From the NCBI GenBank assembly GCA_905479995.1, contig CAJQON010000031.1:1-53902 (forward strand): a DNA stretch of 53,902 nt. Direction: 5' to 3'. Under the pieces are notes generated by a model. It saw nothing but the letters and a program-made list of their open reading frames with translations, did not search any database and was not told the DNA's origin. Position 1 is the first letter of the stretch. Every line of letters starts with the position of its first letter. The stretch comes from an uncultured Flavobacteriales bacterium (lineage in GTDB: Bacteria; Bacteroidota; Bacteroidia; Flavobacteriales_E; Vicingaceae). Below are positions 1-53,902 of the stretch, piece after piece. A program made the translations under genes and the position numbers.

Positions 1-1
1 T

Positions 2-1081
2 GGTGGTTATGGAGCCATTTCGGTTAAGCGTGGGTTTGAAGTTTCATCCAATGTGTTGGTTTCAAAAATTATAAATAAACATTATTTGGGACGACCTCAA
101 GAGTTTATCGACAGGCTTTATAATATGGGGCTCGATAAGAAATTGGGTGTTGAAATTGCTGGAGAGGGTGCTCCATACATCAAAAATAGTAGCGACAATA
201 CTTGGTCGGGAATTACCATTCCATGGATGTCGATAGGTTATGAGTTAAAGTTAACTCCACTTCAGGTTTTAACCTTTTACAATGCTGTAGCAAATGATGG
301 TGTTATGGTGAAGCCAAAATTTGTTCGAGAAATTAGAGATAGAGGAGTTTTAGTTAAGGAGATAAATACAGAAGTGTTGAACAGTTCTATTTGCTCTAAG
401 AAAACCATTGCTATGGCTCAAGAAATGTTAGAAGGAGTTGTAGAGAATGGAACAGCAAGAAATCTTAAAAATGACAAATACAAAATTGCTGGAAAAACAG
501 GAACAGCTCAAGTTGCCAACGAACATCATAGTTATCATTCTATTGATGGTAAAATATATCAAGCTTCATTTGTGGGTTACTTTCCTGCAGATAATCCTAA
601 ATACTCTTGTATTGTCGTAGTTAATGCACCAACAAGTGGAACATATTATGGAAGTCATGTTGCTGGACCAATCTTTAAAGAAGTAGCTGATAGAGTTTAT
701 GCCAATAGTATACAGATTCATAAAGAAATTGAAGTAAAGAATCATTTGGCTGTGTCTCGAATTCCTTACGCGAAAGATGGTTACTATTCAGATCATAAAA
801 AAATATACAGTGAATTAGGTATAAAAACAGAGCTCAGTTCAGAAAATCCCAAATGGGCAAAAGTTTCCACAAGCGACAAGTCTGTTAAAATTTACAACAA
901 GAAAATTGCACCGATTTATGTTCCTGATGTTACTGGAATGAGTATTCGAGATGCACTTTTTATTCTAGAAAATCAAGGAATGATAGTCCATTTTTCAGGG
1001 AATGGAGTGGTGCAAAAACAGTCGGTTCTAGCGGGAGAGAAATTAATAAAAGGAACAAAAATAACATTGGAATTAGCGTAA
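2..1081 (+). CDS. ftsI: Penicillin-binding protein FtsI (PBP3), 5'-truncated
   Basis: This is the C-terminal part of a class B peptidoglycan transpeptidase that cross-links septal peptidoglycan in the periplasm. The frame is open from the first bases, so the gene begins upstream and no start is in the window; the in-frame GTG at 53 is internal. The SxN motif (SSN, bases 44-52) and the KTG motif (494-502, in AGKTGTAQ) of the transpeptidase domain are visible. The SxxK serine motif must lie upstream. The last roughly 60 residues (from VPDVTGMSIRDAL) look like one PASTA domain, as in Bacteroidota FtsI/PBP2-type proteins. The stop overlaps the murE start by one base (TAATG), which points to translational coupling in the dcw operon. 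Confidence 0.93.
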   Translation, partial: GGYGAISVKRGFEVSSNVLVSKIINKHYLGRPQEFIDRLYNMGLDKKLGVEIAGEGAPYIKNSSDNTWSGITIPWMSIGYELKLTPLQVLTFYNAVANDGVMVKPKFVREIRDRGVLVKEINTEVLNSSICSKKTIAMAQEMLEGVVENGTARNLKNDKYKIAGKTGTAQVANEHHSYHSIDGKIYQASFVGYFPADNPKYSCIVVVNAPTSGTYYGSHVAGPIFKEVADRVYANSIQIHKEIEVKNHLAVSRIPYAKDGYYSDHKKIYSELGIKTELSSENPKWAKVSTSDKSVKIYNKKIAPIYVPDVTGMSIRDALFILENQGMIVHFSGNGVVQKQSVLAGEKLIKGTKITLELA

Positions 1082-2544
1082 TGAAACTACTTAAAGACAT
1101 ATTATACAAAACAGGGATTGAAGATGTGGTGGGTTCTACTCAACTAGCTATTGAAAAGATTTGTTTTGATTCTAGAGAGGTGGAAAAGTTTAGTCTTTTT
1201 GTAGCAGTTTCTGGCACCCAGGTTGATGGCCATGAATACATAGAAAAAGCAATTGAAGATGGAGCTGTCGCTGTAGTTTGTGAGCGTTTGCCAGCAACTC
1301 AAAAAGAAGGAGTTGCTTACATTAAAGTTCAAAGTAGTAGTGCAGCAATGGGAATGATTGCTGCTAATTTTTACGATAACCCTTCGGCAGAGATTAAATT
1401 AATTGGGATTACTGGTACCAATGGGAAAACAACTACTGCATCACTTTTACATGACTTGTTTACTCGTTTGGGTTATAAGGTCGGGTTACTTTCAACAGTT
1501 GTAAATAAAATAGGAACAGAAGAAATTCCATCTACACATACTACTCCTGATTCAATTCAATTGAATGGTTTGTTACGGTATATGATCGCTGAAGGATGTG
1601 AATATTGCTTTATGGAAGTAAGTTCTCATGCTATACATCAAAACAGAATAGCGGGAGTTGATTTTGCTGGTGGAGTTTTTACCAACATTACTCATGATCA
1701 TTTAGACTACCATAAAACTTTTGACGAGTACTTAAAAGCTAAAAAGAAATTTTTTGATGGACTTAGTGAATCAGCTTTTGCTTTGGTGAATAAAGATGAC
1801 AGAAATGGTGAGGTAATGCTGCAAAATACAGCTGCTGAAAAACATACTTATGCACTTAAAAACATGTCAGATTACAGCTGTAAAGTGGTAGAGAATGATT
1901 TTTCTGGCATGCTCCTTAATATTGACGGAAGTGAGGTTTGGACCAAGTTGATTGGAAACTTTAATGCTTATAACTTGTTAGCCATTTACTCTACAGCCTT
2001 ATTGTTGGGTCAAGATAAATTAGATGTACTTACAGCAATTAGCAATTTAATTTCGGTAGATGGAAGATTTCAATACATCAAATCTGCAAAGAGTGTTGCT
2101 GGGATTGTGGATTATGCTCATACACCAGATGCATTGAAAAATGTATTAAAAACCATTAACGAAATTAGAACAGGAAACGAAAATGTAATTACGCTAGTTG
2201 GTTGCGGAGGCGATAGAGATAAAGAGAAACGACCTATTATGGCTCAAATTGCTTGTGAATTGAGCGATAGAATTATTTTGACTTCAGATAATCCACGTTC
2301 CGAAAATCCAGATGAAATAATTAAAGACATGCGGCAGGGTGTAGATGGTGTTCACTTTAATAAAGTGTTAGCCATTACCAATAGAGAAGAAGCAATTAGA
2401 ACTGCTTGTTCATTGGCACAGGAAGGCGATGTTATTTTAATAGCTGGAAAAGGACACGAGAAATACCAAGAAATTAATGGCGAGAAAATTCCATTTGACG
2501 ATTTAAAAATATTACGAGAAACTTTTGAAACACAGATAAACTAA
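1081..2544 (+). CDS. murE: UDP-MurNAc-tripeptide ligase MurE (meso-DAP adding)
   Basis: Cytoplasmic ATP-dependent Mur ligase that adds the third stem-peptide residue to UDP-MurNAc-L-Ala-D-Glu. The 487 residues show the N-terminal Mur domain, the P-loop GTNGKTTTA near residue 113, the central motif with [12 protein letters not shown], and the C-terminal domain. The C-terminal motif DNPRSENP has the arginine typical of meso-diaminopimelate enzymes, so the product is predicted to be the meso-DAP tripeptide. It overlaps ftsI and mraY by one base each in TAATG junctions, so the operon is tightly coupled. The length is normal for the family. Confidence 0.97.
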
Positions 2545-3797
2545 TGTTGTATTACTTATTTACATATCTACACGAACTTGACTTTCCTGGAGCTGGAGTA
2601 TTTCAGTACATTACTTTCAGGGCAGCATTCGCATTAATTGGTTCACTAATCATATCAATGGTTATTGGAAAACGCATCATACAACGATTACAATTGTTGC
2701 AAGTTGGTGAAATTGTTAGAGACCTAGGTTTGCAAGGGCAAATAGAAAAGCAAGGAACTCCAACCATGGGGGGACTTATTATTTTAGCAGCCATATTAAT
2801 TCCAACCTTACTATTTGCGCGATTAGATAACATCTACATCATTCTAATGATAGTGTCTACAATTATGCTGGGTGCAATTGGATTTATTGACGATTATATT
2901 AAAGTATTTAAAAAGAACAAAGAAGGTTTAGCTGGAAGGTTCAAAATAATGGGGCAAGTTGCTGTAGGGATTGTAGTTGGTTCTGTATTGTATTTTAATG
3001 AAGATGTTGTAGTGAAACAGAAAACCTTCAATGAAAATGCACCTACACATGTTAGCTATGAATTGCAAAATGATGAAGTAAAAGAATCTACCACGAATTA
3101 TTCTTGGGAAGATGCAAAGTCGACAGTTACGACTATTCCTTTTGTAAAAGACAATGAATTTAATTACTCCGTTTTAACCAATTGGATGGGGGGGGCTGCG
3201 CCATATGCAGGAGCTGCTGTATTTATACTCATCGTAATTATAATTATAACTGCTGTTTCTAATGGGGCCAACATGACCGATGGGTTGGATGGTTTGGCCA
3301 CTGGAACCTCTGCAATAATTGGAATTACATTGGCCATTTTCGCCTACGTATCTGGTAACACTGTTTTTGCCGATTACCTAAACATAATGTATATCCCTGA
3401 ATCAGGAGAGTTGGTAGTTTATATCGCTGCTTTTGTTGGGGCATGTATCGGTTTCTTGTGGTACAACTCTTATCCAGCACAAGTCTTTATGGGCGATACT
3501 GGAAGTTTAGCGTTGGGTGGAATTATAGCAGTATTCTCATTAGCGGTTCGTAAAGAACTGATGATTCCATTGTTGTGTGGGATCTTTTTAATAGAAAACC
3601 TCTCTGTTATGATACAGGTTGGTTATTTCAAATACACGAAAAAGAGATATGGAGAGGGGAAAAGAGTGTTTTTAATGGCGCCTTTACACCATCATTTTCA
3701 AAAGAAAAACATGCATGAAGCTAAGATAGTATCGAGGTTTTGGATTATAGGAATAATGCTGGCGCTACTAACATTTGTAACCTTAAAACTAAGGTAA
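2544..3797 (+). CDS. mraY: Phospho-MurNAc-pentapeptide transferase MraY
   Basis: Polytopic inner membrane enzyme that transfers phospho-MurNAc-pentapeptide from UDP to undecaprenyl phosphate, giving lipid I. The catalytic signatures are present: DDYIK (about 116-120), [12 protein letters not shown] (about 243-254), [10 protein letters not shown], and the HHH motif in PLHHHFQKK. At 417 residues it is longer than the roughly 360 of the E. coli enzyme. The extra length is a hydrophilic segment at about 151-215, between two membrane helices and before the catalytic loop, rich in acidic and Thr residues. Long MraY forms occur in Bacteroidota. It lies between murE and murD, as in the usual dcw order. 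Confidence 0.96.
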
Positions 3798-3798
3798 A

Positions 3799-5133
3799 GT
3801 GAGTAGCAAGATAGTCATTTTAGGAGGTGGGGAAAGTGGAGCTGGAACAGCTATTTTGGCAAAAAGTAAAGGGTTTGAAGTATTCGTTTCGGACAGGGGA
3901 GAGATAAAAGACGAGTATAAAAATGTTCTTAAAAGTATTGATGTTGAATGGGAAGAAGGGAAGCATACCGAAAGTAAAATTTTAGATGCTAACCAAGTGG
4001 TTAAAAGTCCGGGAATACCGGATAATGTTCCACTAATCTTAAAGCTTAAGGAGTTGGGAGTTTCGGTGATTTCTGAAATAGAATTTGCTGGAAAATTTAC
4101 TCAAGCGAAAATGATAGGAATTACTGGAAGTAATGGTAAAACAACTACAGCGCTCTTAACCTACCAGTTGTTAAAACGAGCAGGATTAAATGTTGGTTTG
4201 GCAGGAAATATTGGTGATAGTTTAGCCAAGCAAGTTGCTCTAGATGATAAAGACTGCTATGTGTTAGAATTGAGCAGTTTTCAATTGGATGGGATGTTTG
4301 AGTTTAAGGTAGATGTTGCCATGATATTAAATATTACACCTGATCATTTAGATAGGTATAACAATGATTTTGAACAATATGCAGACTCGAAAATGAGAAT
4401 TCTGCAAAACCAAGATCACAATTGTCATATCATTTATTGCTCAGATGATGTGGCAATTACAAAGCGATTGGAAGATGAAAAGTATAAAGGAATTAAACAT
4501 CCGTTCAGCATAAAAAACGACACCGAAAACGGTGCATATGTAAATAAAGAGAATTTAATAATACACACTAATAATAAATTTAATATGAAAATTCAAGAAT
4601 TAGCACTACAAGGAAAGCACAACTTGTACAATTCAATGGCAGCAGGCATAGCAGGAAAAGTCCTCGAACTTAAAAAAGAGGTCATCCGAGAAAGCTTGTC
4701 TGATTTCCAAAACGTAGAACATAGACTAGAGGAAGTTGGGAAAGTTCACGGAATAACTTTCGTAAACGATTCCAAAGCGACAAATGTTAACTCAACATGG
4801 TATGCTTTAGAAAGCTTTCAGCACCCAATTGTTTGGATAGTTGGTGGGGTAGATAAAGGAAACGATTACGAAATGTTAGCCGAATTGGTGGGTGATAGAG
4901 TAAAAGCAATTGTGTGTTTAGGGAAAGATAACGCTAAAATACATGAAGCATTTAACGACATTATTGAAGATATAGTTGATGCTGATACTGCTCAAGATGC
5001 AGTAAATAAAGCTTACAGTTTAAGTCGAACTGGAGACACTGTTTTATTGTCGCCAGCTTGTGCAAGTTTCGATTTGTTTGAGAACTATGAAGATAGAGGT
5101 CAACAATTTAAAAAGGCAGTAAAAGCGCTTTAA
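3799..5133 (+). CDS. murD: UDP-MurNAc-L-Ala:D-Glu ligase MurD
   Basis: Cytoplasmic Mur ligase that adds D-glutamate to UDP-MurNAc-L-alanine. Features seen are the N-terminal nucleotide-binding segment (VILGGGESGAG), the P-loop GSNGKTTTAL near residue 110, the Mur ligase motif NITPDHLDRY, and the C-terminal VNDSKATN, GGVDKGND and LSPACASFDLF motifs typical of MurD. The start is GTG at 3799, one base after the mraY stop. This start is preferred because it begins right at the Rossmann strand and the spacing matches the neighbouring junctions. The stop overlaps the next start by one base. Confidence 0.96.
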   Translation: MSSKIVILGGGESGAGTAILAKSKGFEVFVSDRGEIKDEYKNVLKSIDVEWEEGKHTESKILDANQVVKSPGIPDNVPLILKLKELGVSVISEIEFAGKFTQAKMIGITGSNGKTTTALLTYQLLKRAGLNVGLAGNIGDSLAKQVALDDKDCYVLELSSFQLDGMFEFKVDVAMILNITPDHLDRYNNDFEQYADSKMRILQNQDHNCHIIYCSDDVAITKRLEDEKYKGIKHPFSIKNDTENGAYVNKENLIIHTNNKFNMKIQELALQGKHNLYNSMAAGIAGKVLELKKEVIRESLSDFQNVEHRLEEVGKVHGITFVNDSKATNVNSTWYALESFQHPIVWIVGGVDKGNDYEMLAELVGDRVKAIVCLGKDNAKIHEAFNDIIEDIVDADTAQDAVNKAYSLSRTGDTVLLSPACASFDLFENYEDRGQQFKKAVKAL

Positions 5134-5489
5134 TGGAAATGTTGATTAACATAAAAGATCAACAATTTTTAGAAGCTTCAGTTGAAGAACTTAATGGTTT
5201 TTGTGCTGAGAACAATTGTGCTATTGTTATTGATGAGTTTAACTTAGAAAAACTCATTGACTCGGGTATAAAAACTGCATTAAATAAGAAGAATCAGCTG
5301 ATAATTATTAGTGAAAATGTAAATCAAGCGCTCTCAGTTTTGGTGGGAGTTGAAGTTTTGTTGGTTGCCGCCTCAAACCTCAATCAAGCCATTAAACTAG
5401 CAATTGATAGTGCTGAAATGAATAAAAACGTGTTGTGTGTTGTGCAAGATCCAGCACGTGTTATAGAAATAACTAATGAATTTATCTAA
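5133..5489 (+). CDS. Unknown 118-residue dcw-cluster protein, possibly Mur-ligase-C-like
   Basis: I do not recognise this gene. It is translationally coupled to murD (TAATG overlap) and ends 8 bases before ftsW, so it belongs to the cell wall operon. The 118 residues have no signal peptide or membrane helix and look like a small cytoplasmic alpha/beta protein. By eye, the second half (LIIISEN, then NLNQAIKLAIDSA, then VLCVV) follows the strand-helix-strand pattern at the C-terminal domain of Mur ligases; compare Mur[21 protein letters not shown] and VILIAG in this window. It has no P-loop and cannot be a complete ligase. A role in wall synthesis is inferred from position only. Confidence 0.75.
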   Translation: MEMLINIKDQQFLEASVEELNGFCAENNCAIVIDEFNLEKLIDSGIKTALNKKNQLIIISENVNQALSVLVGVEVLLVAASNLNQAIKLAIDSAEMNKNVLCVVQDPARVIEITNEFI

Positions 5490-5497
5490 TAAGATTA

Positions 5498-6649
5498 ATG
5501 TCGTTTGTAGATAAATATATAAAAGGAGATAAAGTTGTTTGGCTAGTAGTGCTTTTGCTGGCAATCTTATCCGTTATGGCTGTGTATAGTTCAATAGTTA
5601 CGTTGGCTTACAAATACCAAGGAGGAGACACACTTTATTACTTGTTTAAACACGCCATAATTTTGGTGGTAGGTTTTGGCTTAATGATTTTGGCGCATAA
5701 TCTTAATTACAAATATTACTCCCGAATATCCCAAATAGCAATTATTATATCCATTCCAGCATTGGCATTAACTTTGGCTACAGGGGCCAATATTAATGAT
5801 GCCAGTAGGTGGTTGGTTATACCCGTTATAAACCAAACCTTTCAAACTTCCGATTTAGCCAAATTGGCATTAATAATGTATTTGGCACGATTGCTCTATA
5901 AAAAACAAGACAATATAAAAGATTTTAAATCAGCCTTTGTGCCAATAATGTTACCGGTTTTAGCTGTTTGTGGTTTAATACTTCCAGCTAACTTTTCTAC
6001 CGCTGCAATGGTATTTACCACCAGTTTAATCATCATGTTTATAGGTCGTGTTAACATTAAATACATACTCTCCTTAATTGGTATTGGCGTAGGAATGCTC
6101 ATGTTATTGATGCTTGTGGCTAAGGCCAAGCCAGATTTATTGCCTCGATTAGACACGTGGGTGAGTCGAATAGAATCATTTAGTGATGGTAAAAGCGATG
6201 GTAACTATCAGGCTGAACAAGCTAAAATTGCAATCGCTACCGGTGGTGTAATTGGTAAAGGCCCAGGAAAAAGTACACAGCGTAATTTTTTGCCACATCC
6301 TTATTCCGATTTTATTTACGCTATTGTAATAGAAGAGTACGGATTGTTGGGAGGATTTTCGGTAATAATACTCTACTTGGTGTTGTTTTATCGCGGAATA
6401 AAAATTGCTCAAAAGGCCGAAAAATCATTTGGAACATTCCTGGCGGTTGGGCTTTCGTTTAGCCTGGTATTCCAGGCAATGATAAACATGGCTGTTGCAG
6501 TAAACTTGTTTCCTGTAACCGGTCAGCCATTGCCTTTGGTAAGTATGGGAGGAACTTCCATTTGGTTTACCTGTTTGGCAATAGGAATAATATTGAGTGT
6601 GAGTAGAAAAACAGAAACTTCAAACAAAAAAGTAAATGTCGCAGTATAA
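5498..6649 (+). CDS. ftsW: Lipid II polymerase / division protein FtsW
   Basis: SEDS-family integral membrane glycosyltransferase that polymerises lipid II at the septum together with FtsI. The 383 residues contain about ten hydrophobic segments and SEDS signatures such as ANFSTAAMVF and the extracellular stretch GPGKSTQRNFLPHPYSDFIYA followed by EEYGLLGG. A C-terminal PLPLVSMGGTS motif is also typical. The ATG at 5498 is preceded by no clear Shine-Dalgarno sequence, which is normal for Bacteroidota. The 3' end overlaps murG by 14 bases, so the two are probably co-translated. Confidence 0.95.
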   Translation: MSFVDKYIKGDKVVWLVVLLLAILSVMAVYSSIVTLAYKYQGGDTLYYLFKHAIILVVGFGLMILAHNLNYKYYSRISQIAIIISIPALALTLATGANINDASRWLVIPVINQTFQTSDLAKLALIMYLARLLYKKQDNIKDFKSAFVPIMLPVLAVCGLILPANFSTAAMVFTTSLIIMFIGRVNIKYILSLIGIGVGMLMLLMLVAKAKPDLLPRLDTWVSRIESFSDGKSDGNYQAEQAKIAIATGGVIGKGPGKSTQRNFLPHPYSDFIYAIVIEEYGLLGGFSVIILYLVLFYRGIKIAQKAEKSFGTFLAVGLSFSLVFQAMINMAVAVNLFPVTGQPLPLVSMGGTSIWFTCLAIGIILSVSRKTETSNKKVNVAV

Positions 6650-7739
6650 AGTTATAATCAGTGGAGGAGGAACAGGAGGACATATTTTTCCTGCCATTGC
6701 TATTGCCAATGCCATAAAATTAAAACATCCTGAAACACAAATTCTTTTTGTAGGAGCGTTGGGTAAAATGGAAATGGAAAAAGTTCCAGCTGCAGGATAC
6801 GAAATTATTGGATTACCAATAATGGGATTGCAACGAAGGTTAACACTACAGAATTTAAAATTCCCTTTTAAATTAATAGCTAGCTTATTAAAAGCTAAAA
6901 AAATAGTAAAAGAATTTAAGCCAGATGTTGCTGTTGGTGTTGGTGGTTATGCCAGTGGTCCTTTATTAAAAGCAGCAACAAAAAAAGGTGTTCCTGCTTT
7001 GGTGCAAGAGCAAAACTCTTATCCGGGTATTACCAATAAACTATTGGCGAGTAAAGTCCAAAAATTGTGTGTTGCTTATTCTGGGATGGAGCAATTTTTT
7101 CCAAAAGAAAAAATATTATTGACAGGAAACCCAGTTCGGCAAGACATAAAAAATTTAGAAGCAAAAAGAATTAGAGGAATAGAGCATTTTGGTTTAGATC
7201 CAAATAAAAAAACAGTATTAGTTGTAGGGGGAAGTTTAGGTGCCAGAACCATAAACCATAGTATAGATGGAGGAATAACTAGGCTAGCAGAAAACAACAT
7301 TCAGTTGGTTTGGCAAACAGGAAAGCTATATGTAGATGAGGCGCAAAAAGCAGTTGCCTCTTTTGAGGATAAAGGGATTAAAACAATGCCTTTTATCACC
7401 AAAATGGATTATGCTTATGCTGTGGCTGATGTTGTGGTTTCTAGAGCTGGAGCAATGTCGGTTTCAGAATTAAGTATAGCCGCAAAACCTACCATATTTG
7501 TTCCATTGCCTAGTGCAGCAGAAGACCATCAAACCAAAAATGCGATGGCTTTGGTAAATAATAATGCAGCATTATTGGTAAAAGATAATGAAGCCAATGA
7601 GGTTTTGGTAGACACCTTAATTGATCTCGTACAAAACGAAGACCAACAAAAACAAATGTCGGAAAGCGTAGCAAAAATGGCATTTACAGATTCGGCTAGT
7701 ATTATAGCAGATGAAGTAATAAAATTGATAAAGAAATAG
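6636..7739 (+). CDS. murG: Lipid II synthase MurG (GlcNAc transferase)
   Basis: Peripheral inner membrane GT28-family enzyme that adds GlcNAc from UDP-GlcNAc to lipid I, forming lipid II. The N-terminal glycine-rich motif GGGTGGHIFPAIA is intact. The second glycine-rich loop GGSLGARTIN and the donor-site segment SRAGAMSVSELSIAAKPTIFVPLPSAAEDHQTKNA (given here in pieces: SRAGAMSVSE, AAKPTIFVPLP, AAEDHQTKNA) are also present. The length, 367 residues, is typical. The start at 6636 lies inside the end of ftsW, and the stop shares one base with the GTG start of murC. Confidence 0.96.
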   Translation: MSQYKVIISGGGTGGHIFPAIAIANAIKLKHPETQILFVGALGKMEMEKVPAAGYEIIGLPIMGLQRRLTLQNLKFPFKLIASLLKAKKIVKEFKPDVAVGVGGYASGPLLKAATKKGVPALVQEQNSYPGITNKLLASKVQKLCVAYSGMEQFFPKEKILLTGNPVRQDIKNLEAKRIRGIEHFGLDPNKKTVLVVGGSLGARTINHSIDGGITRLAENNIQLVWQTGKLYVDEAQKAVASFEDKGIKTMPFITKMDYAYAVADVVVSRAGAMSVSELSIAAKPTIFVPLPSAAEDHQTKNAMALVNNNAALLVKDNEANEVLVDTLIDLVQNEDQQKQMSESVAKMAFTDSASIIADEVIKLIKK

Positions 7740-9124
7740 TGCAGATAGAAAAACTAAATAGCGTTTACTTTTTGGGTGTTGGTGGTATAGGTATGAGCGC
7801 TTTGGCTCGTTATTTTTTATCTCAAGGTTGTGCAGTTTATGGTTATGATAAAACCAAAACCGAGTTAACAGAGCAATTAGAAAAAGAAGGCATTAAAATT
7901 CATTACCAAGAAGATATTGAATTGTTAGACGAGTTATTTAAAGATGTTCCTAATGATACTTTGGTTTGTTACACTCCTGCAATTCCAAGTGATAATTTAG
8001 AATATCAGTACTTTAAAAACAACAACATTAATTTGCTAAAACGATCTCAAGTTTTAGGGTTAATTAGTCAAAATTATACTACAATTGCTATTGCTGGAAC
8101 GCATGGTAAAACTACAACCTCGTCAATAGTTGCACATATTTTAAATGAGAGTGCAATTAACTGTATTGCTTTTTTAGGTGGAATTAGCTTAAACTTTAAC
8201 TCCAATTTACTCATCAATAATGATGCAACTGTAATGGTTGTTGAAGCTGATGAATACGATAGATCTTTTTTAACGCTTTCGCCAAACATTGCCTTAATTA
8301 CTTCTTTAGATGCTGATCATTTGGATATCTATGGCGATGGGAATGAGATGCAAAATGCCTACAAAGAATTTTGTGGTAAGATAGTAAATGAAGGAGCCTT
8401 AATTACCAAACAGAGTTTTATTGAGCAATTGGATTTAAGAGAGGATATTGCTGTTTCTACCTATGCATTAACTGATCAAGCAGTAACTTTTGCGTCAAAA
8501 CTAGTAATAAGAAACGGTGCTTACTATGCTGATATTAAAAGTAAAAACGAAGAAATTAAAGACATTGAAATAGGATTGCCCGGAATTCATAATGTAGAAA
8601 ATGCCATTGGTGCTTTTGCTATTGCAGAAAAATTGGGACTAGATAAAGAACAAATTAAACAATCCTTAACTTCATTTAAAGGAGTAAAACGAAGGTTTGA
8701 ATACCATGTAAAAACCAACGACATCGTTTACATAGATGATTATGCACATCATCCATCAGAATTGGAAGTAGCCATACAATCTGTAAAAGAGCTGTATCCA
8801 ACTAAAAAAATAACAGGTGTTTTTCAGCCTCATTTATATACTAGAACTAGAGATTTTGTTGACGAGTTTGCCAAGAGTTTATCCTTATTAGATGAATTGG
8901 TATTAATGAATATTTATCCAGCTCGAGAACTACCAATAGAAGGCATCACTTCTCAAATTATATTAGATAAAGTAAGTTGCAAAACCAAAAGCATTGTTTT
9001 ACAACAAGAGCTTTTAAATTTTATTGAAAATGCTGAAGTTGAAGTTTTATTAACCTTAGGAGCTGGAGATATAGATGTTTTTGTAAAACCAATTGCTGAA
9101 ATTTTAGGAGGTAGTAATGAATAA
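7739..9124 (+). CDS. murC: UDP-MurNAc:L-Ala ligase MurC
   Basis: Cytoplasmic ligase for the first stem-peptide step, UDP-MurNAc plus L-alanine. Seen are the N-terminal GVGGIGMSALA nucleotide-binding loop, the P-loop GTHGKTTTSS near residue 120, EADEYDRSF, the DADHLDIYGD motif, and the C-terminal DDYAHHPSE and FQPHLYTRT motifs diagnostic of MurC. The start is GTG at 7739, sharing one base with the murG stop. No closer methionine precedes the Rossmann strand. The end overlaps ftsQ by 8 bases. Confidence 0.97.
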   Translation: MQIEKLNSVYFLGVGGIGMSALARYFLSQGCAVYGYDKTKTELTEQLEKEGIKIHYQEDIELLDELFKDVPNDTLVCYTPAIPSDNLEYQYFKNNNINLLKRSQVLGLISQNYTTIAIAGTHGKTTTSSIVAHILNESAINCIAFLGGISLNFNSNLLINNDATVMVVEADEYDRSFLTLSPNIALITSLDADHLDIYGDGNEMQNAYKEFCGKIVNEGALITKQSFIEQLDLREDIAVSTYALTDQAVTFASKLVIRNGAYYADIKSKNEEIKDIEIGLPGIHNVENAIGAFAIAEKLGLDKEQIKQSLTSFKGVKRRFEYHVKTNDIVYIDDYAHHPSELEVAIQSVKELYPTKKITGVFQPHLYTRTRDFVDEFAKSLSLLDELVLMNIYPARELPIEGITSQIILDKVSCKTKSIVLQQELLNFIENAEVEVLLTLGAGDIDVFVKPIAEILGGSNE

Positions 9125-9905
9125 AATTTTATCAATATCATTATGGAGCCTTACAATTATTGGGATAATTGTGTTGTTGAGTTTTGTAAACAAAACGCGA
9201 CAACAACAAACCTTTAAAGCACCAATTGTTAAAATAGATTATGAAACCGAAAACAGGTTTGTAGATGAAGCGGATGTTTTAAAAGATGTTTTAAATGCAA
9301 ATGATACGGGTATTTTGTATTTAGATAGTTTTAATGTGACTGATTTGGAGAGAAAGTTGAGTAAAAATTCATCGATAAAAGAAGTTCAAGTATTTAAAAC
9401 TGTTGATGGAAATTTAAACATTGAAGTAAAACAACGTAGGCCAATTGTTAGAATTTTTTCTAAAAATGAGAGTTATTATATAGACGAGAATGGAAACTTG
9501 ATGCTTACTACAAGCAAGTATACGTCTAGGTTGTTGGTGGTGAGTGGTGAAATAAACGAGCCATTTATTAATCGATATAAATTTAGTTACGCAAGTCTAG
9601 AAGATAGTTTAAAAGCGAAAACACGACTAGATGATATTTATAAAATGGCCAAGTTTATAGATGAATCTGAATTTTGGAAGGCTCAAATTGAACAAATCTA
9701 TGTTAATAAAGTGTATGACTTCGAGCTCGTAACAAAGGTAGGAAATCATAAAATTGTATTTGGAGGAGTAGATAATTTAGAAAGCAAGTTTGAAAAACTA
9801 ATGTTTTTTTATAAAAAGGGGTTAAGCAAAACAGGGTGGAATGAATACTCTGAGTTGAATCTCAAATACAAAAACCAAGTAGTTTGTACTAAAAGATATA
9901 ATTAA
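9117..9905 (+). CDS. ftsQ: Cell division protein FtsQ
   Basis: Bitopic inner membrane protein of the divisome, bridging cytoplasmic and periplasmic division proteins. The 262 residues have a single N-terminal membrane helix (about 7-24), a POTRA-like segment (about 36-105, ending in LNIEVKQRRPIVRIF) and a beta-rich FtsQ domain with the conserved YYIDENGNLM segment. Sequence conservation in FtsQ is low, so the call rests on topology, the QRRPIVRI region and position between murC and ftsA. It overlaps murC by 8 bases. Confidence 0.9.
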   Translation: MNKILSISLWSLTIIGIIVLLSFVNKTRQQQTFKAPIVKIDYETENRFVDEADVLKDVLNANDTGILYLDSFNVTDLERKLSKNSSIKEVQVFKTVDGNLNIEVKQRRPIVRIFSKNESYYIDENGNLMLTTSKYTSRLLVVSGEINEPFINRYKFSYASLEDSLKAKTRLDDIYKMAKFIDESEFWKAQIEQIYVNKVYDFELVTKVGNHKIVFGGVDNLESKFEKLMFFYKKGLSKTGWNEYSELNLKYKNQVVCTKRYN

Positions 9906-9906
9906 A

Positions 9907-11184
9907 ATGGAACCCAAAACATCAGACATAGTAGTAGGTTTAGATATAGGTACAACTAAAATTGTAGCTATTGTAGGTCGTAAAAACGAACACGGTAAGC
10001 TCGAGGTTTTAGGAATGGGTAAATCCGAATCCATTGGAGTATCTCGAGGAGTGGTATCAAATATTGATAAAACAGTTCAATCTATAAAATTGGCGGTACA
10101 AGAAGCAGAAACAAAATCAGGTGTAGACATCAAAGTAGTAAATGTTGGGATTGCTGGTCAGCACATTAAGAGTTTACAACATAGAGGAATTAAGGTAAGA
10201 CATAATGTAGATGATGAAATCGGACAGCATGATATTAATGCACTGATTGATGACATGTACAAGTTGGTTATGTTGCCAGGAGAAGAAATTATTCATGTTT
10301 TACCACAAGAGTATATTATTGACAACGAACAAGGAATTAAAGATCCAATAGGAATGGCTGGAGTTCGTTTAGAAGCAAACTTCCATATTATTACAGGTCA
10401 AATAGCTGCAGCAAAAAACATATATAAATGTGTGCACAAAGCAGGAATAGAAGTAGATGATTTAATCCTAGAACCCTTAGCATCTTCTGAAGCTGTATTG
10501 AGTCATGAAGAAAAAGAAGCTGGAGTTGTTTTAGTTGATATAGGTGGTGGAACTACTGATATTGCTATTTTCCAAGATGGAATTATTAGACATACAGCAG
10601 TAATTCCATTCGGAGGAAACTCTATTACAGAAGACATAAAAGAAGGGTGTGGAATTATTAAGAACCAAGCAGAACAGTTAAAAGTGAAGTTTGGATCGGC
10701 CTTGGCGAGTGAAAGTCAAGAAAACGAAATTGTTTCCATTCCTGGATTAAGGGGACGTGCACCAAAAGAAATTTCATTAAAAACGTTGGCTCAGGTTATT
10801 CAAGCCAGAATGGAAGAAATTATAGAACATATTCACTACGAGATTAAAAATTCTGGTTACGAGAATAAATTGATTTGTGGAATAGTTGTAACTGGTGGAG
10901 GTTCTCAATTAAAACACATTGCACAATTAATTGAATACGTAACCGGTATGGATGTAAGAATTGGGTATCCTAATGAGCACTTAGCCAAAGGGAACACAGA
11001 AGAAATTACAAGTCCATTATTTGCAACAGCGGTTGGATTGGTAATTAAAGGGTTCGATAACTTAAATAAAACTACAGCTAGTAATACTGGAGATGTTGTT
11101 GGACATTCAAAAAAGGACAAAGGCGGATTTTTTGAAAAAATAGTGAATGTTGGAAAGAACTTTTTTGAAGACGAGGAAAAGTAA
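9907..11184 (+). CDS. ftsA: Cell division protein FtsA
   Basis: Actin-like ATPase that tethers FtsZ filaments to the inner membrane and recruits the divisome. Actin-family motifs are visible: phosphate 1 VVGLDIGTTKIVA at the N-terminus, phosphate 2 VDIGGGTTDIAIF near residue 213, and the adenosine loop VVTGGGSQLKHI. The extreme C-terminus (GGFFEKIVNVGKNFFEDEEK) has the pattern of the amphipathic membrane-targeting helix. The 425 residues are a normal length. It starts one base after ftsQ and lies 44 bases before ftsZ. Confidence 0.97.
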   Translation: MEPKTSDIVVGLDIGTTKIVAIVGRKNEHGKLEVLGMGKSESIGVSRGVVSNIDKTVQSIKLAVQEAETKSGVDIKVVNVGIAGQHIKSLQHRGIKVRHNVDDEIGQHDINALIDDMYKLVMLPGEEIIHVLPQEYIIDNEQGIKDPIGMAGVRLEANFHIITGQIAAAKNIYKCVHKAGIEVDDLILEPLASSEAVLSHEEKEAGVVLVDIGGGTTDIAIFQDGIIRHTAVIPFGGNSITEDIKEGCGIIKNQAEQLKVKFGSALASESQENEIVSIPGLRGRAPKEISLKTLAQVIQARMEEIIEHIHYEIKNSGYENKLICGIVVTGGGSQLKHIAQLIEYVTGMDVRIGYPNEHLAKGNTEEITSPLFATAVGLVIKGFDNLNKTTASNTGDVVGHSKKDKGGFFEKIVNVGKNFFEDEEK

Positions 11185-11228
11185 CAAAATTGAAAAACGA
11201 AAAAATTAAATAATAAAACCCCCATATT

Positions 11229-13106
11229 ATGAAATTCGATTTACCAAAAGACCAAGCATCAATAATTAAGGTTATTGGAGTAGGTGGTGGCGGAAGTAAT
11301 GCCGTTAATCACATGTACGACCAAGGAATAACCGGTGTAGATTTTGTGATCTGTAACACCGATGCACAAGCATTGGATCAAAGCGCTATTCCTAATAAAA
11401 TTCAGTTGGGTACAACCTTAACTGAAGGTTTAGGAGCAGGAGCAAATCCAGAAGTTGGTAAAAATGCAGCAATAGAAGATGTTGAGGCCATAAAAGCTAT
11501 CCTTCAGAACAATACTAAAATGGTATTTATTACTGCCGGTATGGGTGGTGGAACTGGAACTGGTGCTGCGCCAATTATTGCTGAAACAGCAAGAGAAATG
11601 GGAATTTTAACTGTGGGGATTGTTACTGTTCCATTTTCATTTGAAGGAAGAAGAAGAAAACAACAAGCTGATGAAGGTTTAGAAGAATTACGAAATAATG
11701 TAGATACTTTGCTAATTATCAATAATGATAAATTAAGAATGATGCATGGTAACCTTAAAATGGGAGAAGCTTTTGCTAAAGCTGACGATATTTTAACTGT
11801 TGCTGCAAAAGGTATTTCAGAAATAATTACTGTTACAGGATATGTAAATACGGATTTTAGAGATGTACAAACTGTAATGAGAGGTGGTGGTACTGCCATA
11901 ATGGGCTCGGCAACTGCAGAAGGAGAGAACAGAGCTATTGATGCAGTTGGTAAAGCATTAGCTTCACCATTGTTAAATGACAACGAAATAAAAGGAGCCA
12001 ACTACATTTTATTGAACATTACTTCAGGTACCGAAGAAATTACAATGGATGAGATTGGTGATATTACCGATTTTATTCAAGATGAAGCTGGATTAACTGC
12101 AGACATTATTTGGGGGAATTGTACCGATGAATCTTTAGGAGAAAAAGTTTCGGTAACAGTTATTGCAACAGGTTTTGGAGCAAACGATACAACAACGTTT
12201 GATTTTGAAAAACAACCAGAGAAAAAAGTATATGACTTAGATGCTGATGCACCAACAAATACTATTGAGCAACCAGAAAACACCATTACAACTACTAAAG
12301 AATCAGTTGAAATTGAGGATGTAGTAAGTGAGGAGCCTTTTTTAAAGGCGCCAGTTGAACAACCTACCTTAGACTTTAATGAAGTTGAAGAAACAACAGA
12401 TATTTTGAATGAGGAAACAAACATTGTTGCCGAAGAAGAAGTTGAAGAGAAAGTTGTTTTTAGCTTAGAAGATGATGAAACTGAGATTGAAGAAAAAAGA
12501 GAAGAAGTTTCATTAAACTGGAGCGAAGTAAATGATGCTGATATTGCAGAATCAACTACTGTGGGTTCTTTTGAAACTCCAGAAGTTTCAGATGAAATAG
12601 AAAATTTGAATACTGATGAGGATATCGTTTCAGAGAATAAGACAGTAGTTTGGAATTTAAACGACAATGATTCTACTGATGAGTTTACCAATGAAACAAC
12701 TGATTTTACAGCTGATTCAACTGAGTTTACGAATGACTTATCAGACTTTACTCCAGAGCATGTGGAGGAAGAAGAAGAAATTACGCTTTCAAGAAGGAGC
12801 ATTGATTTAGATGCAACGGTAGAACCGGAAGGTCCGGTTTATACCAACCGAATTCCAGATGAAGAACAATTGAAACGTTCTCAAGAAAGAGTAATGAAAA
12901 TTAAAGAGTTGGGATTGAAAATGAAAACTCCTTCAGGTATTAATGACCTGGAAAAAGAACCAGCGTATAAAAGAAGACAAATTAATTTAGAAGATACACC
13001 GCATTCTTCAGAAAATAATATTTCTAGATTTACACTTTCTGAAGACGAAGAAGGTAAACCAAAATTGAATGATGACAATTCATTTTTACACGATAATGTA
13101 GATTAA
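11229..13106 (+). CDS. ftsZ: Cell division GTPase FtsZ with long acidic linker
   Basis: Tubulin-like GTPase forming the Z ring. The globular domain (about 1-320) shows GVGGGGSNAVNHM, the tubulin signature GGGTGTGAAPI and the T7 region NADILTVA-like KADDILTVAAKG. At 625 residues it is much longer than E. coli FtsZ (383). The excess is an acidic, Glu/Thr/Asp-rich linker at about 325-560, with a tandem repeat at 484-511. The C-terminal conserved region (PAYKRRQINLED, then NNISRFTLSEDEE, ending NSFLHDNVD) is the form seen in Bacteroidota and is presumably the FtsA-binding tail. A strong terminator follows, so ftsZ ends the dcw operon here. Confidence 0.97.
   Translation: MKFDLPKDQASIIKVIGVGGGGSNAVNHMYDQGITGVDFVICNTDAQALDQSAIPNKIQLGTTLTEGLGAGANPEVGKNAAIEDVEAIKAILQNNTKMVFITAGMGGGTGTGAAPIIAETAREMGILTVGIVTVPFSFEGRRRKQQADEGLEELRNNVDTLLIINNDKLRMMHGNLKMGEAFAKADDILTVAAKGISEIITVTGYVNTDFRDVQTVMRGGGTAIMGSATAEGENRAIDAVGKALASPLLNDNEIKGANYILLNITSGTEEITMDEIGDITDFIQDEAGLTADIIWGNCTDESLGEKVSVTVIATGFGANDTTTFDFEKQPEKKVYDLDADAPTNTIEQPENTITTTKESVEIEDVVSEEPFLKAPVEQPTLDFNEVEETTDILNEETNIVAEEEVEEKVVFSLEDDETEIEEKREEVSLNWSEVNDADIAESTTVGSFETPEVSDEIENLNTDEDIVSENKTVVWNLNDNDSTDEFTNETTDFTADSTEFTNDLSDFTPEHVEEEEEITLSRRSIDLDATVEPEGPVYTNRIPDEEQLKRSQERVMKIKELGLKMKTPSGINDLEKEPAYKRRQINLEDTPHSSENNISRFTLSEDEEGKPKLNDDNSFLHDNVD
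12678..12761 (+). repeat. Four-copy 21-base tandem repeat in the ftsZ linker
   Basis: Residues 484-511 of FtsZ read as four consecutive 7-residue units: DEFTNET, TDFTADS, TEFTNDL and SDFTPEH. Each unit has an acidic residue, Phe, Thr, and a further acidic residue two positions on. The DNA units have diverged but stay in register over 84 bases. No insertion or deletion breaks the period. It lies in the otherwise disordered acidic linker. Confidence 0.8.
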
Positions 13107-13137
13107 GAGTTAGTTAGTAATAATTAAGTTTAATTTT

Positions 13138-13172
13138 AAGTCGCTTCTTAGTAATTTTGAAGCGACTTTTTT
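13138..13172 (+). terminator. Rho-independent terminator after ftsZ
   Basis: A perfect 10-bp stem, AAGTCGCTTC (13138-13147) with GAAGCGACTT (13159-13168), encloses an 11-base loop and runs into six T residues. It lies 31 bases after the ftsZ stop and closes the dcw operon. Confidence 0.9.
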
Positions 13173-13191
13173 ATAATATAAAACAGATAGA

Positions 13192-13638
13192 ATGACTTTA
13201 ACAGAGCAAATTAATCACGACATAAAACAAGCCATGTTGGCTAGAGAAAAAGCGAAACTAGAAGCACTTCGGGCAGTTAAGGCAGCCATATTATTAGAGG
13301 CTGCTAAAGATGGTAGTGCTGATGTATCGGATGAGGTAGCCATGGGGATCGTTCAGAAATTGGTGAAGCAGAGAAAAGATGCTTCAACCATATTTAAAGA
13401 ACAAGATAGAGCCGATTTAGCGAAAGATGAAGATGACCAAATAGCTATATTAAATGTCTATTTGCCAGCTCAAATGAGTGAAGATGAAGTGCGAAAAGTT
13501 GTTGCCGATACTATTGCTCAGGTTGGAGCTGCTGGGCCTCAAGATATGGGTAAAGTAATGGGACCTGTTATGGGTAAGTTGAAAGGCAAAGCCGATGGAA
13601 AATTAATTTCAGCTTTAGTAAAAGAAGGCTTATCATAG
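13192..13638 (+). CDS. GatB/YqeY-domain protein
   Basis: A 148-residue YqeY-like protein. The family is related to the C-terminal tRNA-binding domain of the GatB subunit of Asp/Glu-tRNA amidotransferase, but its exact cellular role is not settled. Seen are the helical N-terminal half (NHDIKQAMLAREKAKLEALR, AAILLEAAK), the KLVKQRKDASTIFKEQ segment and the C-terminal YLPAQMSEDEV and GKVMGPVMGKLKGKADG motifs, which are diagnostic. It is soluble and of normal length. It starts 20 bases after the ftsZ terminator; I see no convincing promoter box in that gap. Confidence 0.9.
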   Translation: MTLTEQINHDIKQAMLAREKAKLEALRAVKAAILLEAAKDGSADVSDEVAMGIVQKLVKQRKDASTIFKEQDRADLAKDEDDQIAILNVYLPAQMSEDEVRKVVADTIAQVGAAGPQDMGKVMGPVMGKLKGKADGKLISALVKEGLS

Positions 13639-13705
13639 AAAGTAGAGCCTAATTGTTCTATTGCAATTCATCAAATAAAAAGTTGGATAAACTCGAGTAG
13701 AAGTT

Positions 13706-14119
13706 TTATTTAAACTCAATGTTCTCTTTTAGAATAAAGCAGTTTGGGAAATGTTTGGTGAGTTCGTTTTTAAACTTTAATGCTTCAATTTTGGTTTTAA
13801 AGTCACCAACCTTAACCTTAAAGTAGGGTTGTTCGTAAATTTCGTGTGCTTTAACTGTCCCGTACAATTGCGTAAATTGCTGTCTAGCTTGTCTGGCAGC
13901 TTGTCTTTTGTTGCCAGAAAATATTTGAACCCTATAACCTTCTAATTTAAAATTGGTCTTGTAAGCTTTGTTTAACTTGTCTATTCTGCTGTCGTTAATA
14001 GTTGGAGTAATGCCTTTAAGTGAGTCAATAGGTTCGTCTTGAACAACATTAGATAAGTTCTGAGCATTAATAGAATTGATGCTAAGTATTAATATGGATG
14101 CAACTAAGAGGTTTTTCAT
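13706..14119 (-). CDS. Exported SPOR-domain protein
   Basis: A small exported protein ending in a SPOR domain, a fold that binds denuded septal peptidoglycan glycans. The N-terminus is a signal peptide (MKNLLVASILILS, cleavage near NAQ). After a short linker the SPOR domain spans about residues 60-135, beginning YRVQIFSGNKRQAAR and ending in the FKVKVGDFKTKIEAL and CFILKENI strands. I place the start at the ATG at 14119 rather than the in-frame TTG at 14131, because the ATG begins a standard signal peptide. It is convergent with the yqeY-like gene, separated by 67 bases. Placement beside the dcw cluster fits a septal wall role, which is inference. Confidence 0.85.
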   Translation of the reverse strand: MKNLLVASILILSINSINAQNLSNVVQDEPIDSLKGITPTINDSRIDKLNKAYKTNFKLEGYRVQIFSGNKRQAARQARQQFTQLYGTVKAHEIYEQPYFKVKVGDFKTKIEALKFKNELTKHFPNCFILKENIEFK

Positions 14120-14146
14120 TTTTTGTTTCAAATACTTCTACTTTTT

Positions 14147-14154
14147 CAAAAGTA
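14147..14154 (-). promoter_or_regulatory. Putative -7 box for the SPOR-domain gene
   Basis: On the minus strand these bases read TACTTTTG, matching the Bacteroidota -7 consensus TAnnTTTG, 27 bases upstream of the ATG at 14119. No well-spaced TTG -33 element is evident, so this is a partial match. Confidence 0.4.
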
Positions 14155-14312
14155 CACTATTTTTTTATACAGCGTATTTATTTTTTTACAACTAATGCGC
14201 CAAAGAATAAAAAATGGATAAAATTCTGGCAATGCTTATTTAGAATTATTCTAAATTAATAAAAATCCCTATTTTTTTATTCAAATCATTTAGTAAAAAC
14301 AAGCTATTCTTC

Positions 14313-14320
14313 TACATTTG
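14313..14320 (+). promoter_or_regulatory. Putative -7 box for the act-cox operon
   Basis: TACATTTG matches the TAnnTTTG consensus 60 bases before the actA start. It is the only full match in the 261-base AT-rich gap between the divergent SPOR and actA genes. No clear TTG -33 element sits at the expected spacing. I see no other feature in the gap. Confidence 0.45.
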
Positions 14321-14380
14321 TTTGCAATTGCACTAAGGCATTTATAAAATAATTCATAAAGTAATTATAACTCATTTAGT

Positions 14381-15676
14381 ATGAATAAGATAACAGATCA
14401 TGCAAAAGGAAAAACCTTTATTAAGGTTGCTCTATTTTGTTTATCTTTTTTGTTCCTTCAAGTAAATTTATTTTCTCAGGATACTGAAAAAGGAAAAAAA
14501 CTGTTTAAAGCAAATTGTGCTGCGTGTCATAATATTGGTACATCAGTAGTAGTTGGTCCTGGTTTACAGGGGATAAATGACAAGCACGATAAAGAGTGGT
14601 TGTATAAGTGGATTACAAACTCTGCGGAACTAATTGCTTCTGGAGATGGTGCTGCAAATGAAATTTACAATGAGTTCAAAAAGGTTCCGATGCCTGCTCA
14701 ACCAGTTTCTAATGAAGATATTGATAATATATTAGCTTACATTGCTGATCCAGGCGTGGAAGTTGTGGCTGTTGCTGATACTCCAGGTGTTGGCGGTCCA
14801 GTTGAAAAGGATAACTCTAATATGACTTATGTTTTTATAGCAGCAATATTAGTGTTGCTTATTATGATCTTTACTTTAAATAGAACAGGTTTGTTCTTAA
14901 GAGAGTCAAATGCTAAAGATGCTGGTGAAGAGTATGACGGACCTAAAAATTTATGGGAAAGCTTTAGAGAATTAACAAGAAAAAACAAAGGTATTGTTGC
15001 TGCTGTTATTATTGTATTGTTCTTTGGTGGTTTATTAGATTTAATGGACGGAGCATTTAAAATAGGTGTTCACCAAGGTTATAAACCAGAACAACCAATT
15101 AAATTTTCTCACAAAATTCATGCTGGAGACGATAAGATTGACTGTAATTACTGTCACTCTTCTGCACGTCACAGTAAAGTTTCAGGTATTCCTTCATTAA
15201 ATGTTTGTATGAACTGTCACTCTTATATAGATGGTTCTAGTGGAAAGACATTTATGTATGATGGGAAATCTTACTCAATGACTGAAGAAATTCAAAAGAT
15301 TTACGATCATTTAGATTATGATAAGGATACAAAAACTTACGGAGACAATCCAACACCAGTTAAATGGGTGAAAGTTCACAACTTACCAGATCACGTATTC
15401 TTTAGTCACGAGCAACACGTTACAGTTGGTGCTCAAAAGTGTCAAACTTGTCACGGACCAGTAGAAGAAATGGAGGTGGTAGAACAACATGCTCCATTAA
15501 CAATGAAGTGGTGTGTAGAGTGTCATAAAGAAACAGCAGTTGCTATAAACGGTAACGGTTATTACGATGAAATGCACAAAAGAATGACTCCAGAATTTAA
15601 AGACAAAGTAATGGGTGACGGAGTATTGACTGTGAAAGAGAATGGTGGATGGGAATGTGCAAAATGTCATTATTAA
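14381..15676 (+). CDS. actA: Alternative complex III multiheme cytochrome c ActA, with extra monoheme domain
   Basis: Multiheme c-type cytochrome subunit of alternative complex III, the quinol oxidising complex that replaces bc1. The N-terminus has a signal or anchor helix (about 13-31), then a monoheme domain with CAACH at 46-50 and a possible Met ligand region (VPMPAQPVSNEDIDNILAYI). Two membrane helices follow (about 148-166 and 206-224), then five CxxCH motifs: CNYCH, CMNCH, CQTCH, CVECH and CAKCH, the pentaheme ActA part. That makes six heme motifs in one 431-residue chain. It heads the act-cox operon. Confidence 0.92.
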   Translation: MNKITDHAKGKTFIKVALFCLSFLFLQVNLFSQDTEKGKKLFKANCAACHNIGTSVVVGPGLQGINDKHDKEWLYKWITNSAELIASGDGAANEIYNEFKKVPMPAQPVSNEDIDNILAYIADPGVEVVAVADTPGVGGPVEKDNSNMTYVFIAAILVLLIMIFTLNRTGLFLRESNAKDAGEEYDGPKNLWESFRELTRKNKGIVAAVIIVLFFGGLLDLMDGAFKIGVHQGYKPEQPIKFSHKIHAGDDKIDCNYCHSSARHSKVSGIPSLNVCMNCHSYIDGSSGKTFMYDGKSYSMTEEIQKIYDHLDYDKDTKTYGDNPTPVKWVKVHNLPDHVFFSHEQHVTVGAQKCQTCHGPVEEMEVVEQHAPLTMKWCVECHKETAVAINGNGYYDEMHKRMTPEFKDKVMGDGVLTVKENGGWECAKCHY

Positions 15677-15707
15677 TATAATTAGAACTTATAAGCTTTA
15701 AGATAAT

Positions 15708-18700
15708 ATGGCTAATTCAACAAAATATTGGAAGGGTTTAGAGCAACTTGATAACGATTCAAGTTTCGTAGAAGCAAACAAAAATGAGTTTGCAGAAGAT
15801 CTTCCCGTAGCGGACTTTTTAGGAGATGCTGAATCTGTAGAAGGATCAACTACCAGAAGAGATTTCTTAAAATACTTAGGATTTGGTGTTGCAGCTGCTT
15901 CATTAGCAGCTTGTGAAACTCCAGTTACTAAAGCAATCCCTTACTTAAACAAACCAGAAGAAATTACTCCAGGTGTTGCCAACTATTATGCATCTACCTA
16001 TTACGATGGAGCTGACTACTGCCCTGTTTTAGTTAAAACAAGAGAAGGTCGTCCAATTTTTGTAAAAGGAAATACAGCATCTACACTAACAGGAGGAAAC
16101 ATTAATGCAAGAGTAAATGCATCAGTTCTTTCTTTGTACGATGGAAATAGAATTCAATCGCCAATGATTGCTGGTGAAGCAAGTACTTGGGCAGCGATTG
16201 ACAATAGATTAGGAAAAGAATTAAAAGCAGCTAAAAACGTTAAAGTATTAACAAATTCAATTATTAGTACTTCAACTGGAAGTATTCTAGATCGTTTTGT
16301 GAATACCAATAACATGGTTGAAGATGCTGAAGGAAATACAGTTCCTCAACTAAAAAATAACATTGTTACTTACGATGCTATTTCTTATTCGGGAATTTTA
16401 AATGCGAACAAAGCATCTTTTAATAAAAGAACATTAGCTACTTACGATTTTAGTAAAGCGAAATCAATAGTTAGTGTTGGTGCTGACTTTTTATCAAGTT
16501 GGTTAGATGCATTACAATATGATGTAGCTTACACTTCAAAAAGAAATCCAGAAGGAGAATGGATGTCTAAGCATTTCCAGTTTGAGGCAAACATGTCTTT
16601 AACAGGAACTAATGCTGATGTTAGAGTGCCAGTTAAACCATCTGAATACGGAGCTGTTATCGCTAATATTTACAACCATGTTGCAGCTAAAGCTGGTGGA
16701 AGTAAAGTAAGTGCAACAAAATTAAGTGATGCAGCTGCAAAAAGAGCAGCTAGCGCTGCTAAGCATTTATTAGAAAACAAAGGCGAATCTATCGTTGTTT
16801 GTGGTTCTAATGATGTTAACGTTCAAACCTTAGTAAACGGATTGAACAGCTTATTAGGAAACTATGGAAAGACAATTAACTTAGATAAAGCATCTCATTC
16901 TAAACAAGGAGATGATCAGCAAGTTGCTGATTTAATTAAAGATATGGAGGCTGGTAAAGTTGATGCCTTATTAATTTATGGTGTTGATCCAGTATTTACA
17001 ATGGGTGCTAAATTTAAGAAAGCACTAGCTAAAGTTAAAACTTCGGTTTCTTTTGCTACTAAAATGGATGAAACTGCTGCTGCTTGTGGTTATGTTTGTC
17101 CAGATAACCATTACTTAGAATCTTGGAATGATGCAAATCCAGTTGATGGGCATTACTCTTTAGGACAACCAACTATTTCACCTTTGTTTGATACACGTCA
17201 GGCTCAGGAAAGTATTTTAGTTTGGTCAGGAGATAATACTTCTTATTACGAATACATTAAAGCACATTGGGAAGCAAACGTTTTTCCTCAAACTGGAGCA
17301 TTAATGTTTGCAGATTTCTGGAACACTGCTTTACATGATGGTATTGTAGAGGTAAAAGGAAATTCAACGGATCAATTAGTTGATGTTGAAGCCACAGTTT
17401 TTGCTGGAGATATAAGTGCTGCTGGTACAGCTGTTGCAAAAATTAAAGGAACAGGAGTAGAATTAGTATTATATCAAAAAGAAGGAATTGGTAATGGTGT
17501 TGGTGCAGATAACCCTGTATTACAAGAGTTACCGGATCCAGTATCTAAAATTACTTGGGACAATTATGTAACTATGAATCCTTCAGAAATGAGAGATGCA
17601 GGTTACAATACTACATTAGGACAAGAAAATCCTGCTAACTTAGTAAGCGTTACAGTTAATGGTCAATCATTAGAATTGCCAGTAATTGCACAACCAGGTC
17701 AAGCAAAAGGAACAATCGGTATAGCATTAGGGTATGGTAAAACTGTAGGTAAAATGACAGAGCCAACTGGTAAAAATGCTTACCCAATGGTAGCTACTGC
17801 AAAAGATGGTAGTGTATCTTATTACGCTAGCGCAACAGTTGCTGCTGTAGAAGGTGAATATCCAATTGCAGCCACTCAAACACATCAAACAATTATGGGT
17901 AGAGACTCTATTATTAGAGAAACTATTTTAGATGTATTTAAGGAAGGAAACAAAGACGATTACAATCCAGCGTTCACATTATTGTCTGGTGAAACAGATG
18001 AGCATGGACATCAAATAGCAAAACCTATAAAGGAATTTGACCTTTGGGGTGATCATCCTGTAAAAGGAATTGGACACCGTTGGGGTATGTCTATCGACAT
18101 GAACTCTTGTACTGGTTGTGGAGCTTGTATTACAGCTTGTAACTTAGAAAACAACGTTCCTGTAGTAGGTAAAGACGAAGTAAGAAGAGGTAGAGAAATG
18201 CACTGGTTAAGAATAGATAGATACTATTCTTCAGAGCATGAGCCTTTAGGACATATTGGAGATACACATGCTGCAACAGTAGAAGCAGAGGATATAGGAG
18301 CAATTAGCGCTTATTCTGAAATGGAAATCCCAGAAGATAATCCAAGAGTTGTTCATCAACCAATGATGTGTCAGCACTGTAACCATGCAGGTTGTGAAAC
18401 AGTTTGTCCTGTTGCAGCAACAACGCATAGTAACGAAGGATTAAACATGATGGCTTATAACCGTTGTATCGGTACAAGATATTGTGCGAACAACTGTGCA
18501 TACAAAGTAAGACGATTCAACTGGTTCAATTACATGGCATACAGCAAATTCTCAGAAATCAATCCTTCACAAGATGATTTAGGAAGAATGGTATTAAATC
18601 CTGATGTTGTAGTTAGAGCAAGAGGAGTAATGGAAAAATGTAGTTTCTGTGTACAAAACATTCAGGCTGCAAAATTAGATGCTAAACAAGCAGGAACACC

Positions 18701-18905
18701 AGTTATGGACGGAGCAGTACAAAGTGCTTGTTCAAGCGCATGTGGATCTGGAGCAATTAAATTTGGAGATTTAAATGATACTGGAAGTGAAGTAAGAGCA
18801 GGAATGGAAAATGATAGAGCATATAGAGTTATCGAAGAAGTAGGACAAGACACTAACGTGTATTATCAGACTAAAGTTAGAAATGTAAAACAAAACGAAG
18901 CTTAA
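15708..18905 (+). CDS. actB: Alternative complex III iron-sulfur subunit ActB
   Basis: Large extracytoplasmic subunit of alternative complex III. A twin-arginine signal (R50-R51 in TTRRDFLKYLGFG) ends in a lipobox-like LAAC at Cys69, so the protein is probably exported folded and lipid-anchored. Residues about 75-780 resemble a molybdopterin oxidoreductase, which in ActB proteins is known to lack the cofactor. From C801 the ferredoxin-like domain has four cysteine clusters: CTGCGACITAC, CQHCNHAGCETVCP, CIGTRYCANNCAYKVRRFNW and CSFCVQNIQ with ACSSACGSGAI. These fit three [4Fe-4S] and one [3Fe-4S] cluster known for the family. Length 1065 is normal. Confidence 0.95.
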   Translation: MANSTKYWKGLEQLDNDSSFVEANKNEFAEDLPVADFLGDAESVEGSTTRRDFLKYLGFGVAAASLAACETPVTKAIPYLNKPEEITPGVANYYASTYYDGADYCPVLVKTREGRPIFVKGNTASTLTGGNINARVNASVLSLYDGNRIQSPMIAGEASTWAAIDNRLGKELKAAKNVKVLTNSIISTSTGSILDRFVNTNNMVEDAEGNTVPQLKNNIVTYDAISYSGILNANKASFNKRTLATYDFSKAKSIVSVGADFLSSWLDALQYDVAYTSKRNPEGEWMSKHFQFEANMSLTGTNADVRVPVKPSEYGAVIANIYNHVAAKAGGSKVSATKLSDAAAKRAASAAKHLLENKGESIVVCGSNDVNVQTLVNGLNSLLGNYGKTINLDKASHSKQGDDQQVADLIKDMEAGKVDALLIYGVDPVFTMGAKFKKALAKVKTSVSFATKMDETAAACGYVCPDNHYLESWNDANPVDGHYSLGQPTISPLFDTRQAQESILVWSGDNTSYYEYIKAHWEANVFPQTGALMFADFWNTALHDGIVEVKGNSTDQLVDVEATVFAGDISAAGTAVAKIKGTGVELVLYQKEGIGNGVGADNPVLQELPDPVSKITWDNYVTMNPSEMRDAGYNTTLGQENPANLVSVTVNGQSLELPVIAQPGQAKGTIGIALGYGKTVGKMTEPTGKNAYPMVATAKDGSVSYYASATVAAVEGEYPIAATQTHQTIMGRDSIIRETILDVFKEGNKDDYNPAFTLLSGETDEHGHQIAKPIKEFDLWGDHPVKGIGHRWGMSIDMNSCTGCGACITACNLENNVPVVGKDEVRRGREMHWLRIDRYYSSEHEPLGHIGDTHAATVEAEDIGAISAYSEMEIPEDNPRVVHQPMMCQHCNHAGCETVCPVAATTHSNEGLNMMAYNRCIGTRYCANNCAYKVRRFNWFNYMAYSKFSEINPSQDDLGRMVLNPDVVVRARGVMEKCSFCVQNIQAAKLDAKQAGTPVMDGAVQSACSSACGSGAIKFGDLNDTGSEVRAGMENDRAYRVIEEVGQDTNVYYQTKVRNVKQNEA

Positions 18906-18929
18906 TAGTTTTTATAAAACAATTATAAA

Positions 18930-20336
18930 ATGCATAAAGAAGCATCAATAAGAGAACCATTAGTATTAGGAACACCTACGTATAGTGACATCACTAACGA
19001 GGTACTCCATTCTATTGAAAATAAGCCCACTAAACTGTGGAAACTGTTAATGACAATTGCAACAATAATTGCCCTTTGGGGAGTTGGTTGTATTTTGTAT
19101 CTATTAGGAGTTGGAATCGGTAGTTGGGGATTAAACAAGACCGTAGGTTGGGCTTGGGATATTACCAACTTTGTATGGTGGGTAGGAATTGGACATGCAG
19201 GAACCTTAATTTCTGCAGTACTATTGTTATTCCGTCAGAAATGGAGAATGGCCATTAACCGTCCTGCAGAAGCAATGACAATTTTTGCTGTATTTATGGC
19301 AGGATTATTCCCAATGATACATATGGGAAGAATTTGGATGGCTTACTGGGTATTACCTGTTCCAAATCAATTTGGTTCATTATGGGTAAACTTCAACTCG
19401 CCATTATTATGGGATGTATTTGCAATTAGTACTTACTTATCAGTATCATTAGTATTCTGGTACATTGGTTTAATTCCAGATTTTGCTACTATTAGAGATA
19501 GAGCTTCAAGACCAGTACAAAAATTAATGTACGGTTTAATGGCTTTCGGATGGACAGGAAATGCTAAAGCATGGCAACGTTTTGAAGAAGTATCATTAGT
19601 ATTAGCTGGTTTAGCTACACCATTAGTATTCTCGGTACACTCTATTGTATCAATGGATTTTGCTACCTCAATTGTGCCCGGTTGGCATACCACAATATTT
19701 CCACCATACTTTGTGGCAGGAGCGGTATTCTCTGGGTTTGCAATGGTACAAACCTTAATGTTAATTGTAAGAAAAGTAATGAACTTAGAGAAGTACGTTA
19801 CCATTAAGCACATCGAATATATGAACTTGGTAATTATTGTTACCGGATCTATTGTAGGGGTTGCTTACTTAACAGAATTATTTATTTCTTACTATACAGG
19901 TGTAGAATACGAGTCATATGCGTTTATCAATCGTTTCTCTGGACCGTATGCATGGGCATATTGGTGTATGATGACTTGTAATGTAATTTCCCCGCACTTA
20001 TTCTGGTCTAAGAAATTAAGAACCAACTTGGCCTTTACATTTGTAATGTCAATTATTGTAAACATAGGAATGTGGTTCGAAAGATTTGTAATTATCGTAA
20101 CTTCAATACACAGAGATTACTTGCCATCAAGTTGGTCTATGTTTTACCCAACATGGGTAGATATAGGGATTTTTGTAGGAACATTAGGAATATTTAGTGT
20201 GTTCTACTTACTATTCTTAAAGTACTTTCCAGTGTTGGCTTTCAATGAAGTGAAAACGATTTTGAAATCATCAGGAGAACAATATAAAAACATGTCGGAT
20301 GAAGAGTTTAACAAACTTCACCCGGTTAAAAAATAA
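18930..20336 (+). CDS. actC: Alternative complex III membrane subunit ActC (NrfD-like)
   Basis: NrfD/PsrC-family integral membrane subunit thought to carry the quinol site of alternative complex III. The 468 residues contain about ten hydrophobic segments. Motifs typical of ActC include WWVGIGHAGTLISAVLLLFRQKWR, seen here as WWVGIGHAGT and FRQKWRMAINRPAEAMT, and the conserved SVHSIVSMDFA and PGWHTTIFPPYFVAGA segments. It follows actB by 24 bases and precedes actD, the standard operon order. Confidence 0.95.
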   Translation: MHKEASIREPLVLGTPTYSDITNEVLHSIENKPTKLWKLLMTIATIIALWGVGCILYLLGVGIGSWGLNKTVGWAWDITNFVWWVGIGHAGTLISAVLLLFRQKWRMAINRPAEAMTIFAVFMAGLFPMIHMGRIWMAYWVLPVPNQFGSLWVNFNSPLLWDVFAISTYLSVSLVFWYIGLIPDFATIRDRASRPVQKLMYGLMAFGWTGNAKAWQRFEEVSLVLAGLATPLVFSVHSIVSMDFATSIVPGWHTTIFPPYFVAGAVFSGFAMVQTLMLIVRKVMNLEKYVTIKHIEYMNLVIIVTGSIVGVAYLTELFISYYTGVEYESYAFINRFSGPYAWAYWCMMTCNVISPHLFWSKKLRTNLAFTFVMSIIVNIGMWFERFVIIVTSIHRDYLPSSWSMFYPTWVDIGIFVGTLGIFSVFYLLFLKYFPVLAFNEVKTILKSSGEQYKNMSDEEFNKLHPVKK

Positions 20337-20362
20337 TAGCTATTAGTTTAAGAGATTAAATT

Positions 20363-20893
20363 ATGTCAGACAAAACAATATATGCCATTTACGATGATGA
20401 CTATGTACTTTTAGAAAGTGCAAAGCATCTAGTAGACAAAGGAATTCACATTAGAGATGTATTCTCTCCATTTCCTATTCACGGTATTGATCCAGTAATT
20501 GGATTGAAGCGGACTAGAATTGCAATAACTGCATTTATCTATGGAATGATTGGAGTTTCATTAGCTTTAACTGGAATGTGGTTCTTTATGATTCATGATT
20601 GGCCAATGAACATTGGTGGAAAACCAAACTTTTCGTTATTAAATAATTTGCCAACATTCGTTCCAATTACATTTGAGTTTGGTGTATTGTGTGCAGCACA
20701 CGGTATGGCAATTACTTACATGTTAAGAAACTGGACACTTCCTGGAATGAAAGGAAGAAACCCATACCCAAGAACAACTGACGATAGATTTGTTATGGAA
20801 ATTCATACGCATGATAATGATGTGGATGAAGAAGGTATAAAAACCTTACTTAATGAAACGTATGTTTTAGAAATTGATGTAAAAAATCCTTAG
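20363..20893 (+). CDS. actD: Alternative complex III subunit ActD (DUF3341)
   Basis: A 176-residue inner membrane subunit of alternative complex III, matching the DUF3341 family. It has a soluble N-terminal part (DDDYVLLESAKHLVDKGI, a regulatory-looking alpha/beta segment, then VFSPFPIHGID) and two membrane helices at about 53-76 and 96-118. The PFPIHGID motif is characteristic of ActD. Its catalytic contribution in the family is structural as far as is known. It sits between actC and actE. Confidence 0.93.
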   Translation: MSDKTIYAIYDDDYVLLESAKHLVDKGIHIRDVFSPFPIHGIDPVIGLKRTRIAITAFIYGMIGVSLALTGMWFFMIHDWPMNIGGKPNFSLLNNLPTFVPITFEFGVLCAAHGMAITYMLRNWTLPGMKGRNPYPRTTDDRFVMEIHTHDNDVDEEGIKTLLNETYVLEIDVKNP

Positions 20894-20911
20894 TATTTGA
20901 ATCTAATTCTT

Positions 20912-21607
20912 ATGAAAAGAAATAAGCTAAATATAATCACAAAAATTACCGTAGCAGTTGTTGCTGTAATTTCTATAACTTCTTGTCAAGAAGAAGGTGG
21001 ATTAGCACCTGAATATATGCCAGATATGTATAGATCTCCTTCTGTTGAGGCCTATGTAGATTACGGTGAATTGAGAGGTAACATGGGTGATGAAAAATTA
21101 ATTAACACTTCTAACGCACGTCAACCTGTTGCAGGAACGATTGCTAGAGGATATATGCCTTATGCATACGGTAATACGCCAGAAGATTATGAATTGGCCG
21201 GATTAAACGTAAAAAATCCAATCGCTTATTCTGAAGATGTCGTTGCAGAAGGAAAAGAATTATTTGGAATGTTCTGTGTACACTGTCATGGTGATAAAGG
21301 ACAAGGAGATGGTACACTAGTGCAACGAGATAAATTCCCTCCAATACCTACAAAATTTGGACCTGCTTTAGATTTAACTGAAGGGAAAATGTTCCATACC
21401 ATTACACACGGAAAAGGATTAATGGGATCACATGCATCTCAATTAAACCAAGAAGAAAGATGGAAATTAGTACATTACATTAGAGGTGTATTTATGGAAA
21501 AAGCTCCTGCTATAGATTCAACAATTGTTGAAGCTGTTGTATTAGAAGAAATTATTGAAGCTCCAGTTGCAAAAGTAGCTGAAGCAAAGGAAGAAACTGA
21601 ACATTAA
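20912..21607 (+). CDS. actE: Alternative complex III monoheme cytochrome c ActE
   Basis: Lipoprotein cytochrome c subunit of alternative complex III. The signal peptide ends in a lipobox (ISITSC), so the mature protein is lipid-anchored at Cys. One heme motif, CVHCHGDKGQGDG, begins at about residue 122, and the candidate distal Met lies in KGLMGSHASQL. The open frame extends to a TTG at 20897, but the ATG at 20912 starts a normal lipoprotein signal and is preferred. A C-terminal tail rich in Val, Ala and Glu (about 205-231) has no clear domain. Confidence 0.93.
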   Translation: MKRNKLNIITKITVAVVAVISITSCQEEGGLAPEYMPDMYRSPSVEAYVDYGELRGNMGDEKLINTSNARQPVAGTIARGYMPYAYGNTPEDYELAGLNVKNPIAYSEDVVAEGKELFGMFCVHCHGDKGQGDGTLVQRDKFPPIPTKFGPALDLTEGKMFHTITHGKGLMGSHASQLNQEERWKLVHYIRGVFMEKAPAIDSTIVEAVVLEEIIEAPVAKVAEAKEETEH

Positions 21608-21628
21608 TTATAGAAAATTCTTAATAAC

Positions 21629-22837
21629 ATGGAATTTAAGATATCAAATAACGCAAAATTAACAACACTAATCTTAGTAGTTGTCGGATTGGCCTCATTA
21701 GTGCTAGGGATATTTACATCTCACGGACATCATATGGGACAACAATTATGGGCTAACCTATTGGTGAACGGGTATTTCTTTTTCTCAATATCATTAGCAG
21801 CGCTATTCTTTATTGCGTTGCAATATGTTGCTGAAATGGCTTGGGGTGTTACAACACAAAGAGTATTTCAAGCAATAATGGCCTTTATGCCAATTGGAGC
21901 TGTAGTGCTATTAATTGTATTTATTGGAAGTTCAATGCATTGGAATCATCTTTATCACTGGATGGCTGATGGTGTTGTTGATCCAGCTGCAGAAAACTAC
22001 GATAAACTTATTGCTGGTAAATCAGGTTACTTAAATCAACCGTTTTTCTGGGCTAGAACATTATTATGTTTAGGGGTTTGGGGATACTTTGCTTGGTGGT
22101 TTAGAAACAACTCTTTAAAAGAAGATAGATTAGAACTAGACGGTAGCACTTCTCCAGTTTATGGAAAAATGATTATGAAATCTGTTTTATTCATTGCATT
22201 CTTCGCTTACACTTCTTCATCTTCTGCATGGGATTGGATTATGGCAATTGATGTACACTGGTTTAGTACAATGTTTGGATGGTACTGTTTCTCAGGAATG
22301 TGGGTATCTATGATGATAGTTGCTGTAGTATTAGTACAATACCTAAAAAGAAACGGATACTTAAAAGAAGTAAACTCAAGTCATGTACATGATTTAGGTA
22401 AATGGTTATTTGCAATTAGCTGTTTATGGTCTTACATCTGGTTCAGTCAGTTTATGTTAATTTGGTATTCTAACATTCCAGAAGAAGTAACTTACTACAT
22501 CCAACGTTTTAACGATTATAGAGGGTTATATTTAGGAACGTTCGCAGTGAACTTCTTCTTACCATTCTTTGTATTAATGTCAAGAGATGCTAAGCGAAAT
22601 GGAATCTTCTTAATACCTGTTGCATTAATCGTATTCTTAGGACACTGGGTTGATGTATTGATTATGGTATTACCAGGAACAATGTTTGAAGAAGGTGGAT
22701 TAGGAGCAATTGAAATAGGAATGTTCTTAACCTTTTTAGGCGTATTTATTTACACAGTATTAAGAGCATTATCAAAAGCACCGTTGCAAACAAAAAATCA
22801 TCCTATGTACGATGAGAGTTTACATTTGCACCATTAA
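21629..22837 (+). CDS. actF: Alternative complex III membrane subunit ActF
   Basis: Second NrfD-like membrane subunit of alternative complex III, paralogous to ActC. The 402 residues contain about ten hydrophobic segments, with family-typical stretches such as SSMHWNHLYHWM, SSSAWDWIMAIDVHWFSTMFG and WSYIWFSQFMLIWYSNIPEE, of which SSAWDWIMAID and FMLIWYSNIPEE are the most characteristic. The C-terminal helix is followed by a short His-rich tail. It is the last act gene and is followed after 35 bases by the oxidase genes. Confidence 0.94.
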   Translation: MEFKISNNAKLTTLILVVVGLASLVLGIFTSHGHHMGQQLWANLLVNGYFFFSISLAALFFIALQYVAEMAWGVTTQRVFQAIMAFMPIGAVVLLIVFIGSSMHWNHLYHWMADGVVDPAAENYDKLIAGKSGYLNQPFFWARTLLCLGVWGYFAWWFRNNSLKEDRLELDGSTSPVYGKMIMKSVLFIAFFAYTSSSSAWDWIMAIDVHWFSTMFGWYCFSGMWVSMMIVAVVLVQYLKRNGYLKEVNSSHVHDLGKWLFAISCLWSYIWFSQFMLIWYSNIPEEVTYYIQRFNDYRGLYLGTFAVNFFLPFFVLMSRDAKRNGIFLIPVALIVFLGHWVDVLIMVLPGTMFEEGGLGAIEIGMFLTFLGVFIYTVLRALSKAPLQTKNHPMYDESLHLHH

Positions 22838-22872
22838 TTGAATTTAGAATAACATTTGAAAGTCTATAAATT

Positions 22873-23847
22873 ATGATGACTATAGTAATAGTAATAGCGA
22901 TTTTATTAGTGATAGTAACTGGAGTTCAGTTATTAAGAATAGCAGAGCTACGAGCAAAAAGTAAAGGTGAAAACGTTTACGATATCAAAGAAAAAGATGG
23001 ACAAACTCAAGGAACATTATTGTTTCTATCATTGTTTGTTTTTATGGCTTACTTTGCTTGGCAAATGTTTGAGTGGGGAGGAAGATTACTACCAGTTTCA
23101 GCCTCTGCTCACGGAGTTAACATAGACTTCTTATTAGAATTAACTTTCTGGATAATTATTCCTGTATTTATCGCCACCCATATGGTATTGTTATGGTTCT
23201 GTCATAAATATGCATACAGTTCAAAAAGAAAAGCATTTTACTTTACACACAGTAACAAGTTAGAGTTAATCTGGACAATTGTTCCTTCATTGGCGTTAAC
23301 AGTTTTAATCTTAATAGGATTAAACAACTGGAATTCTATTACAGAACCAATAGCTGCAGAAACGGATCATGTATTAATTGAAGTTACTGGACAACAGTTT
23401 ACTTGGACAGCAAGATATGCTGGAGATGATAAGAAACTAGGAAGATCTCATGTAACTTTAATTGAAGGTGTAAACGCTACAGGTGTTGATGCTGGAGATG
23501 ATTTTGCAAAAGACGATAAATTGGTGAAAGGAGAATTTCACTTACCGGTTAATGTACCAGTACAATTTGTATTTAGATCGTTAGATGTTATTCATAGTGC
23601 ATACATGCCTCACTTTAGAGCTCAAATGAACTGTGTACCTGGTATTGGAACACAATTTAACTTTGTACCAACAATTACTACTGCCGAAATGAAAGAGATT
23701 ACCAAAAACGATGAGTTTAACTACATCTTATTGTGTAACAAAATTTGTGGAGCAGCACATTACAACATGCAAATGGATATTATTGTTGAAAGCCAAGAAG
23801 ACTACGACAAGTGGTTGGCAGAGCAAAAAGTATTCGTAGAAAAATAG
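22873..23847 (+). CDS. coxB: Cytochrome c oxidase subunit II
   Basis: Subunit II of a heme-copper oxidase, accepting electrons through the CuA centre. The CuA motif CNKICGAAHYNM starts at C288 (C288, C292, H296, M299), with the first His in VIHSAYMPHF. The aromatic electron-entry region is GQQFTWTARY. There is no C-terminal cytochrome c domain, so electrons probably come directly from the act cytochromes. Unlike the two-helix classical subunit II, hydrophobic segments lie at about 2-20, 47-66, 87-112 and 131-152, giving two additional N-terminal helices. Confidence 0.95.
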   Translation: MMTIVIVIAILLVIVTGVQLLRIAELRAKSKGENVYDIKEKDGQTQGTLLFLSLFVFMAYFAWQMFEWGGRLLPVSASAHGVNIDFLLELTFWIIIPVFIATHMVLLWFCHKYAYSSKRKAFYFTHSNKLELIWTIVPSLALTVLILIGLNNWNSITEPIAAETDHVLIEVTGQQFTWTARYAGDDKKLGRSHVTLIEGVNATGVDAGDDFAKDDKLVKGEFHLPVNVPVQFVFRSLDVIHSAYMPHFRAQMNCVPGIGTQFNFVPTITTAEMKEITKNDEFNYILLCNKICGAAHYNMQMDIIVESQEDYDKWLAEQKVFVEK

Positions 23848-23877
23848 AATTTAGAATAATATTTAATTGATATAGGA

Positions 23878-25653
23878 ATGAGTGGACATCATCATAAAGA
23901 AGATTTTTTGTTTAAGTACATTTTCAGTACTGATCATAAAATGATATCTAAGCAGTTTTTAATAACTGGTTTCATTATGGGTTTCATCGGGTTAGTTATG
24001 TCAACCTTATTTAGGTTACAACTAGGTTGGCCAGGTGAAAGCTTTGAAATGGTAGAATTATTAATGGGTAGCTGGCAAGAAAATGGAGTTATGGCTCCAG
24101 ATAAGTACTTGTCGTTAGTAACCATGCACGGTACCATAATGGTATTCTTCTTGTTAACAGCAGGATTAAGTGGTACGTTTAGTAATCTTTTAATTCCATT
24201 GCAAATTGGAGCAAGAGATATGGCATCGGGTTTCTTAAACATGTTGTCTTACTGGTTCTTCTTCGTGTCTTCAATAATCATGTTAATTTCATTATTTGTT
24301 GAAGGTGGAGCTGCATCTGCAGGTTGGACGATTTACCCACCACTAAGTGCATTACCAGAAGCAATTCCTGGTTCTGGTGCTGGTATGACTTTATGGTTAG
24401 TTGCTATGTCTGTATTTATTGTATCTTCTTTATTAGGTAGTTTGAATTACATTGTTACTATTCTAAACATGAGAACAAAAGGGATGTCTATGACTAGATT
24501 ACCATTAACAATATGGGCATTCTTAATTACAGCTATTCTTGGAGTACTTTCATTCCCAGTATTATTATCTGCAGCATTATTATTAGTAATGGATAGAAGC
24601 TTTGGAACAAGCTTTTACTTATCAGATATTTATATTGGAGGTCAAGTATTAGACCATACAGGTGGTAGCCCAATCTTATTTGAGCACTTATTCTGGTTCT
24701 TAGGTCACCCTGAGGTATATATTGTATTGTTACCAGCATTAGGTATAACATCAGAAATTATTTCTACAATGTCTAGAAAACCAATTTTTGGTTATCGAGC
24801 AATGATTGGTTCTATGTTGGCAATTGGTTTCCTTTCGTTTATCGTTTGGGGTCACCACATGTTCTTAACAGGAATGAACCCATTTTTAGGAGCTGTATTT
24901 ACCTTTACTACATTGTTAATTGCAATTCCATCGGCTGTTAAAGTATTTAACTACTTAACAACCTTATGGAAAGGAAACATTGTTTTCTCTCCGGCAACAT
25001 TATTTAGTATTGGTTTAGTATCTACTTTTATTACAGGTGGTGTTACTGGATTAATTTTAGGAAACTCTGCATTAGACATTAACATTCACGATACTTACTT
25101 CGTGGTTGGTCACTTCCATATTGTAATGGGATTATCTGCTATCTTTGGTATGTTTGCTGGAGTTTACCATTGGTTCCCTAAAATGTTTGGAAGAATGATG
25201 AACAACAAGTTGGGTAACCTGCACTTTTGGATAACTATAGTATGTGCTTACGGAGTATTCTTCCCGATGCACTTTTTAGGATTAGCAGGTGTACCAAGAA
25301 GATATTATACGAACTCTGAATTTCCATTATTTGATAATATGATTGACATCAATGAGTTTGTAAGTACATTCGCTGTATTAGCATTTACTGGTCAGTTATT
25401 ATTCTTATTTAACTTTGTTTACAGTGCATTTAGAGGGCCTAGAGCTCCTCAAAATCCTTGGAAAGGAACAACGTTAGAGTGGACTGCTCCAGTAGAGCAT
25501 TTCCACGGAAACTGGTACGGAGAAATTCCAGCGGTTTACAGATGGCCTTACGATTATAGTAAAGTAGATGACAAAGGTGAGTTTATTGGTGGTGATGATT
25601 TCATTCCTCAAACAACTCCTTTATACGACAACGAAACAGAAGAAAGCCATTAA
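23878..25653 (+). CDS. coxA: Cytochrome c oxidase subunit I (aa3-type, A family)
   Basis: Catalytic subunit of the heme-copper oxidase, reducing oxygen to water and pumping protons across the inner membrane. All metal ligands are visible: heme a His84 (TMHGTIM) and His414, CuB His277 with His326-His327 (WGHHMF), and heme a3 His412 (GHFHIV). HPEVY at 277-281 gives the D-channel glutamate and the cross-linked tyrosine, so this is an A-type enzyme. The 591 residues are normal. It follows coxB by 30 bases. Confidence 0.97.
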   Translation: MSGHHHKEDFLFKYIFSTDHKMISKQFLITGFIMGFIGLVMSTLFRLQLGWPGESFEMVELLMGSWQENGVMAPDKYLSLVTMHGTIMVFFLLTAGLSGTFSNLLIPLQIGARDMASGFLNMLSYWFFFVSSIIMLISLFVEGGAASAGWTIYPPLSALPEAIPGSGAGMTLWLVAMSVFIVSSLLGSLNYIVTILNMRTKGMSMTRLPLTIWAFLITAILGVLSFPVLLSAALLLVMDRSFGTSFYLSDIYIGGQVLDHTGGSPILFEHLFWFLGHPEVYIVLLPALGITSEIISTMSRKPIFGYRAMIGSMLAIGFLSFIVWGHHMFLTGMNPFLGAVFTFTTLLIAIPSAVKVFNYLTTLWKGNIVFSPATLFSIGLVSTFITGGVTGLILGNSALDINIHDTYFVVGHFHIVMGLSAIFGMFAGVYHWFPKMFGRMMNNKLGNLHFWITIVCAYGVFFPMHFLGLAGVPRRYYTNSEFPLFDNMIDINEFVSTFAVLAFTGQLLFLFNFVYSAFRGPRAPQNPWKGTTLEWTAPVEHFHGNWYGEIPAVYRWPYDYSKVDDKGEFIGGDDFIPQTTPLYDNETEESH

Positions 25654-25655
25654 GA

Positions 25656-26249
25656 ATGACAACCATTGCAATGGAAAATATAAACTATAAAGACGAAATC
25701 AAGCAGAAAACTGCTAAGCCGTTGATGTGGATTGCCATTATGAGTATGGTAATGTTCTTCGCTGGTTTAACAAGTGCTGTTGTGGTAAGTCAAGGTGGAG
25801 GAAGCTTTATCAACATAGCATTACCATCTGCATTTACTTGGAGTACATTAGTTATCGTTGCAAGTAGTATTTCTTTTCACATTGGATTAATCTCCATTAA
25901 AAAAGAAAACTACGGAGTAGCAAAAGTAACCGTTGCATTAACTCTTTTATTAGGATTGTTATTTGTAGCAACACAATATTCTGGTTGGGTAAGTTTACGT
26001 CAAGCAGGCATTTATGCTGTAGGTAAATCAAGTACTCAAGAAGGATCTTTTTTATACCTGTTAACCTTTTTGCACGTGTTGCATTTAGTTGGAGGAATAG
26101 TAAGTTTAATAGTGATTTTAGTAAAAACAATGAAACATAAATACAACGCTAGCAATTACCTTGGTGTTCAAGTAGGAATTACCTACTGGCACTTTTTAGG
26201 AGCATTGTGGGTGTACTTGTTTTTGTTTTTAAATTACGTAATAGCATAA
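25656..26249 (+). CDS. Cytochrome c oxidase subunit III-like protein (short form)
   Basis: A 197-residue, five-helix membrane protein of the subunit III family. Family-type features are KPLMWIAIMSMVMFFAGLTSAVVV (quoted in part: PLMWIAIMSMVMFFAG), LLFVATQYSGW, THLHVLHLVGG-like TFLHVLHLVGG, and the C-terminal GITYWHFLGALWVYLFLFLNY (in part: YWHFLGALWVYLF). It lies two bases after the coxA stop; an internal ATG at 25671 is an alternative start. In many relatives a heme O synthase gene sits between coxA and this gene; none is present here. Confidence 0.9.
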   Translation: MTTIAMENINYKDEIKQKTAKPLMWIAIMSMVMFFAGLTSAVVVSQGGGSFINIALPSAFTWSTLVIVASSISFHIGLISIKKENYGVAKVTVALTLLLGLLFVATQYSGWVSLRQAGIYAVGKSSTQEGSFLYLLTFLHVLHLVGGIVSLIVILVKTMKHKYNASNYLGVQVGITYWHFLGALWVYLFLFLNYVIA

Positions 26250-26262
26250 AAATTAATAGAAT

Positions 26263-27135
26263 ATGTCTCATACAGCAGTAGTAGATAGTAAAACAGCATG
26301 GGCAGGAGATAATAACTCTCCATTTAATGCTGGGTACGGTAAATTAATGATGTGGTTCTTCTTAATGTCGGATGCATTATCATTTACTGGATTTTTGTCC
26401 GCATACGGGTTTTTCCGTATGGATTATGCAAACATTTGGCCTACAGCTGAAAACGTGTTTACACATTTCCCATTTATGCATGGCGACAATCCGTTGATTT
26501 ATGTAGCATTAATGACCTTCATCTTAATTATGAGTTCGGTAACAATGGTATTAGCCGTTGAAGCAGGACAAAGAATGGACAAGAAGAAAGTGATCATGTG
26601 GATGTTCTGGACAATTATTGGTGGTTTAATATTTGTTGGTTCTCAAGCTTGGGAATGGTACCACTTTATTCATGGAACAGAATTAGGAGCAATTGAATTA
26701 GGTGTTGGTATTGTTGATATTAACGGTACAATTGAACAAACACAAGGAATTATAGGCCGTTGGGCAGATGATTCTAAACAAGTGTTATTATTGCCTTGGA
26801 GAGAAATAGCAGGAGATGTTACTTCTAATTACATTACTTTAGAAGGCCAAGCATTGAAAGATGCATTAGCTACAGGACATGAAATACACGGTGCAAACCT
26901 AACACATAATGAATACGGACATCCATTGTTTGGAGACTTCTTTTTCTTCATTACAGGATTTCACGGAACTCATGTATTTAGTGGAGTAGTATTGAACTTT
27001 ATTATTTTCGTTAACGTTATTATGGGAACCTACGAAAAACGTGGTCACTATGAAATGGTAGAGAAAGTAGGATTGTATTGGCACTTTGTAGATTTAGTTT
27101 GGGTATTTGTATTTACATTCTTTTACCTTATATAA
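26263..27135 (+). CDS. coxC: Cytochrome c oxidase subunit III
   Basis: Second subunit III-family protein of the operon, 290 residues. It shows MMWFFLMSDALSFTGFLSAY, GSQAWEWYHFIHGTE, ITGFHGTHVFSGV and the terminal GLYWHFVDLVWVFVFTFFYL (partly quoted as YWHFVDLVWVFVF), all typical of bacterial subunit III. A soluble loop of about 60 residues (about 148-210) lies between helices. It begins 13 bases after the shorter subunit III-like gene, so the two are probably co-expressed and both assembled in the oxidase. Confidence 0.92.
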   Translation: MSHTAVVDSKTAWAGDNNSPFNAGYGKLMMWFFLMSDALSFTGFLSAYGFFRMDYANIWPTAENVFTHFPFMHGDNPLIYVALMTFILIMSSVTMVLAVEAGQRMDKKKVIMWMFWTIIGGLIFVGSQAWEWYHFIHGTELGAIELGVGIVDINGTIEQTQGIIGRWADDSKQVLLLPWREIAGDVTSNYITLEGQALKDALATGHEIHGANLTHNEYGHPLFGDFFFFITGFHGTHVFSGVVLNFIIFVNVIMGTYEKRGHYEMVEKVGLYWHFVDLVWVFVFTFFYLI

Positions 27136-27156
27136 AAAATAAAAATTAGAGAGATT

Positions 27157-27519
27157 ATGGAACATTCTAATGAACCTTATAAGTACGCGGCTCACCACTC
27201 TGAAGAAGAAGGGAAGAAGACGAGACGTATGATATGGAATATGTTTTGGGTATTATTAGCCATTACAGGTGTTGAAGTTGGTTTAGGTATCTTGTGGAAA
27301 GATATGGGTATAGCCTGGCACATGGTAAAAATGACTTTTATTATTTTAACCATTGCTAAAGCATACTTCATTGTAGCTTATTACATGCACTTAAAGCACG
27401 AAAGAGGCTCGCTTCAAAATGCAATAATAATACCTTACGTATTTTTAGCACTGTATTTAATTTACATGGTATTTACCGAAGGAAACTATACAACCTTTAT
27501 AGACCATTATCCTTGGTAA
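27157..27519 (+). CDS. Cytochrome c oxidase subunit IV-like protein
   Basis: A 120-residue membrane protein of the prokaryotic oxidase subunit IV type. It has a charged cytoplasmic N-terminus and three helices, with the conserved MVKMTFIILTIAKAYFIVAYYMHLKHE region (in part: AKAYFIVAYYMHLKHE). It ends the operon: a terminator begins 18 bases after the stop. Function is assembly or stability of the oxidase by family analogy. Confidence 0.88.
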   Translation: MEHSNEPYKYAAHHSEEEGKKTRRMIWNMFWVLLAITGVEVGLGILWKDMGIAWHMVKMTFIILTIAKAYFIVAYYMHLKHERGSLQNAIIIPYVFLALYLIYMVFTEGNYTTFIDHYPW

Positions 27520-27536
27520 TTATCTCACACAATATT

Positions 27537-27569
27537 AAAAGATCACAAGCAATTGTGGTCTTTTTTTTT
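27537..27569 (+). terminator. Rho-independent terminator after the act-cox operon
   Basis: An 11-bp stem (AAAAGATCACA at 27537-27547 with TGTGGTCTTTT at 27554-27564, one G-T wobble) has a 6-base loop and a run of nine T residues. It separates the oxidase operon from sco1. Confidence 0.9.
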
Positions 27570-27577
27570 AGCATATT

Positions 27578-28291
27578 ATGAATAAATCAAAAGTCAAAAA
27601 GTTTTCTATCTTACTAGCAATAATTGTATTGCCAGGGGTATTTTATTTATCACTATATACTGGTAAACATAACTTTAGAAAATTACCTAAAATTGGCCCA
27701 CAACAAGCAATAGAAAATGCTGATGGTACTTTTGATACACTTTATCATAAAATACCTTATTTCGAATTTACCAATCAAGATGGAGAGCTGGTTACCAGTG
27801 ATGATTTATTAGGAAGCGTTTATGTTGCGGATTTTTTCTTTGCTACTTGTCCTACCATTTGTCCTAAAATGACAACCAACATGGGGTATGTTCAACGTAA
27901 GATTGATGATAGAGATGACCTTAGATTTATTTCAATTACAGTTAATCCAGAACACGATAATGTACAAGTATTAAAAGAATATGCAGACAAGGTTCATGCT
28001 GATACCAAAAACTGGGATTTTTTAACTGGTGACAAAGACAAGATCTATGACATTGCCTTTAACGGTTTTTTTGTGAGTGTTGGAAAAGATGAAGTTGCTC
28101 CAGGAGGGTTCTTACATTCTCAGTTTTTAATCTTAGTAGATCAAAATGGGCACATTAGAGGGCTTTTTGATGGAACAATACATAAAGTGGTTAAACAAGA
28201 TTTAATTGATGCGATAGATATCCTATTAAAGGAAAAATACCTTTCGATGAAAGGAGAGAAAAAGAAAGATTTAGTAGAACAGATTAAATAA
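27578..28291 (+). CDS. SCO1/SenC copper chaperone
   Basis: Membrane-anchored thioredoxin-fold protein that delivers copper to the CuA site of oxidase subunit II. The 237 residues have one N-terminal membrane helix (about 8-27), the copper-binding motif CPTICP with C91 and C95, and the third ligand His180 in FLHSQFLILVD. All three ligands are present. Its position right after the cox operon fits the role, although the terminator at 27537-27569 lies between them, so it may have its own weak promoter or be reached by readthrough. Confidence 0.93.
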   Translation: MNKSKVKKFSILLAIIVLPGVFYLSLYTGKHNFRKLPKIGPQQAIENADGTFDTLYHKIPYFEFTNQDGELVTSDDLLGSVYVADFFFATCPTICPKMTTNMGYVQRKIDDRDDLRFISITVNPEHDNVQVLKEYADKVHADTKNWDFLTGDKDKIYDIAFNGFFVSVGKDEVAPGGFLHSQFLILVDQNGHIRGLFDGTIHKVVKQDLIDAIDILLKEKYLSMKGEKKKDLVEQIK

Positions 28292-28293
28292 CC

Positions 28294-28323
28294 TTTGACT
28301 CTAAACAATCATTCGTAAATTTG
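28294..28323 (+). promoter_or_regulatory. Bacteroidota-type promoter for the 81-residue protein gene
   Basis: TTTG (28294-28297) and TAAATTTG (28316-28323), 18 bases apart, match the -33 and -7 consensus of Bacteroidota sigma factors. The -7 box ends only five bases before the ATG at 28329, so the transcript may be leaderless or nearly so. Confidence 0.6.
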
Positions 28324-28328
28324 CTACA

Positions 28329-28574
28329 ATGGTTTCAGTAAAAAAAATAATACTATTCATTACTCTTGTAGCGTTTAAAACCGTTGCTTTTACTCAGTGT
28401 GCCATGTGTAAAGCCGTACTCGAAAGCGATATGGCCAATGGAGGGACAGCAGGAAAGGGTATTAATGATGGTATCTTGTATTTAATGACAATACCCTATA
28501 TCTTAATTGGTACAGTAGGTTATCTTATTTACCGTCTCAATAAAAAGAATAAAACCGTTGAAACTGAAGATTAA
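28329..28574 (+). CDS. Small membrane protein with CAMC motif, function unknown
   Basis: An 81-residue protein with an N-terminal signal or membrane helix (about 5-21) ending near TQ, a CAMC motif at about residues 24-27, a glycine-rich segment (NGGTAGKGINDGILY) and a second helix (about 49-69) with a basic tail. Similar small proteins with a QCAMCKA-type motif occur in Bacteroidota, but I know of no assigned function. The CxxC next to a copper chaperone suggests metal or redox work; that is inference from position. It has its own promoter match and is directly followed by the barrel gene. Confidence 0.8.
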   Translation: MVSVKKIILFITLVAFKTVAFTQCAMCKAVLESDMANGGTAGKGINDGILYLMTIPYILIGTVGYLIYRLNKKNKTVETED

Positions 28575-29264
28575 ATGACGGCTTTTAAATTGATCTTTTC
28601 TATCAAAGTTGCACTAATTTTTATGCTATTGCTAAACCTAGAAATTTGTTTAGCTCAAAACGAAATAACCCAAAAACCTCCTTTTGAAGAACAATTTAAA
28701 ACCAGTTTTAGAACCAAGCCTAAATTAGATGTTAAATTAGACAATCGTTTTTCGTTTATTCAAGATAATGATGTGAGAACACTTGGTGTTAAAGTGGGGT
28801 TAAGCTTTAACCGAAAATTTAAACTAGGAGTAGGTTACAATTGGATGGTTAATTCAGTAGGATATGATTTTCAAGATGAAGCTATAGCAGGACCAGTTAA
28901 CCTTGAATACTTTTACTATTCGCCTTATGTTGAATATACATTTTACAATTCTAGGCGTTGGGAGTTTAGTTTAGCCACACAATTAGGATTTGGTGAAGCA
29001 AGCTATCAATTCACTAATACAGATGGTGTAGATATTAAATTAGAAGAAAGTTTAATGCTTTCCTACGAACCAGCTATGTTAATTGATTATAAAATAATTA
29101 GGTGGTTTGGTATTGGTACAGGAGTTGGTTATCGCTTAATTTATTACCAAAGTGAAGGTGTTAATGAAAATTATTCTTCACCTGAATACGTTGTAAAAAT
29201 AAAAGTTTATTTAGGAGAAATCGTTCGCACATTTACGGGGAAAGAATGGCAAATTGATGACTAA
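28575..29264 (+). CDS. Predicted outer membrane beta-barrel protein
   Basis: A 229-residue exported protein with a signal peptide (about 1-27, cleavage near CLAQ) and alternating hydrophobic strands with aromatic ends (for example LGVKVGLSFNRKFKLGVGYNW, quoted in part as KLGVGYNWMV, and WFGIGTGVGYRLIYY). This pattern suggests an outer membrane barrel of eight to ten strands. I cannot name the family. Its ATG follows the stop of the 81-residue protein with no gap, so the two form an operon. Confidence 0.75.
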   Translation: MTAFKLIFSIKVALIFMLLLNLEICLAQNEITQKPPFEEQFKTSFRTKPKLDVKLDNRFSFIQDNDVRTLGVKVGLSFNRKFKLGVGYNWMVNSVGYDFQDEAIAGPVNLEYFYYSPYVEYTFYNSRRWEFSLATQLGFGEASYQFTNTDGVDIKLEESLMLSYEPAMLIDYKIIRWFGIGTGVGYRLIYYQSEGVNENYSSPEYVVKIKVYLGEIVRTFTGKEWQIDD

Positions 29265-29283
29265 AAATTTTGTTTTCTTTCGC

Positions 29284-29315
29284 TTGTCTTTGGGCGAACA
29301 AAAAACTTACCTTTG
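29284..29315 (+). promoter_or_regulatory. Bacteroidota-type promoter for ruvB
   Basis: TTG (29284-29286) and TACCTTTG (29308-29315), 21 bases apart, match the -33/-7 consensus. The -7 box ends four bases before the ruvB ATG, which predicts a leaderless or near-leaderless mRNA. Confidence 0.6.
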
Positions 29316-29319
29316 ATAC

Positions 29320-30342
29320 ATGAATGAAAATTTGGATGCAGACAGTGAAAACCTAAACTCAACAGAAAAAGAGTTTGAAAAGGTATTGCGTCCTTTGTCT
29401 TTTGATGACTTTACGGGGCAGGCCAAAGTAGTTGAAAACCTAAGGGTATTTGTTACAGCTGCCGAACAACGAAACGAAGCTTTAGATCATGTTTTATTGC
29501 ATGGCCCACCAGGATTAGGAAAAACTACCTTAGCCAATATTATTGCCAACGAATTAAACGTAGGTTTTAAAGTTACTTCAGGTCCGGTATTAGAAAAGCC
29601 AGGCGATTTAGCTGGACTTTTAACCAACTTAGAATCTGGAGATGTACTTTTTATTGATGAAATACATCGACTATCTTCCGTTGTAGAGGAATACTTGTAT
29701 TCCGCTATGGAAGATTACAAAATTGATATAATGATTGATACTGGCCCAAATGCCAGAAGTGTACAGATAGAATTGAATCCTTTTACATTAATTGGAGCAA
29801 CAACCAGAACTGGGTTGCTTACAGCTCCTTTAAGAGCTCGTTTTGGAATTACATCTCGGTTAGAATATTACGATGCGGCATTATTGTCAACAATCGTAAA
29901 GCGATCGGCCAATATTATTAATGTTGGTATTGATGAAAATGCTGCCGATGAAATTTCGAGAAGAAGTAGAGGTACTCCTCGTATTACCAATTCATTGTTA
30001 AGAAGAGTTAGAGATTTTGCTCAAGTAAAAGGAGATGGAAGAATTGATTTGGAAATTGCGCAATATGGGCTAGATGCATTGAATGTAGATAAGAATGGTT
30101 TGGATGATATGGATAATCGTATTCTTTCGGCTATTATAGATAAATTTAAAGGTGGTCCAGTAGGATTAACAACCATTGCAACTGCTGTTAGTGAACAAGC
30201 TGGAACTATAGAAGAAGTTTACGAACCGTTTTTAATAAAAGAAGGATTTCTTATGCGAACGCCAAGAGGAAGAGAAGCAACTGAAAAAGCCTATCAACAT
30301 CTCGGAAAAGTTAAGGCACCAAACCAAGGCAATTTGTTTTAA
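29320..30342 (+). CDS. ruvB: Holliday junction branch migration ATPase RuvB
   Basis: Hexameric AAA+ motor that drives Holliday junction branch migration with RuvA. The 340 residues show the N-terminal [12 protein letters not shown], Walker [13 protein letters not shown], Walker [10 protein letters not shown], sensor 1 GATTRTGLL, the arginine finger region and the C-terminal winged-helix domain ([29 protein letters not shown], in part: [11 protein letters not shown]). The start matches the family MNENLD form. No ruvA or ruvC is adjacent. Confidence 0.97.
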
Positions 30343-30353
30343 CCTTTCACGCA

Positions 30354-30381
30354 TTGTCATGCTGAGCTTGTCGAAGCATCT
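30354..30381 (+). repeat. Dispersed palindromic repeat, intergenic copy
   Basis: This short element between ruvB and queG contains the core CTGAGCTTGTCGAAG and a stem ATGCT/AGCAT around an 11-base loop. I recognise it as one of the REP-like sequences widespread in Bacteroidota genomes. A second copy lies in ubiX at 31821-31847. Confidence 0.75.
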
Positions 30382-30425
30382 TTTTATTTTGGATAGTAGA
30401 CTTATTATCCCATTACCACGGTAAT

Positions 30426-31370
30426 ATGATCTCAAAAACAACATACACGCAACAAATAAAAACCGAAGCCACACGTTTGGGATTTTCTTTCTGTGGTATA
30501 TCTAAATCTGAATTTTTAGCAGAAGAAGCGCCTCGTTTAGAAAGTTGGTTGAACCAAAACATGCATGGAAAAATGCAGTACATGGAAAATCACTTTGACA
30601 AACGTTTAGATACTACCAAATTGGTAGAAGGTTCCAAATCTGTGATCTCATTGATGTATAATTACTTTCCTGAAAAACAGCAACAAAACGATACCTATAA
30701 AATTTCTAAATACGCTTATGGACAAGATTATCATACAATTATAAAGAACAAGCTAAAAGAGTTTGTTGGGTTTATACACGATGAAATAGGAGAAGTAAAT
30801 GCTGAAATTTATGTCGATTCTGCTCCAGTATTGGATAGAGCTTGGGCAAAAAAAAGTGGCTTAGGTTGGATTGGAAAAAACAGCATGCTCATTAACCCTA
30901 AAAAAGGCTCCTTCTTTTTTTTAGCTGAAATAATATTAGATGTTGAACTCAACTACGACAATGAAATAAAAGATTACTGTGGTTCTTGTACTGCTTGTAT
31001 AGATGCTTGCCCAACAGAGGCAATTCTACCTAATAACGTGGTAGATGGAAGCAAGTGCATCTCTTACTTTACCATAGAGTTAAAAGAGGAGATTATACCC
31101 AAAGAAGTAAAAGGAAATTTTAATGATTGGGTTTTTGGTTGCGATATTTGTCAAGATGTATGTCCTTGGAATCGTTTTTCTCAACCACATAATGAACCAT
31201 TATTTAATCCCAATGAAAAACTATTGAATTTTTCTAAAAACGAATGGACTGATATTACGGAAGAAATTTACCGTGAAATTTTTAAAAAATCTGCTGTAAA
31301 ACGAACTAAGTTTAAAGGCTTAACACGCAATATCAATTTTGTTGCTGACAATCATTCTCCCCAACGGTAA
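30426..31370 (+). CDS. queG: Epoxyqueuosine reductase QueG
   Basis: Cobalamin-dependent iron-sulfur enzyme that reduces epoxyqueuosine to queuosine in tRNA. The 314 residues have the N-terminal domain ([35 protein letters not shown], quoted in part as [11 protein letters not shown] and [12 protein letters not shown]) and two [4Fe-4S] ferredoxin motifs, [12 protein letters not shown] and [11 protein letters not shown]. It lacks the C-terminal HEAT-like extension of the longer E. coli protein, as is common in this phylum. The last 19 bases overlap the convergent ubiX gene. Confidence 0.95.
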
Positions 31371-31927
31371 GAATCATTGTTCAAATCCATTAAATCAATT
31401 ACACGATCAACAACCGTTTTAGCAACTTCCTCTATCGTTTTAGGTTGAGAATAGAATGAAGGAGTTGCAGGGCAAATTATTCCACCAGCTTCAGTAACCG
31501 TTTTCATGTTGTTAATATGAATTAAATTGTAAGGTGTTTCTCTGGCTACCAAAACTAACTTCCTACGTTCCTTTAAAATTACATCTGCAGCACGCGTTAA
31601 TAAATCGTTGGATATTCCATTGGCTATTCTTCCTAAAGTTCCCATAGAACAGGGAATTACCACCATAGTATCGTATTTAGCAGAGCCAGAAGCAAATGGA
31701 GCATAAAAATTATTTTTGTCGTAAAAAGTAAAGTCGTAATCACTGTAATTGGTATTGCCCAATTCATGGTTCCAAACAGTTTTAGCATTATCGCTCATTA
31801 CAACACCAACCTCTATTTTGTTGTCAGCCTGAGCATGTCGAAGGGCTATATGATCCAACAATAATTTGGCATAAATAGAACCAGAGGCACCGGTTACTGC
31901 AACAATTATTTTACGATTCTTTTCCAA
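31352..31927 (-). CDS. ubiX: Flavin prenyltransferase UbiX, with repeat-derived insert
   Basis: FMN prenyltransferase making prenylated FMN, the cofactor of UbiD-type decarboxylases. The 191 residues show the flavin-binding [45 protein letters not shown] and [16 protein letters not shown] motifs. Residues 28-37 ([10 protein letters not shown]) are encoded by a copy of a dispersed palindromic repeat, in frame, between the first strand-helix unit and [10 protein letters not shown]. The loop is variable in the family, so function is probably kept. The start overlaps the end of the upstream barrel gene by 17 bases. Confidence 0.93.
31821..31847 (-). repeat. Dispersed palindromic repeat inside ubiX
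   Basis: On the plus strand the core CTGAGCATGTCGAAG resembles the intergenic copy at 30354-30381; about 20 of 23 bases agree from TTGTCA to GAAG. The flanking stem is AGCC/GGCT instead of ATGCT/AGCAT, so both arms changed together and pairing is kept. On the coding strand it supplies [10 protein letters not shown] of UbiX. Confidence 0.75.
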
Positions 31928-32546
31928 ATTGATAGCGTATTGAAAAGTTAATATCTAAGATATACCAACCTCTATTAAAGGTTTTATTAAGTATTCCTAT
32001 GTTTTGATCCCTGTTTTGGTAATCTCTAAAAGGGAGTAATGAACTTTTTGACCTGATGTTAAATGTTAAGTGCTCATTATAGTTGTAATTAAAACCTATA
32101 AAACCTCCAAAATCAAAACTCTCAATAGGGAATTGTGTAAAAGGTTGGGTGAGTTCTCCAAATTCGTCTTCGTAATGATAACTTAAAAATTTAGCAAGAT
32201 ACAAACCTCCTTCAAACATAAATTGTTTGTGTTTGTAGCGCAATGCAACAGGAATTTCAACGTAATTAAGGTTAAGGTAAAATTTATCGTAATCGCCATC
32301 ACTAGGTTTTGGGTTTTTACGACTGCCTTTATTTATAAAGTATATTTCGAATTGTGTTGACCATTTGTCAGAAAAATCCGTATTGGTAAAGCCCCCTACA
32401 ATAAAACCCATTTTATTGTACCCTCCGTATCCATCGCCCTCTATTTGAGAAGCACTAATCCCTGCCAGTAATCCAGTCTTAAACACTTGAGCAGATACGT
32501 TAAGAGAAGTAGCAAGAATAATTATGGATAAAATAGCTTTGTTCAT
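31911..32546 (-). CDS. PorT-like outer membrane beta-barrel protein
   Basis: A 211-residue exported barrel of the PorT/OMP_b-brl type common in Bacteroidota. It has a signal peptide (about 1-19, cleavage near VSAQ), then GLLAGISASQIEGDGYGGYNKMGFIVGG (in part: AGISASQIEGDGYGG), the EIYFINKGSR strand, NYVEIPVALRYK, and alternating strands to the C-terminal aromatic FSIRYQFG. The YVEIP motif is typical. The exact role is unknown. It lies between the M23 peptidase and ubiX on the same strand. Confidence 0.85.
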   Translation of the reverse strand: MNKAILSIIILATSLNVSAQVFKTGLLAGISASQIEGDGYGGYNKMGFIVGGFTNTDFSDKWSTQFEIYFINKGSRKNPKPSDGDYDKFYLNLNYVEIPVALRYKHKQFMFEGGLYLAKFLSYHYEDEFGELTQPFTQFPIESFDFGGFIGFNYNYNEHLTFNIRSKSSLLPFRDYQNRDQNIGILNKTFNRGWYILDINFSIRYQFGKES

Positions 32547-32576
32547 AGGTTAAAGTTAGCCAATTAAAGCAATGCT

Positions 32577-33443
32577 TTAAAATAACATGTAATCTTCAGG
32601 GTTTATAGGGATTCCGTTGTACCACAATTCAAAGTGTAAATGTGGGCCAGTAGATAGTTTTCCAGAATTTCCGATAATTGCAATTACTTCACCAGCCTTA
32701 ACATGGTCTCCTACTTTTTTGTGTAAAACAGAGTTGTGTTTGTATATTGAAACAATATTGTCAGCATGTTGTAATTGAATTACATGCCCAGTTTCTGCAG
32801 TCCATTCGGCAAAAATAACAGTTCCGTTTAACGTAGCTTTAATTGCTTCGTTTTTTGGCGCGACAATGTCTAATCCAAAATGCTCTTTTTTTAGGTTAAA
32901 TCGGTTGGTAACACTTCCTTTAAGAGGGTTGAAAAAAATGAAACTACTAATGTTTCCTGGATTGTCGCCAGCGGCATTAAAAAGGTTGTATTTTTCTTCT
33001 GTTTCAATAATGTTTCTTAAAACAGAATCTTCCTCAATGGGTTGGTTGGTTATTTTTTTATAATTAATGGTGCTGTCAATTCGTGCTTTCTCATCAAATT
33101 CTATTGTTTTTCCTTGTATAATGTGCTTAAGGTTATCTATGTAAAGATTGTTTTGTGCAAGAACTACTTGCATAGAGTCACTTTTTAAGTAGTTTTCTAC
33201 TCCTTGTTTTCTAATAGTTACGTTTGCATATCCAGGAATAAATTCTCTAAGCGGAGTAAATGCAATAAGTATAATTACCAATAAAATTAATACCATTGAA
33301 CTAATGCCAACAACAACAAATACGTTTAGCCTAGAAAGTCTTAAAGAAATTTTCTCTTCAAAAGAATCATCATTCAAAATAACCAAGCGATACTTATGCT
33401 TGAGTCTTTGAAACTTTTTAGGCTTTTCTTTAAAATCGGTCAT
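32577..33443 (-). CDS. M23-family (LytM) metallopeptidase, membrane-anchored
   Basis: Predicted periplasmic zinc endopeptidase, or a degenerate regulator, acting on peptidoglycan cross-links. The 288 residues have a basic cytoplasmic N-terminus, one membrane helix (about 41-63), a coiled or linker region (about 75-160) and the LytM domain (about 172-285). Zinc ligands are visible: H188 and D192 in HFGLD, and H268/H270 in GPHLHFELW, so the site looks intact. It heads a minus-strand operon with the barrel and ubiX genes. Confidence 0.92.
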   Translation of the reverse strand: MTDFKEKPKKFQRLKHKYRLVILNDDSFEEKISLRLSRLNVFVVVGISSMVLILLVIILIAFTPLREFIPGYANVTIRKQGVENYLKSDSMQVVLAQNNLYIDNLKHIIQGKTIEFDEKARIDSTINYKKITNQPIEEDSVLRNIIETEEKYNLFNAAGDNPGNISSFIFFNPLKGSVTNRFNLKKEHFGLDIVAPKNEAIKATLNGTVIFAEWTAETGHVIQLQHADNIVSIYKHNSVLHKKVGDHVKAGEVIAIIGNSGKLSTGPHLHFELWYNGIPINPEDYMLF

Positions 33444-33460
33444 AATTGTATTATACGCTA

Positions 33461-33468
33461 CAAATATA
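33461..33468 (-). promoter_or_regulatory. Putative -7 box for the M23 peptidase operon
   Basis: On the minus strand these bases read TATATTTG, a full match to TAnnTTTG, 17 bases before the start at 33443. The predicted leader is about ten bases. No well-placed -33 TTG is seen. The rest of the 205-base divergent gap to 33649 shows nothing I can assign. Confidence 0.45.
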
Positions 33469-33648
33469 CCGAATCAAGAATAAATTAATGAGGATGGGAA
33501 TTCTAAAAAATGTTAATTTGAATTTGAGCTGGTTAAATGGATGTATTCGGCACTTGTTTTTTCTATTAATTTAGAACTAATAAGTATTTTAGCAGATTGA
33601 TTATACTAAACCTAATGATAATTAGTTTAATTAGCATTTAAGCAAATT

Positions 33649-36249
33649 TTGAGAAGTAAAAATTTTCGCATATCAGTTTTGAGTTTACTATTGGTGTCAA
33701 TGGTAATGGTGGGCTGTTCTCGAAAAAAAAATGGATTTACGAGAAGAGCTTATCACAATACTACCACCCGCTACAATTATTACTTTAATGCTCGAGAAAT
33801 TAAAAAAGCACAAGAAGTTAAGTTGTATGACCAACACAAAGATGATTTTTCGGAATTAATTCCTCTTTTTATTTACCCTTCAGAAGATCAGTCTAAGGCA
33901 ATGTTTCCTGAAATGGACAGAATAGTTGAGAAAACCTCTACTGCCATAGATTGGCATTCTATGTTTATTAAAAAGAAAGAATACAACAGGTGGATTGACG
34001 ATTGTTATATGTTGATGGGTATTGCTCGATTTTATAAACAAGAATATTTCGTAGGCGAAGAGGTGTTTGAATATATTGCTAAAGCGTATAAAAATGAGGA
34101 CGAGAAATTTTTAGCGTTAATTTGGCTGGCCAGAACTCAGATGACGGTTGAAAAAATGGATAAGGCAGAATCTTATTTAAAGCTAATTGATGAAAAAGGA
34201 GTTCCAAAACAATATGCGAGCGAGTTTCATGCCCTTTATGCCGATTATTACATTACAAAACACAATTATGAAGAAGCGATTTCTCAATTGGAAAAGTCGT
34301 TGGAATTCACTAAAAAGAAGGAAAAGAAAAGACGTTACAATTACGTACTGGCTCAGTTGTGGCTAAAAAAGAAGGAGTTTGGTAAAGCTTCCGAATTGTT
34401 TACAACCGTAATTAAATTGAAGCCAAGATACGACATGATGTTTAATGCCAAAATTAGCCGAGCAATGTCATTTGATGGAGGTGCAGAGGATAGTGATGAC
34501 ATTAAGAAGATGCTAACCAAAATGGTTAAAGACGATAAAAACGCTGAGTTTTTAGATCAAATTTATTATGCTTTGGCAGACATTGCATTTAAAGAAAAAG
34601 ATGAACCTTTAGGGATAGAATATTTGCAGAAATCTGCAGCACTAAGTGTTTCCAACAATAAGCAAAAAGCACTGTCTTATTTAAGGTTGGGAGAGCTGTT
34701 TTACGACAAACCGGAGTATATGATGTCTCAGGCTTATTACGATAGTTGTTTAACAGTTTTGCCAGATGATTATAAAAATTTCGATGACATAGAAGCCAGA
34801 AGTCGATCTTTAAATAATTTGGTAGACAATATTTTGATTGTTGAGCGAGAGGATAGTTTGCAAAAAATGGCCAATGACGAAGTGTACAGAAAGACTGTTA
34901 TTGATGATTTAATTAAAAAGGTAATTGAGGAAGAAGAAGCTTTGGCAGCAGCAAAAGCAGCAGAAGAGGAATTTAATGGTTTAAATGAGAATAGTGGCGG
35001 GATGGATGATATTAATGGGTCATTAAAGAACTCTGGTAAGTGGTATTTTTACAATCAAAGCACAATGGGGTTTGGGTTTACTGATTTTAGAAAGAATTGG
35101 GGGAATAGAAAATTAGAAGACAATTGGAGAAGAAGTAATAAGGAGGTTATTGCAACTTTTGATGAAGAGAAAGACTTGGAGGGAGACACTGCTCAACTAG
35201 ATAGTAATGGAGTTAAAGTTAATCCGAAAGCTACTCCAGAATATTATATGAAATTTATTCCACTTTCAGATTCATTGCTTTCTGTTTCTCATAACTTAAT
35301 TATTGAGGCACTTTATACCACTGCAAACCTTTATAGAGAAGACTTTTTGGATTACAAAAATGCTACAAAATCGTTTGAAGAGTTAGTATTGCGTTATGAT
35401 ACTTGTCGATATAAATTACCATCATGGTATAACCTTTATAGAATAAGCTTGTTAACAGATAACGATCCTATGAAAGAGAAGTACAAGCAGTTAATATTAA
35501 ATAATTTCCCTGAAAGTGAATATGCCAAAATTATTCAAGATCCATCATATAATAAGGTGACCAGAGAAAACAGAAAGAGGGTTGATAATTATTATAGCAT
35601 TGTTTATGATTTGTATAAAGACAGGTTTTACACTAAGGTTATAACAAGATGTAGTAAGGCAAAATCAATTTTTGCTGACAATCATATTCAGGATCGTTTT
35701 GACTTCTTGGCAGCGATGAGTGTTGGGCATACAAGTCATCGAGATTCGTTTAGGGTGGCTTTGCAAAATGTGATTTTGAGACATCCAGGAAAAGAAGTTA
35801 GTACCGAATCTCAACGAATTTTAGCTTTAATGAAAAGTGGGATTTTAACAAGTAGTACTGAAAGTGAAGAAATGTCGATTCCATATGTACATGAATTTGA
35901 TACAGAATATAATTTAGTGTTGCTTGTGCCAGGCTCTGATAAGCGATCAAATAAGTATAAGGTAGACATTTCAAACTTTAATAATAAGTACTACAATAAA
36001 AGGAAACTAAATATTAGCAACATCTTTATAAACCCTACAAGTCAATTAATTATAGTCAAAAAAATGGATGGTTATGATGATGCATTGGACTATTTTAAAT
36101 CGTTTAAATTAAATAAAGAGCAGTTGACAGATATTCATGGTAAAGGGTATCGTTTCTTTTTAATATCGAAACATAACTTTGCATTATTCTATAAAAATAG
36201 AGATGTGGATGGGTACTATAGTTTCTTCGAAAAAAACTTCGAGCTTTAA
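33649..36249 (+). CDS. sprE: Gliding motility / type IX secretion lipoprotein SprE (PorW)
   Basis: Large tetratricopeptide lipoprotein of the type IX secretion and gliding apparatus, matching SprE of Flavobacterium and PorW of Porphyromonas. The TTG start at 33649 gives a lipoprotein signal ending MVMVGC; no ATG fits before the lipobox. The N-terminal KKNGFTRRAYHNTTTRYNYYFNA is typical (key part: YHNTTTRYNYYFNA). TPR-type helical repeats follow from about residue 100 to 400, then a charged Glu/Ala segment and a C-terminal region with more helices. Length 866 agrees with the family. It is upstream of the bactofilin and ATP synthase genes. Confidence 0.92.
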   Translation: MRSKNFRISVLSLLLVSMVMVGCSRKKNGFTRRAYHNTTTRYNYYFNAREIKKAQEVKLYDQHKDDFSELIPLFIYPSEDQSKAMFPEMDRIVEKTSTAIDWHSMFIKKKEYNRWIDDCYMLMGIARFYKQEYFVGEEVFEYIAKAYKNEDEKFLALIWLARTQMTVEKMDKAESYLKLIDEKGVPKQYASEFHALYADYYITKHNYEEAISQLEKSLEFTKKKEKKRRYNYVLAQLWLKKKEFGKASELFTTVIKLKPRYDMMFNAKISRAMSFDGGAEDSDDIKKMLTKMVKDDKNAEFLDQIYYALADIAFKEKDEPLGIEYLQKSAALSVSNNKQKALSYLRLGELFYDKPEYMMSQAYYDSCLTVLPDDYKNFDDIEARSRSLNNLVDNILIVEREDSLQKMANDEVYRKTVIDDLIKKVIEEEEALAAAKAAEEEFNGLNENSGGMDDINGSLKNSGKWYFYNQSTMGFGFTDFRKNWGNRKLEDNWRRSNKEVIATFDEEKDLEGDTAQLDSNGVKVNPKATPEYYMKFIPLSDSLLSVSHNLIIEALYTTANLYREDFLDYKNATKSFEELVLRYDTCRYKLPSWYNLYRISLLTDNDPMKEKYKQLILNNFPESEYAKIIQDPSYNKVTRENRKRVDNYYSIVYDLYKDRFYTKVITRCSKAKSIFADNHIQDRFDFLAAMSVGHTSHRDSFRVALQNVILRHPGKEVSTESQRILALMKSGILTSSTESEEMSIPYVHEFDTEYNLVLLVPGSDKRSNKYKVDISNFNNKYYNKRKLNISNIFINPTSQLIIVKKMDGYDDALDYFKSFKLNKEQLTDIHGKGYRFFLISKHNFALFYKNRDVDGYYSFFEKNFEL

Positions 36250-36266
36250 CTTTAGTCTCAATTGAT

Positions 36267-36274
36267 TATATTTG
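36267..36274 (+). promoter_or_regulatory. Putative -7 box for the bactofilin/ATP synthase genes
   Basis: TATATTTG matches the TAnnTTTG consensus, 23 bases before the bactofilin ATG. No TTG -33 is found at the expected distance; a weak TTTAAC lies there. Confidence 0.4.
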
Positions 36275-36297
36275 TTCCTAATTTTGAGTAAAATCCA

Positions 36298-36723
36298 ATG
36301 TTTAAGAAAAATTCAGATCAGATGGCAAGAAACAACGAGGCAGAAAGTCCTGCAATAAACATTATTAGAAAAGGAACGTTAATTAAAGGAGATGTAACCT
36401 GTTCGGGTGACATTAGAATTGATGGAACATTGAACGGCAACTTAAGTTCAGAAGGAAAAGTTGTGGTAGGTCCAAATGGAGTTATTGAAGGCGAAATAGT
36501 TTGTAGAAATGCAGATATTTCGGGAACAATAAAAGCAAGGTTAACAGTAAAAGAATTGTTGCAATTAAAATCTTCAGCCAATATTATTGGTGACATCAAT
36601 ACAAATAAATTATCTATAGAACCTGGAGCTACATTTACAGGCTCTTGTAATATGGGAACCGTAGTAAGCGGAATAAAGAATGAAGAAAAACAAGAAATCT
36701 TCGAATCAGCCCAAACAGCCTAA
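36298..36723 (+). CDS. Bactofilin (polymer-forming cytoskeletal protein)
   Basis: A 141-residue bactofilin, a self-polymerising cytoskeletal protein. The central right-handed beta-helix (about 20-120) is seen as repeats of alternating hydrophobic residues with glycines: GTLIKGDVTCSGDIRIDGTLNGNL (in part: IKGDVTCSGDIRIDG), VVVGPNGVIEGEIVCRNADISG (in part: GVIEGEIVC) and ANIIGDINTNKLSIEPGATFTG (in part: IGDINTNKLSIEPGA). Short charged tails flank the helix. The 3' end overlaps the next gene by 44 bases, an unusually long overlap. Confidence 0.93.
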   Translation: MFKKNSDQMARNNEAESPAINIIRKGTLIKGDVTCSGDIRIDGTLNGNLSSEGKVVVGPNGVIEGEIVCRNADISGTIKARLTVKELLQLKSSANIIGDINTNKLSIEPGATFTGSCNMGTVVSGIKNEEKQEIFESAQTA

Positions 36724-36916
36724 TAATTTTTTACGTTTAAGTGGTGTTGCAGCTCAAATGGGTGTAACAATATTTTTGGGCGCGTACGCTGGTAAGCAGC
36801 TGGATGAGCATTATCCTAGTGATAAAAAGTGGTTTACCATTGGGTTAACGCTACTTGCTGTTGCAATAGCATTGTATAATGTGTTACGTCAAGTCAATAA
36901 AATAAACAACAAATAG
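36680..36916 (+). CDS. AtpZ/AtpI-family ATP synthase accessory protein
   Basis: A 78-residue protein with a basic N-terminus and two membrane helices (about 24-40 and 50-70), joined by GKQLDEHYPSDKKWF. This matches the AtpZ/AtpI family encoded upstream of F-type ATP synthases, implicated in c-ring assembly or cation supply. It overlaps bactofilin by 44 bases in another frame and is followed one base later by another membrane protein gene. Confidence 0.85.
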   Translation: MKKNKKSSNQPKQPNNFLRLSGVAAQMGVTIFLGAYAGKQLDEHYPSDKKWFTIGLTLLAVAIALYNVLRQVNKINNK

Positions 36917-36917
36917 A

Positions 36918-37295
36918 GTGGCTAAACTTTTTAATTTTTCATTGTTGCTGCTAGGAGTAGTTTCTGTTGTATTTGCATTACATCTGTTGGTGCTCAATTT
37001 ATTGGGTTTTCCACTTCTCGACAATCAAATTATAGCGTGTTATTTGTTTAATTTAATTGTAGCTAAAGTTATTGTTATTTTACTCAGTTTGTTACAGCAT
37101 AAAGTTGCAGAATCTTTGGGCTACATATTTATGTTAGGTAGCCTGGTTAAGTTTGGTCTGTTTTTCATTATTTTTTATCCAAATTTTAAGGCAGATGGCG
37201 ATGTAAGTCGAATTGAATTCTTTTCCTTTTTTGTGCCTTATGCAATTTGCTTAATTGTTGAGGTTGTCTTTCTTTCTAAAACCCTTAATAAATAA
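36918..37295 (+). CDS. Small polytopic membrane protein, DUF6168-like
   Basis: A 125-residue protein with four hydrophobic segments (about 5-29, 37-62, 67-88, 100-122). It has a GTG start one base after the preceding stop. In Bacteroidota an uncharacterised membrane protein is often found at this place before atpB, and this fits the DUF6168 type by memory of its pattern. It may be analogous to AtpI in position; function is not known. Confidence 0.7.
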   Translation: MAKLFNFSLLLLGVVSVVFALHLLVLNLLGFPLLDNQIIACYLFNLIVAKVIVILLSLLQHKVAESLGYIFMLGSLVKFGLFFIIFYPNFKADGDVSRIEFFSFFVPYAICLIVEVVFLSKTLNK

Positions 37296-37377
37296 GCGTT
37301 TGAGGTAGTGGTTTTTTGAGTGTGTATTTTGCTGAAAATAAAACCAAAAATTGTTTCCCCATTTTAATATAAATACT

Positions 37378-37385
37378 TACGTTTG
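37378..37385 (+). promoter_or_regulatory. Putative -7 box for the atpB operon
   Basis: TACGTTTG matches TAnnTTTG, 36 bases before the atpB ATG. A TTG at 37351-37353 is 24 bases upstream, slightly longer than the usual spacing. It lies in the 125-base gap after the DUF6168-like gene. Confidence 0.5.
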
Positions 37386-37420
37386 CACAAAATTTAAAGC
37401 ACCCTTTTTGATAGAGAGAT

Positions 37421-38521
37421 ATGGAGTTTAGAAATAGTGTAATTATCGTGTTGTTTTTGATGCTTGCTAGTCCTTTCGGATTAATGGCAAATGATCATGA
37501 AGAAAGTCATGCTGACAAGGCAAATCACGAAGAAGTTGAAGCATTAGAAATGTCTGAGGCAGACGTTAAAGCTGCCAAAAGAAAAGAATACATTCAGCAT
37601 CACTTACAAGATGATCATGATTTTACCATTTGGGGAGCAAAAGGAATTGGTTTTCCATTACCTGTAATTTTATGGGATGATGGATTACATTTGTTTTCTT
37701 CATCAAAATTTCACCATGGAGAAACAGTAGCAGAATCAAAAGGAAACTTTTATGCATTGAACCACGGAAAAATTTACAGAACAGATGCTGAAGGAACCAT
37801 TACTTATGATGAGCATCATCATGCAACGAATGTTAAGCCTTTAGATTTTTCAATTACGAAAAATGTATTTACCATTATGATGGTAGGTTTATTAATCTTT
37901 TTGGTGTTTGCTAGATTTGCTAAGTCATATAAAAACAACTTAGTACCTTCTAAAGGTGGAAAGTTTTTAGAGCCTTTAGTATTGTTTGTTCGTGATGAAA
38001 TTGCAATTCCAAACATAGGAGAAAAGCACTACAAAAAATACATGAGTTACTTATTAACGGTATTCTTTTTTATATGGTTTTTAAATTTAGCTGGTATGGT
38101 GCCATTAGGAATTGGCGTTACCAATAACATAGCAGTAACTTTTGGTTTAGCGTTAATTACGTTTATCATCACACAATTTACTTCTAAAAAAGCATATTGG
38201 GGTCACATTTTTTGGATGCCAGGAGTACCAACACCAATGAAAATTATTTTAGCACCTATTGAATTGTTAGGTGTTATTATTAAGCCATTTGCATTAATGA
38301 TTCGTTTGTATGCGAACATGACTGCAGGGCACATTGTATTAATGAGTTTGATAGGTCTATTATATGTATTTACAAACTGGTTTGCTAAAGGAGCTTTTCT
38401 TGGCTTAACCTTGTTTTTATCTATAATAGAACTATTGGTTGCCTTTTTACAGGCATATATATTCACCATGTTAACGGCTCTTTATTTTGGAGGAGCAGTT
38501 GCAGAACATGATGATCACTAA
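37421..38521 (+). CDS. atpB: ATP synthase F0 subunit a
   Basis: Proton channel subunit of F0. The C-terminal 200 residues carry the channel helices with the essential arginine R295 in PFALMIRLYANMTAGH, and the terminal FTMLTALYFGGAV. At 366 residues it is about 90 longer than the E. coli protein. The extra N-terminus is a signal peptide (cleavage near LMAND) plus an acidic, His-rich extracytoplasmic segment (HEESHADKANHEE, KEYIQHHLQDDHDF). This form of subunit a is known in Bacteroidota. It begins the atpBEFHAG group. Confidence 0.95.
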   Translation: MEFRNSVIIVLFLMLASPFGLMANDHEESHADKANHEEVEALEMSEADVKAAKRKEYIQHHLQDDHDFTIWGAKGIGFPLPVILWDDGLHLFSSSKFHHGETVAESKGNFYALNHGKIYRTDAEGTITYDEHHHATNVKPLDFSITKNVFTIMMVGLLIFLVFARFAKSYKNNLVPSKGGKFLEPLVLFVRDEIAIPNIGEKHYKKYMSYLLTVFFFIWFLNLAGMVPLGIGVTNNIAVTFGLALITFIITQFTSKKAYWGHIFWMPGVPTPMKIILAPIELLGVIIKPFALMIRLYANMTAGHIVLMSLIGLLYVFTNWFAKGAFLGLTLFLSIIELLVAFLQAYIFTMLTALYFGGAVAEHDDH

Positions 38522-38553
38522 ATTGTAATTTATTAACTTTTAAATTTTATATT

Positions 38554-38745
38554 ATGGAAATTCCAGCGATTGTAGGAGCAGGTTTAGTAGTAATCGGTGC
38601 AGGTATTGGTATCGGAAGAATAGGTGGTTCAGCAATGGACGCTATTGCTCGTCAACCAGAAGCGACTAACAAAATTCAAACAGCGATGTTGATTGCAGCA
38701 GCGTTAATTGAAGGTATCGGATTTGCTGCATTATTTGCAGTTTAA
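38554..38745 (+). CDS. atpE: ATP synthase F0 subunit c
   Basis: Two-helix hairpin that forms the rotor c-ring. The 63 residues include the polar loop ARQPEA and the ion-carrying E53 in LIEGIGF. The glycine-rich first helix (GAGIGIGRIGG) is typical. The Na+ ligand pattern (Gln in helix 1, Ser/Thr after the Glu) is missing, so the ring is predicted to be proton-specific. It is short, with almost nothing after the second helix. A 15-bp hairpin follows the gene. Confidence 0.96.
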   Translation: MEIPAIVGAGLVVIGAGIGIGRIGGSAMDAIARQPEATNKIQTAMLIAAALIEGIGFAALFAV

Positions 38746-38756
38746 AACCAAATTTT

Positions 38757-38791
38757 AAGACAAGTTGTAGCGGTTGGCTACAACTTGTCTT
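38757..38791 (+). other. Strong intra-operon hairpin between atpE and atpF
   Basis: A perfect 15-bp stem, AAGACAAGTTGTAGC (38757-38771) with GCTACAACTTGTCTT (38777-38791), has a 5-base loop GGTTG. Only TT follows, then AATG, so there is no proper T tract. It starts 11 bases after the atpE stop and ends 20 bases before the atpF ATG. A partial terminator or RNA-stabilising site is plausible. Confidence 0.85.
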
Positions 38792-38811
38792 TAATGTAAA
38801 AAAGAAAACGG

Positions 38812-39312
38812 ATGGAAAAGTTATTAAATGATTTCTCAGTAGGATTATTCGCTTGGCAAGTATTGTTATTTGTTGTGTTAATGTTGTTGTTGAGAAAATT
38901 TGCATGGAAGCCAATTTTAAATGCTGTTAATGAAAGAGAAGATTCTATTAAAGAAGCTTTAGATTCTGCAGAAGACGCAAAGCGTGAAATGGCAAAGTTG
39001 AAATCTAGTAATGAAGATTTATTAAATGAAGCTAGAGCTGATAGAGACGCAATGTTGAAAGAAGCAAAAGAAATTAAAGATAAAATTGTTGGTGATGCGA
39101 AAGCTACAGCTAACGAAGAAGCTGAAAAAATTGTTGTTGCTGCAAGAGAAAGCATTCAACATGAAAAAATGGCTGCAATTACAGACTTAAAAAACCAAGT
39201 AGCATTGTTGTCTATTGAGATAGCTGAAAAAATATTGAAAGATGAATTGTCTTCTGCTGATAAGCAAAAAGCAATTATAGATAACGTAGTTAAAGACATT
39301 AACTTAAACTAA
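38812..39312 (+). CDS. atpF: ATP synthase F0 subunit b
   Basis: Peripheral stalk subunit joining F0 to F1. The 166 residues have one N-terminal membrane helix (about 8-28) ending in RKFAWKPILNAVNERE, the conserved junction, followed by a long charged coiled coil (about 40-150) and a C-terminal segment that contacts delta. The topology and length are normal. It is separated from atpE by a strong hairpin. Confidence 0.95.
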   Translation: MEKLLNDFSVGLFAWQVLLFVVLMLLLRKFAWKPILNAVNEREDSIKEALDSAEDAKREMAKLKSSNEDLLNEARADRDAMLKEAKEIKDKIVGDAKATANEEAEKIVVAARESIQHEKMAAITDLKNQVALLSIEIAEKILKDELSSADKQKAIIDNVVKDINLN

Positions 39313-39318
39313 TTCTTA

Positions 39319-39876
39319 ATGAGAGACATTAAAGTTGCATCACGATACGCTAAATCTCTTTTAGGAATTGCTGTAGAACAAGGTAAGCTAGAAGAATTGC
39401 ATAAAGACATGCAATTGATTAGTTCAGTTTGCGCTGAAAACAGAGAATTGGTATTGCTTTTAAGAAGTCCTATTGTAAAGGCCGATAAAAAGCAAACAGT
39501 TCTTACTGCAGTTTTTGGTAAAAGTGTTTCTGAAATTGCAAACACATTTGTTGCCATTATTGTAGCTAAAAAACGTGAAGGTATCTTAGCGGATATCGCT
39601 GACGCTTTTATTGATGCTTACAAAGCACATCAAAACATTACTTCAGCAACAGTTACAACTGCTGTTCCTTTATCTAAAGAACAAAAAGCAGCAGTCGTAA
39701 AATCGTTACAAACTGAAGGTAGAGATGCCATTGATTTAAAAGAAACGGTTAACGAAGAAATTATTGGAGGAATGATTTTGAGAGTTGGAGATAAGCAAAT
39801 AGATGAAAGCATAAAAAGAAAATTAACGAACCTTGAAATGGAGTTTGATGAAAACCCATTTGTTAAGGAAATTTAA
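39319..39876 (+). CDS. atpH: ATP synthase F1 subunit delta
   Basis: Connector at the top of F1 that binds the peripheral stalk. The 185 residues start with the family-type VASRYAKSLLGIAVEQGKLEE region (in part: ASRYAKSLLGIA) and end with the VNEEIIGGMILRVGDKQIDESIKRKL motif (in part: IIGGMILRVGDKQID). It is soluble and of normal length. It follows atpF by 6 bases and precedes atpA by 29. Confidence 0.95.
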   Translation: MRDIKVASRYAKSLLGIAVEQGKLEELHKDMQLISSVCAENRELVLLLRSPIVKADKKQTVLTAVFGKSVSEIANTFVAIIVAKKREGILADIADAFIDAYKAHQNITSATVTTAVPLSKEQKAAVVKSLQTEGRDAIDLKETVNEEIIGGMILRVGDKQIDESIKRKLTNLEMEFDENPFVKEI

Positions 39877-39905
39877 TAAAATTATAACATTTTAAAATAA
39901 AAAAA

Positions 39906-41483
39906 ATGGCCGAAGTAAAACCCGCAGAAGTATCAGCTATATTAAGAGAACAATTAGCTGGATTTAAAACTGAAGCTCAATTAGAGGAAGTAGGTACAGT
40001 TCTTCAAGTTGGTGATGGTATTGCCCGAATTTATGGGTTATCAGAAGTTGAATCAGGAGAGATTATCGAATTTGAAAACGGATTATCTGGAATTGTTTTA
40101 AACTTAGAAGAGGACAATGTAGGAGCTGTATTATTAGGTTCTTCAAAAGGAATTAAAGAAGGTGATACTGTAAAAAGAACCAACAAAATTGCATCTGTTA
40201 AAGTAGGTGAAGGAATGTTAGGTAGAGTAGTAGATACTTTAGGAAATCCGATTGATGGGAAAGGACCAATTGCAGGTGAATTGTTTGAAATGCCATTGGA
40301 AAGAAAAGCACCAGGAGTAATTTACAGAGAGCCAGTTGCTGAGCCATTACAAACAGGAATTAAAGCAATTGATGCTATGATTCCAGTTGGAAGAGGTCAG
40401 AGAGAATTAGTAATTGGAGATAGACAAACAGGGAAAACGACTGTATGTATTGATACGATTATCAATCAAAAAGAATTTTACGATAAAGGAGAACCAGTAT
40501 TTTGTATCTATGTTGCAACAGGTCAAAAAGGATCTACAGTTGCAGGTATTGTACAAACATTAGAAAATGCTGGAGCAATGGCTTATACAGTTGTTGTAGC
40601 AGCAAATGCTTCTGATCCTGCACCAATGCAATTTTACTCTCCGTTTACTGGAGCTGCAGTAGGTGAATATTTTAGAGATACTGGTAGACCAGCATTAATT
40701 GTATATGATGATTTATCTAAGCAAGCAGTAGCTTATCGTGAGGTTTCTTTATTGTTAAGAAGACCACCGGGACGTGAGGCTTACCCAGGAGATGTATTTT
40801 TCTTACACTCAAGGTTATTAGAAAGAGCAGCAAAAGTGATTAATGTGGATAGCATTGCACAAGAAATGAATGATTTACCAGAATCGTTGAAGGGGAAAGT
40901 AAAAGGTGGAGGTTCGTTAACAGCTTTACCAATTATTGAAACTCAAGCAGGAGATGTATCAGCATACATTCCTACCAACGTAATTTCTATTACTGATGGT
41001 CAGATTTTCTTAGATGGTGACTTGTTTAATCAAGGTGTAAGACCAGCAATTAACGTAGGTATTTCAGTATCTAGAGTTGGTGGTAACGCTCAAATTAAAT
41101 CAATGAAAAAAGTAGCTGGTACATTAAAACTGGATCAAGCACAATATAGAGAACTAGAAGCATTTGCTAAGTTTGGATCTGATTTAGATGCAGCAACAAT
41201 GTCTGTATTAGATAAAGGAAAACGTAACGTTGAAATCTTAAAACAAGGTCAAAATGCACCGTTATCTGTAGAGCACCAAGTAGCAATAATTTATTTAGGT
41301 ACTAAAGGATTGATTAACTCGGTTCCTGTAAATAAAGTAAGAGAATTTGAAGCTGAATTTTTAAGTTACATGAGCAACAAGCATCAAGATGTTTTAGACT
41401 TGCTTAGAACTGGAAAATTAGATGACAAAATTACATCTACTTTAGAAAAAGCAGCTGAAGAATTAAGTGCTAAATACAAGTAA
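39906..41483 (+). CDS. atpA: ATP synthase F1 subunit alpha
   Basis: Non-catalytic nucleotide-binding subunit of F1. The 525 residues have the N-terminal beta barrel ([18 protein letters not shown], in part [10 protein letters not shown]), Walker [14 protein letters not shown], the family motifs [11 protein letters not shown] and [16 protein letters not shown] (in part: [13 protein letters not shown]), the Arg-containing [10 protein letters not shown] and a helical C-terminal domain. Every expected motif is intact. Confidence 0.98.
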
Positions 41484-41512
41484 TATTCATTGTTGAATTG
41501 AACAATTAATAA

Positions 41513-42391
41513 ATGGCGAATCTAAAAGAAATAAGAAACAGAATTACATCAATTTCATCTACGAGACAGATTACCTCTGCAATGAAAATGGTTTCTGCTG
41601 CCAAATTACGTAGAGCTCAGGATGCAATTACGCAAATGCGTCCTTATGCAGTTAAATTACAAGAAATACTTTCTAACCTTAGTGCAAGTTTAGATAGTAG
41701 TGATGGAATTTACTCTGCAGAAAGAGAAGTGAAAAATGTACTTATTGTAAGTATTACTTCTAATAGAGGGCTATGTGGTGGTTTTAATAATAACATCATT
41801 AAAACAGTTCGTAAAATTGCTGAAACGGAGCATAAAGACGCCAACACTACCGTTCTTTCTATTGGAAAGAAAAGTAACGATGCATTTAAAAGTACCGCTT
41901 TTGGAATTAAAGGAACATTGTTGCCTAGACATACAGAAACGATTTGGGATGATTTGTCTTTTGATAACGTATCAAAGGTTGCAGAAAACTTAATGATGCA
42001 ATTTAGAGATGGTCATCAAGATAAAATTATTATTGTTTACAATGAGTTTAAAAATGCAGCTGTTCAAGAAATTGTAACAGAGCAATTTTTGCCAGTATTG
42101 CCAGCTGAAACTGTTGAAGAGACTACTAGTTCAACTGATTATATTTTTGAGCCAAACAAGGAATTTATAATTGAAGAATTAATTCCTAAATCATTAAAAA
42201 CACAATTGTTTAAAGCTTTGTTAGATTCTCATGCATCGGAACATGGTGCTAGAATGACAGCAATGCATAAGGCAACAGATAATGCCAATGACTTGATTGA
42301 TGACTTAAAATTAAGTTACAACAAAGCTCGTCAGGCAGCAATTACAGGAGAAATTTTGGAGATTGTTGGTGGAGCAGAAGCATTGAGCTAA
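41513..42391 (+). CDS. atpG: ATP synthase F1 subunit gamma
   Basis: Central rotor shaft of F1. The 292 residues show the N-terminal helix RNRITSISSTRQITSAMKMVSAAKLRRAQ (in part: ITSAMKMVSAAKLRRAQ), the central SNRGLCGGFNNNI and the C-terminal helix with SRMTAMHKATDNA-like ARMTAMHKATDNA and YNKARQAAITGEILEIVGGA (in part: NKARQAAITGEI). It is the last gene of the group; a strong terminator follows. The beta and epsilon genes are not present. Confidence 0.97.
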   Translation: MANLKEIRNRITSISSTRQITSAMKMVSAAKLRRAQDAITQMRPYAVKLQEILSNLSASLDSSDGIYSAEREVKNVLIVSITSNRGLCGGFNNNIIKTVRKIAETEHKDANTTVLSIGKKSNDAFKSTAFGIKGTLLPRHTETIWDDLSFDNVSKVAENLMMQFRDGHQDKIIIVYNEFKNAAVQEIVTEQFLPVLPAETVEETTSSTDYIFEPNKEFIIEELIPKSLKTQLFKALLDSHASEHGARMTAMHKATDNANDLIDDLKLSYNKARQAAITGEILEIVGGAEALS

Positions 42392-42407
42392 AAGCAAAAT
42401 TATACTT

Positions 42408-42440
42408 AAAAAAGCCTCGATATTTATCGAGGCTTTTTTT
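42408..42440 (+). terminator. Rho-independent terminator after atpG
   Basis: The stem GCCTCGAT (42414-42421) pairs with ATCGAGGC (42426-42433) around a short loop. It is extended by an A-run (42408-42413) facing a seven-T tract (42434-42440). The A and T runs would let it work in both directions, but only the plus-strand atp operon ends here. Confidence 0.92.
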
Positions 42441-42495
42441 GTTTACGGGCCATTAGGTTTTCTTTTCGTAAATTTCACAACAGTAAGAAAAAGAG

Positions 42496-45400
42496 GTGAG
42501 AACGCTACTAAAAAATAGATACATTCATTTGCTTTTAGGATTAACAGCCTTTGGGTTAATGTTCCTACAACCATTGTTGTTTAATAATGACGCTTTAAAT
42601 ATTAATGATTTTAGAGCCAATCTTAACAATAAGGAGCTTATTGCTGAAGAAAATTTAGCCAATATACTTAAGCTTCAGCAAGATGAAGTTCAATTTTCCT
42701 TTACCAAAAACTATCAAAAATTAAGTAGATCTCTCGGGATGTCCTTTTATGTAGTTGAAAATGGAGCGTGTAAATTTTGGACGAATAGAAAAATTCCTTT
42801 TTCAAAAGAACTGAGTGAGTTTAAATCTAATAAAGGAGTGGTCTTATTAGATAACGGGTGGTATCAATACGTATTAAAAAAGCAACAGAATAAATCCTAT
42901 TTGGCATTAACACTAATTAAACACAGCTCTCAAATTAAAAACCAATATTTTAAAGATCATTTTCATCATAGCTTTAATTTAAGTGGACATTATCATATTT
43001 CCTTAGAACAGTTTGAAGAGAATATTTATGTAAATGATACTGATGATAATTTTTTGTTTTCACTGTATAGTGTAAATGATCAGCTGGAAATTTCTGAGAA
43101 CAACTGGACTGTTGTTGCGTTGTTTTTTATTGGGTTTTTACTTATGATATCTTTTGCGAGTAAGCAACTAAGAAAAATTTCTAGACTCAGAAACTATTCT
43201 CATTTAATAGTTATTGGCCTTATTGTTTTCTGTCGAATTTTAATTTTGATTACTGGATGGTTTGAGCAGGTTTATAATATGGAGTTGTTTAGTCCTACAA
43301 TTTACGCACAATCATCTTTTTTACCATCTTTAGGGCAATTGCTTATAAGTACAGTATTTGTCTCTTTAATAGTATATTACTTTGCCAGGACAATTAGAAA
43401 AGTTAATCCAAAAAACAAATTATTTGTTGTTGTTGCAGCAATTTGCTGCGCAATACTACCTCTGTTATTGGCTAGCCTCATGGAGGGTTTAATTCGAAAC
43501 TCTAAAATTAATTTTGATGTAAATTATTTATTGGATTTAAGCACTTATAGCTTTATTGGAATAGGCGTAATTACCTTGTTACTGCTTTGTTTAATATTGA
43601 TTGTTAAAGTATTGTTTAATCACTTTTTTGATCAAGCTTTTAAGCGAAACCACATCATTTCTATTTTTTGGATATTTAGTTTGTTGGCGGTTTTGATTGG
43701 ACATTTCTTTATGGATTTGAGTATCTTTTTAACCGGTTGGATTTTGCCAGTAATTTTGATTTTTTCACTCAAAACAACTTCTAAAACTAGCTTTTACAGG
43801 AGTGCATTTTTAATTTTTATTGTAGCAAGCACAACCTCTTATGGATTTATTCATTTAAGTAAATTAAAAGAAGAGGTAAATAAAGAGTTCTTGGCAAAAA
43901 AAATTGCAAAAGAGAGAGATCCTGTAGCTGAATTTTTGTTTGAAGAAATTGAGCCTAGACTGAAAAAAGATACACTACTAGCCAATAACATTGCAAATTA
44001 TTGGGAGAATAAAACGATTGTAGATGAACATATTGTTGGGCGCTATTTTAGTGGATATTGGACTAAGTATGATGTGGATATAATAACCGTTTGTCAACAG
44101 AACGATAGTATATTAATAGAACCAGATAATATTAATGTGAACTGCTTAGACTTTTTTGATGAAAAAATAGAGCGAGAAATAGAAAGTCCACTTGACTTAG
44201 GCAAAACATTAAGTTTTTTACACACAGAAGAAGGGCTTAGTAGTTACTTGGCGAAAATAGAAGTTTTAAAAGATAAGGTTAAATACTATCTGTTGGTACA
44301 GTTTCTGCCTAAAGTGTTTTCAAAAGCAGAAGGCTATCCAGAATTGTTGTTGGATGAAAAGAATAGTTCATTTAAAATTAATACCAATCAGTATTCTTAC
44401 GCAAAATACATTAATTCTAATTTGGTTGACAATGTTGGGAGGTACAATTACAGCATAAAGCTCAATGAAACTTTTAGGTTTAATGAAGACGGATTTTTTA
44501 AACCAACATACGGAAATGCTTATCATGTAGTTTATCAAAGCGATAAAAATTCTACTATAATTTTAAGTACACCACAAAAAACAGTATTTAATTACATTAC
44601 CACATTTTCGTATTTCTTTATTATCTCTAGTTTTATGGCGTTAATGATAGGTATCTTTTTCAAGATATCTCCATTTAATTGGCAATTGGCATTAAGTGAT
44701 TTTAGCACTAAAATTCAACTGTTTATTATTCTGTCCATATTTATTTCGTTTATTTTATTTGGATGGGCTACAACCTATTACATTAAAAAGCAAAATCATG
44801 ATAAAAATAAAGCGTTACTTACCGAAAAGGTTCAGTCAGTATTAATCGAATTAGAACATAAATTAGGCGAAAGGTCAGAGTTGAACGAAGATTTGTTTGA
44901 TGAAATGACTTATTACTTAGTAAAGTTCTCTAATGTGTTTTATACCGATATTAACCTTTATGATTTAAAGGGAGAGTTGTTGGCCTCTTCTCGCCCAGAA
45001 ATTTTTGACAGAGGTTTGGTTGGAAAACAAATGGATCCGCACGCTTTTCGAGCAATTCATCTTCTAAAAAAATCGCACTACACCCACAATGAGAATATTG
45101 GAGAGCTGAACTACTTGTCTACCTATGTTGCATTTAGAAACAATAAAAATAAGATTTTGGCCTACATGAATTTACCTTATTTTGCACGGCAAAATGAATT
45201 AGAAAATGAACTCTCTTCTTTTTATACAGCTTTGGTTAATGTGTATGGATTACTGTTTGTTTTAACAGCTATAATTGCCATATTCTTTGCCAATTATATA
45301 TCTGAGCCTGTGCGGTTAATTAAAAACAAACTAAGTGCGTTGCAGTTGGGTAAATCATCTGAATTACTAGAATGGAAATCTAACGATGAAATAGGAGCAT

Positions 45401-46131
45401 TAGTCTATGAATACAATAAGAAGGTCTTGGAATTGGAAAAGAGCGCTCAAAAACTAGTTCAATCGGAACGAGAAAGTGCTTGGCGAGAAATGGCTAAACA
45501 AGTAGCGCATGAAATTAAAAATCCATTAACACCAATGAAGTTGAGTATTCAGCAATTGGAACGATTGGCTAAAGATGATGCCGTAGATATATCGGAAAGA
45601 ATTGAAAGAACAGCAAAAACAGTAGTTGAACAGATAGATACTTTAACGAAGATTGCAGATGAATTTTCGAGTTTTGCGAAAATGCCTTCGGCTCATGATG
45701 AGCAAGTAAATTTGATTCCTATTATTGAAACGACTATTGATCTCTATCATGAGGAGTTGTCACAATTAACCTTAAAGGATAATTGTGATGGGGTGGCAAA
45801 CTTGTTGGCTGACAAAGATCAGCTTTCTAGGGTTTTTAATAATTTGGTTAAAAATGCAATTCAGGCAATACCAGAAGATAGGGAGGGAGAGGTTGAGGTT
45901 GAAATAAGTAAAGATAATGAGGCCATTTTAATTTTGATTGCTGACAACGGTGTAGGGATTTCGGAAGAGAAAAAAGATAAAATTTTTGAGCCGAATTTTA
46001 CTACTAAAACTACTGGAATGGGGCTTGGTTTGGCAATGGTAAAAAATATTGTAGAAAATGCGGGTGGAACCATTTGGTTTGAAACTAAAGCAAATGTGGG
46101 GACAACCTTTTATGTTAAATTTGTTCTTTAG
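42496..46131 (+). CDS. NtrY-like multi-helix sensor histidine kinase
   Basis: Very large membrane sensor kinase of 1211 residues. The N-terminal half has an extracytoplasmic segment after the first helix, then several hydrophobic helices (about 205-440), a second extracytoplasmic sensor region (about 440-700), two more helix regions near 710 and 750, another sensor region and a helix near 915. A HAMP-like segment (about 935-985), the HisKA box with H1005 in HEIKNPLTP, and an HATPase domain (N box NNLVKNAIQAI, G1 DNGVGI near D1150, GMGLGLAMVKNIV) follow. The start is GTG at 42496; no earlier start fits because an in-frame stop lies 12 bases upstream. No response regulator is adjacent. Confidence 0.9.
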   Translation: MRTLLKNRYIHLLLGLTAFGLMFLQPLLFNNDALNINDFRANLNNKELIAEENLANILKLQQDEVQFSFTKNYQKLSRSLGMSFYVVENGACKFWTNRKIPFSKELSEFKSNKGVVLLDNGWYQYVLKKQQNKSYLALTLIKHSSQIKNQYFKDHFHHSFNLSGHYHISLEQFEENIYVNDTDDNFLFSLYSVNDQLEISENNWTVVALFFIGFLLMISFASKQLRKISRLRNYSHLIVIGLIVFCRILILITGWFEQVYNMELFSPTIYAQSSFLPSLGQLLISTVFVSLIVYYFARTIRKVNPKNKLFVVVAAICCAILPLLLASLMEGLIRNSKINFDVNYLLDLSTYSFIGIGVITLLLLCLILIVKVLFNHFFDQAFKRNHIISIFWIFSLLAVLIGHFFMDLSIFLTGWILPVILIFSLKTTSKTSFYRSAFLIFIVASTTSYGFIHLSKLKEEVNKEFLAKKIAKERDPVAEFLFEEIEPRLKKDTLLANNIANYWENKTIVDEHIVGRYFSGYWTKYDVDIITVCQQNDSILIEPDNINVNCLDFFDEKIEREIESPLDLGKTLSFLHTEEGLSSYLAKIEVLKDKVKYYLLVQFLPKVFSKAEGYPELLLDEKNSSFKINTNQYSYAKYINSNLVDNVGRYNYSIKLNETFRFNEDGFFKPTYGNAYHVVYQSDKNSTIILSTPQKTVFNYITTFSYFFIISSFMALMIGIFFKISPFNWQLALSDFSTKIQLFIILSIFISFILFGWATTYYIKKQNHDKNKALLTEKVQSVLIELEHKLGERSELNEDLFDEMTYYLVKFSNVFYTDINLYDLKGELLASSRPEIFDRGLVGKQMDPHAFRAIHLLKKSHYTHNENIGELNYLSTYVAFRNNKNKILAYMNLPYFARQNELENELSSFYTALVNVYGLLFVLTAIIAIFFANYISEPVRLIKNKLSALQLGKSSELLEWKSNDEIGALVYEYNKKVLELEKSAQKLVQSERESAWREMAKQVAHEIKNPLTPMKLSIQQLERLAKDDAVDISERIERTAKTVVEQIDTLTKIADEFSSFAKMPSAHDEQVNLIPIIETTIDLYHEELSQLTLKDNCDGVANLLADKDQLSRVFNNLVKNAIQAIPEDREGEVEVEISKDNEAILILIADNGVGISEEKKDKIFEPNFTTKTTGMGLGLAMVKNIVENAGGTIWFETKANVGTTFYVKFVL

Positions 46132-47536
46132 TTTTTAAGAGTTCAATTTTTTCTTTTAACCAGGTTTGATCTGCAACTTGATTCATCTCATTTAATTGAG
46201 TCTCAATTTTCAAAATATCTTTTTTATACCCCAAGTTTAGTTGAATTAGCTGATGAGCTGTTTTTAAAAAGCTACTATAAGTTAGGTTCTGATATTCAGA
46301 AATTTTGTTGTCTCGTTTTAAGAATATTTTGAAAGCACTGATAAGGTTTGCTGCAGACTCATAGTTTTCTAATTCGTAATAAGTCTTTAATAAAAGAACC
46401 CTAGAATCTAAGCTATAATAAATGTCGGTAAACTCAACAGAAAGAAGTTCTTGTAAGCCTTTCTTGTATTCTTCTTGGTAAAAAGCAAGTCTAGCTTTGT
46501 TGTAATTTATGGCATTTGTTTTATGCTCTGAAGGTAAATAAACTTGATAGTTTTCAATAAAATTTGCTGTCCAATCATACTTCTGAACTCGAAGTGCTAC
46601 AGTCACCATATTTTTGAAATCGAACTGCGCAATTTGATTGTTTTTAATCACGACTTTACTGACTAGCATTTCAGCATAATTCTCAAAAAGTTTAAGTAGG
46701 TAATCACTATTTCCTCCGTTAATTTGTTTAATGCAGTAGTTTTGTAAGTAGCCATATAAATCATATTGTTCTTCTTTCTTAAACCGATGCAGGTGTTCTA
46801 TTATAAGAGGCTTTAGTTTGGTGTAATTTGTTTCGTTGGATGGGTTTTGGAGTGTTTTTAGAACGTGGTAATATATGGTGATAGAAGGCGTATCTTTTTC
46901 TTTATTCTTTCTAATATATTCTAATAAATTGTTGAGTAGTTTAATGTCATAATCAACCTTTAAAATGTTCATGCGATTAATAATCTCGCAAGAGTATTTT
47001 AGTTTTTTAGACAGGTAAAACAAGTCTAAATTATCTACTAAATCTTGTAGTTTGGTGTCAATGTTTCTATTGTCATTTTCAAGCGTATGGAGGAAAGATA
47101 ATTCGCTTAAATCTTGTTGTTGCTGATAATAGTTTTCGTCTCTAATTAAAGACTCTTCGGTATGTTTTTGATGTTTTTTTGAAATTTCTTGGTTGAAATA
47201 TTTGGTAAGCCTCCTTTTTTGATAGGCCTTTAGTAGGTGGTTGTTTTCTTCACTGATAAAAACTTTAATTGCAATAAATTGTTCGCATAACTTGGTAAGA
47301 TCAGTCATTACATACCTTACTTTTTTTACCTCTTCTTTTTTGTAGAGTTTTAGCGAGATTGATTCATGTGATATTTTTTTGTTTGTAAAAGAAGGATAGT
47401 GTATTTTTAGAATGGTTAGCAGCTTTATGGTGTCGGTATTTTTGTTGAATAATGGATTGTTGATGAATAATTCTAGCTCTTTAAACTCCTTTTTTGACAA
47501 AGTTTTTAAAATGTTTATGAGTTTTGAATCAATCAT
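46115..47536 (-). CDS. Uncharacterised helical (TPR-like) protein
   Basis: I do not recognise a named family. The 473 residues lack a signal peptide or membrane helix and appear almost entirely alpha-helical, with amphipathic segments spaced like solenoid repeats (for example LKTLSKKEFKELELFINNP, quoted in part as KKEFKELELFINNP, LLKAYQKRRLTKYFNQEI, LLLKTYYELENYESAANLI). The basic and acidic residues are dense throughout. Similar long helical cytoplasmic proteins of unknown role occur in Bacteroidota. It is convergent with the histidine kinase and overlaps its end by 17 bases. Confidence 0.8.
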   Translation of the reverse strand: MIDSKLINILKTLSKKEFKELELFINNPLFNKNTDTIKLLTILKIHYPSFTNKKISHESISLKLYKKEEVKKVRYVMTDLTKLCEQFIAIKVFISEENNHLLKAYQKRRLTKYFNQEISKKHQKHTEESLIRDENYYQQQQDLSELSFLHTLENDNRNIDTKLQDLVDNLDLFYLSKKLKYSCEIINRMNILKVDYDIKLLNNLLEYIRKNKEKDTPSITIYYHVLKTLQNPSNETNYTKLKPLIIEHLHRFKKEEQYDLYGYLQNYCIKQINGGNSDYLLKLFENYAEMLVSKVVIKNNQIAQFDFKNMVTVALRVQKYDWTANFIENYQVYLPSEHKTNAINYNKARLAFYQEEYKKGLQELLSVEFTDIYYSLDSRVLLLKTYYELENYESAANLISAFKIFLKRDNKISEYQNLTYSSFLKTAHQLIQLNLGYKKDILKIETQLNEMNQVADQTWLKEKIELLKTKEQI

Positions 47537-47693
47537 TTTCCGATAAAAATATTTGTAACAAGCCTATTGCTAGGTTTTTAGCTTGTTTTTATTACTTATT
47601 TTATCCGATAAATATACTATTTTGTATTTTATCTATTGACTTAGTAGGGTAATATTTGTACCATCAAAAAGTATCACATTAAAATTAAACATT

Positions 47694-49847
47694 ATGAAAA
47701 ACGCATTATTACTCACAGTTCTGGTTACTTTATTTTCTATTAATAGTAGAGCTACACATAATTTAGGGGGAGAAATTACTTATGAATGGGTTTCTTCAAG
47801 TATGTACAATGTTACTATGGTGTTATATACTGATTGTCAAGGAGTACCTCCAATGCCATCTGTTAATGTTAATTATTCTTCAGTAAGTTGTGGAATCAAC
47901 CAGCCAAGAACTTTAATGAAAATTTCTACAGAAGATGTAAGTCAAGTTTGTGATACAATGGATTTGTTTTGTAATGGAGGTACACTTCCTGGCTTATATA
48001 AAACAATTTATCGAGGAACAATAACAGCAATGTCTCAGTGCAATGATTGGGTATTGAGTTATGGTGTGTGTTGTAGAGGTATCCCTACAAATATAAGCTC
48101 GTCATCTGCTAATTTTTATATAGAAACAACTTTTGATAACACGGTACATTTAAACAATAAATCACCGTATTTTGTGGCTAACCCAAGATGGATAGTTCCT
48201 GTAAATGGAGCTAACTTAATTAATGCTGGAGCATATGATGCAGATGGAGATTCATTGCATTTTTCATTAGTAACACCAAAAATATCTGCTTCAACTTTAA
48301 TAGCTTATGCTGCTGGGTATTCTGCAACGCAACCATTTGGAGGATTGTCTACTACTATTGATCCTCAAACTGGAATTATTTCAACTTTAGCCCAAAATGT
48401 TGGACAATTTTTAATTGATGTGAATGTTGATGAGTTTAGAAATGGACAATTAATCGGGTCTACTCGAAGAGAATTTTCAATTAATGTTATTGTAAATTCT
48501 AATGCATTACCTTCAATTTCTAATAGTTCTTTAACTGTTTCGGGTTGTACGGTAGATACCGTTAATATTGATATTTACTCCTCTGATGTGTCAGATAGTA
48601 TAACAACTTCTATTTTGTACCCACTTGCTCCAGGAAACCTTCCATTCTTTTCCAATACAAGTGCTCCATTAAATGAAAACACAGACTTTTTAACTGATAC
48701 GAATAATCTTCAATGGGATTTATCTGGTCTTCAAGCAAATAAAGATCATGTTGTTTATGTTGATGTAATAGATGGAAATTGTCCAATAAAGTTTGTACAG
48801 TCATATGCTGTTTTAGTTTCTGTATCGAACTGTGTGTGGCCAGGTGATGCCAATAATGATTTAATAGCGGATGTATGGGATGTATTGCCAATAGGAGTTT
48901 TTAATGGGAATACAGGAAGTACTCGACCAAGTGCAACATTAAACTGGGATGGACAATGGGCTCCAAACTGGGGTGTAAACCAAGGTTCTGGAGATGATAT
49001 TAAGCATGTTGATTGTAATGGTGATGCTACGATTGATGCAAATGATACGACTGCAATTTTACAAAACTACAACTTAACACATACTAAGAGTGCAAATAGC
49101 TTTGGTGGCCCAAATGATCCTGAATTAGTTGTTGGTATTGTTCCTGATACTGTTGGTACAATGACGCCATTGGCTATTCCAATTGAATTGGGAACGTCTA
49201 TAACTCCTGCCGATAGTGTGTATGGTGTTGCAATGAGCATTTCTTACGATGAAACAAAAATTGACTCTATAGCTGGTGTAACGGTAGATTATTCAAACTC
49301 GTGGTTAGGCACTGAAGGAGTTGATATGATTACTTTGGATACTAACTTTTTTAAAAATGGTCAAATAGATATAGCGCTAGTTAGAACAGATGGGCAAATG
49401 ATGACTGGTTTTGGTGAATTGTTAACGTTAAATGTAATTACCATTGATAATTTATCTGGTAAAGGAACTTCATATGGTGCCTTAATTGTAGACTTTGTTA
49501 AAGTAACGATTATTGATCTTAACGAAGACCTTCGTCCATTTAACCAACAATTAGATTCGGTAATAATTAAAGACATTACGAATAGTGTAAGTGAAGTATT
49601 GAGTGACGATGATGTGTCAGTTTCACCAAACCCTAACAATGGTAATTTTAATATAGCGATTAAAAATGCTGGTAATTTAACTATTGAAATTTATAATGCA
49701 GTTGGGCAAATGGTTGATTATAAATTAACGGAACAAGCCAATAATTATCAAGTATCGTTAAATAGCACTAAAAAAGGAATGTATTTTTTGAGGGTGTTAG
49801 ATGAGAATAATCAAGCAACTATCACAAAAAAAGTATTGGTTCAATAA
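47694..49847 (+). CDS. T9SS-secreted protein with dockerin-like and cohesin-like segments
   Basis: A 717-residue surface or secreted protein. It has a signal peptide (about 1-20, cleavage after SRA), an N-terminal module starting THNLGGEITYEW that is common in large Bacteroidota surface proteins (about 21-270, Cys-rich), and a beta-rich region to about 380. Two Asp/Asn-rich calcium-type loops follow: GDANNDLIADVWDV (from 384) and DCNGDATIDANDTTAI (from 440), like a dockerin. A cohesin-like beta domain (about 475-620, YGVAMSISYDETKIDS) and a type A T9SS sorting domain (from about 641, VSVSPNPNNGNF, ending TKKVLVQ) complete it. The function is unknown; adhesion is possible. Confidence 0.85.
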   Translation: MKNALLLTVLVTLFSINSRATHNLGGEITYEWVSSSMYNVTMVLYTDCQGVPPMPSVNVNYSSVSCGINQPRTLMKISTEDVSQVCDTMDLFCNGGTLPGLYKTIYRGTITAMSQCNDWVLSYGVCCRGIPTNISSSSANFYIETTFDNTVHLNNKSPYFVANPRWIVPVNGANLINAGAYDADGDSLHFSLVTPKISASTLIAYAAGYSATQPFGGLSTTIDPQTGIISTLAQNVGQFLIDVNVDEFRNGQLIGSTRREFSINVIVNSNALPSISNSSLTVSGCTVDTVNIDIYSSDVSDSITTSILYPLAPGNLPFFSNTSAPLNENTDFLTDTNNLQWDLSGLQANKDHVVYVDVIDGNCPIKFVQSYAVLVSVSNCVWPGDANNDLIADVWDVLPIGVFNGNTGSTRPSATLNWDGQWAPNWGVNQGSGDDIKHVDCNGDATIDANDTTAILQNYNLTHTKSANSFGGPNDPELVVGIVPDTVGTMTPLAIPIELGTSITPADSVYGVAMSISYDETKIDSIAGVTVDYSNSWLGTEGVDMITLDTNFFKNGQIDIALVRTDGQMMTGFGELLTLNVITIDNLSGKGTSYGALIVDFVKVTIIDLNEDLRPFNQQLDSVIIKDITNSVSEVLSDDDVSVSPNPNNGNFNIAIKNAGNLTIEIYNAVGQMVDYKLTEQANNYQVSLNSTKKGMYFLRVLDENNQATITKKVLVQ

Positions 49848-49859
49848 TTAATTATATGA

Positions 49860-49887
49860 AATAAGGAAGCGCAATCTTCCTTATTTT
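49860..49887 (+). terminator. Probable terminator after the T9SS protein gene
   Basis: A perfect 10-bp stem, AATAAGGAAG (49860-49869) with CTTCCTTATT (49876-49885), has a 6-base loop. The T tract is short and interrupted (TTATTTTG), so its strength is uncertain. It ends 28 bases before the next promoter box. Confidence 0.65.
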
Positions 49888-49913
49888 GAATCGTTCTTAA
49901 TTACAGCAAATTT

Positions 49914-49928
49914 AGTACCTTTGGTACT
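49914..49928 (+). promoter_or_regulatory. -7 box overlapped by an inverted repeat, before the radical SAM gene
   Basis: TACCTTTG (49916-49923) matches the TAnnTTTG consensus. It sits inside a perfect dyad AGTACC-TTT-GGTACT (49914-49928), 12 bases before the ATG at 49941. Dyads across promoters can be operators, but this is a single short match and no -33 TTG has proper spacing. Confidence 0.45.
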
Positions 49929-49940
49929 TAAATTTAGAAT

Positions 49941-51125
49941 ATGTACGGATTAAAAGATTATGTAAGTAGAGCAAAGAAGTTTGCTAACAACAAATCTAAC
50001 CTAGGAAATAGAAAGCTTGCCACGTTAATGATTTACGCTACCGACCTTTGTGATTCGCGTTGTAAGCATTGTAACATTTGGGCAAAACGACCAGTAAAAT
50101 ACCTATCTTTTGATAAAATAAAAGAGATAATGAGTAGCAAGGCTATCTCTAAAGATACTGCCATTGGCTTAGAAGGAGGAGAGTTTTTGTTGCACCCAGA
50201 AGCATTAAAAATTATGGAGTGGTTTACCAATAATCACCCTAATTTTGATTTATTATCCAATTGTTTAAAGCCAGATAGCTTAATTGAAGCAGTAAAGAAA
50301 TTTCCACCTAAACGTTTATACATTTCATTAGATGGGGGTAAGGAAACTTACATGCACATGAGAGGTAAAGATGGTTATGAAAGAGTAATTACTGTAATTC
50401 AGGCCTTAAAAGATGTAGTGCCAATTTCAACAATGTTTACCTTGTCGCCTTACAATAATTTTGATGACATGAGACATGTTGCTGAGGTGTGTAAGAAAGA
50501 AGGGGTTGATATGCGTGTTGGAGTATATAACGACATGGACTTTTTTGATACAGATGACAAAGCACACGAAACGGGTATTGCTTCTAAAACTGCTGAAGAG
50601 CAAGTGCCAAATTATGTAGATGGTGATAAGGATTTAGAAGTAAAACAAAAAATTGACAAGCCAATTTATACCGATTTAAAAGACGATAATTTTAAAGATA
50701 AAATACCTCCAATTATTAAGGAGTTTAAAGAGAATTATGACTTTTTAGTGTTGTACGATGAGTGGAAAAAAGGAGACCTTAAAATGTCTTGTAACAGTAT
50801 AATTGACTCTTTAAGTATTTTGCCAAATGGAGACGTTCCTTTGTGTCAGAACTTGGGAGTTAAAATAGGAAACTTGTTTGAAAAATCGTTGGATGACATT
50901 TTAAACGATGAAGAGACTAAGAAAACACAGAAGCACTACCAACATAATTGTAATGGTTGTTGGGTTAATTTCCATAGAAAGTATGATGTAGTATTGCACC
51001 GTATGTTCGAAAAATATTTTGGAAAAGCAGTTACTGGAAAAATGTTTGGAAGCTACCAATGGGAAGCTGATAAAAAGAAAACATACAAAGAGTACATGAA
51101 AGAAACTGAAGCGGCTTACGCTTAG
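49941..51125 (+). CDS. Radical SAM/SPASM-domain protein
   Basis: S-adenosylmethionine radical enzyme. The 394 residues have the cluster motif CX3CX2C at C37, C41 and C44 (CDSRCKHC), the GGE motif in LEGGEFLLHPEA, the TIM-barrel segment LYISLDGGKETYMHMRGKDGYE (in part: LYISLDGGKETY) and a C-terminal SPASM-like region. The latter has CNSIIDSLSILPNGDVPLCQ (in part: SILPNGDVPLCQN), then NCNGCWVN. SPASM enzymes often modify peptides or act on sugars and cofactors; no substrate can be assigned. It is convergent with the oxidoreductase gene, with adjoining stops. Confidence 0.88.
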   Translation: MYGLKDYVSRAKKFANNKSNLGNRKLATLMIYATDLCDSRCKHCNIWAKRPVKYLSFDKIKEIMSSKAISKDTAIGLEGGEFLLHPEALKIMEWFTNNHPNFDLLSNCLKPDSLIEAVKKFPPKRLYISLDGGKETYMHMRGKDGYERVITVIQALKDVVPISTMFTLSPYNNFDDMRHVAEVCKKEGVDMRVGVYNDMDFFDTDDKAHETGIASKTAEEQVPNYVDGDKDLEVKQKIDKPIYTDLKDDNFKDKIPPIIKEFKENYDFLVLYDEWKKGDLKMSCNSIIDSLSILPNGDVPLCQNLGVKIGNLFEKSLDDILNDEETKKTQKHYQHNCNGCWVNFHRKYDVVLHRMFEKYFGKAVTGKMFGSYQWEADKKKTYKEYMKETEAAYA

Positions 51126-52163
51126 TTAACCTTTTGCTTCTCTTAGCGTTTCAATTGCGCTAAAAGTAGGTTTTAACGAATTTAAGGTGGAGACATTGTT
51201 TCCGCCTTTTTTTTCGCAAATTTTTACAAAGTTTTCTAGTTCATTGTAATAGCCGGCAGAGTATAGTTGGTTGTGCTCTTTTACTGGTAAAAAACTGTTT
51301 TGTTGATATAACACAGTAGTTTGCGATTGAAACCCTTTTACTTTCTCTAAAGGAATATTGGCAACCACTTTAGGTTTGGTAACAAAGCTTAATTTAGAAG
51401 TATTGTCGGTAATATACTCTCCTTTAGGTGTGCTTATTGTTAAAATATCTTGCGCTTCGGTCCAAGAATGATCAGTAGACAATTCCAAGTTGCCAATTAC
51501 GCCATTTGAGTGAGTGATTTGAGCCAAGTAAGTGATTGTGCCATTGCTTCTAACCACGCTAATGTTTTTTACTTTCCCATCCCCAAACAGATAAAATAAA
51601 GCATCTAGCGGGTGGATAAATAAATCCAACAATTCATCACCTTCAGGATAAGCACCTGTTTTATATTTTAAACTATAATAAGTGGCTTTTTTTACTTTGT
51701 TAGCGAGTATGTTATAAATTGGAGCATACCTCCGTTGTACACCTGTTAGTACAAAGCCATTGCCTTTTTTTTCTAATTCAATCAACTCTTGTAGTTCTTT
51801 CAGTGTAGTACAAGGAGGCTTTTCTATAAAAAGATTTTTGCCGCTAGCGATTACTTGTTTGGCAATGCTAAAATGAGCACTTGGACTTGCTGAAACAAAA
51901 ACACCTTTAATGGTTTCGTCACTCAATACATCATTAAGTTCAGTTGTAGCTATAGTGTTGGCAAAGTTGTTTTTAATTAACGCTGCTGTGTCTTGGCTTT
52001 TTACGGCAATGTATTTTAAGTTTACATTAAGGTGGTTTAAAACAGGATATAAATTATTAATGGAGTGGTTGCCAATCCCTACAAAAGCATATTGCCCTTG
52101 GTAGTTCTTTGACAATAGTCCTTTTTTTCTAATTTTTTTATATCGTTCTATAATACCATTCAT
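51126..52163 (-). CDS. Gfo/Idh/MocA-family oxidoreductase
   Basis: NAD(P)-dependent dehydrogenase-type enzyme for sugars or related substrates. The 345 residues show the Rossmann segment YAFVGIGNHSINNL (variant of GxGxxG), the EKPP motif at 114-117 in LFIEKPPCTT, and the substrate-site candidate H184 with D187 in IHPLD. The C-terminal alpha/beta domain is normal. The glycine loop is atypical (GIGNHS), so cofactor binding may differ. It starts 11 bases downstream of the DUF2723 gene on the same strand. Confidence 0.88.
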   Translation of the reverse strand: MNGIIERYKKIRKKGLLSKNYQGQYAFVGIGNHSINNLYPVLNHLNVNLKYIAVKSQDTAALIKNNFANTIATTELNDVLSDETIKGVFVSASPSAHFSIAKQVIASGKNLFIEKPPCTTLKELQELIELEKKGNGFVLTGVQRRYAPIYNILANKVKKATYYSLKYKTGAYPEGDELLDLFIHPLDALFYLFGDGKVKNISVVRSNGTITYLAQITHSNGVIGNLELSTDHSWTEAQDILTISTPKGEYITDNTSKLSFVTKPKVVANIPLEKVKGFQSQTTVLYQQNSFLPVKEHNQLYSAGYYNELENFVKICEKKGGNNVSTLNSLKPTFSAIETLREAKG

Positions 52164-52174
52164 GTACCATTGGG

Positions 52175-53902
52175 TTATCTCACCGATTGATTGGTTATTA
52201 AGCTGTTTACGCTACCAAACCTTTCTTTTAATGCTGGTTGTTCACCTGCTTCTTTGTATCGCTGAGTAGTCATTGCAACTATTTGCTGTAAAATATAGTT
52301 GGCTCTATCCGACTCTGCTTTTAATGATTTCCTGTTTTCACCTTTTAAGGAGTTGTAATAGTTAAGGTCATCTTCATAAGTGTCTAATAAACTTATAATA
52401 ATTTTATTTCCTTTTTCGTACTTACCTAGTTTGTAATAATTTTCGGCAATAGACAGAACGAAGTAATCATATGGAATATTGTTCTCAGGAATAGCTCTTA
52501 AAGCTTCGTCTAATATTGCTTCAGCTTTTTCAGGTTGTCCAATTCTAATAAACTCTGAAGAAAGACGAGAGAAATTGTTTCTGAAGTTCATGCACATTCT
52601 TCGGTTATTTTCGTTCATGTACATGTCTCTTTTGTCCATTCCTCCCCATTCAAACTTGTTCATTAAGTTATCGTACATAATGTCGGTATTAATCTCTCCA
52701 GTTTGTCCATCATAACTAACACTTTTATAAGGAACTAAACGGTAGGCTAAACCTTCTAATTGGAAATAATCTGTTAATCCTAAATAGCTATCTGCTCCAG
52801 TTGTAATAGCAAAGTAAACAGGTCTTTTCCAATCGTTGGCGGCTAATATATCTAAGATAATTAAATCATTTTTCATTATATAGCTCTTGGTAATTGTCCA
52901 TTCAACATTGTCAACAATTCGGTTAACTCTGTCTTTCGACACTGTTCCATTATCGATAACAGTTTGCTTGTCTACCGAAATTTTGAAATTTTTGGTAGGA
53001 ATGTAATCCACTTGTTTTTGACCTTGACCAACACCAACTTTAGATTTTGGGGTGTCGTCCATTACAAAGCTGATGATTTCATCAACATCTACATGCCCAG
53101 TTACACCTGGTCTTTCATAAATAGGTACATAATCATTTGTTCCTTGTCTTAATTTTTTCTCAGGAATACGTTGCGGAATTCCGTCTGCATCCCAAGCCTT
53201 TCTTCTCATTTGCTCAATGTACCAGTCAGTATTTAATAAACTAAGGTTTACAACCCTTACATCTGTTCTGTAGCGCAATACCTCTTGGGCGTACCAAAGA
53301 GGGAAAGTATCGTTGTCGCCATTGGTAAACAAAATAGCATTTGGAGCACAAGAGTTTAAGTAGTTTTTTGCAAAATCACTAGCAGTAGAAACACCGCTTC
53401 TATTGTGGTCGTCCCAGTTTTGGGTAGCCATAACAACAGGTACTGCTAATAAACTAACAACAGAAACCAATCCTGCACTCATAAGTTTTGGCATTCTTTT
53501 CCCTAAAATATCAAACAAGGCATAAACTCCAATACCAATCCAAATTGCAAAAGCATAAAAGGAGCCTACATAAGCATAATCTCTCTCTCTTGGTTGAATG
53601 GATTGATTTTGATTGATAATAATAGCTATTCCTGTAAAGAAGAATAATAGCATTATTACAGCCCAATTGGTTTTGTCTTTTCTTAATTGATAAACCATTC
53701 CTAATAAACCGAGAAGTAATGGTAGGAAGAAATAAACATTGTTCGCCTGATTGTCTGTCATGCTTTTTGGTAATTCGCTTTGGTTACCTAGTCTTAGCTC
53801 ATCAATAAAGCCAATACCACTCATCCAGTTCCCTTCCGTAATTTTTCCTTGACTTTGAAGGTCATTCTGTCTTCCGGCAAAATTCCACATAAAGTACCTA
53901 AA
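52175..53902 (-). CDS. DUF2723 membrane protein (GT117-like), C-terminal part
   Basis: The reading frame runs through the window end with no stop (upstream codons read F-R-Y-F before the internal M-W-N-F), so the N-terminal catalytic region lies outside. The visible 575 residues have hydrophobic segments (about 45-65, 75-95, 105-125 and 130-150), the YVGSFYAFAIWIGIGVYA helix, and a periplasmic region with FTNGDNDTFPLWYAQE, ending in a helical TPR-like C-terminus. This pattern fits the DUF2723/GT117 family, predicted membrane glycosyltransferases of Bacteroidota. The substrate is unknown. Confidence 0.85.
   Translation of the reverse strand, partial: FRYFMWNFAGRQNDLQSQGKITEGNWMSGIGFIDELRLGNQSELPKSMTDNQANNVYFFLPLLLGLLGMVYQLRKDKTNWAVIMLLFFFTGIAIIINQNQSIQPRERDYAYVGSFYAFAIWIGIGVYALFDILGKRMPKLMSAGLVSVVSLLAVPVVMATQNWDDHNRSGVSTASDFAKNYLNSCAPNAILFTNGDNDTFPLWYAQEVLRYRTDVRVVNLSLLNTDWYIEQMRRKAWDADGIPQRIPEKKLRQGTNDYVPIYERPGVTGHVDVDEIISFVMDDTPKSKVGVGQGQKQVDYIPTKNFKISVDKQTVIDNGTVSKDRVNRIVDNVEWTITKSYIMKNDLIILDILAANDWKRPVYFAITTGADSYLGLTDYFQLEGLAYRLVPYKSVSYDGQTGEINTDIMYDNLMNKFEWGGMDKRDMYMNENNRRMCMNFRNNFSRLSSEFIRIGQPEKAEAILDEALRAIPENNIPYDYFVLSIAENYYKLGKYEKGNKIIISLLDTYEDDLNYYNSLKGENRKSLKAESDRANYILQQIVAMTTQRYKEAGEQPALKERFGSVNSLITNQSVR

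Follow-up and report, generated by a model that had tools for sequence, protein, structure and literature searches.

A dispersed REP-like hairpin element lies in frame within a loop of UbiX in an uncultured Flavobacteriales bacterium

The ubiX copy and its dispersed family

The stretch of DNA analysed here (the window) is a contig of 53 902 nt from an uncultured Flavobacteriales bacterium of the Vicingaceae. Its minus strand carries, at positions 31352–31927, an ORF of 191 aa with a TTG start that encodes the flavin prenyltransferase UbiX, as judged from matches to NCBIfam TIGR00421 (189.8 bits; cut-off 108.9) and NF004685 (195.1 bits; cut-off 188), as well as to UbiX relatives in the PDB. Within this gene, antisense to it on the plus strand at 31821–31847, lies a REP-like element that is in frame and, read on the minus strand, is translated as residues A28–K37. 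It comprises an unpaired tag, TTGTCA (31821–31826, plus strand), a covarying outer pair (k0) with its 5' side at 31828 and its 3' side at 31844, and, enclosed by this pair, the core CTGAGC-A-TGTCGAAG (31829–31843), which has GA in both arms and whose letters formed part of our search pattern. An intergenic copy of the same element, with three outer pairs intact, is located on the plus strand at 30354–30379, and direct reading of the two copies gave 20 equal bases of 26. The preliminary description of this locus was largely right in what it observed, and is in part confirmed: a palindrome copy is present in frame in ubiX with the position and translation it had given, and its resemblance to the intergenic copy, put there at ∼20 of 23 bases, is 20 of 26 by direct reading.

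Considered alone, the window proves little, as its count of the core is not rare: with up to three mismatches to TGAGCATGTCGAAG we found six matches where 2.85 were expected, and 7 of 100 shuffled sequences contained as many. In the 3.1 Mb genome to which the window belongs (G000), the core pattern was found at 22 places (≤ 2 mismatches; one in the reversed control) and the pattern extended by a GTCA tag at 20 (none in the reversed control). At the same threshold of two mismatches the tagged pattern was present in all 14 genomes of the genus, at between 1 and 148 places and with no match to the reversed control in any of them; G002 contained 148, and G001 and G008 one each. Across the class, 28 of 119 sampled genomes contained it with at most one mismatch, again with no control matches, and at many of the places listed for two other Bacteroidia that share the core (G102 and G108) the tag was CGTC. 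When the 22 copies in G000 were fetched by the core alone, TGTCA was kept by 19 to 21 of them at each position (T21 G19 T21 C19). The corresponding counts for 71 distinct copies from 40 regions of G002 were T70 G69 T71 C69, a constancy that, like that of the core, is partly by construction, as the pattern used to find this set specified both tag and core and left only the flanking pairs free. Of the 17 pairs of neighbouring copies lying less than 120 bases apart in these 40 regions, 15 run plus then minus. The element can be described as a dispersed, probably non-autonomous hairpin of about 26 nt, made up of a TGTCA tag followed by Y-x-CTGAGC-N-TGTCGAAG-x'-Y'.

That the family is a real hairpin follows from covariation at one or two outer pairs among the genome copies, as had been anticipated in the preliminary description. 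Strict Watson–Crick pairs were present at k0 in 62 of the 71 G002 copies (27.3 expected) and at the second pair, k1, in 64 (35.4 expected), values that none of 2000 shuffles reached. In G000 the k0 position was paired in 21 of 22 copies (0 of 2000 shuffles), and k1 was without significant covariation (177 of 2000). The third pair in G002 showed no excess (886 of 2000 shuffles), and the same was true of the following pairs, apart from the eighth, where a weak signal was seen (48 of 2000). The first stem position was A in 69 of the 71 copies, 48 of which had an A-T pair there. In single-stranded DNA the GA of the two arms might pair as tandem G.A, and only if both of these positions are counted as pairs does the element have eight stem positions and a loop of five.

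The UbiX loop in near relatives

To place the ubiX copy among its homologues, 94 UbiX loci were aligned, and the loop was parsed in 27 of 30 loci, including all 24 genomes with a ubiX locus in the genus and two neighbouring genera. In 15 of these 24 genomes the segment was of one shortest length, 32 residues, and in none was it one or two residues longer; in the other nine it exceeded this length by 3, 4, 5, 5, 5, 6, 6, 6 and 14 residues. In Pedobacter and other outgroups the loop mostly exceeded the shortest loops of the near relatives by two residues. Six of the nine longer loops contained a recognizable copy of the element (G000, G002, G003, G005, G007 and G043), all in the same orientation and frame and mostly with the same stem letters, and in the remaining three (G009, G011 and G042) the insert could no longer be recognized as the element. 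Alignment with near relatives therefore bears out the suggestion that the ten residues are an insertion: the empty loops are of one shorter length, and the carriers hold the same element. One genome scored as empty, G044, has CGACAAGAC at the site, which is perhaps the scar of a lost copy.

As the UbiX loop sequence varies between species, a variable loop might come to resemble a repeat by chance. Hardly any position of the tag and core departs from the family, however, and the element is present at this very site in six species; the probability that we would assign to a chance resemblance is close to nil, and the copies in the genome together with the relatives rule it out.

In an AlphaFold model of the window UbiX (30 sequences; mean pLDDT 89.2), residues 17–33 form a helix and residues 38–44 a strand, so that the insert is predicted to make up the end of this helix and the turn before the strand, between helix 1 and strand 2. 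This end of UbiX is presumably away from the active site, as in Rossmann-like flavoproteins. In the ubiX copy of G007 (L029) a second palindrome, TTCCGATCCCGATAGCTATCGGGATCGGAA, is nested in frame inside the element, and the same loop with the same nested palindrome was found in L042, a MAG record named Vicingus serpentipes. With at most one mismatch, the centre of TTCCGATCCCGATAGCTATCGGGATCGGAA occurs at 26 places in G007, 10 in G002, 8 in G001, 6 in G004 and one each in G003 and G011, and at none in the other eight genomes of the genus, including G000.

It had also been proposed that the ubiX copy carries a paired stem change, AGCC/GGCT, and that selection acts on its hairpin. In the register of the family, 31828 and 31844 form a C-G pair, 31827 and 31845 a G-G mismatch, and 31826 and 31846 an A-C mismatch, and only k0 differs from the intergenic copy on both sides (G-C to C-G). 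The AGCC/GGCT pairing (31826–31829 with 31844–31847) arises only after a shift of one base, which puts it out of step with the family and rules it out as a compensatory stem; the window copy forms one of its three outer pairs. In a comparison of the ubiX copies that left out G007, three of three outer pairs were formed in G002 and G003, three in G005 with one as G-T, two in G043 and one in the window. Because the window copy and G043 have broken pairs, and because other inserts are no longer recognizable, pairing within ubiX is not reliably maintained; the covariation belongs to the dispersed family and not to the ubiX copy. To judge by the sequences of these loops, copies inside ubiX decay.

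A claim that selection maintains the hairpin inside ubiX, be it as RNA or as DNA, could draw on the covariation among genome copies and on the three outer pairs kept in ubiX by G002 and G003. We nevertheless regard it as very unlikely, given that only one of three outer pairs forms in the window copy and two of three in G043, and that the inserts of three species have decayed beyond recognition. Folding energies point the same way: as single-stranded DNA the ubiX copy folded no better than its shuffles (z 0.14; 107 of 200 as good), nor did the intergenic copy (z −0.13; 86 of 200 as good). None of the four stretches folded, one of which, from G002, missed part of the element, was more stable than shuffled sequence, and as folding energy does not set the copies apart, it is covariation that argues for a hairpin. 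A known RNA family was likewise rejected as the identity of the element, as positions 30000–32500 gave no Rfam match up to an E-value of 1. Selection for the hairpin inside ubiX is therefore not supported.

Copies in other enzymes and the number of insertions

A scan for ORFs with the element in their middle revealed it in further coding genes, as the preliminary description had led us to look for, namely those for chorismate synthase, BioF, SerA, a VitK2_biosynth enzyme and IcmF. For the first four of these, solved homologues in the PDB have gaps of about 4–8 residues at or beside the element. In chorismate synthase of G000 the element is read as CHPEHVEG, opposite such a gap, and in that of G002 as CHPEPVEG, a few codons further on and at a different codon offset; it is absent from the other 28 of 30 aligned rows. 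In G001 (L301), the turn of chorismate synthase that holds the element in G000 and G002 contains seven inserted residues unrelated to it. In BioF (25 rows, one of which ends before the loop) the same loop contains CHPELVEG, in sense orientation, in G000 and FDKLRMT, in antisense orientation, in G002, and opposite orientations in two species mean that these insertions were independent. Other repeats are also seen in this loop: the BioF of G003 (L270) has another palindrome there, containing CCGTCAGCTGACGG, also given as TCCGTCAGCTGACGGA, the motif of which is present twice in the locus, and several relatives (L269–L286) have short internal repeats such as STFNFQLSTFNS, so that repeats of more than one kind seem to accumulate in this loop. 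In G002 the copies in SerA and in the VitK2_biosynth enzyme each lie opposite a gap in solved homologues, and IcmF of the same genome holds an inverted pair of elements, which, being situated between two aligned stretches, is established only as lying inside the frame. The element is thus translated in four frames (PELVE, LSLSK, LRQAQ and FDKLR), and its orientation and frame vary between genes. ORFs in L012, L222, L223, L234 and L235, together with two in L236, also contain it and are not claimed here as insertions. The idea that a repeat moved into a gene and was tolerated as protein sequence is accordingly backed both by the loops of relatives and by the copies in other coding genes.

A yardstick for how often genes are entered was obtained from the 40 regions of G002, where 18 of 78 copies lie in stop-to-stop ORFs of at least 120 aa (ends excluded). 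When ORFs of this length are read from M, 11 of the 78 copies lie within them, whilst such ORFs make up 83 % of the same DNA; the G002 ubiX copy is missing from these 11, probably because of its start codon. As the low genic share comes from regions chosen around copies, it serves as a rough guide only; it fits the removal of most genic insertions.

We then turn to the number of times that ubiX was entered. An rpoB tree was usable for 11 of the 14 genus genomes and weakly resolved, and a tree of 28 ORFs from the ribosomal region was used in its place (20 genomes; quick method; three forks with support of 45 to 74). In the rpoB tree the RpoB of G013 (L183) was an outlier on a long branch, perhaps from a foreign contig in the assembly. 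The ribosomal tree does not include G001, G004, G005 and G011, which had no rplB match, or G024, and the carriers G005 and G011 are consequently not placed on it. For the five placed carriers of recognizable copies it requires five changes, as against one gain and eight losses; when the two placed unrecognizable inserts are added, the figures become seven changes versus one gain and seven losses, a near tie. A tree of ubiX itself, built without the loop, had few well-supported branches and forced at least three changes. On this tree a single clade of the six carriers (p-AU 0.0028) or of all nine (p-AU 0.00015) was rejected, the groups having been chosen after the tree was seen. Spread of a single ubiX allele by transfer is accordingly not the explanation.

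Both the tree and the uniform length of the short loops lead us to favour several gains in ubiX as somewhat likelier than one origin. A less probable but still credible history is that the element entered ubiX only once, long ago, before the three genera diverged, and that its copies were afterwards cleanly deleted on several occasions or decayed. One event would account more easily than five for the shared orientation, frame and similar stem letters of the ubiX copies; the scar-like CGACAAGAC in G044 is in keeping with deletion, and the counts are nearly tied once unrecognizable inserts are included. In disagreement with this, the recognizable copies alone call for one gain and eight losses in place of five gains, and the 15 shortest loops are of one length with none one or two residues longer, such that each deletion would have had to match exactly. 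Moreover, where two species hold a copy in BioF or in chorismate synthase, its orientation or offset is not the same in both, which shows that repeated insertion does occur.

Repeated entry, in turn, raises the possibility that the UbiX loop is a preferred target, in which the mobilizing enzyme recognizes something and uses the same site repeatedly in one orientation. The parsimony count of five gains at one place and in one orientation speaks for this; by eye, however, no sequence is common to the empty sites, and BioF was entered in both orientations, which makes a preferred target improbable in our estimation. We are similarly doubtful of the broader proposition that insertion is directed to loops, whether by their sequence, by exposure on the lagging strand or by an enzyme able to read the site, so that the hairpin family would repeatedly supply core enzymes of this lineage with longer loops. 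The repeated use of the same loops would instead reflect tolerance rather than targeting.

Interpretation and comparison with known repeats

Taken together, we consider it highly probable that the ubiX copy is a hairpin element of the CGTC/TGTC-tagged REP kind that was inserted in frame and is passively tolerated in a loop of UbiX. By this account the element would have entered the turn between helix 1 and strand 2 in a frame free of stop codons and be translated as a spacer, with UbiX presumably still working. Insertion would be largely blind to genes, and purifying selection would leave behind intergenic copies and those in permissive loops. The element probably moves as single-stranded DNA, through the action in trans of an enzyme whose gene does not lie next to any of the copies examined.

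A candidate for such an enzyme is a RAYT (Y1 transposase) of the host. Matches to Y1_Tnp are present in 29 of 46 genomes of the family, and in its hairpin and 5' tetranucleotide the element is similar to the TnpA-REP substrates described in PMC6006769. On the other hand, we found no Y1 transposase in the window's own genome, and none of 30 Y1_Tnp loci (91.6 kb; 30 of 72 matches, three of the 30 being from genomes with at least 30 copies) had the element within about 1.5 kb, so that linkage to a RAYT received no support among these 30. Copy number and Y1 number were uncorrelated in 14 genomes (Spearman 0.05, P = 0.86), and the tag is TGTC and not GT[AG]G. Mobilization by a RAYT hence appears unlikely. 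Since no transposase is linked to such elements in the literature consulted or in the loci examined here, a comparison of copy-rich genomes of the genus (G002, G011 and G007) with copy-poor ones (G001, G008 and G010) offers a route to the mobilizing enzyme, and the contrast of 148 copies with one inside a single genus could expose the gene that moves the element.

Intragenic, in-frame REPs are already known. In the literature searched, the element's own letters had no match, in-frame palindromic REPs in Bacteroidetes were encountered only in PMC3733652, and intragenic palindromic REP elements in flavobacteria were not encountered. What is new here is the count of gain against loss at one loop, the presence of opposite orientations in one loop of one enzyme, the repeated occupation of three enzyme loops and the nesting of a second palindrome family. 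In this Bacteroidia lineage, core enzymes carry a REP-like hairpin and the relatives are near enough for gain to be weighed against loss; with two palindrome families stacked in one gene and opposite orientations in one loop, this constitutes a natural test of where in proteins insertions are tolerated.

Among known repeats, Rickettsia palindromic elements (RPEs) share the property of being palindromic and in frame in unrelated genes (PMC10969869; PMC3733652). As described in PMC10969869, however, RPEs are about 150 bp long with a conserved encoded peptide, whereas the present element, at about 26 nt, is far shorter and occurs in four reading frames. PMC3733652 equates the CGTC-1 and CGTC-4 REPs of R. 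conorii with RPE-6 and RPE-4, so that some RPEs would be of the same short kind. The GTAG REPs associated with RAYTs (PMC2817692; PMC6006769) are similar in being short imperfect hairpins with a 5' tetranucleotide, often in inverted pairs; they differ in that the tag here is TGTCA, not GT[AG]G, and in that no RAYT was flanked by the element in the 30 loci.

The closest counterpart is the CGTC-tagged REPs (Di Nocera, De Gregorio and Rocco 2013, PMC3733652). As that paper describes them, the tag is often TGTC or CCTC, the stem of 8–9 bp starts with A-T, the loop is of 4–5 bases, a 3-base tail is mostly CCA and head-to-head dimers predominate; such REPs are found in Bacteroidetes, sometimes inside genes, and have no dedicated transposase. 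Its authors propose loops and linkers as the places that intragenic copies occupy, and report REPs at about the same recB site in two Xanthomonas species as well as double insertions in single ORFs. Our element resembles these REPs, as there portrayed, in its unpaired CGTC/TGTC tag on one side only, which the G000 copies display, in its genic copies and occurrence in Bacteroidetes, in the absence of an associated transposase as judged from Y1_Tnp loci (0 of 30), and perhaps in a stem starting with A-T, a loop of about five and frequent dimers. It is unlike the REPs so described in its lack of a CCA-like tail, there being no consensus downstream of the stem in the 71 G002 copies, and in the two non-standard G.A positions of its stem. 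The element agrees with the description of the CGTC-tagged REPs in all but the CCA tail, and we therefore regard it as a variant working in the way that they do rather than as an established member of one of their four families.
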